From the IMG/VR virus record IMGVR_UViG_3300043437_000537, positions 1 through 28,952 of that record: a DNA stretch of 28,952 bases; one strand, 5' to 3'. Positions 1-28,952 of the stretch are shown piece after piece. The first letter of the stretch is position 1; the number at the start of each line of letters is the position of its first letter. A model generated the notes under the pieces. That model made no database searches. It was not told the DNA's origin and saw nothing but the letters and a program-made list of their open reading frames with translations. Origin of the DNA: a virus. A program made the position numbers and the translations under genes.

Positions 1-1578
1 TGGGAAGTATGGGTCACGGTATACTTGGTAACGACCGCTTAATGTACCAACTCTTTCAATACCCATGTTGTATTGGTCTTGCTCAGGAGCCGCGTTTGAT
101 ACGTGGAAGTATTCCAAGTCATCAAAGATAGCACTGATTTCAGAAGAAACAACAATCCAGTTAGCTCCACCTCTTAAGGTAGATTTGTGGATTTGAGCCG
201 AAATTTGGTTGATAGCTGTAATCAATGTTTGATTCCAATCTTTTTGAGTGTAAGGAACTGCACTTGAACCAAGACGCTTCCATCCGTTGTAATCCCAACG
301 TAAGTTCCAAGCCGCACCTTTACGTAAATCTCTTAAGATTTCACGGTCGATTTCAGCCGCAACTTGCTCAGACAATAAAGCTGTTAATTCAGCTTCAGCG
401 TCGATGTTGTGGAATGCTGCAACGTCTTGAGCCATTTCTGGAGACCATTGAGCTCTTAATTTTCTTTCTGTTACAGAAACTGTAACTGACATAAGGTCGA
501 AAGATACCTCACCGATTCTATCTTCAAACTCTAAGTTTTTGTAGATTCTGTATTTAGCAGTGAATGCGTCGTTAACTGATGTATCAGATGCGAATGTTGA
601 ACCTGTGTAACCGTCCATAGAACCACCACAAGTGATACAAACTGGTACTTGTAAATCAACCTCTAAGTAAATTTTACCTTCAGCATCACATAAGTTGTCA
701 TATTGACCGCCATCAGTTCTGTCATTAGGGAAAACAGATGTTGCATTGTTATTACCATATTGTACGATACCTTTACCATATCTTTGAGTTACAACTCTAA
801 ATAAGTAAGGGTTACTTGTGTTACCTGATGTGAAAGCGTTACCATTAGCACCATAAATAGTTAAATCAGATAAGAACGCTTCGTTGTCCATTGGTTGACC
901 ATCAGGACCGATTAATTTACCTGCTCCATCAGATGCAAAACCTGACATAACGATTAACACTTTTCTGTAATTATCCTCAGTATAAGCTGTAGGAACTAAT
1001 TGGTCAGCTAACCAACTAACAGTAACTACACTAGCACTGATAGCAGAATATTGACCTTTAGAGTAATCGAACAATCCTGGAGGGTCCAAAGCTGGTTCGT
1101 TACCTTCGTAGAATCTATCGTAAAGGTCTTTAGTGTTATTGTAGTCGTAACCACTGTTTGGTGTTTGAGTATCCGCAGCATTTGGTGAACCATAAGGAGG
1201 ATAGTGAATACCTGTGTTAGCTAAGTTAGCTGGGTCAGTGTAAGCCTGAATGTTAGGTACAAAGTAGAATAATTTACCAATAGGTAAGTTCATTGCTTGT
1301 ACTGATACGATGTCATTCGCTAATAATTTAGAGAATACACGTCTTACAATTGGAAAAACAACTGTTTCAAATGCACCTGTGTCAGATGTAGATGATGCTT
1401 CGTTAATTAAAAACGATGCTTGGTTTTCGTATAATTGTGCTACGTTTTCTCTCATGTGACCTTTAAGACCTTCTAAAAAGCCTAATTTGTCCCATTTGTT
1501 GATTGTGTCTTCTTTGATAACTTTAAGGTGTTTTAAACCGATGTTACCTACAAGACCTGATTCTAATAATGCTCCCAT
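1..1578 (-). CDS. 23: Major capsid protein, T4 gp23-like (C-terminus cut by window edge)
   Basis: This is the main shell protein of the phage head. The window holds 526 codons from the ATG at 1576-1578; the frame is still open at base 1. The segment RKLRAQWSPEMAQDVAAFH followed by NIDAEAELTALLSEQVAAEI matches the T4 gp23 signature (RALKAxYTxELAQDLxAxHGLDAExEL). The N-terminal part reads SFLINE-ASS at residues 55-63 and aligns with T4 gp23 SFLTE-AE, where the gp21 protease cuts. Removal of about 60 residues after Glu60 is therefore expected on maturation. VRRVFSKLLANDIVSVQAMN also matches gp23 VRRAIPNLIAFDICGVQPMN. It follows the scaffold gene by 44 bases with no promoter-like motif between them, so co-transcription is likely. 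The identification is strong; the cleavage position is inferred by alignment by eye. Confidence 0.96.
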   Translation of the reverse strand, partial: MGALLESGLVGNIGLKHLKVIKEDTINKWDKLGFLEGLKGHMRENVAQLYENQASFLINEASSTSDTGAFETVVFPIVRRVFSKLLANDIVSVQAMNLPIGKLFYFVPNIQAYTDPANLANTGIHYPPYGSPNAADTQTPNSGYDYNNTKDLYDRFYEGNEPALDPPGLFDYSKGQYSAISASVVTVSWLADQLVPTAYTEDNYRKVLIVMSGFASDGAGKLIGPDGQPMDNEAFLSDLTIYGANGNAFTSGNTSNPYLFRVVTQRYGKGIVQYGNNNATSVFPNDRTDGGQYDNLCDAEGKIYLEVDLQVPVCITCGGSMDGYTGSTFASDTSVNDAFTAKYRIYKNLEFEDRIGEVSFDLMSVTVSVTERKLRAQWSPEMAQDVAAFHNIDAEAELTALLSEQVAAEIDREILRDLRKGAAWNLRWDYNGWKRLGSSAVPYTQKDWNQTLITAINQISAQIHKSTLRGGANWIVVSSEISAIFDDLEYFHVSNAAPEQDQYNMGIERVGTLSGRYQVYRDPYFP

Positions 1579-1622
1579 TTTAGTATTTGTTTTGTTTTTA
1601 AGTTTATTTTATTTTTATTTTT

Positions 1623-3173
1623 TTAACCTAATTTACCCATTAAGTCCTTCATTCTTAAGAATTGAGGATTTTCATAAGTTTTTGATTCAATTAGAGTTGT
1701 TGATGAACCTGTAGAAACTGATTTGTTTAATTTTGTTGCTACTGATTCGTTAATTGATTTTGTATCCACAGTATTTAATTCGTCTTTGATTGACTTATAA
1801 AGATTTTTAGATTCTTTTAAAGTTTCAACATCGTCAAATCTTCTTAGGATGTTTATTTTTTCTTTTTTAGTAGTTGAGTGTTCTGTAAACAATCTTGTAG
1901 CGTAAGCTAAGTTTGAATTAAAGATTGCAACTTCGTTAAGTTTTTCTCTAAATACATTTAATGCTTTTCTGTACTCTTCATTTTTTTCTCTCAACATTCT
2001 AACTTCTTCTTGAGTAGATTCAACTTTAACACCACTATTACTATAATTGTAATTTCTGTTATTAGTGATGCCCTTTCTTAATCCTCTACCTTCTTTAGAA
2101 CCCATTCCGTATGTTCTAGCAGCTTCTTTTGTTTCAGTTTTTTCAAAAGCCTTTTCTCCTTTAGAATTTGTCATACCTTTTTTAGTAGTGTAATCTTCTT
2201 TACCTTTCATGGTTTTAGACTTATCACCTCTATTCATTCCGTAATCACCTTCTTTAGTTTCTGCTTTAACAACTTTGGATTTACCTCCCATATTTTCACC
2301 TTTCTTGTATTCAAATTTTGCTTTACCAGTACCAACTGATTTAGGACCTACTTTTTTCTTTTCATCGAATCCGCCTTTAGCTTTATCTTTGTAAGAAAAT
2401 TTAGGGCCTGAGCCTATTCCAACACCTTTAGGTTTGTAAGTTTCATTTTTCAAATCGTCCATGTCATCTTCTTCCATCATTTCAGAATCATCTTCCATCA
2501 TTTCAGAATCATCTTCCATCATTTCCTCATCATCATCCATCATTTCGTCATCATCATCTAAAGTTATTTCATAAACAACTTCTTCTTCATCGTCAAAATT
2601 TTCAACATCTGATGAATCACTATTGTCAGAAAAAATAGCGTTAATAACGTCATCAACTGAGTCGTCTTGGTCATCGTAATTCATATCATCTTCTTGCATT
2701 AATTCGTCTTTTTCAGACTCACCAAGCTTAACAAGATATTCTACGTCAGCATCATCATCGGTTAAATGAACGTTTTCACCATCTTTTTTTACAATGATAC
2801 CGTCATCTTCACCCATAGCTTTGAATACTTTCAAGATTTCTTCGTCAGAAGCGTCAGTTAAATCTATTGGACTTTCTTCTGAATCCATGTCCATATCCAT
2901 GTCAACATCCATATCCATATCCTCTTCATCAGAGTCCATGTCCATATCTGTATCGATATCCATTTCCATTTCATCGTTATCAGCATCCGTATCAACGTCT
3001 GCATCTAATTCAATCTCATTTTCATCATCCTGTTCGGAAAGAGATTCTTTTACTAGTTGGTTGATTTCTTCCTTCATAGTTGAAGCAAGTATTCCTTTTG
3101 CATTTTCGGCTATTGCTTCTTCAACTTGTCTCATTTGAATAAGAGCCTCTTGGACTAATTTGTTTTCTTTCAT
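1623..3173 (-). CDS. Prohead scaffold (core) protein, gp22-like by position
   Basis: A 516-residue protein encoded between the prohead protease and the major capsid protein, where T4 has scaffold gene 22. The N-terminal 50 residues are helical and end in IAE and similar (I/L)xE triplets that a gp21 protease could cut. Residues about 55-240 are extremely acidic, with Asp/Glu/Met tandem repeats (MDMDxD, MMEDDSE). Residues about 245-380 are Lys/Gly-rich, giving a sharp charge reversal. The last 130 residues are predicted helical (ALNVFREKLNEVAIFNSNLAYATRLF) and end in MKDLMGKLG. Scaffolds of T4-like phages are helical, acidic and destroyed by gp21, which fits. Sequence similarity to gp22 is weak, so the call leans on position and composition. 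A TATTTATA motif lies 21 bases before the ATG. Confidence 0.75.
   Translation of the reverse strand: MKENKLVQEALIQMRQVEEAIAENAKGILASTMKEEINQLVKESLSEQDDENEIELDADVDTDADNDEMEMDIDTDMDMDSDEEDMDMDVDMDMDMDSEESPIDLTDASDEEILKVFKAMGEDDGIIVKKDGENVHLTDDDADVEYLVKLGESEKDELMQEDDMNYDDQDDSVDDVINAIFSDNSDSSDVENFDDEEEVVYEITLDDDDEMMDDDEEMMEDDSEMMEDDSEMMEEDDMDDLKNETYKPKGVGIGSGPKFSYKDKAKGGFDEKKKVGPKSVGTGKAKFEYKKGENMGGKSKVVKAETKEGDYGMNRGDKSKTMKGKEDYTTKKGMTNSKGEKAFEKTETKEAARTYGMGSKEGRGLRKGITNNRNYNYSNSGVKVESTQEEVRMLREKNEEYRKALNVFREKLNEVAIFNSNLAYATRLFTEHSTTKKEKINILRRFDDVETLKESKNLYKSIKDELNTVDTKSINESVATKLNKSVSTGSSTTLIESKTYENPQFLRMKDLMGKLG
2471..2530. repeat. 21-bp tandem repeat inside the scaffold gene
   Basis: Two exact copies of a 21-bp unit (2471-2491 and 2492-2512, beginning CTTCCATCATTTCAG) and a diverging third copy from 2513 encode the repeated MMEDDSE segment on the minus strand. 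The repeat stays in frame, so copy-number change would lengthen or shorten the acidic stretch without a frameshift. Confidence 0.85.
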
Positions 3174-3194
3174 GAAAATCTATTATTTTTACAA

Positions 3195-3202
3195 TATAAA
3201 TA
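3195..3202 (-). promoter_or_regulatory. Candidate late promoter motif for scaffold and capsid genes
   Basis: The coding strand reads TATTTATA, 21 bases before the scaffold ATG and about 75 bases after the terminator at 3276-3304. The same motif precedes about ten other transcription units in the window. Promoter function is inferred. Confidence 0.5.
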
Positions 3203-3275
3203 GTGTCAAATAATAAAAAATTCACTTTTAAGGTAACACAATCTTAATTTTATTTTATGTAAAAAATTCGGAGCA

Positions 3276-3304
3276 TAAAAAAAGTGGTCGATTATGACCA
3301 CTTT
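3276..3304 (-). terminator. Rho-independent terminator after the DUF4494-like gene
   Basis: On the minus strand a perfect 9-bp stem, AAAGTGGTC paired with GACCACTTT around a 6-base loop, is followed by a T run. It ends the protease/DUF4494-like unit and separates it from the scaffold/capsid unit. Confidence 0.85.
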
Positions 3305-3327
3305 AATTTAATTTGTTTAAAATTTAA

Positions 3328-3537
3328 TTATTCGATTACCTCATCAATTTTACTTTCCGATACTGAAGTAATTCTCCAATCATTTGTAAAACCTTGGTAT
3401 TTTTCCGTAACCTTTGCTTCAACATCTGTTACTGAAAAACCTTTAACTAATTTTTCTTCTCTGATTTTTTTGATTTTACCAGTATTCTCATCAGGTAAGT
3501 CATACTGAATTTTTGCTACAAAATATTTTTCGTCCAT
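3328..3537 (-). CDS. Small DUF4494-like protein
   Basis: A 69-residue protein starting MDEKYFVAKIQYDL and ending in an acidic tail (SESKIDEVIE). The pattern (Y/W)FxxKxxYxxxxENTGKxKKxxExxLVxxFSxTxxEAxxxE resembles the N-terminal half of DUF4494, a domain of unknown function found mainly in Bacteroidetes; the match is from memory of the family pattern, not from a search. Bacterial members are longer, so this would be a minimal version. The start lies 6 bases after the protease stop and a terminator follows, so it is the last gene of the protease unit. No role in head assembly can be read from the sequence. The possible host-type origin supports a Bacteroidetes host. Confidence 0.7.
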   Translation of the reverse strand: MDEKYFVAKIQYDLPDENTGKIKKIREEKLVKGFSVTDVEAKVTEKYQGFTNDWRITSVSESKIDEVIE

Positions 3538-3543
3538 AATTTA

Positions 3544-4266
3544 TTATTTTCCCAAATAATCGGTTAATTTCCTCATTAAGTCAACTCCTTTACTTTGAAA
3601 TTCCGAATTTTCAGGTGATTTGTATTTTTTTTCTTCTTCTAAATTTTCTTCGTACTTATCTCTATCGTTAGGATTAGTGAATAAGTAAGCACCTGGTGTA
3701 GATGGTGATGATACCAAATCAAAACAAATTAATTCAAAATCGTCTTGTACTTCATTTCTTTCCCCAACCTTTTTCAAGGAACCTACACCTCTTGAAGAAA
3801 CTCCCATAGTAACGCCTTGTCTCATTAAATTCGCCGCTTGGTCTCCTTTAGTGGAAACAATACCTTTTTCATGAAAACCTGGTGATGTTAACAATTTAAG
3901 TTTACCCATTAAGATATTTTTATCCCACCATATCTCTGTAATGATGTGAGATACCCTATCTAAGTCAATTAAAGACGATTCAGGGTGATTAAGTTCTGAA
4001 GTGGATAAACCCTTTTCAATTGCTTTTTGATAGTTTATGGCTTCTCTCTTTAATATTCTTTCAGGATAAAATCTTCCGTTTCTATTTGGTGTATCGTATT
4101 TTTGTAATACTGCATAAAATTCAAAAGGATTTCTATAATCTAACTCCTTTGCTTCTCTTAACATCTCGGCGTTACGAATGTCTTTTGGTGATATCCAACC
4201 TGCGTCGGTTTCAACCAATATTCCATGACCTACTTCGCTTGCTTCTAAAATTCTTAATTGTTTCAT
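3544..4266 (-). CDS. 21: Prohead core protease, T4 gp21-like serine protease
   Basis: This protease digests the scaffold and trims head proteins during prohead maturation. The 240 residues contain the family landmarks: YDTPNRNGRFYP (residues 57-68), the catalytic-His segment TSELNHPES (His94), LDRVSHIITEIWWD, and the catalytic-Ser segment GVTMGVSSRG (Ser157 or Ser158). The length is close to T4 gp21 (about 212 residues). The N-terminus MKQLRILE ends in an (I/L)xE triplet, consistent with self-cleavage. The acidic C-terminal tail (EENLEEEKK) is probably disordered. The gene sits in the T4-like order portal, protease, scaffold, capsid. A TATTTAT motif ends 14 bases before the ATG. Catalytic residues are assigned by motif, not structure. 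Confidence 0.93.
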   Translation of the reverse strand: MKQLRILEASEVGHGILVETDAGWISPKDIRNAEMLREAKELDYRNPFEFYAVLQKYDTPNRNGRFYPERILKREAINYQKAIEKGLSTSELNHPESSLIDLDRVSHIITEIWWDKNILMGKLKLLTSPGFHEKGIVSTKGDQAANLMRQGVTMGVSSRGVGSLKKVGERNEVQDDFELICFDLVSSPSTPGAYLFTNPNDRDKYEENLEEEKKYKSPENSEFQSKGVDLMRKLTDYLGK

Positions 4267-4280
4267 GAATTCTTTTTAAG

Positions 4281-4287
4281 ATAAATA
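4281..4287 (-). promoter_or_regulatory. Candidate late promoter motif for prohead protease
   Basis: The coding strand reads TATATTTATC, with the TATTTAT core ending 14 bases upstream of the protease ATG. It belongs to the recurrent set described in the findings. Confidence 0.5.
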
Positions 4288-4311
4288 TACGATATTACTA
4301 TCTTTTTAATA

Positions 4312-4743
4312 TTAATCGTTTTTAGAAGGTGAAAATTCAAAGTATTTGTTTTGGATTACATTCTCTTTAACTATGTTTTTAATGATTGCTTTAACCGAAT
4401 CTTTTATTTCAGGACATTTAAAATCTATTTCATTGTTGGTATATAAATTAACCTCTAAATTTAAAAAAGATTTTTTACCGTGTGAAATACCACTTGTCCT
4501 AAGGTCCAAATCAACTATACTTTGTTCTTTAAATAATTCGTGGTTTATTGAGTTGAATACCGAATGTTTAATATCTCGGCTAAGATTACAAACAACTCTA
4601 TTCCAATTGTTATGTTCAAATTTAGGTGTTACCCATGATTGTATGTTAATGTATAATGATTTTAAATTTTTTGAATCTACCGTTCCGTAGACAGATTTAA
4701 TTGGATTATACAGATTTAACTTTACACTTTTTCCTTTTTTCAT
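4312..4743 (-). CDS. Conserved-looking phage protein of unknown function
   Basis: A 143-residue protein with a basic start (MKKGKSVKLNLYNPIKS) and mixed alpha/beta composition; I do not recognise the family. No signal peptide or membrane segment is visible. It contains two Cys (C52 and one near residue 110) without a metal-binding pattern. It lies between the prohead protease and the bS21 gene, in the area where T4 has the small core genes 67 and 68. Unlike those proteins it is not strongly acidic, so a core role is not supported by composition. The ATG at 4741-4743 has no Shine-Dalgarno sequence and no TATTTAT motif close by. Confidence 0.7.
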   Translation of the reverse strand: MKKGKSVKLNLYNPIKSVYGTVDSKNLKSLYINIQSWVTPKFEHNNWNRVVCNLSRDIKHSVFNSINHELFKEQSIVDLDLRTSGISHGKKSFLNLEVNLYTNNEIDFKCPEIKDSVKAIIKNIVKENVIQNKYFEFSPSKND

Positions 4744-4842
4744 TAAGTTTCATATTGTCAATGTTTATTTATTTGTTAAAATAATAATAAAAATTAGTTC
4801 TATTGTCAAAAACTTTCTGAAATATTAAGATATTTGTATTAT

Positions 4843-5031
4843 ATGTTAAAAGTAGATGTAAAAAAAGATGGGATAGAAAAGGCCCTAAAGACATTAAAGT
4901 CAAAAGTAATTAAAACTAAACAAAATCAGATGTTGTTTGGTAAAAAAGAATTTGTTAAAAAATCGGTGGAAAGAAGACAACAAAAGTTGAAAGCGTCTTA
5001 CGTTCAAAAGATGAAATCTAAATTAGATTGA
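4843..5031 (+). CDS. rpsU: Phage-encoded ribosomal protein bS21
   Basis: A 62-residue basic protein that aligns along its whole length with bS21 of the small ribosomal subunit: MLKVDVKKDGIEKALKTLKS matches the MLxIxVKxGENIDRALKRYKR start, KEFVKKSVERRQQK matches xxFxKPSVxRRxxx, and KASYVQKMK matches KAxYIQxLK of Bacteroidetes bS21. Tyr53 is kept at the place of the Bacteroidetes C-terminal Tyr linked to anti-Shine-Dalgarno sequestration. I chose the ATG at 4843 over a TTG nine bases upstream because it aligns with the family start. No Shine-Dalgarno sequence precedes it. It is the only plus-strand gene in the first 16 kb, and its last 9 bases overlap the end of the convergent gene. It would act by joining the host 30S subunit; that effect is inferred. 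Confidence 0.88.
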   Translation: MLKVDVKKDGIEKALKTLKSKVIKTKQNQMLFGKKEFVKKSVERRQQKLKASYVQKMKSKLD

Positions 5032-5724
5032 TTCTTCTAAGTTTTTTAACTTAAGGAAATTAAGTTGGTCAAATTTTTCAACTTTCAATCTATCAATTGT
5101 TTCAGACAATTTTGTCTTAATTTCAAATTCATTTTCGTTTTCTAATAGAGTGTTCAATTTAGAAATTGTACTTTCTTTTAAAGTTTCAAATTTTTCTTGA
5201 AGTAATGAAGTATCTTCAGACATTAATTGGATGAATTCTTTTTTGGTTGATTCGTCAAGATTATCGAGATAACCCTTCATTGTTTGGTTTGCAATACTAA
5301 CCATAGATTTTAAAGGAATATTAATTGATTCCTTTATAGTTTCGGGTTTTTGTGAAACCAATGTCTTAATCAAAGTTTTCTTTGATTGAACTCTTTCCAT
5401 TAAATCCAATTTGTTAGTATAAACTAATGAATCAATATCAGAATATTTGTTCGAAACATTCTCATATAATGTTTTTGGTGTTTTAATTGTTGGTACCAAT
5501 TTTTGAATTAAGGTAATCCCTTCTTCCAAAAAATCTTTTGCATCGGCTTCGGTTAATCCTTGAGGTGTAGTTAATTGGTCGTATAAAGAATATAGTTTTG
5601 ACATATTCTTATTGTTCAAAACATTTTGTTTGAACTCTTTTAACGATTTTTTAAATTCCTGTTCATTTTTGTAGGATTCTAATAAATTGTTTTCAATTAT
5701 GGATTTAATTTGTCCGAAAGTCAT
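5023..5724 (-). CDS. Helical structural protein, possible prohead core component
   Basis: The ATG at 5722-5724 gives 233 residues starting MTFGQIKSIIENNLLE. A TTG fifteen bases upstream is open too, but it abuts the TATTTATA motif and is less likely. The protein is almost entirely helical and Lys/Glu/Leu-rich with coiled-coil character (ETLKESTISKLNTLLENENEFEIKTKLSETIDRL); it has no cysteine and no membrane segment. It directly follows the portal gene, like the T4 core genes 67 and 68, and several (I/L)xE triplets near the N-terminus (IIE, LLE) would suit cutting by the gp21-type protease. I recognise no family. A core or internal head role is inferred from position and composition. Confidence 0.72.
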   Translation of the reverse strand: MTFGQIKSIIENNLLESYKNEQEFKKSLKEFKQNVLNNKNMSKLYSLYDQLTTPQGLTEADAKDFLEEGITLIQKLVPTIKTPKTLYENVSNKYSDIDSLVYTNKLDLMERVQSKKTLIKTLVSQKPETIKESINIPLKSMVSIANQTMKGYLDNLDESTKKEFIQLMSEDTSLLQEKFETLKESTISKLNTLLENENEFEIKTKLSETIDRLKVEKFDQLNFLKLKNLEESI

Positions 5725-5739
5725 TTTGTCTATTTTCAA

Positions 5740-5747
5740 TATAAATA
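5740..5747 (-). promoter_or_regulatory. Candidate late promoter motif after the portal gene
   Basis: The coding strand reads TATTTATA, 15 bases before the ATG at 5724. It touches the stop region of the portal gene, which places a new start of transcription inside the head cluster if the motif is a promoter. Confidence 0.5.
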
Positions 5748-7604
5748 TTACGAATTTAGTAACTTATCCAATTCTTTTGAAATTTCTCCCAAAGAATCTT
5801 GACCTTGATTCAAATTTAAAAATCTTGATTTTTCTGCAAAATTATTTTCTAATAAAATATTCATATTTGCCCTTCTAGATTCAGGTGTTACTTCACCCGC
5901 TGGTGGTGGTGCAGTTTCACCTCCTGCTGGTGGTGCTGCCTCTTCACCTGCTGGTGGTGGCGCAGTTTCAAAACTTCCTCCCCCAAATGATGGTACGGCA
6001 CCCGTATTTTCACTATCTGTAGTTGTCGCAGCATTTGCAGTTGACCCAGACGGATTACCATATAACTTATCAATATTATCAAATAATCCTGTTTTGGTAA
6101 TAACTGTCGGAGTTGCTTTAAGTTCCTCTCCAACAGCTCTTTCAATTCTTTGTTGTTGTAAATCCAATCTGATTTCTTCATCAGACCAGTTAAAGATATG
6201 TTTCTTAGCCCAAGTTGATGATGTAGGTTGAATACCATTTCCTGGGTCGGCAACCAAATCTTTATACAATAACACTTTTTCTTTCCATACGTCAATTTTT
6301 AATAAATCGGCTTGTGTTGATGGATTAGATAAACCTAATGTAAAGTTTTGTAATTCATCTTCAAATCCTAATAAAAATAAGTGAACAATTGCAATTTTAT
6401 TTAACTCGGCAATCATACTTTTTTGAATTCTGTTGATTGTACGAGCAAAACGGATATCTTGTAATGATAAGTTTTTACCATCACCAACAACTTCTTCAAA
6501 TCCTAAGAATGCCTTAGGAACACGAAGTGCGGTTAATAATTTCTTTTGGATATATTCAATATCGGCAATTTCTGATAAGTTTGTAGCTCCGGGTAATGTT
6601 GTAATTGGGTCTGGTGCTGCAGGGTCACGAACTGGAATGAAGTAATCTTGGTCAACCGCCATTTGGTTGAATCTCATATCTACGTTTCCTGTTTTAGCGT
6701 CCACAATTTGTTCTCTTTTAAATTTGTTCGCAACACGGTTTACGTATGCTTCAACATCATCGTCATTCATGTTACCCACAAACACTTTAAACATTCTTCG
6801 TTCAGGAGCTCTTGATGTACGATAGATTAACATGGCATCTTCTGATAACAATAACTGTTTCCAAATACGTCTTGCTTTTTCTAACATTGATGTACCATAT
6901 GGAAGTTTTCTGTCATCACCTAATAATCTAAAGTGAGCAATCTCCCATGATTGGAATTCCATGTTTCTGTTTTTCCAAGTAAAGTGAAGAGCCTTCTTAT
7001 TCTGGTCTTGTTCCTGTGTGATATCCACAGTAATCTTAGCGGTTACACCAACCTCGTGACGTTCAATTTCAATTGTTGGTAATTGTTGACAACCAATAAT
7101 ACCTTTTTCAGGGTCTAATTTCATATAAACGAAGTTATCACCATACTTACACGTGTTTCTTGTCCACATTGGTAAGTTAGTGTTAATATCGAGGGCGTTG
7201 TTAAATAAATCAGCTAATACCGATTTAATTCTTTTTGATTCTGAATAAATTTGTAGAATAAAACCATCTTCATTTGTTGTTGTAGATTCTTCAGAATAAA
7301 TGTCCAATGCTGCAGAAATCTCAGGAGTATATTCCATCGATTCATAATCATATTGAGCGGATAATCTTGATGGTTCATAATAAATTGCTTGAGAATATAA
7401 GTTGTTTTCAACTTTAGCCCATTGATTTGTTAAATAAAACGTTTGTTGGGCTTGGAGTTTTTCTCTCTCATAATCATCACGATTTGGTGTACGCAGAAGT
7501 TCTTTCTTATCAAACTTAAAAGTCGGATAATCCTGTTTCAACAGTGAATTTGGGCCGAATGTTTGCGATAGTCTCTGCCAGACCGTTAGATTTTGTTCAC
7601 TCAT
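5748..7604 (-). CDS. 20: Portal vertex protein, T4 gp20-like
   Basis: Portal proteins form the dodecameric ring through which DNA is packaged and ejected, and start head assembly. The 618 residues show gp20-type landmarks: YTPEISAALDIYSEESTT (around residues 90-107), WEIAHFRLLGDDRKLPYGTSMLEKARR, LLLSEDAMLIYRTSRAPERRMF, a DYFIPVRDP segment and LRVPKAFLGFEE. These match the conserved core of T4-like portals. The C-terminus is longer than in T4 (524 residues): a disordered Ala/Pro/Gly insert with PPPAGE and PPAGGE repeats (about residues 545-570), then a helical tail ending SKELDKLLNS. It lies between terminase and the core genes as in T4. A TATTTATA motif sits 28 bases upstream. The identification is firm. 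Confidence 0.95.
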   Translation of the reverse strand: MSEQNLTVWQRLSQTFGPNSLLKQDYPTFKFDKKELLRTPNRDDYEREKLQAQQTFYLTNQWAKVENNLYSQAIYYEPSRLSAQYDYESMEYTPEISAALDIYSEESTTTNEDGFILQIYSESKRIKSVLADLFNNALDINTNLPMWTRNTCKYGDNFVYMKLDPEKGIIGCQQLPTIEIERHEVGVTAKITVDITQEQDQNKKALHFTWKNRNMEFQSWEIAHFRLLGDDRKLPYGTSMLEKARRIWKQLLLSEDAMLIYRTSRAPERRMFKVFVGNMNDDDVEAYVNRVANKFKREQIVDAKTGNVDMRFNQMAVDQDYFIPVRDPAAPDPITTLPGATNLSEIADIEYIQKKLLTALRVPKAFLGFEEVVGDGKNLSLQDIRFARTINRIQKSMIAELNKIAIVHLFLLGFEDELQNFTLGLSNPSTQADLLKIDVWKEKVLLYKDLVADPGNGIQPTSSTWAKKHIFNWSDEEIRLDLQQQRIERAVGEELKATPTVITKTGLFDNIDKLYGNPSGSTANAATTTDSENTGAVPSFGGGSFETAPPPAGEEAAPPAGGETAPPPAGEVTPESRRANMNILLENNFAEKSRFLNLNQGQDSLGEISKELDKLLNS

Positions 7605-7632
7605 ATTACAATTTTACTAATTACTTTGATAA

Positions 7633-7640
7633 TATAAATA
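7633..7640 (-). promoter_or_regulatory. Candidate late promoter motif for the portal gene
   Basis: The coding strand reads TATTTATA in the short gap between the terminase stop and the portal ATG, 28 bases before the ATG. Confidence 0.5.
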
Positions 7641-7644
7641 CTTA

Positions 7645-9405
7645 TCAGGCACCAAATAGCCATCCGTATTTTTGGTAATCTGCTTTACTTGCTTCACCAT
7701 TATTACCCATACCATTACCTCTACCCATTTGAGGAACCATTGGATTAAAGAATTCAGCAGAGTTTTTATTTTCATTAACCGTGGTTGCCCATGAGTTAAT
7801 CATTGCTTTTGTATGATTGGTAACTTTTTCTAAAGATTGAAATGATTTTTCTGCAACATATAATGCCATAGATACCCCCATGATACAGTCATCATGATGA
7901 CCTTTTTGGTGGTCAGGTCTTCCATTAATATAAATAAATGTATTCATTTCATTGTATAATCTACTTGAATATACTTTAAATCCATGTCTAACATTTTCCT
8001 CAAACGCAGATATAATTTGAACCCTTTTTGAGTTAAAGTTAATACCTGGTATTCTGTCATTAATTTTTGGGTCCCATTTCCATTTATTAGTCGTATCAAC
8101 ATTATCAACATATAATCCACCTTGATATGATAATTCTTGTAATTTTCTTGATGTGGAAATACCCATACCTCCCGTAATATCAATTACACAATAAGCATTG
8201 TACATTGTTCCCCATTTATATGCGATTTCAGCTAATACATCAGGTGGAACCTTGGCAACATATTCTAATACCTGTTCTCTTGTTTCAAAATCAATGATTT
8301 GGATACACGAGAAGTCCTCAGAGTCACCTCTTGATACATCGACACCCATTACGTACTTATGTCCGTTTACAGGTTCTTTAAATATCCATAGGGAACCTCC
8401 CATTAGTTTGGCTTGTGGTTCACGTAAAGTATTTTTGGATATTTCTTGCATCAATTCAGATTCGAATACATTATCACCCGAACCTAAAAAGTCACATTCT
8501 AATTCCTGTGCTACTTTTCTTCTATCAAACTTTAACTTCTTAACCATACCCTCAAACCAAGCAGAACATGGTTTGTACCCTTGTTCAATATAATCGGTTA
8601 CAACGGTATGGTCTCTTTCGTATGGATTGTCCATTGACAAATTAATGATATCTTTATCACTATATTCTTCACGATTTAATAAGAAATGTACCAAGTCAGG
8701 AGTTTTAACCATATACAAATCTTTTGTATATCTTGGGTCACGATACCAAAACATTTCAGATATTTTAAAATCGTTCATGTTTCTTAATGACTGGTCGTAG
8801 ATTTCATAATAAATTTGGTCATATCCGTTTGGTGTGGATACAACGATAACTTTACCCCCTGTAGATAGGGACGCCATACAGGCTGACCAGAAATCTGAGT
8901 CTGCCTCGATAAACGCCGCTTCATCAAATACAAGAATGGTAGGTGTATAACCCCTCAAGGCATCTTTTGATGTTGCAACGGCTTTAACTTCACAATTATT
9001 ATTAAGTTTAAAGTGTCTTTGAGAGTTTTTTTCTTTTGAGAATGAAATACCAACCCACGCAGGCCATTGTTCAGTAAACCCTCTAACCTTGTTAGCCATC
9101 TCCATTGATGTATCTAACTTGTTGGCAATAATGAGAATTTTTTCAGGTTTGTTTTTTTGGGCAAATGCCAATTTTTTTGATATCCAAGCGGCGGTTACTG
9201 TTGATACACCAGCCTGACGATACTTTAATGCAATGTTTTCATTGTATTTGTCGTAATCTTCGATTAAACTAACTTGGTCGGGGAATAAATCTAATGGGAC
9301 GTATTTTGATACGGTATTATCGTATGTCTGTAAATAAGTTCGAAGTGCATAAGGAGTATTCCTCATACACTTCGTTAACTCTATAATCAGTTGTTCTTTA
9401 TTCAC
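7645..9405 (-). CDS. 17: Terminase large subunit, T4 gp17-like ATPase/nuclease
   Basis: This motor packages DNA into the prohead and cuts it. The 586 residues hold an N-terminal ATPase and a C-terminal RNase H-like nuclease. The P-loop region reads KYRQAGVST (61-69), Walker B is PTILVFDEAAFI (D161, E162), and the coupling motif is VVSTPNG (188-194). The nuclease acids are D356 (VMGVDVSRGD), D409 (YCVIDITGG) and D505/D506 (HHDDC). The P-loop lacks the usual GK(T/S) lysine; Lys61 sits at the front, as in lambda gpA. The start is a GTG 6 bases after the upstream stop; the next in-frame ATG would remove 13 residues. It is probably co-transcribed with the genes upstream, and the portal gene follows. 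Confidence 0.96.
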   Translation of the reverse strand: MNKEQLIIELTKCMRNTPYALRTYLQTYDNTVSKYVPLDLFPDQVSLIEDYDKYNENIALKYRQAGVSTVTAAWISKKLAFAQKNKPEKILIIANKLDTSMEMANKVRGFTEQWPAWVGISFSKEKNSQRHFKLNNNCEVKAVATSKDALRGYTPTILVFDEAAFIEADSDFWSACMASLSTGGKVIVVSTPNGYDQIYYEIYDQSLRNMNDFKISEMFWYRDPRYTKDLYMVKTPDLVHFLLNREEYSDKDIINLSMDNPYERDHTVVTDYIEQGYKPCSAWFEGMVKKLKFDRRKVAQELECDFLGSGDNVFESELMQEISKNTLREPQAKLMGGSLWIFKEPVNGHKYVMGVDVSRGDSEDFSCIQIIDFETREQVLEYVAKVPPDVLAEIAYKWGTMYNAYCVIDITGGMGISTSRKLQELSYQGGLYVDNVDTTNKWKWDPKINDRIPGINFNSKRVQIISAFEENVRHGFKVYSSRLYNEMNTFIYINGRPDHQKGHHDDCIMGVSMALYVAEKSFQSLEKVTNHTKAMINSWATTVNENKNSAEFFNPMVPQMGRGNGMGNNGEASKADYQKYGWLFGA

Positions 9406-9410
9406 ACATT

Positions 9411-10691
9411 TTACTTAGGTCTTGTTATGCCCAAACCACTCAAGAAATCATCTAAACCTTCATCATCATCTTCATCAGAATCAATATCTTCTTCTTCCTT
9501 ATAATTTTCAAATTCTTCTTGCATTTGTTTGGCTTCTCTAACAATTTCTTCAAATCGTTTTTTAGCTTTACCAAGTTTAGAAGAATCTTCTGAGATGGCG
9601 TTTCCAATAATTTCTAAGAATTCTTTAGCGTCTATTTGATAGAGTAATACATGGAAAAAATTTATCAATCCTTTATATTGAGGGTCAAAAACATCATCAG
9701 GTAATGCGAAACGTATTTTTTCAACAATTTCAGGTCCAATACGTAATTGCATTGGTTCATTTGATAACACATCAGTTTGTCCTAATACTTTTTCTCTCAT
9801 ACCAGGGTCTGATGGTAAACCAGCTCTACCTTTAGCTTCTTCTAAACCTTTAATAATTTCATGACAAAGGATTGGGAAAATTAATCCTGTTGCAATGATT
9901 TTAGTATCAGGTTGTTCTTCACCTTCCTCCCCTTCATCATCGGCATCATCTAATTCAACTTTACCTGCAACACCTTGACCTGTTTGACTCATCTGTTCAA
10001 TCATCTGTTCCATACTAAAATATAAGAAATCATTGATTGCCATAATACCTAAGTAATCTCCATATAAAGATGGGTCAATAGCATCTAATCTTGATTTAAT
10101 TTCAGGTTTTTGAAAAAGGTAATGTCCTTTCTTGGCAGCTCCTTGAATAAGTGCGTTGATAATATTTCTTTTGTGTTTTTCTAATTCTAAAATTTCTTCG
10201 TCAGTTAATTCATCAAGGTCAAAAGATGGAAATTGTAATTTTTCCTCTCCTTCTTCTTCCTTGTCTTCATCATCTTCAGGTTCCATTCTAAAATTACCAG
10301 TATCAGGCATACCTAAACTAGCTTCAATTTGGTATCTTCCTTTAGGGACTTCAGCATCATCTAAAGACGCCTCTTTTGCCAATTCGATTAACTCATCTCT
10401 GTTAGCAGCCTCAATTCTCATGATATTAGGAAGTTTTCTCATCATTTCTTGATAAACCATTCCTTGTACTTGTTTAGAACTCAAATCTTCAATACCTGTT
10501 ACTTGACGTAATTTATCTGCAACTTTTTGAAATCTTTTACTAACTAATCTTTCTACATCCGCGGCACCTTTTTTCATTGCTGGGTTTGTTGCGTAAAGAC
10601 TATCAGGACTAGCTAATTTTCTTTCTAAATTTGGGTCCATTCTTTCAGGAGTTGTCCCGTAATCAATCTGTTCTTTTAATTTCCTTGCCAT
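9411..10691 (-). CDS. Acidic conserved phage protein upstream of terminase, function unknown
   Basis: A 426-residue protein beginning MARKLKEQIDYGTTPERMDPNLERKL. It alternates helical segments with long Glu/Asp runs (EPEDDEDKEEEGEE near residue 140, DDADDEGEEGEEQ near 250, and a C-terminal run EEEDIDSDEDDDEG). The segment YGDYLGIMAINDFLYFSMEQM is hydrophobic but not a clear membrane helix. T4 has the small terminase (gp16) at this spot, but this protein is far longer and shows no small-terminase pattern, so I do not call it that. It could be a head-associated or packaging-associated protein. It overlaps neither neighbour (3-base gap upstream, 5-base gap downstream), which indicates an operon with terminase. 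Confidence 0.75.
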   Translation of the reverse strand: MARKLKEQIDYGTTPERMDPNLERKLASPDSLYATNPAMKKGAADVERLVSKRFQKVADKLRQVTGIEDLSSKQVQGMVYQEMMRKLPNIMRIEAANRDELIELAKEASLDDAEVPKGRYQIEASLGMPDTGNFRMEPEDDEDKEEEGEEKLQFPSFDLDELTDEEILELEKHKRNIINALIQGAAKKGHYLFQKPEIKSRLDAIDPSLYGDYLGIMAINDFLYFSMEQMIEQMSQTGQGVAGKVELDDADDEGEEGEEQPDTKIIATGLIFPILCHEIIKGLEEAKGRAGLPSDPGMREKVLGQTDVLSNEPMQLRIGPEIVEKIRFALPDDVFDPQYKGLINFFHVLLYQIDAKEFLEIIGNAISEDSSKLGKAKKRFEEIVREAKQMQEEFENYKEEEDIDSDEDDDEGLDDFLSGLGITRPK

Positions 10692-10694
10692 AAA

Positions 10695-11495
10695 TTATTT
10701 TTCTAATAGTTGCATTATTACATCAATCACTTTTTCTTTTGCGTCTTCAGGTGAAACTTTTTTCGCTTTTGGTGCGGGATTTTCACCAGGATTTGGATTT
10801 TTGAAAGGGTTTGGTCTTTTACCTGGTTTTGTGCCAGGTTTTGTTGGTGCTGGTTTTGTTGTTGGTGCAGGTGCGGGACTTGCTTCAACAATGTACTTGA
10901 TTAAATCACCTTTAGTGATTTTTGGAGGCATGTTTCTTTCCACTATTTTTTCTATTTGAGATTCTAAAAACAAAGATACGGGATTTTTTCCTTCCTTCAA
11001 TTGTTTTTTTACTGACATTACACATCTTTCCCATTTCCTTGATTTTCTTGGACCAACTTGTGCGTGACAAATAGCCCATGGATTTGGTTCTCCGTCTTTT
11101 TCTTCAAACATACCCATACCATCTTCTCCACCACCAAATCCATCATCACTAGATGGTCCGTCGTCATTTCCAACACTATTACCTGCGTAAGGGTCAAAAC
11201 CACCTTCTTTTTCTGCAGAATCATCTAAATCGGCATCTTCCTCCAATTCAGATTCATTTGGAGTTGCAATAACATCACCTGTTGTAGTTTTCTTTACATT
11301 ATATCCTTTTGGAGCTGCTGGCAAATTTCCACCGTCTGGTCCAACTTGATAACTTTTTTTAGTTGGTATTTCTTGAACTTGTTCTCCCAATAATTTTGAG
11401 TATAAAATATTAATTTGTGATTCAGTTAATTTACTAACTGTATTGGATGATAATCCTTTTTCAACCAACTTGAGTGCTTTTATATTAGTTTTCAT
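10695..11495 (-). CDS. Disordered phage protein with NPWAICxAxVG motif
   Basis: A 266-residue protein. The N-terminus MKTNIKALKLVEKGLSS holds an LVE triplet at 10-12 that fits a gp21-type cleavage site. Residues about 75-130 are Gly/Asp-rich and disordered. A compact conserved-looking segment follows, NPWAICHAQVGPRKSRKWERCVMSVKKQL, with two Cys about 20 residues apart. The C-terminal third is a Pro/Lys linker (PAPTTKPAPTKPGTKPGKRP) before a short helix. I remember related NPWAxCxxxVG...KxERCV segments from other phage proteins, but no function. It overlaps the upstream gene by 11 bases, so translation is likely coupled. Confidence 0.72.
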   Translation of the reverse strand: MKTNIKALKLVEKGLSSNTVSKLTESQINILYSKLLGEQVQEIPTKKSYQVGPDGGNLPAAPKGYNVKKTTTGDVIATPNESELEEDADLDDSAEKEGGFDPYAGNSVGNDDGPSSDDGFGGGEDGMGMFEEKDGEPNPWAICHAQVGPRKSRKWERCVMSVKKQLKEGKNPVSLFLESQIEKIVERNMPPKITKGDLIKYIVEASPAPAPTTKPAPTKPGTKPGKRPNPFKNPNPGENPAPKAKKVSPEDAKEKVIDVIMQLLEK

Positions 11496-11880
11496 ATACT
11501 ACTTTTTTTTCAAATTCTAAAATTAAATCTCTTTCGTAGAGTTTATCTTTTATTTCTTGTTCGGTACTTCCAAATCTAAAAACCAATCTTTTTTGTCCTT
11601 CAGTTTCTTCGGCTTCCCAGGCTAATGCAACAATATCATCTATCGCATCTATCATACAAAAAAAATCGGAGTTCTGAATCAATTCCAATTTTAAATCAGT
11701 ATCTTTCAGAACTCCTACTTTCTTAATATATTTTATTTCAGGTGGTGTTGGATATCCATTGGAAGGTTTACTTTCCCATGAATCTCCCCAAACATCCAAA
11801 CTATCTGAAAAAATAAACTCATACAAATTGTCTCCCTTATAGTTAGGACCTAGTCCATTAACATAAGTTAAATAACTCAT
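11485..11880 (-). CDS. Small conserved-looking phage protein, function unknown
   Basis: A 131-residue acidic protein, MSYLTYVNGLGPNYKGDNLYEFIFSD at the start, rich in aromatic residues and probably a compact beta-containing fold. It has one Cys and no signal peptide or membrane segment. Its ATG overlaps the stop of the upstream gene as ATGA (11877-11880), and its own end overlaps the next gene by 11 bases. Such nested junctions point to translational coupling and similar dosage for the three proteins. I do not recognise the family; the context suggests a virion or assembly role. Confidence 0.75.
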   Translation of the reverse strand: MSYLTYVNGLGPNYKGDNLYEFIFSDSLDVWGDSWESKPSNGYPTPPEIKYIKKVGVLKDTDLKLELIQNSDFFCMIDAIDDIVALAWEAEETEGQKRLVFRFGSTEQEIKDKLYERDLILEFEKKVVYEN

Positions 11881-13178
11881 AAAATTTCTCCGTTTGGTGT
11901 AATTTTAACTTGACCTGATTTAGTTTCAAATACTAAATTCTTTTTATTAGTGACACCAATAAATTTAGAATTAATATTTTCTTTTACAAATTTCTCAGCC
12001 GCCAATTCTTGTTCAATAGTCTCAGTCATTTTTGTTACTGATTCCATGATAGTTTTAACGATTGTTCTTTTTTGTACTTGTTTTTGTACTTGTTTTTCTT
12101 TTTGTTCTCTAATTTCTGATTTAGAAACTTCAAAGTATTTTGAAATAACTTTATCTACTTGTGATTCACCAAAGATACTATCAAAGATTGCTCCGTTGTT
12201 TGAATAACCTTTTACTCTTTTTGAATCATAATCCTCATCATAATCTTCAGAATAACGACTATCTTCATAATCTTCACCCATTTCATAACCTTCAACAGGT
12301 ACATCCATATCAGCTTGAATATCTTCAACTTCACTATCGTCAGTCATATCTTCACCGTCCATATCATCTTCTTGACCAAAATCTTCAGTCTCATCTTCTT
12401 CAAATTTACTCATGATATCCTCCATATCTTCTTCAGATAATGAAGTTAAATCAAGTGAAGATAATACCATGTTGATAACGTATTTAATATCTTCAGATGT
12501 CATACCTTGTTCAGTATCAAGAGTTCTGATTTTTTGAGTCAATTTTCCTGTTAATTTTTGAATAGTTTTAAATGTGACTTGGTCTTCATTTCCACCTTCT
12601 TCAGCATCAACATCTACGTCAACATCAATATCTTCAACACCCATGTCATCCATATCATCCATAGGCATGTCATCCATACCCATATCTTCACCACCCATAT
12701 CACCCATTGGTGATGGTGGCAATTCAGGACTTGGAACCGCTGGAGGAGCTGCAGGTAATTCTGCTGGTGGTCCTGCAGGCATTTCAGGTGCCGCTGGTTT
12801 TGGAGTTTTTAAAGTGAACCTTTTTTGTTCACCATATAATGAAACACCTTCTTCGTTTTCATTAAGTCTATTTAATTCACCAGCAACAAGATTTAATCTT
12901 TTAAATGCTTGAGAATATGAAGAATAGTATTTTCTATTTTTCATAGGTTCAATATAATCCGTTTCAGATTCTGAAATGGTTTTTTTGATAATATACCCTT
13001 GTCTTTCTCTAACAATTTGATAATTATTTCCGTCGGCAAGAGAAATTGAATACTCTGAAGTGGCATTTTCATTTATAGATTTAGGAACCACTTCGTTAAA
13101 ACGAGCAATTTCCATAATTCTATTTATCTTGTTTTGGCCAGTAAGTTTTTCACTTCCAATTGGTTTTAAGTTTGACAT
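11877..13178 (-). CDS. Acidic multi-domain structural protein, function unknown
   Basis: A 433-residue protein. Residues 1-110 form a basic/mixed region (LADGNNYQIVRERQGYIIKKTIS; NRKYYSSYSQAFKRLNLVAGELNRLNE). A Pro/Ala linker (about 125-155) leads to Asp/Met repeats (MGGEDMGMDDMPMDDMDDM, then VDVDVDAEEG). A helical middle (TFKTIQKLTGKLTQKIRTLD) and another acidic stretch follow. The C-terminal 100 residues contain a coiled coil with QKQVQKR repeats and end in a short beta segment, VFETKSGQVKITPNGEIL. The acid/helix layout resembles the scaffold at 1623-3173, which suggests a similar assembly or core role, but I see no direct alignment. It follows the Pro/Thr-repeat gene by 19 bases and overlaps the next gene by 4. 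Confidence 0.75.
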   Translation of the reverse strand: MSNLKPIGSEKLTGQNKINRIMEIARFNEVVPKSINENATSEYSISLADGNNYQIVRERQGYIIKKTISESETDYIEPMKNRKYYSSYSQAFKRLNLVAGELNRLNENEEGVSLYGEQKRFTLKTPKPAAPEMPAGPPAELPAAPPAVPSPELPPSPMGDMGGEDMGMDDMPMDDMDDMGVEDIDVDVDVDAEEGGNEDQVTFKTIQKLTGKLTQKIRTLDTEQGMTSEDIKYVINMVLSSLDLTSLSEEDMEDIMSKFEEDETEDFGQEDDMDGEDMTDDSEVEDIQADMDVPVEGYEMGEDYEDSRYSEDYDEDYDSKRVKGYSNNGAIFDSIFGESQVDKVISKYFEVSKSEIREQKEKQVQKQVQKRTIVKTIMESVTKMTETIEQELAAEKFVKENINSKFIGVTNKKNLVFETKSGQVKITPNGEIL

Positions 13179-13197
13179 ATTGTTTGTTATTTATTTT

Positions 13198-14532
13198 TTA
13201 GTTATTTAGTCCTTGGAAACCTCCAATGGTGATTCCGTTTAATTGTTGTACTGGTACTCCATCATTACCTAAAAATACAGGGTGAGGTGCATATGCTCCA
13301 GGGAAATCTGCAGTCCCACCACTAAAGTCTCCTAAGATATCTAAAGTGTATGCGTATTGTTGGTTAGCTGAAAATCCTGTAAACCAATATGTTGGTGTTG
13401 GTGTTGGTGTAACTGATGCAGTTCCTGTTGGTGTTGGTGTTTTAGTTTGTGTTGGTGTTACCGCAGGTGTTCCTGTTTGTGTTGGTGTATTGGTTGGCGT
13501 TTTAGTTTGTGTTGGGGTATTAGTAGGTGTTTTAGTTACGGTTGCAGTATTTGTTGGTGTTTTAGTTACGGTTGCAGTATTTGTTGGTGTTTGAGTATTT
13601 GTAGGTGTCTGAGTATTTGTTTGAGTTGGTGTTTGAGTATTTGTAGGTGTCTGAGTATTTGTCTGAGTATTTGTTTGAGTTGGCGTAGGTGTTTTTGTGT
13701 TAGTTGGTGTTTGAGTATTTGTATTAGTTGGTGTTTGAGTCTGTGTGGGTGTTTTAGTTGTAGTTACAGATGGTGTCGGAGTATTACTTGCGGTATTTGT
13801 TGGAGTTACAGTTGGAGTAGGTGTTGGTAATGGGCATGAACCTATTGAAACATAATAACCATTTCCTTGAACAACAACTACTTCTTTTGCGCATACAATT
13901 GTTGTGCTGTATGGTTGGACAGGTACGTTAAATGTAAATCCATTACAATCTCTACCTACAAATGTGGTTCCGTCAGTTCCACCATTTAACTCATATGTTT
14001 TACACACATTAGGTGTATTACTTGGTGTTACAGATATAGTTGGTGTTACCGTTGGAGTGCTAGTTTGAGTCGCAGTATTAGATGGTGTATTAGTTTGAGT
14101 TGCAGTATTACTTGGTGTTTGAGTTTTAGTTACAGTATTAGTTGGGGTCGCAGTGTTAGTCGGAGTATTAGTTGGAGTACTTGTTGTAGTACTAGTTGGT
14201 GTTTTGGTAACCGTCGCAGTATTGGTTGGAGTGTTAGTTGGTGTTTTAGTTACTGTAGGTGTGTTAGTTTGAGTACTCGTTACTGTTGGTGTTGGTGTCA
14301 CAACTGCTTGACAAGTTATACAATCACCATAATCGACTGACATAGTCAAGACTTTGTCAATACCTGTTGAAGGTTCCGCATTATCAATAATATCGTAACA
14401 TCCAGGGGTTGTACCTCCTGTAAATGTTAAATAATAATTCCCGTTGACCGCTGGTAATGATGAACTATCAAAATCAACTAGTATCGATGGACCTCCAACG
14501 CACGGACCTATAAGATATGTAACTAAAGCCAT
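13198..14532 (-). CDS. Pro/Thr-repeat virion surface protein with three folded segments
   Basis: A 444-residue protein. Segment 1 (about 1-75) is beta-rich and contains four Cys (PCVGGPS, PGCYD, DCITC). A TPTxT linker follows (about 76-167). Segment 2 (about 170-234) is another Cys-containing domain (NVCKTYELNGG, GRDCNGF, IVCAKEVVV, GSCPLP). A longer TPTQT/TPTNT linker (about 235-382) leads to a C-terminal beta domain ending ITIGGFQGLNN. The linkers are near-perfect 5-6 residue repeats such as TPTNTQTPTQT. Such architecture suits an extended surface fibre or decoration protein; Thr-rich linkers may be glycosylated. It has no signal peptide, as expected for a virion protein. A TATTTAT motif lies 13 bases before the ATG. 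The role is inferred. Confidence 0.75.
   Translation of the reverse strand: MALVTYLIGPCVGGPSILVDFDSSSLPAVNGNYYLTFTGGTTPGCYDIIDNAEPSTGIDKVLTMSVDYGDCITCQAVVTPTPTVTSTQTNTPTVTKTPTNTPTNTATVTKTPTSTTTSTPTNTPTNTATPTNTVTKTQTPSNTATQTNTPSNTATQTSTPTVTPTISVTPSNTPNVCKTYELNGGTDGTTFVGRDCNGFTFNVPVQPYSTTIVCAKEVVVVQGNGYYVSIGSCPLPTPTPTVTPTNTASNTPTPSVTTTKTPTQTQTPTNTNTQTPTNTKTPTPTQTNTQTNTQTPTNTQTPTQTNTQTPTNTQTPTNTATVTKTPTNTATVTKTPTNTPTQTKTPTNTPTQTGTPAVTPTQTKTPTPTGTASVTPTPTPTYWFTGFSANQQYAYTLDILGDFSGGTADFPGAYAPHPVFLGNDGVPVQQLNGITIGGFQGLNN
13387..13829. repeat. Tandem repeats encoding the long Pro/Thr linker
   Basis: The plus strand shows repeating GTTGGTGTTTTAGTT-like and GTATTTGTTGGTGTTTGAGT-like units of about 15-30 bases, low in C. 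They encode TPTNT/TPTQT on the minus strand. One 30-base unit ending TTAGTTACGGTTGCAGTATT is nearly exact in two adjacent copies near 13530-13585. Confidence 0.85.
14030..14307. repeat. Tandem repeats encoding the first Pro/Thr linker
   Basis: A shorter array of the same kind as 13387-13829, with units such as GTATTAGTTGGAGT and GTTTGAGTTGCAGTATTA. The two arrays could recombine and delete the middle folded segment. Confidence 0.8.
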
Positions 14533-14545
14533 TTAATTTTTCTTA

Positions 14546-14552
14546 ATAAATA
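14546..14552 (-). promoter_or_regulatory. Candidate late promoter motif for the Pro/Thr-repeat gene
   Basis: The coding strand reads TATATTTATT, with TATTTAT ending 13 bases before the ATG. It would start the long unit running through terminase. The motif overlaps neither coding region except at the far end of the upstream nucleotidyltransferase gene (14558). Confidence 0.45.
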
Positions 14553-14557
14553 TACGA

Positions 14558-15319
14558 TTAATGTGAATTATTTGAATATTCTTGAATTGTTCTTTCAACG
14601 GACAATTCTTTGTCTTTAATTTTAGTTTTTTCATCAAAGAGTTTACCAATATGCCCAGACCTTCTTAAATATTTAAAAACTAAATTTTCATAAGAAAATT
14701 CACCATCTTTTTCTAACCCTGATTGTCTATAATCTTTTACCTTATCTTTGATTTTTTTCAATGTGTCGGTGTTTTTAGTAGACTTGGCATCTTCAATTGC
14801 ATCATCAATCTTATCTGTCCAATTTTTTATTTTGCTTTTTAAAACAGACATATCAATATTTTTATGAGTTTTTGTTGGTCTATGCACCCATTCATTATTC
14901 ATTACTGAAAATACCCCATCACTATTTGCTTTATCGGATGCAGGTTGAGCATAAAGTTCAACATCGTATCCAAAAATTTTAATATTGTGTTTGTCGTTAA
15001 AAACCTTTTTCTTTAAATCAAAAAGTTCTTTATAAAGTTCTTCTTGTTTTTCATATCTTTCAAAATCAACAATAACGTGTAAATCAAAGTCAGAGAATTC
15101 CGACCAGTTAAAATTCACCAAAGAACCCATGAAAACAATATCCTCAACAAAAACATCTTCACCCAAATCATCAATAAACTCTTCAGCAATACGCATAAGA
15201 GCCTTTCTAACCTTTGGTTTCATAACCGCATTGTTAGGGTTTTCAGGATTTTCCCAAACTTTTGGATTTAATGTATCTTTAATAGAAAAACTATCAAGAA
15301 TTTTTTGCGAATTACTCAT
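14558..15319 (-). CDS. Nucleotidyltransferase-fold (Pol beta superfamily) protein
   Basis: A 253-residue protein with a nucleotidyltransferase signature: MGSLVNFNWSEFSDFDLHV (residues 64-82) gives the hG(G/S)...DxD pattern with Gly65-Ser66, Asp77 and Asp79, and YDVELYAQ supplies the third acid (Glu121 or Asp119). Enzymes of this superfamily transfer a nucleoside monophosphate to RNA, protein or small molecules; the substrate cannot be told here. The C-terminal part is a Lys-rich helical domain (SVLKSKIKNWTDKIDDAIEDAK). It sits in the late minus-strand block directly before the virion genes, and a TATTTATA motif ends 4 bases before its ATG. All three acidic residues are present, so it is probably active. 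Confidence 0.82.
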   Translation of the reverse strand: MSNSQKILDSFSIKDTLNPKVWENPENPNNAVMKPKVRKALMRIAEEFIDDLGEDVFVEDIVFMGSLVNFNWSEFSDFDLHVIVDFERYEKQEELYKELFDLKKKVFNDKHNIKIFGYDVELYAQPASDKANSDGVFSVMNNEWVHRPTKTHKNIDMSVLKSKIKNWTDKIDDAIEDAKSTKNTDTLKKIKDKVKDYRQSGLEKDGEFSYENLVFKYLRRSGHIGKLFDEKTKIKDKELSVERTIQEYSNNSH

Positions 15320-15323
15320 CCTA

Positions 15324-15331
15324 TATAAATA
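15324..15331 (-). promoter_or_regulatory. Candidate late promoter motif for the nucleotidyltransferase gene
   Basis: The coding strand reads CTATTTATATAGG then ATG; TATTTATA ends 4 bases before the start codon. If it is a -10 element, the transcript would start at or next to the ATG. Confidence 0.5.
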
Positions 15332-15340
15332 GTGAGAATC

Positions 15341-15583
15341 TTAAACTTTTTTATATGAATATTGTTTTGCGATGTCGGTAGTAAAAAATTTACCTTGAGA
15401 TTCTGCCAATCTGAACTTTGTATAGACTTGGTGAGGTACGTTGTCGTACTTGTATTTGGCTCCGTTATTGAATTCTACGACTAAATCTTTTGATTCTGTA
15501 TCGTATTCTGTAGATTTAATATTTGAAGATTTAATTATATTTTTAATCTTAGTCCCATCAATTTCTTCTTTGATTATTCCCAT
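15341..15583 (-). CDS. KTSC-domain protein
   Basis: An 80-residue protein. Residues 19-78 match the KTSC domain: SSNIKSTEYDTESKDLVVEF, then NGAKYKYDNVPHQVYTKFRL, then SQGKFFTTDIAKQYSYKKV. This pattern (SSNIxxxxYDxxxxxLxVxFxxGxxYxYxxVPxxVYxxxxxAxSxGxxFxxxI) is typical of small phage and bacterial KTSC proteins. The domain's role is not established; it has been linked by fusion to nucleic-acid enzymes. Its ATG lies inside the end of the upstream gene (26-base overlap), so translation is probably coupled. Confidence 0.85.
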   Translation of the reverse strand: MGIIKEEIDGTKIKNIIKSSNIKSTEYDTESKDLVVEFNNGAKYKYDNVPHQVYTKFRLAESQGKFFTTDIAKQYSYKKV

Positions 15584-15875
15584 TTTCTTTAAGTGGTGTT
15601 AGTTCGTTTATTTTTTTTAGTAATGGTGTTAGATAAGTGGTTAACTCATCAAAACTCATATCAAAACCATAAGATTTGGCATCATTAAGTAAAGTGTCTC
15701 TTTCATCACCAAATTTGTGAAATAATCTCATCATGTTTGGAGTATATTTTGGTGGTTTTTCTAACTGGTCTTCACTAAATCCCAGCTCTTTAAAATGTCG
15801 TCGTAACTCAAGATACGTCTCAAGTAGTTTTTTTAACGTAAACGATTCATTCAAATATATCTCGTATGGTCTCAT
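15558..15875 (-). CDS. Small protein with CTS-like N-terminus, function unknown
   Basis: A 105-residue protein beginning MRPYEIYLNE-SFTLKKLLE. Residues 8-10 (LNE) fit the (I/L)xE gp21 site, and the 10-residue length equals the T4 capsid-targeting peptide MKTYQEFIAE. The rest is helical (LRRHFKELGFSEDQLEKPPKYTPNMMRLFHKFG) with no cysteine or membrane segment. The TATTTATA motif ends 3 bases before the ATG and a terminator lies immediately upstream, so it opens its own unit. It may be a small packaged head protein; that is inference. I recognise no family. Confidence 0.75.
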   Translation of the reverse strand: MRPYEIYLNESFTLKKLLETYLELRRHFKELGFSEDQLEKPPKYTPNMMRLFHKFGDERDTLLNDAKSYGFDMSFDELTTYLTPLLKKINELTPLKENGNNQRRN

Positions 15876-15878
15876 CTT

Positions 15879-15886
15879 TATAAATA
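15879..15886 (-). promoter_or_regulatory. Candidate late promoter motif next to a terminator
   Basis: The coding strand reads TTTTATATTTATAAAG then ATG. The TATTTATA lies just past the stem of the upstream terminator (15890-15913) and 3 bases before the start codon. Confidence 0.55.
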
Positions 15887-15913
15887 TAAAACCCCCACTG
15901 TTTGGTGAGGGTT
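15884..15913 (-). terminator. Rho-independent terminator after the UVR-protein gene
   Basis: On the minus strand AACCCTCAC pairs with GTGGGGGTT (9 bp with one G-U) around a 6-base loop, followed by TTTTAT. On the plus strand the wobble becomes a C-A mismatch, so it works best for the minus-strand gene. Confidence 0.8.
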
Positions 15914-15919
15914 ATTATG

Positions 15920-16330
15920 TTAAGACTTTAATTTTCTTAATTGGTCTCGAATCTCAATTGATTTTTCAAAGTTCTGTTCTTCAATTGATTGTTTTAATTC
16001 CAATTCAAGTTTTTCAATTTCTTCTTGATTGGTACCCAAATTTTTGATTTGGTCTCTCAACTTAACGGCTTCTTCAAAATCTTCCATTTCAATTGCCCTG
16101 TTAAGTTTAATTTTAAGGTATTCTTCTTTATCCATTTCTTTACCCATTTCTTTTGGTTCATCAAAATCAGATAAATTAAACACCTTTACATAAGTTGTGT
16201 ATTTGTAATTTCCATCTGCAGATTCAAAAGTTTTGGTTTCCCAATCCAGTTTATTGAAATCTTCCATCATTTTGTCGTAACGAGCCATTAGGTCGTCAAT
16301 GTTAAGGTTAAATTTTCTTCTGTTAAACAT
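15920..16330 (-). CDS. Double UVR-motif protein, possible ClpC partner
   Basis: A 136-residue protein. The C-terminal half has two UVR motifs: LKIKLNRAIEMEDFEEAVKL (72-91, continuing RDQIKNL) and LELELKQSIEEQNFEKSIEI (108-127, continuing RDQLRKL). This paired-helix motif occurs in UvrB, UvrC, ClpC M-domains and McsA, the ClpC-linked arginine kinase activator. The McsA zinc-binding Cys pairs are missing; residues 1-60 are a unique segment with ADGNYKYTTYVKVFN. It is divergent from the ClpC-like gene, sharing a 189-bp regulatory region with two palindromes. An adaptor role for that unfoldase is attractive but inferred; a role in DNA repair cannot be excluded. A terminator follows. Confidence 0.8.
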   Translation of the reverse strand: MFNRRKFNLNIDDLMARYDKMMEDFNKLDWETKTFESADGNYKYTTYVKVFNLSDFDEPKEMGKEMDKEEYLKIKLNRAIEMEDFEEAVKLRDQIKNLGTNQEEIEKLELELKQSIEEQNFEKSIEIRDQLRKLKS

Positions 16331-16422
16331 ATTTTTTTGTTTTTTTTAATTTTATTAATTATCTTTGTTGTAGTCAAGTTTCATACCATGATAAATATAG
16401 AACAAAAAAATTAGTTAGTCTA

Positions 16423-16435
16423 TGACAAAATGTCA
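16423..16435. promoter_or_regulatory. Candidate operator, palindrome copy 1
   Basis: The perfect inverted repeat TGACA-AAA-TGTCA, 13 bp. Its centre is 30 bp from that of copy 2, about three helix turns. Confidence 0.65.
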
Positions 16436-16452
16436 GGTAATAATTATTTTTA

Positions 16453-16465
16453 TGACAATTTGTCA
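16453..16465. promoter_or_regulatory. Candidate operator, palindrome copy 2
   Basis: The inverted repeat TGACA-ATT-TGTCA, sharing both arms and the TTATGACA-like left flank (TATGACA) with copy 1. It lies just upstream of the possible ClpC-gene promoter, a fitting place for a repressor or activator dimer. Confidence 0.65.
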
Positions 16466-16519
16466 AAATATTTGGATATGTATGAAATTTGACGTTAATT
16501 TGTAAAACAATTAAAAAAT

Positions 16520-18535
16520 ATGAACGACTTAATGGACGACGACGACAAAATGATGAACAAAAAAACTAAATCATCTGCAGAATCTAACACACCTGTATTG
16601 GACAACTTCAGTAGAGATTTGATTAAACTAGCTGAAGCCGGCAAACTTGACCCCGTTATTGGTCGTGACCGAGAGATTTTAAGGATTGCTCAAATCCTTT
16701 CTCGTAGAAAGAAAAATAACCCGATTATCCTCGGAGAACCTGGTTGTGGTAAAACCGCACTTGTTGAAGGTTTGGCAATTAAGATTGTAAATGGCGATTG
16801 TCCTCGTAATTTGGTGGATAAACGTATTGTCAATCTTGACCTAACTTCAGTTGTTGCTGGTACAAAATACCGTGGTCAATTTGAAGAACGTATGAAGGTG
16901 ATTATCGAAGAACTTCAGGCAAACCCAAACATCATCGTATTCATCGACGAGATTCACACCTTGGTAGGTTCAGGAAACTCTTCAGGTTCGATGGATGGTT
17001 CAAACATCTTCAAACCCGCATTGGCACGTGGGGAAGTTCAATGTATCGGAGCAACTACATTAGATGAGTTCCGTAAGAACATTGAAAAAGATGGGGCATT
17101 GGAGCGTCGTTTCCAAAAGGTAATTGTTGAACCATCATCAGTTGAAGAAACAATTCAAATCCTTAAGAATGTTCGTGATAAATACGAAGATTTCCACAAG
17201 GTGAATTACAGCGATGAGGTAATCGAGACTTGTGTTAAGTTGGCAGACCGTTATATCACGGACCGTGAGTTCCCTGATAAAGCGTTTGACATCTTGGATG
17301 AGGTTGGGGCAAGAATGCAGACCGAGTTAAAGACTCCTGAAGCAATTGAGGAGTTGAAGAAGAAGGCCGCAGAAATCAAAGTTCAAAAAATGGAAGTAGT
17401 TAAAAAACAAAACTACGAACAAGCGGCAGAACTTAGAGACAAAGAGAAAAAGTTGTTGGTTAAATTGGACCAAGAAAAAATTAAGTTTGAGGAAAAGTTG
17501 TCCAAAGAAAAACAACTCATCTTATTGGAACATGTTTATGATGTTGTATCAAACATGACAAAAATCCCTGTAAGTAAAATGAGTGTGGATGACACCAAAG
17601 CTTTGTTGGACTTGGACAAAACTTTGATTGACAAAGTTATCGGTCAAAACAATGCGGTAGTTAAGATTGCAAAAGCAATCAAAAGAAATCGTTTGGGTAT
17701 CAAAGACCCTAATCGTCCAATCGGTTCATTCGTGTTCTTGGGTTCAACAGGTGTTGGTAAGACCTATTTGGCAAAACAATTGGCAAAAGAAATGTTCGGT
17801 TCTGAAGATGCTCTCATTCGTGTCGACATGTCTGAGTACCAAGAGAAACACACAGTATCCAAATTGGTTGGAGCCCCTCCAGGATACGTAGGTTATGAAG
17901 AAGGTGGATTGTTAACTGAGAAAGTTAAAAACAAACCTTACTCTGTAATCCTATTCGATGAAGTCGAAAAAGCTCACAAAGATGTGTTCACCATCCTACT
18001 TCAAATTTTGGATGATGGTCACGTAACCGACAGTTTGGGTCGTAAGATTAACTTCAAGAATACCTTGATTATCTTGACATCAAACTTGGGGGTTAAAAAA
18101 CTACAAGACTTTGGAACAGGTATTGGTTTCTCAAGTAATTCATATAGTAATGAAGAAGCTAAGAAACAATTGTTAATGAAGGAAATGAAAAACTTCTTCT
18201 CACCTGAGTTCATTAATCGTATTGATGACACAGTTGTATTCAACTCGTTGGGTAAAGAAGACATCAAGAAGATTACAGACATCGAATTGAAGAAGTTGAT
18301 GACTCGTCTTGTAGACATGAAGTACAATATCACCTATGACGAATCTTTGGTTGAATACTTGGCAAAGATTGGATACGATGAATTGTACGGAGCTCGTCCA
18401 TTGAAAAGAGCTATTCAGGATAAGGTCGAAGACCTATTGTCTGAAGAAGTTCTAACTGGTAAGATGATTGAGGGTAAAACCTATCTCATCAAAGTAGTAG
18501 ATGAAGAAGTAATTATCCAAAAGAAAGGACGTTAA
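16520..18535 (+). CDS. ClpC-like AAA+ unfoldase lacking the N-domain
   Basis: A 671-residue Hsp100 protein with two intact ATPase modules. D1 has Walker A GEPGCGKT (72-79), Walker B VFIDEIHTL (D143/E144) and the arginine finger GALERRF. A short ClpC-type M-domain (about 285-340) includes a UVR-like helix pair, VVKKQNYEQAAELRDKEKKL. D2 has Walker A GSTGVGKT (about 408), Walker B VILFDEVEKAH, and the loop GTGIGFSS (about 534-540), whose IGF tripeptide is the usual ClpP contact. Bacterial ClpC proteins are about 820-850 residues; here the N-terminal substrate/adaptor domain is replaced by an acidic leader (MNDLMDDDDK). It therefore probably works with host ClpP but not with N-domain adaptors. 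A strong terminator follows the stop. The partner choice is inference. Confidence 0.95.
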   Translation: MNDLMDDDDKMMNKKTKSSAESNTPVLDNFSRDLIKLAEAGKLDPVIGRDREILRIAQILSRRKKNNPIILGEPGCGKTALVEGLAIKIVNGDCPRNLVDKRIVNLDLTSVVAGTKYRGQFEERMKVIIEELQANPNIIVFIDEIHTLVGSGNSSGSMDGSNIFKPALARGEVQCIGATTLDEFRKNIEKDGALERRFQKVIVEPSSVEETIQILKNVRDKYEDFHKVNYSDEVIETCVKLADRYITDREFPDKAFDILDEVGARMQTELKTPEAIEELKKKAAEIKVQKMEVVKKQNYEQAAELRDKEKKLLVKLDQEKIKFEEKLSKEKQLILLEHVYDVVSNMTKIPVSKMSVDDTKALLDLDKTLIDKVIGQNNAVVKIAKAIKRNRLGIKDPNRPIGSFVFLGSTGVGKTYLAKQLAKEMFGSEDALIRVDMSEYQEKHTVSKLVGAPPGYVGYEEGGLLTEKVKNKPYSVILFDEVEKAHKDVFTILLQILDDGHVTDSLGRKINFKNTLIILTSNLGVKKLQDFGTGIGFSSNSYSNEEAKKQLLMKEMKNFFSPEFINRIDDTVVFNSLGKEDIKKITDIELKKLMTRLVDMKYNITYDESLVEYLAKIGYDELYGARPLKRAIQDKVEDLLSEEVLTGKMIEGKTYLIKVVDEEVIIQKKGR

Positions 18536-18540
18536 TTAAG

Positions 18541-18567
18541 AAGGGGGATTTATTCCCCCTTTTTTTA
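18541..18567 (+). terminator. Rho-independent terminator after the ClpC-like gene
   Basis: AAGGGGGA pairs with TCCCCCTT around a 5-base loop, followed by a T run. It isolates the ClpC-like gene from the next gene. Confidence 0.92.
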
Positions 18568-18575
18568 TATTTATA
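18568..18575 (+). promoter_or_regulatory. Candidate late promoter motif directly after a terminator
   Basis: TATTTATA begins at the end of the terminator T run and ends 6 bases before the ATG at 18582. The close terminator-motif-ATG order argues for promoter function and a very short leader. Confidence 0.55.
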
Positions 18576-18581
18576 TTTAAT

Positions 18582-19418
18582 ATGAAAATTATCATAACAG
18601 AATCTCAGTATAAAAAAATATTATTAGAACAATCAAATGTTTATACCGATAAAAAAAAATATGATTACGCTCTAAAAATTTACAACACTCTTTGGTATGT
18701 CTATTATAGTGATATAAATAATTTTAAAAAAATAAAGTCATTCAAATACAAGGATAATTATAATTTTTCAAATATTGAAAACCTTATAGGAATACACCAA
18801 ATTACCCCACAAATGAAAAATTTTATATATAGTAATGAAAAAATCAAACAAATGTATTATTCAATGTGGGATAATGGGAAAAAATATTTTGTAGCTTGGT
18901 GTAAAGGGACTAATGGAATATGGGAAACAAAAATTGAATTGTGGAAGTCGGGTATGACACATAAACAACAAGGAGACATATTTTGTCCAAATGTTGTAGA
19001 TAGGAAATTGTCTGGGTTTACAGTTCCAATTAAACCAAATATATTAAAACCAATATTTAAAAAACCGGAACCGCCAAAACCAGTTCAACCAACTGTGACC
19101 AAACCTTCAATAGTTCAACCAACAAAACCCAAACCATCACTTCCCCTATCAACATTGGATAAAACCAAACCTGTTGATTTTTATTTTGGTAATAGAGTAT
19201 TAAGAGCTCCTGATTATGAGATTGCTAAGAAATTTGCTGAAAAATTAGCTTTACGTAATTTTAACTCAAATCAAGTATTTGTTTATAAAGACAAAAATAA
19301 TGAAAAATGGTTTATTGGTGCAAATGATAAGATATATTTTAGTCAGAATTCATACAACCAAGACCCAAATAAAAATGTTTATGTTGACCCTGTTAAAATG
19401 GGTGTGGTATTTATTTAA
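18582..19418 (+). CDS. Putative packaged phage protein, function unknown
   Basis: A 278-residue protein starting MKIIITESQYKKILLEQ. ITE at residues 5-7 and LLE at 14-16 fit the gp21 (I/L)xE site; T4 Alt begins similarly with MELITE. Residues 20-150 form a Tyr/Trp/Lys-rich domain (FVAWCKGTNGIWETKIELW). A Pro/Lys/Thr linker of about 45 residues (KPEPPKPVQPTVTKPSIVQP) joins it to a C-terminal domain with alternating beta strands and a helix (APDYEIAKKFAEKLALRNFN; EKWFIGANDKIYFSQ). No signal peptide, membrane helix or catalytic motif is seen. It precedes the zinc metalloprotease gene by 6 bases, so the two form an operon. I do not recognise a family; packaging is inferred from the N-terminus. Confidence 0.78.
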   Translation: MKIIITESQYKKILLEQSNVYTDKKKYDYALKIYNTLWYVYYSDINNFKKIKSFKYKDNYNFSNIENLIGIHQITPQMKNFIYSNEKIKQMYYSMWDNGKKYFVAWCKGTNGIWETKIELWKSGMTHKQQGDIFCPNVVDRKLSGFTVPIKPNILKPIFKKPEPPKPVQPTVTKPSIVQPTKPKPSLPLSTLDKTKPVDFYFGNRVLRAPDYEIAKKFAEKLALRNFNSNQVFVYKDKNNEKWFIGANDKIYFSQNSYNQDPNKNVYVDPVKMGVVFI

Positions 19419-19424
19419 AAATTT

Positions 19425-20180
19425 ATGAAAGGTTTAATCAGGAGAATTATTGGGGAAACTGTAACAAATAAAGAAGTAATTTGTGACAAATGTGGATGGT
19501 CATGGGATATTTCTGATGGTGGTGATGACTTATATACGTGCCACAAGTGTGGTCACGATAACACACCAAAATCTCAATCTAATTTAAACAGATTATTAGA
19601 AAAATTCAAAAATAATTTTCCTGAAGAATTAAAATCTAAAGTTGATGTTATTGAAAAGTTTGTTGTGAACTACATCCAAGACCACAACTTTACCGTTAAG
19701 TTTCTTAACTCATGTTCAACTGGATTTGCTGGTGTTAGAACCAAAGACCAAATAATAATATGTTCTCCAATGAATATGAAAACTATTGGTGATTTTATTT
19801 ATACAATTTTTCATGAGATAAGACATGAAGAACAAATGACAAACCTTAAATTAGAAAACCCACTAACAGGTGATTTAGAAGATTTTGAAGAATTATCAAG
19901 AAATTACTGGGATTTAGAATTAGATGCCGATAGATTTGCAAAAGAAATGATTGCAAAATTAGTAATTAAATTAAACATACCAATTGATGTTGCCAAAACA
20001 CAATTCACATTATCTCTATACATTGAAAACTATCCTTTTGCATCAAAAATGGTGATGATGTCTTTACAACAAATTGTAAACGGAATTAAAGACATAAAAA
20101 AATCGGGTGGAGAATTTTCTGATATTCAAGACCACCCGATGATTAAAAGACATTTAGATAAGTTAGAAAACTTTATTTAA
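19425..20180 (+). CDS. Zinc-ribbon HExxH metalloprotease, possibly packaged in the head
   Basis: A 251-residue protein. A zinc ribbon CDKCGW...CHKCGH uses Cys20, 23, 39 and 42. The zincin motif HEIRH (His130, Glu131, His134) is followed about 30 residues later by WDLELDADRFAKEM, where Glu165 (or Asp169) would be the third zinc ligand, as in gluzincins of the ImmA/M48-like type. The N-terminus MKGLIRRIIGE ends in IGE at 9-11, fitting the gp21 site, so the ribbon would start the mature protein. A protease ejected with the DNA could act on host proteins; the target is unknown. It shares 4 bases with the convergent M20 peptidase gene. Metal-site assignment is by motif; delivery into the host is inference. 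Confidence 0.85.
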   Translation: MKGLIRRIIGETVTNKEVICDKCGWSWDISDGGDDLYTCHKCGHDNTPKSQSNLNRLLEKFKNNFPEELKSKVDVIEKFVVNYIQDHNFTVKFLNSCSTGFAGVRTKDQIIICSPMNMKTIGDFIYTIFHEIRHEEQMTNLKLENPLTGDLEDFEELSRNYWDLELDADRFAKEMIAKLVIKLNIPIDVAKTQFTLSLYIENYPFASKMVMMSLQQIVNGIKDIKKSGGEFSDIQDHPMIKRHLDKLENFI

Positions 20181-21016
20181 AAAACCCATTTGGATTTCCA
20201 ACCATGTTCAACCATTTCTTTATAGTGTAATTTATGACCAAGTTTATCAATCATTTTCTTACCCATGTCGATACCATTAATTACGTCTTCAACAACGACG
20301 TATTCATGCTTTGTGTGGTATTGGTAGTATCCAATTGAGAAGTTAATACAAGAGAAGTCAAACTTACCTCTTAACGCATATACGTCAGTGTAGGGGTGAA
20401 CCATGTATCTCATTCTGTTTCCCATCCCTTCAGTTAATACCTCATCACAAGCATCAAAGAATTCAGTTTCTCTATCAAACAAAACTTGACCAAAACATTT
20501 TTCTGTAATCATCCAGTTCTCAGGTGCATCAAATTGAATCCCATAACCAACATTTTCAAAGAAGGTTGAATCGGCTTTCATGGAACCATGACATCCTGTT
20601 TCTTCAGATACAAAGAATGCTGCCTTAACATAAGGTAATTCTTTTAATAGTGTTAGACATGCAAATACGCCACATTTATCATCACCACCAATACCTGTTG
20701 GAGTACCATCATTATCGTATGCCTTATAAGACAATTTAATTTCTTTTTGTGCGTTTGGTAACATTTCCTCACGAATATTAATATCGTTAAGTCCGTGTAC
20801 CGTATCCGTATGTGAAATTACACATGGGAAATAAAAACCTTCAGGAAGTTCTTTGGATTCTTGTTTTGTTGCATAGACGTTCTTATATTCATCTACGTAG
20901 TGTTCAATATTATTTTCAGTTAACCAATTAACCAAAAATGCAACCATTTTGTCTTCGTGATACGTTGCGGTAGGCACGCTCAAAACGGCTTTAAGTAATT
21001 CTAAATTTTGTTCCAT
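20177..21016 (-). CDS. M20-family metallopeptidase (peptidase T / M42-like)
   Basis: A 279-residue di-metal peptidase. Expected ligands and catalytic residues are present: SHTDTVHG (His69, Asp71), GGDDKCG (Asp112 or Asp113 bridging), SEETGCHGS (Glu138 catalytic, Glu139), FDAPEN (Asp163) and YHTKHEYV (His237). The family has aminopeptidases, tripeptidases and deacylases acting in the cytoplasm; the substrate is unknown. Most members are about 350-400 residues with a dimerisation lid; this one is short, so the lid is reduced or absent. The N-terminus has no gp21-like site. A host-like promoter (TTTG, 20 bases, TATATTTG) lies just before the ATG. It could recycle peptides during infection, possibly those made by the ClpC-like/ClpP system; that is inference. 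Confidence 0.88.
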   Translation of the reverse strand: MEQNLELLKAVLSVPTATYHEDKMVAFLVNWLTENNIEHYVDEYKNVYATKQESKELPEGFYFPCVISHTDTVHGLNDINIREEMLPNAQKEIKLSYKAYDNDGTPTGIGGDDKCGVFACLTLLKELPYVKAAFFVSEETGCHGSMKADSTFFENVGYGIQFDAPENWMITEKCFGQVLFDRETEFFDACDEVLTEGMGNRMRYMVHPYTDVYALRGKFDFSCINFSIGYYQYHTKHEYVVVEDVINGIDMGKKMIDKLGHKLHYKEMVEHGWKSKWVF

Positions 21017-21020
21017 AGAG

Positions 21021-21052
21021 CAAATATAGAAAATTATTTACACTTCACCAAA
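21021..21052 (-). promoter_or_regulatory. Host-type (Bacteroidetes sigma) promoter for the M20 peptidase gene
   Basis: The coding strand reads TTTG, a 20-base spacer, then TATATTTG, matching the Bacteroidetes TTTG/TAnnTTTG consensus with permitted spacing. The -7 box ends 4 bases before the ATG, so the mRNA would be nearly leaderless. Confidence 0.6.
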
Positions 21053-22888
21053 TAAATCAAATAATTCTGGTTGATATAATAAATTATTGAATTGTTCTTC
21101 ATTAAATTTACGAGTAATAGCCCCTAATGGTCCGCCTATTTCAACAACAACTCGAATGTTGTCTTTGTCAAAATTTTTAATTCTGAATTTTAACGATTTA
21201 TCTTTTGGTAATTCATACACCTTACCTATATCATATTTAGATAATATTTTTTTTCTAAATTCCAAAAACTCCGTGACATTTACATCCTCATCTAATTTTT
21301 CAATAATTGAATCTAGTTGTCTTTCAACTTCGTTGTTGAATGAATCACTATCAAAATTTTCATAATCCTGATATTCATATTGGTCTTCAGCCCATCCACC
21401 AATACTACCACCATTGTTTTCAACAATTTGGTTAAATAATGAAATAACATCACTTTTATTAATTCCAAGTCTTGCAGACCACATTAGTAGATTTGCCGGT
21501 GTTGTCACGATTTCATTGTAGCTTCTTTTAAGTGTAAATCCTGCAGATTCTAAAACGTCGTTAATTTCTTTTTCAATAGATTCTCTGGCAGTAACACTCA
21601 TTTCTCTATTTTTTTCAACAAAATAATCACTTAGGATATTATCGGTTTCTCTTTCAAATAAATCTAATAATGTTGTAGATAACTCTTGTCTATATTCCTC
21701 ACTATTTAAATTAAACTCTTTTGATGATATTAAAATTTCCCCAATTTGTTTTAATTTTTCTCTATTTTCATCATTCAAATCACCAAAAACAATATATCCT
21801 TCTTTCCAATCCTCTTCAACAGTATAAGAATCAATAAATTCATAATCACTATAACTTGAACTTATTGAGTTCATGAACCACATATCATCTTCACTTACAT
21901 CAAAATTTTTAAAGAATTTTTCATCATCACCAAAATCAATTACAATGGCACTTTGACCTAATATGTCTGAAACCTTAACCTGAAGAATTGCATCATCAGA
22001 ATCTTCCAATTCACGGGAATTAATTTTACCTTTTGAGAATTCTCTTAATTTTTTAATAAATTCACCAATACCAAGTAAATCGTCAATAAGTTCACTTTGG
22101 TTTGGAAACGATTCTCTTAAATTTTCTATAGAAATATTTCGGTCCTGAGCATCATATACTTCGGTTTGTCTTTGACTTTCGTTTCGATATAGTGCAAGTT
22201 TATTATTGGTTTTTTTATTTAAGAAATAATATAAGTTTCCATCTCTAAAATATTTATCAAAATAACCAGGGTTTCCAGTTTGTGTTGTACACCATTTTGT
22301 ATTAGCACCATAATAACATGATGCAGCATGTGATTTAGGTCTAACAACTAAAACATCATTATCTTCATAAATCTTATCGGCCTGAGTTTTAATCTCTCTT
22401 TCAATTTCCCTTTGAGTTTTTCTGGCATCAATAGTATTCATTAACTTTTTAATAAATTGTGGGTTTTCATATTGATTGATGTCTTTTGGTGAACGAGCAA
22501 TACCTTCAATATTTGGAACAACATATTCATTGTTCATGTCGTTTCTAAATGCAGTTTCCGCAGTCCAAATATCATCTTCAGTGATTCTATTAACATTTGC
22601 ATGGAACCAAGGAATGATTGTTCCAAATAAATTTTGCAAAGCTTCTCCCTGTTGAACATTCAATCCACCTCTTTCACCCGCCAATTCAGGTATAACTTTT
22701 TCAAGTTTTTTCGCAATATATTCAACGTATTTGTAACTTGTTGGGTCAGAATTTAAAACCCTATCAATAAATGGACCATCATACTCAAACCTTTGTTTAA
22801 GTCGCTTTGCAACATCTTCCTTTTTACCTTCAACTATAATCACGGGATATTTTTTACTATAAATACAAGTTTTGTTTGGAATATTCAT
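21038..22888 (-). CDS. WCTT-motif phage protein, paralogue A (putative packaged protein)
   Basis: From the ATG at 22886-22888 the protein has 616 residues; a GTG ten codons upstream is also open but less likely. It starts MNIPNKTCIYSKKYPVIIVE-GKKEDVAKRLKQRF, and the segment from IVE aligns with the N-terminus of the gene at 23456. The shared core is NDVLVVRPKSHAASCYYGAN followed by TKWCTTQTGNPGYFDKYF, and then LYYFLNKKTNNKLALY. The remaining 400 residues are acidic and helical, without recognised domains. The motif YGxxT(K/R)WCTT is one I have seen in many unannotated phage proteins, with no known function. The invariant Cys may be catalytic or structural. It is divergent from its paralogue with the tmRNA between them. 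Confidence 0.78.
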   Translation of the reverse strand: MNIPNKTCIYSKKYPVIIVEGKKEDVAKRLKQRFEYDGPFIDRVLNSDPTSYKYVEYIAKKLEKVIPELAGERGGLNVQQGEALQNLFGTIIPWFHANVNRITEDDIWTAETAFRNDMNNEYVVPNIEGIARSPKDINQYENPQFIKKLMNTIDARKTQREIEREIKTQADKIYEDNDVLVVRPKSHAASCYYGANTKWCTTQTGNPGYFDKYFRDGNLYYFLNKKTNNKLALYRNESQRQTEVYDAQDRNISIENLRESFPNQSELIDDLLGIGEFIKKLREFSKGKINSRELEDSDDAILQVKVSDILGQSAIVIDFGDDEKFFKNFDVSEDDMWFMNSISSSYSDYEFIDSYTVEEDWKEGYIVFGDLNDENREKLKQIGEILISSKEFNLNSEEYRQELSTTLLDLFERETDNILSDYFVEKNREMSVTARESIEKEINDVLESAGFTLKRSYNEIVTTPANLLMWSARLGINKSDVISLFNQIVENNGGSIGGWAEDQYEYQDYENFDSDSFNNEVERQLDSIIEKLDEDVNVTEFLEFRKKILSKYDIGKVYELPKDKSLKFRIKNFDKDNIRVVVEIGGPLGAITRKFNEEQFNNLLYQPELFDLFGEV

Positions 22889-22918
22889 ATTTATACTTAC
22901 CTTTGTATAACAAATCAC

Positions 22919-23009
22919 GGGTGGCTCCCTTAATAGTTAAGGCTGACCTTAAGCATCCAACGAAAGTTATACAGGGGGCGAAAGTGATTTTAATGTTCTT
23001 TGAAAATAT
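22919..23009 (+). other. Gene-free leader upstream of tmRNA
   Basis: These 91 bases contain two overlapping small inverted repeats, CTTAA-TAG-TTAAG and TTAAGG-CTGA-CCTTAA, which could form alternative hairpins. No tRNA, clear promoter or ORF is visible. The stretch is probably part of the tmRNA precursor or its promoter region. Confidence 0.4.
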
Positions 23010-23404
23010 GGGGGTACACTGGTATCGATTGACATAGTTGGGGATACGTGGCACGCAGTGAAAAGTTTCCTATCACTTAAATCTACGGAGATAAAAATTA
23101 AACGGCAACGTTTTAAACAAAATGGCAGCAATCGGATTAGTTCGTGAAGATGCTACGGTTACAGCCTAAGCGATTAGGAAAAACCATCGGGTCGAGAAGA
23201 CATTAACCCAGGAACAGAAGTCTTTGTAAGGTGTGGTTTCTATCTTAAAAGGAACAAGTGGAGGATTAGTTCTCAGTAAACCGAACCACTTTAAAATAAG
23301 GGAATTGTGAAATTTCGGAACATTAGCTAAATGTTGTCCTAAGCGTGTAGTCATTTATTGTCGAGATGGGCAAGACGAGGGTTCGAATCCCTCTACCTCC
23401 ACCA
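23010..23404 (+). ncRNA. ssrA: tmRNA (one-piece, complete with encoded CCA)
   Basis: This 395-base RNA rescues stalled ribosomes. The acceptor stem pairs GGGGGTA (23010-23016) with TACCTCC (23394-23400, one G-U) and ends in ACCA. The T arm is perfect: GAGGG-TTCGAAT-CCCTC. The 3' half carries the family-like GCGTGTAG, and CACGC (23052-23056) pairs with GCGTG (23344-23348) as P2. A pseudoknot before the reading frame forms from AGTGA/TCACT and TTTCC/GGAGA. A 12-base A-rich spacer then leads to the likely resume codon GGC at 23104, and the frame closes with TAA at 23167-23169. It lies between two divergent paralogous genes and is followed by a terminator. The host should have its own copy, so this one probably changes tagging or supports late infection; that is inference. 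Confidence 0.96.
23104..23169 (+). other. tmRNA tag reading frame
   Basis: The frame encodes 21 residues starting GNVLNKMAAI and ending in REDATVTA before TAA. It is the only frame open over this stretch, and it sits at the expected distance after the pseudoknot. Typical tags are about 8-15 residues ending in ALAA or similar; this one is longer and lacks LAA. The resume codon could be a nearby codon in the same frame. Confidence 0.7.
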
Positions 23405-23407
23405 TTA

Positions 23408-23435
23408 AACCTCATCGAAAGATGGGGTTTTTTTT
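23408..23435 (+). terminator. Rho-independent terminator after tmRNA
   Basis: AACCTCATC pairs with GATGGGGTT (one T-G) around a GAAA tetraloop and is followed by an 8-base T run. Confidence 0.9.
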
Positions 23436-23444
23436 ATTACGATA

Positions 23445-23451
23445 TATTTAT
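23445..23451 (+). promoter_or_regulatory. Candidate late promoter motif after the tmRNA terminator
   Basis: TATATTTATC with TATTTAT ending 4 bases before the ATG at 23456 and starting 10 bases after the terminator. Confidence 0.55.
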
Positions 23452-23455
23452 CGTT

Positions 23456-24991
23456 ATGAGATTAACACCAATTCTTATTGCTGAAGGGCGTAAAGAAGAT
23501 TTACGTAAAAAATATGAACAAAAATTTTCAGCAAACCAAGACAATCTTGATACAATAGATTATGCGTTGGGTCATCCTTTTTTAACTCAAACAAATTTTA
23601 AATATGGTGATTTTTTATTAAAAAATTTAAATCCAAATGCTTCAGTTGAAGAAGTTATAGATAGTGTTGAATTGATTAGAGATTTTGACCGTTTTAAAGA
23701 ATCGTTAGAAGAAAAAGACATCAATAAATACGACCTTGATGGATTACAAGGTGTGATTGATAACCATAAATCCAATTCTAAATCACATTTAAAAAAGATT
23801 GATTCTTCAGGTGCTAAAAAAATATATGAAGATTCTAATATTTTAATTGTAAAACCTTTAACGTTTGAAGCATCTTGTAAATATGGTTCAGGAACCAGAT
23901 GGTGTACAACCATGGCAAATTCACCAACTTATTTCAATCAATATACATCAGGTCATGACCAAGCATTATATTATGTGATTTTGAAAAAATTCGATAGGAA
24001 TAATAAGTTCTACAAACTAGCCATTCACAAAAAACCTGGTGAAGAGACATGGTACGATTCAACCGATGAGAGAATGACCGACAGAGAAAAAGATGTATTT
24101 AATCTTGGAGCACCAAAAGTTATTGAAACAATTAGAAATGATTGGGAAAAAGAATTAGAAAAAAACCAATCACATATTTTTGATAAATTTTTTGATTGGG
24201 AAAATTATTCGTTTTTTAACATCAGTAAAGAACTTAGAACTAATCAATATATTGGATTAGAATTCTATCAGTCAGAAATAACTAACTCTGGTGAAAAAGA
24301 AGGTAAAGTTACTTTAAATATATCCTTAAATGAAGACAATATTGATAGTTATTTTTTATTGATTTCATATGGTATTGGGTTTAGAGATTCAGGGTTCGGT
24401 ACCAATTCAAAAGTAGTTAAATTTGTTGTTTCATTTACACCCAATGACAATTTCCCTGATGATTATGGGATTGATTTAGAAGACGGATATAGAGAATTGA
24501 TTTATGGATATGATTATTTTACAAATCGCAATAATTCAGGTCAAGACGTATTTCACACGTTTTGTGAAGACATTAAAAAATGGGTAATATATTCTTTAAA
24601 AAACAATACTGAATTCATGTCTAAAATACATGGTGGTAAATCCGTATGGTCTCCAAATAGGTCAAGTTATGGTTATACATTTAAAGAAAACAAAGGTATG
24701 GTTAAAAAATTGGTCGATTATTTGGATTCAGGAAAAGAAGGAACAAAATTAGATTTCTTGGTTGATATAAAATCATTAGAGAAAAAAGAAATTAAGGGTA
24801 AACCATATTATTCAAGACCTGGTCAAAATGATTGGCATATCGCATCGGCATGGAGAGGACAACAGAGTGGTTTCTTTAATTCAGCCAAACTTGCGGGAAT
24901 ATTAGATTACGATAAAAAAGGTAATCAATTCTATTTGAAAAAAGGTCCAAACTTTGATAAGTTTAAAGAAGGACAACTTGAAGCTCTTTAA
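23456..24991 (+). CDS. WCTT-motif phage protein, paralogue B (putative packaged protein)
   Basis: The ATG at 23456 gives 511 residues; longer starts would run into the tmRNA and its terminator. The N-terminus MRLTPILIAE-GRKEDLRKKYE has IAE at 8-10, the same triplet and distance as the T4 capsid-targeting peptide MKTYQEFIAE. The paralogue core is SNILIVKPLTFEASCKYGSG followed by TRWCTTMANSPTYFNQYTSG, then ALYYVILKKF and a helical acidic middle. The C-terminal part differs from paralogue A: KIHGGKSVWSPNRSSYGYTF and a last domain KPYYSRPGQNDWHIASAWRG. No known enzyme motif, signal peptide or membrane segment is present. Function is unknown; packaging and ejection are inferred. It shares 4 bases with the convergent membrane-protein gene. 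Confidence 0.82.
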   Translation: MRLTPILIAEGRKEDLRKKYEQKFSANQDNLDTIDYALGHPFLTQTNFKYGDFLLKNLNPNASVEEVIDSVELIRDFDRFKESLEEKDINKYDLDGLQGVIDNHKSNSKSHLKKIDSSGAKKIYEDSNILIVKPLTFEASCKYGSGTRWCTTMANSPTYFNQYTSGHDQALYYVILKKFDRNNKFYKLAIHKKPGEETWYDSTDERMTDREKDVFNLGAPKVIETIRNDWEKELEKNQSHIFDKFFDWENYSFFNISKELRTNQYIGLEFYQSEITNSGEKEGKVTLNISLNEDNIDSYFLLISYGIGFRDSGFGTNSKVVKFVVSFTPNDNFPDDYGIDLEDGYRELIYGYDYFTNRNNSGQDVFHTFCEDIKKWVIYSLKNNTEFMSKIHGGKSVWSPNRSSYGYTFKENKGMVKKLVDYLDSGKEGTKLDFLVDIKSLEKKEIKGKPYYSRPGQNDWHIASAWRGQQSGFFNSAKLAGILDYDKKGNQFYLKKGPNFDKFKEGQLEAL

Positions 24992-25212
24992 GGTTTTTTA
25001 TATAATTTCCTCAAATATAAGTAAAAACCAAAAAATACTGCCGCAACACAATACAAAATAAAGTTGGCTTTCCATAAACTCCCTGTCCACAACATTAAGG
25101 AATACTGAACGGCATCGAATCCAAAAGGATTGAAGAATAATGCTAACATTAAAAAGAGCTGGGAAAGATTGTCTTGAAAAGTTCTTTTCCAATTTTTTAT
25201 TTTCACCCTCAT
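24988..25212 (-). CDS. Small two-helix membrane protein
   Basis: A 74-residue protein, MRVKIKNWKRTFQDNLSQLF at the start, with two likely membrane helices: LFLMLALFFNPFGFDAVQY and FILYCVAAVFFGFYLYLRKL. Basic ends (RVKIKNWKR and RKLYKKP) suggest both termini lie in the cytoplasm. The NPFGFDxxQYxLMxxTGSxWxxxxxxYCxAAxFF pattern looks familiar from other phage genomes, with no function known to me. An overlapping frame (24998-25219) is also open but lacks this conserved-looking pattern. Inner-membrane location is inferred. Confidence 0.7.
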   Translation of the reverse strand: MRVKIKNWKRTFQDNLSQLFLMLALFFNPFGFDAVQYSLMLWTGSLWKANFILYCVAAVFFGFYLYLRKLYKKP

Positions 25213-25264
25213 TGTCCATATTGTTCTATTAAAAATTTATGCTATTTAAGCTTTGTATTTTTTA

Positions 25265-25272
25265 TATAAATA
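25265..25272 (+). promoter_or_regulatory. TATAAATA box before the unknown gene at 25289
   Basis: The coding strand reads TATAAATA, the form of the T4 late promoter and the reverse complement of the motif used elsewhere in the window. It ends 16 bases before the ATG. Confidence 0.35.
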
Positions 25273-25288
25273 CACTATCTTTTAATAT

Positions 25289-25915
25289 ATGAACACTCTA
25301 AATTCAAATATACCAAGCTTTAAAGGTTTGGTACGTAAATCTTATTTTACCAAAAATCAATCTGATTCTGAAACATATTTAAACGTCTATGTTTTTGGTC
25401 TCCAATCATGTGGAGGTGTTATAATGACATTTCATGTTATGACTGATGACGGTATGGTTCGTAGTAGAGTTCCGATATCTGAAATTTACACTAAAGTACC
25501 AACAAACGATATACCATTTAATTTTAAACAACTTTGGGATTGTTTCTCAACCAATGTATCTGTTATTGAGTATGATTTCTTAGCCTACCATAGAGCTCAA
25601 ATTGTTTTAAGAGATGGTACCAAAGTTTGGGGAACATATATGTTTACTGTTGATTGGTTTAACAATCCTTATAGTGATGAACCATCTGATTATAAATGTG
25701 GACACATATTTGAGGGTGATGATGGATATTTGTTGTGTCAACCAAATAACAGAATTTTTTGGAAAGATTCTAATTGGGTTACAAAAAAATTACCTGAAGA
25801 TTTAAAACAATTCAAAGTTGATAGTGAATTACCGTCTGTAGAAAATCAATCTGACAGATGGATTACCGAAGATTCCAATAGTTTTTATTACGACATTTCT
25901 TTAATTAAAGAATAA
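25289..25915 (+). CDS. Conserved phage protein of unknown function
   Basis: A 208-residue soluble-looking protein beginning MNTLNSNIPSFKGLVRKSYF. It is rich in aromatic residues and beta-prone segments: VYVFGLQSCGGVIMTFHVMT, AQIVLRDGTKVWGTYMFTVD, then WFNNPYSDEPSDYKCGHIFE and YLLCQPNNRIFWKD. I recall proteins of marine phages with similar FGLQ...HVM...GxYxxTxDWxxNPYSD...KCGH...QPNNRIxW segments, but none with a known function. It has no (I/L)xE N-terminus and no membrane helix. It opens the plus-strand block that continues with the HAD gene 19 bases after its stop. Confidence 0.8.
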   Translation: MNTLNSNIPSFKGLVRKSYFTKNQSDSETYLNVYVFGLQSCGGVIMTFHVMTDDGMVRSRVPISEIYTKVPTNDIPFNFKQLWDCFSTNVSVIEYDFLAYHRAQIVLRDGTKVWGTYMFTVDWFNNPYSDEPSDYKCGHIFEGDDGYLLCQPNNRIFWKDSNWVTKKLPEDLKQFKVDSELPSVENQSDRWITEDSNSFYYDISLIKE

Positions 25916-25922
25916 CTTTTGT

Positions 25923-25930
25923 TATATTTG
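25923..25930 (+). promoter_or_regulatory. Candidate host-type -7 box for the HAD/RmlC/PspC operon
   Basis: TATATTTG matches TAnnTTTG and ends 4 bases before the ATG at 25935, the same layout as for the M20 gene. No good TTTG box is seen at 17-23 bases upstream (only TTTC near 25896). Confidence 0.4.
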
Positions 25931-25934
25931 CATC

Positions 25935-26510
25935 ATGAAAGTAATATTTTTGGACCATGATGGGGTAATCTGTTTATCTACAGAGTGGGGTAATCGTTTT
26001 AAAAAACAAAAGAAATGGGGAGGTCGTAAGTTATCTATGACCACATTAGAAATGCCCGTTGAATATCGTTTTGATAATTTCAATCAAAAAGCAGTTAAGG
26101 TTTTGAATGAAATCTTAGAAGAAACAGGTGCAGAAATTGTTGTATCATCTGATTGGAAAAGATGGGCAAATGTTGAGGAAATGGGAGAATATTATGAATC
26201 AAAAGGAATCATCAAGAAACCAATCGCATTAACAACCAATTTAGGTCAGTGTAATTGGTATAGTGACCAAACTTGGATTTGGTCTCCACGATGGGATTTG
26301 GAAATGACCCGTGTTATCGAGATTAAACAATTCTTGCATGACCATCCTGAAGTTACTCATTGGGTTGCAGTTGATGACCTTGATATGGGAAAAAATGGTG
26401 AGGATTGGAAAAATTGGGGATTAGATAACTTTGTATTAACTCCAAGTGGTAATGAAGGTATTAAACAAACAGGAATAAAAGAAAAAATATTGAAATTTTT
26501 AAATGATTAA
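25935..26510 (+). CDS. HAD-superfamily phosphatase
   Basis: A 191-residue protein with HAD motifs: FLDHDGVIC (Asp7 nucleophile and Asp9), VVSSDWKRW as motif II region, and WVAVDDLDMG as the acidic motif IV. The overall pattern, including SSDWK and a Trp-rich middle (WYSDQTWIWSPRWD), resembles HAD domains that occur in RNA-repair and phage proteins rather than small-molecule phosphatases. The substrate cannot be decided. The gene overlaps the RmlC-like gene by 8 bases, so the two are co-translated, and it starts just after a TATATTTG box. It is cytoplasmic, with no signal peptide. Confidence 0.85.
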   Translation: MKVIFLDHDGVICLSTEWGNRFKKQKKWGGRKLSMTTLEMPVEYRFDNFNQKAVKVLNEILEETGAEIVVSSDWKRWANVEEMGEYYESKGIIKKPIALTTNLGQCNWYSDQTWIWSPRWDLEMTRVIEIKQFLHDHPEVTHWVAVDDLDMGKNGEDWKNWGLDNFVLTPSGNEGIKQTGIKEKILKFLND

Positions 26511-26967
26511 ACAACACGAACACAAAACATTCAAAGACGATAGGGGGTCTTACACACCGATAAACACAAAGGTATTAGATATTGATTGGACTCAATGTTC
26601 AATCAGTATCAATACTGAACCATTTACCTTTAGAGGATTACATTACCAAACAAATCCACCACAGACAAAATACGTTAAAGTAGTTCAGGGTTCAATTATC
26701 GATTTTATGGTTGATTTAGAAACAGGTGAAACTGATTATTGTGAGGTTAATGAAAACCAAGCGGTATATGTCCCAAATAACATGGCTCACGGGTTTTTAA
26801 CACTTGAACCTAATACAATTGTTGTTTACATGGTCGAGGGTGATTATAACCCTGAAAGTGAACATAGTTTGGTTTGGTTTAAAAACCCAACAGTGTCGAA
26901 TGTAGTTTTTGAACATAGTGAAGGTAATAAAATTACAATATCAGAAAAAGACAAATTAGGAAAATGA
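26503..26967 (+). CDS. RmlC-like dTDP-4-dehydrorhamnose 3,5-epimerase
   Basis: A 154-residue cupin. Landmarks: DDRGSY (12-17), FRGLHYQT with Arg44 and the catalytic-type His47, QTKYVKVVQGSIIDFMVDL with Lys56, VPNNMAHGFLTL (His96), and VEGDYNPESEHSLVWFKNP with the acid-type Tyr115. RmlC converts dTDP-4-keto-6-deoxyglucose to the rhamnose precursor used in cell-surface sugars. It is shorter at the C-terminus than typical RmlC (about 180 residues), yet active-site residues are kept, so a related sugar epimerase is possible. No other rhamnose genes are in the window; it may use host dTDP-sugars to alter surface glycans. It overlaps both neighbours. Confidence 0.88.
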   Translation: MIKQHEHKTFKDDRGSYTPINTKVLDIDWTQCSISINTEPFTFRGLHYQTNPPQTKYVKVVQGSIIDFMVDLETGETDYCEVNENQAVYVPNNMAHGFLTLEPNTIVVYMVEGDYNPESEHSLVWFKNPTVSNVVFEHSEGNKITISEKDKLGK

Positions 26968-27188
26968 AAAAATTGTTTAGAGATAATAACGGTGCATTGG
27001 GCGGGGTATGTCAGGGACTATCCAATTATTTTAATATTGATGAATTAATTATTAGAATTATTTTTATTGTTTTAGTTTTTACACCATTTCCAATAATAAT
27101 GACATACTTATTGATGTGGATAATAATACCAAAAGAAGGTGATGACAATGAAGAATTCTATAACAATAATAATACAAAAAATTATTAA
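26964..27188 (+). CDS. PspC-domain membrane protein
   Basis: A 74-residue protein that is almost only a PspC domain: KKLFRDNNGALGGVCQGLSN, then YFNIDELIIRIIFIVLVFTP, then YLLMWIIIPKEGD. PspC proteins belong to the envelope (phage-shock) stress response and carry one long membrane segment. The C-terminus is Asn/Glu-rich and disordered. The ATG overlaps the RmlC-like stop as ATGA (26964-26967), so translation is coupled. It could dampen or use the host membrane-stress response during infection; that is inference. Confidence 0.9.
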   Translation: MKKLFRDNNGALGGVCQGLSNYFNIDELIIRIIFIVLVFTPFPIIMTYLLMWIIIPKEGDDNEEFYNNNNTKNY

Positions 27189-27303
27189 TTTTTTTAAATC
27201 GTTTTTTAAAAAGAAAACAAATAAAATCAAAGATATCCAGTCTGATGAATCTGTCAAACCAGAAATCAAAAGATTGGTTTACACTAAAAGAACCGACCAA
27301 TAG
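27148..27303 (+). CDS. Possible small basic protein ending inside a terminator
   Basis: A 51-residue frame, MKNSITIIIQKIINFFKSFF followed by a Lys-rich tail (KKKTNKIKDI), overlaps the end of the PspC gene by 41 bases in another frame. The N-terminal half is an amphipathic or hydrophobic helix, as in small membrane-active peptides. Its TAG lies in the loop of the terminator at 27291-27315. It has no recognised family; the chance of a spurious frame in AT-rich DNA is real. Confidence 0.4.
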   Translation: MKNSITIIIQKIINFFKSFFKKKTNKIKDIQSDESVKPEIKRLVYTKRTDQ

Positions 27304-27315
27304 TCGGTTTTTTTT
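27291..27315 (+). terminator. Rho-independent terminator ending the HAD/RmlC/PspC operon
   Basis: AACCGAC pairs perfectly with GTCGGTT around a 5-base loop, followed by an 8-base T run. Confidence 0.9.
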
Positions 27316-27325
27316 ATTACTAATG

Positions 27326-27332
27326 TATTTAT
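27326..27332 (+). promoter_or_regulatory. Candidate late promoter motif after a terminator
   Basis: GTATTTATCATT then ATG: TATTTAT ends 4 bases before the start of the M15 gene and begins 10 bases after the terminator, the same arrangement as at 23445. Confidence 0.55.
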
Positions 27333-27336
27333 CATT

Positions 27337-27990
27337 ATGAATGTGCAAAAAAAATTAATTGGTGATATATTATCATTATACAATACAATTCTTGAAAAAA
27401 AGAATTTAGATGAGACGACATCAAATTTAAGGTCAACCTTAAATAGTTTAGGTTATAGAGAAAAAAATTATGACTTAACAACTGGAGGTGATGTGAATGA
27501 TAAGTTAACTGATATAGTTGCCACAATACTTAAACAATTTAAAACCAATTACCCTACCGCAATGGTAACAGTAACAAGTGGAAATGATAGATATCATCAA
27601 AATTTAGGTTACAAAAGTCAACATACAATGGGTAACGCAATTGATGTTGTAATCTCACCATACGACAGTAAAAGTTCTGCAGCATTTCTTAATATATTAA
27701 ATGCTACGGTAAAAAATACACCAGGGTTCACATATCTTGACGAATATACTAAACCAAGTAAAGCATCGACAGGAGGACATTATCATTTACAATATGGTAG
27801 TGATACAACTACAACTACAACTTCAGGAAGTACATCAACAACAAACACAGATGATAGAGAATCAGGTGCTGGTTCATTTGCTAGAAAAATTGGGGGTCAA
27901 ATTTTAAAGAGTATTGGAATTGAAGAATCTTTTAAAGGTAATCCAAAAAAACTTCAGGAAAATATTAAAAGAATTAAAAAGTTATTATAA
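27337..27990 (+). CDS. M15-type D,D-peptidase, likely virion or lysis peptidoglycan hydrolase
   Basis: A 217-residue protein. The zinc site of M15/VanX-type peptidases is present: YKSQHTMGNAIDVV (SxHxxGxAxD with His96 and Asp103) and STGGHYHLQYG (HxH with His148 and His150). These enzymes cut D-Ala-D-Ala or L-Ala-D-Glu bonds in peptidoglycan. The catalytic domain (about 50-155) is followed by a Thr/Ser linker (DTTTTTTSGSTSTTNTDD) and a basic C-terminal helix pair (KKLQENIKRIKKLL). It lacks a signal peptide. ILE at 18-20 could be a gp21 site, so it may be packaged, or it may be the endolysin with separate release. A bidirectional terminator follows. Confidence 0.87.
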   Translation: MNVQKKLIGDILSLYNTILEKKNLDETTSNLRSTLNSLGYREKNYDLTTGGDVNDKLTDIVATILKQFKTNYPTAMVTVTSGNDRYHQNLGYKSQHTMGNAIDVVISPYDSKSSAAFLNILNATVKNTPGFTYLDEYTKPSKASTGGHYHLQYGSDTTTTTTSGSTSTTNTDDRESGAGSFARKIGGQILKSIGIEESFKGNPKKLQENIKRIKKLL

Positions 27991-27992
27991 TA

Positions 27993-28020
27993 AAAAAACC
28001 CACTTTTCAGTGGGTTTTTT
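27993..28020. terminator. Bidirectional terminator between convergent genes
   Basis: AAAAAACCCACT pairs with AGTGGGTTTTTT around a 4-base loop. A and T runs on both sides let it serve the M15 gene on the plus strand and the lipoprotein gene on the minus strand. Confidence 0.9.
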
Positions 28021-28039
28021 GTTTGTAGTCAAAAACCAA

Positions 28040-28225
28040 TTACTTTTTTTCTGACATCTTCTCAACACTTGCAGTGTCTTTGCAACACTTGGTTGAATCT
28101 GATGTTGATGTGTCAGACATAGTTGAATCTACAACTACTGTTGAATCTGATTTAGTTTCGGTTGTTTCCTGTCCACAAGAGGCTAAAGCTACGATTGTGA
28201 ATAATGTAAGAATTGTGTTTTTCAT
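28040..28225 (-). CDS. Small lipoprotein
   Basis: A 61-residue protein with a classical lipoprotein signal: basic start (MKNT), hydrophobic stretch ILTLFTIVALAS, and the lipobox LASC with Cys17 as lipidation site. The mature 45 residues are Ser/Thr/Asp/Glu-rich and disordered, with a Cys pair (KCCKD) and a Lys-rich end. The protein is most likely anchored in the cell envelope. Known phage lipoproteins such as T5 Llp block receptors against superinfection; this role is possible here but not shown. Upstream on the coding strand are TATATTTATT (28251-28257 core) and a TTGACG box 16 bases before TATATT. Confidence 0.85.
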   Translation of the reverse strand: MKNTILTLFTIVALASCGQETTETKSDSTVVVDSTMSDTSTSDSTKCCKDTASVEKMSEKK

Positions 28226-28250
28226 AATGTTTTTTATATTCGATGAATAA

Positions 28251-28257
28251 TAAATAT
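28251..28257 (-). promoter_or_regulatory. Candidate promoter for the lipoprotein gene
   Basis: TATTTAT lies 25 bases before the ATG. On the same strand TTGACG (28276-28281) and TATATT (28254-28259) are 16 bases apart, so a standard sigma-70-like reading is also possible. Confidence 0.45.
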
Positions 28258-28300
28258 AAGTCAGAAACTGTGATTCGTCAATTATTTGAATATTTTTTTT

Positions 28301-28952
28301 TTAAAACACCATAGAATTCACAAAACTATGTGATTTTTTTACAGAATCTTCAATTGTTGTAATAATTGAGTCCAAATTTAAGTCAGCAACATTACCAATT
28401 GAGATTCTAAACCATCCTTTGTTACTCTTTGAACCGAAATATTCAAACGGGACAATTCCCAACCCACAGGTATTAATTAAGAATGAAATATATTCTTCTG
28501 TTGATGAAAATGAATGAACATAACCCAAATAAACTGAAATATAAATTCCACCATCAGGTTTTTGGTAATCAACATTATAACCTTTGTTTTTCAATTCTTC
28601 CAACTTACCACAGATTTTATCTGATATAATTTCATATTCATTTGTCACATACTTAATGTGAGAAATATAATCTTCATAATCTACTCTGATATACGCATCT
28701 AATGCTCGTTGTTCTGGTTTTGGTGCCCATGCTCCAATGTGAGACAAAACTTCGGTCATTTTTTTAATAATATCTTTTGGACCAAACAACCAACCAACAC
28801 GAACACCAGTTGCGTTTAATGACTTTGAAATACCATCCGCACAAATCAAATAATCTTTGATTTCAGGACATAAAGTTAATGGGTGGATAAACAAACCTTC
28901 TTTGGTGATATCTGAATAAATTTGGTCAAAGAACAAATACAATGGTCTTCCA
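28301..28952 (-). CDS. Class I/II PLP-dependent aminotransferase (N-terminus cut by window edge)
   Basis: The C-terminal part of an aspartate-aminotransferase-fold enzyme; the frame stays open to the right edge. PLYLFFDQIYSDI corresponds to the DExY cofactor strand (here DQIY), and DGISKSLNATGVRVGW carries the PLP-binding Lys in the typical SKSxxxTGxRVG context. PDGGIYISV and WFRISIGNV (the carboxylate-binding Arg) are also typical. The enzyme would transfer amino groups between an amino acid and a keto acid or keto-sugar; the substrate is not readable from this fragment. Lying near the RmlC-like gene, it might act in sugar or amino-acid metabolism, but the operon partner is outside the window. 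Confidence 0.9.
   Translation of the reverse strand, partial: GRPLYLFFDQIYSDITKEGLFIHPLTLCPEIKDYLICADGISKSLNATGVRVGWLFGPKDIIKKMTEVLSHIGAWAPKPEQRALDAYIRVDYEDYISHIKYVTNEYEIISDKICGKLEELKNKGYNVDYQKPDGGIYISVYLGYVHSFSSTEEYISFLINTCGLGIVPFEYFGSKSNKGWFRISIGNVADLNLDSIITTIEDSVKKSHSFVNSMVF

Follow-up and report, generated by a model that had tools for sequence, protein, structure and literature searches.

A conserved, long non-LAA tmRNA tag in T4-like phages and its possible reading by a phage ClpC-like unfoldase

The tmRNAs of sampled Bacteroidota carry short tags of 9-12 residues with [A/L/M]AA-type ends, for example GENNYALAA, GEENYALAA, and ANDYSYAMAA. The tag of Mesoplasma florum is read by that organism's own Lon, apart from the E. 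coli proteases, and in E. coli a tag ending in LVA is roughly as destabilising as one ending in LAA (PMC9097571). PMC9004378 gives a tmRNA for about 2.3% of phage genomes, and viral tmRNAs are mentioned in PMC7162821 and PMC11915505. Here we describe a phage tmRNA tag family for which no published description was found in the literature searched, a body of work in which subscription journals are sparsely covered. The starting point was a 28,952-base IMG/VR fragment (the window) of a T4-like phage from a lake, with a terminase and an S77 prohead protease.

A search with cmscan returned a single, full-length RF00023 match in the window (86.2 bits against a gathering cut-off of 47 bits, E 2.3e-32). 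The acceptor stem, T arm, and encoded CCA are all visible, and the claim of a complete tmRNA made in an earlier sequence-only reading therefore stands. The acceptor stem GGGGGUA/UACCUCC is paired at all positions and includes G3-U70, a pair also found in 80 of 81 relatives. An intrinsic terminator lies directly 3' of the gene, and similar hairpins follow most of the relatives' tmRNAs. ARAGORN did not detect the tmRNA in the window; it found 16 of the 81 relatives' tmRNAs, missed 65, and misread several tags. Because this standard finder misses most members, the family is probably under-reported.

The covariance-model match allowed the resume codon to be placed by homology (Table 1). Bacteroidota tmRNAs with a readable tag resume at nt 90-103, mostly 94-98, usually after an AAAC- or AAAT-like sequence, and in the window tmRNA the GGC codon is nt 95. 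Translation from this codon gives GNVLNKMAAIGLVREDATVTA, 21 residues that end V-T-A and then a stop. The remaining two frames give ATF and QRFKQNGSNRISS (13 codons), each followed by a stop, and neither is the homologous frame; the 21-residue frame is fixed by the homologous resume codon and by codon-level conservation among relatives. The sequence-only reading had described the only open frame, of about 21 residues; its length and its lack of an LAA end were borne out, and "only" was a slight overstatement given the 13-codon alternative. With VTA at its C-terminus, the window tag departs from the canonical ssrA degron, which has an LAA-type end (ALAA/AMAA).

Table 1. Features in the window and in related or compared records.
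Feature	Record	Position	Strand	Basis
tmRNA (ssrA) gene, one-piece form, CCA encoded	window	23010-23404	+	Rfam RF00023, 86.2 bits
Acceptor stem 5' strand GGGGGUA, contains G3 of the G3-U70 alanine identity pair	window	23010-23016	+	sequence
Tag reading frame: resume codon GGC (23104-23106), GNVLNKMAAIGLVREDATVTA, stop TAA (23167-23169)	window	23104-23169	+	sequence, resume position, codon-level conservation
T arm and 3' acceptor strand UACCUCC with ACCA	window	23376-23404	+	cmscan alignment
Intrinsic terminator CCTCATC-GAAA-GATGGGG, then 8 T	window	23410-23435	+	sequence
ClpC-like AAA+ unfoldase, 671 aa, without N domain; both Walker A/B pairs, GYVG pore loop, IGF ClpP-docking loop	window	16520-18535	+	Pfam AAA_2, ClpB_D2-small
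M20/PepT-like metallopeptidase (weak), between clpC and tmRNA	window	20177-21016	-	Pfam PF01546, E 9e-5, below curated cut-off
Possible metallopeptidase, beside clpC	window	19425-20180	+	zinc-ribbon-like start, HExxH-like motif (FHEIRHE)
Paralogous flanking protein	window	21038-22918	-	phrog_17056 or phrog_28193
Paralogous flanking protein	window	23456-24991	+	phrog_17056 or phrog_28193
444-aa repeat protein	window	13198-14532	-	
Group I introns in tmRNA T loop	L111; L133; L135; L170; L207	12856-13082; 7035-7258; 1942-2158; 12727-12953; 1356-1568		Rfam RF00028
GOLLD giant RNA	L133; L135	5677-6083; 1-240		Rfam RF02032, 288 and 194 bits
tmRNA, likely tag GVNNADYESAGFTAEDFAQMDGESLYHGSERKPAAV	LR756508.1 (L460)	92434-92880		
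Second copy, 112 bases, tRNA-like domain only	LR756508.1 (L462)	414804-414915		

We then asked how widely the tag is shared. A tmRNA was present in 10 of 46 records reached via the terminase, most of these records being fragments, and a 15-base signature from the 3' part of the tmRNA recovered at least 120 stretches in IMG/VR. The signature and terminase relatives gave at least 112 loci with a readable tag and at least 58 distinct tags. Adding loci fetched with ClpC brought the IMG/VR relatives to at least 82 distinct tags of 20-22 residues, a count that leaves out six more loci with variant tags (for example, with a GK or D start). The consensus of the 82 distinct tags among the matches listed is GNVLNKMAALGLIRTEEVTVA. 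None of these 82 ends in LAA and no relative with an ALAA-type tag was found, while 79 of the 82 among the matches listed have Ala at the C-terminus, mostly as V-A. In a first set of 48 distinct 21-residue tags among the matches listed, G1 and G11 are invariant and L12 and A21 are each present in 46. The contrast with the ALAA-type tags of Bacteroidota, previously drawn from the window alone, is thus real and extends to the related phages. The close relative L129 has an identical tag peptide but a TGA stop; its 107-kb contig encodes ClpP and a ClpC that is 99% identical to that of the window.

To evaluate selection on the tag, 88 distinct tag genes were joined in a minimum spanning tree, and identical base changes placed at random served as the null. 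The tree holds 145 synonymous and 137 nonsynonymous changes, a synonymous share of 0.514 versus 0.289 ± 0.027 under the null, and third codon positions take 54% of the changes versus 34% expected. The dN/dS ratio of the 88 distinct tag genes among the matches listed is about 0.38. This synonymous excess supports a tag that is translated, functional, and conserved as a peptide. The comparisons likewise support the assignment of the long non-LAA tag to a large phage family in which purifying selection maintains it.

The relatives are all metagenomic, and many are partial. No tmRNA was among the matches when the 3' signature was searched in 84,980 species genomes, and tblastn with the consensus tag matched none of 50,697 named phage records, a search in which the short query lowers sensitivity. 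Host-type GE-NYALAA tags were found in only 12 contigs of IMG/VR. A Bacteroidota host is favoured by the resume context, the first tag residues, and an RNA similarity search in which Bacteroidota came top; the scores were weak, and the host identity is for that reason unproven. Mimicry of the tag by phage proteins was considered and rejected, as the tag profile matched only tmRNAs among 10,131 phage ORFs. The profile had no match in the PDB. One phage protein with a V-A C-terminus was observed versus 2.4 expected, counts that give no power. Group I introns interrupt the T loop of some related tmRNAs, a known form of tmRNA gene, and GOLLD RNA shares contigs with two tmRNAs (Table 1). The 484-kb phage LR756508.1 has a tmRNA whose likely tag differs from this family, together with a second copy of the tRNA-like domain.

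The ClpC-like unfoldase singled out in the sequence-only reading proved to be tied to the tmRNA across the family. Its best solved relative is ClpC (6em8), to which the alignment begins at ClpC residue 145; two AAA+ modules, Walker motifs, pore loops, and an IGF/L-type docking loop are intact, and the N-terminal adaptor-binding domain is missing. GYVG was found in 76 of 76 ClpC proteins and an IGF, VGF, or LGF docking loop in 65, a simple pattern having failed on the other 11. Fetching by ClpC alone yielded 80 IMG/VR loci; 18 of these end too soon to judge, and all 62 with enough sequence have a tmRNA downstream on the same strand. Conversely, when loci were fetched by the tmRNA, clpC was upstream on the same strand in all 33 listed loci with at least 7 kb of upstream sequence, at a median distance of 3.7 kb (range 2.4-7.8 kb), and clpC was present in 26 of 26 large tmRNA-bearing records among the matches listed. 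We rejected this co-occurrence as proof of function because core-genome linkage could produce the same pattern. The M20-like gene between clpC and the tmRNA (NCBIfam PepT-like at 1e-5, likewise below cut-off) is as constant as clpC, being found in 33 of the same 33 loci, and the linkage could therefore owe something to shared ancestry in a slowly rearranging core. Two huge phages whose ClpC is 57-59% identical, LR745206 and LR756502, gave no tmRNA match under strict filters. The clpC gene lies in separated pieces in G104, G119, and L143, with two of the breaks close to one profile position (about 224); introns or homing insertions may be the cause.

Other parts of a degradation pathway are found more sparsely. 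ClpP is encoded in 9 and full-length SmpB in 3 of the 26 larger tmRNA-bearing contigs among the matches listed. The ClpP proteins examined show the Ser/His/Asp motifs (GMAASMG, a His motif, and Asp). ClpP was not found in several large records with a long stretch after clpC, such as G101, G112, and G123, so not every member of the family has its own protease, and the unfoldase might act alone as a chaperone. The tmRNA is flanked by two paralogous proteins with no assigned function, and elsewhere the window encodes a 444-residue protein made mostly of Thr-Pro-Thr-Asn/Gln repeats with folded ends on either side.

We propose that the host charges the phage tmRNA with alanine and that the RNA, assisted by SmpB (that of the host in most of these phages), would free stalled ribosomes in the infected cell and append Ala and the 21-residue tag to the incomplete polypeptide. 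Recognition by a protein would explain why the tag is conserved as a peptide, and the likeliest candidate for this role is the phage ClpC-like unfoldase encoded a few kilobases upstream, which would use no N-domain adaptor and would pass tagged chains to phage ClpP where encoded and otherwise to host ClpP. The outcome would be viral disposal, with possible recycling of amino acids, apart from ClpXP-type recognition by the host. The linkage and the intact motifs lend strong circumstantial support to ClpC as the destination of tagged products. We give a probability of roughly 0.5 to this proposal as a whole, which joins a functional tmRNA in the window (expression, alanylation, SmpB use, and tagging) to a phage-specific tag whose reader is the phage ClpC, working with a ClpP of phage or host origin.

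The main rival holds that the tag is a divergent degron for host ClpXP, ClpAP, or Lon, with the phage tmRNA topping up host trans-translation and ClpC doing an unrelated job. The prevalence of V-A ends fits this account, since such ends can be strong degrons, as LVA is in E. coli (PMC9097571); the absence of LAA alone is accordingly weak evidence against host ClpX, which may still read tags ending in VAA or AVA. SmpB is missing from most of these phages and no ClpP is seen in about two thirds of the large records, so host factors would be used anyway. However, host-type tags have only 9-12 residues, a C-terminal LAA-like degron does not need the conserved G1, V/T3, K6, M/L7, G11, L12, and R14, and the clpC-tmRNA linkage is left unexplained. 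We consider this rival unlikely, though a serious contender.

A tag that is no degron at all, and that protects truncated phage proteins or redirects them to the virion, the membrane, or a chaperone-only ClpC, would agree with the lack of LAA in the 82 tags among the matches listed and with the phages in which ClpC has no detectable ClpP. That account is improbable in light of the small hydrophobic C-terminal residues typical of AAA+ degrons, the IGF/VGF ClpP-docking loop kept by most ClpC copies, and the lack of a tag-like segment in any of the 10,131 ORFs. Ribosome release is the essential tmRNA function in some bacteria, and rescue alone might matter here, with an incidental, drifting tag; but the codon pattern of purifying selection contradicts drift, and positions are invariant across tags from different phage subgroups, which makes this account very improbable.

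That more than 100 related phages carry a version of the tag near their own unfoldase suggests a private viral route of protein disposal. A broader proposal, tentative and a little short of an even bet, is that a large T4-like aquatic phage clade has private trans-translation made up of a tmRNA with a conserved 21-22-residue tag, a ClpC reader, and sometimes ClpP and SmpB, leading to a viral protease route. A peptide-conserved tag family tied to a phage unfoldase makes the purpose of a phage tmRNA directly testable. If the proposal is true, a virus owns a separate channel for protein disposal, and a new tag-protease pair would be at hand for controlled protein degradation.

Among known systems, the tmRNAs of the mycobacteriophage Bxz1 group, Bacillus phage G (PMC4131195), and Melnitz (PMC9004378) are likewise phage-encoded, and the likely phage G tag, AKLNITNNELQVA, also ends VA; no tag family in common with the lake-phage tags was found, the Melnitz gene is two-piece, and a conserved association with a phage Clp unfoldase is not described in the accessible text of either paper. 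The huge phages that encode tmRNA and SmpB (PMC7162821) similarly bring their own ribosome rescue set, but the accessible text of that study does not discuss tags or Clp, and it identified its tmRNAs with ARAGORN, a program that fails to detect most of the lake-phage family. The unfoldase shares with ClpC (6em8) two AAA+ domains, the pore loop, and the ClpP-docking loop, and differs in lacking the N domain, where adaptors bind. Mesoplasma florum (PMC9097571) offers a cognate protease outside the ClpX rule, shown there and proposed for the phages, although that protease is Lon rather than Clp, the system is bacterial, and its tag is unrelated in sequence. With the tmRNAs of Bacteroidota (RF00023) the phage RNA has in common its structure, G3-U70, resumption at a GGC codon near nt 95-96, and first residues G-N/E/D, but where the Bacteroidota tag has 9-12 residues and ends in ALAA, AMAA, or similar, the phage tag has 21 and ends V-T-A.
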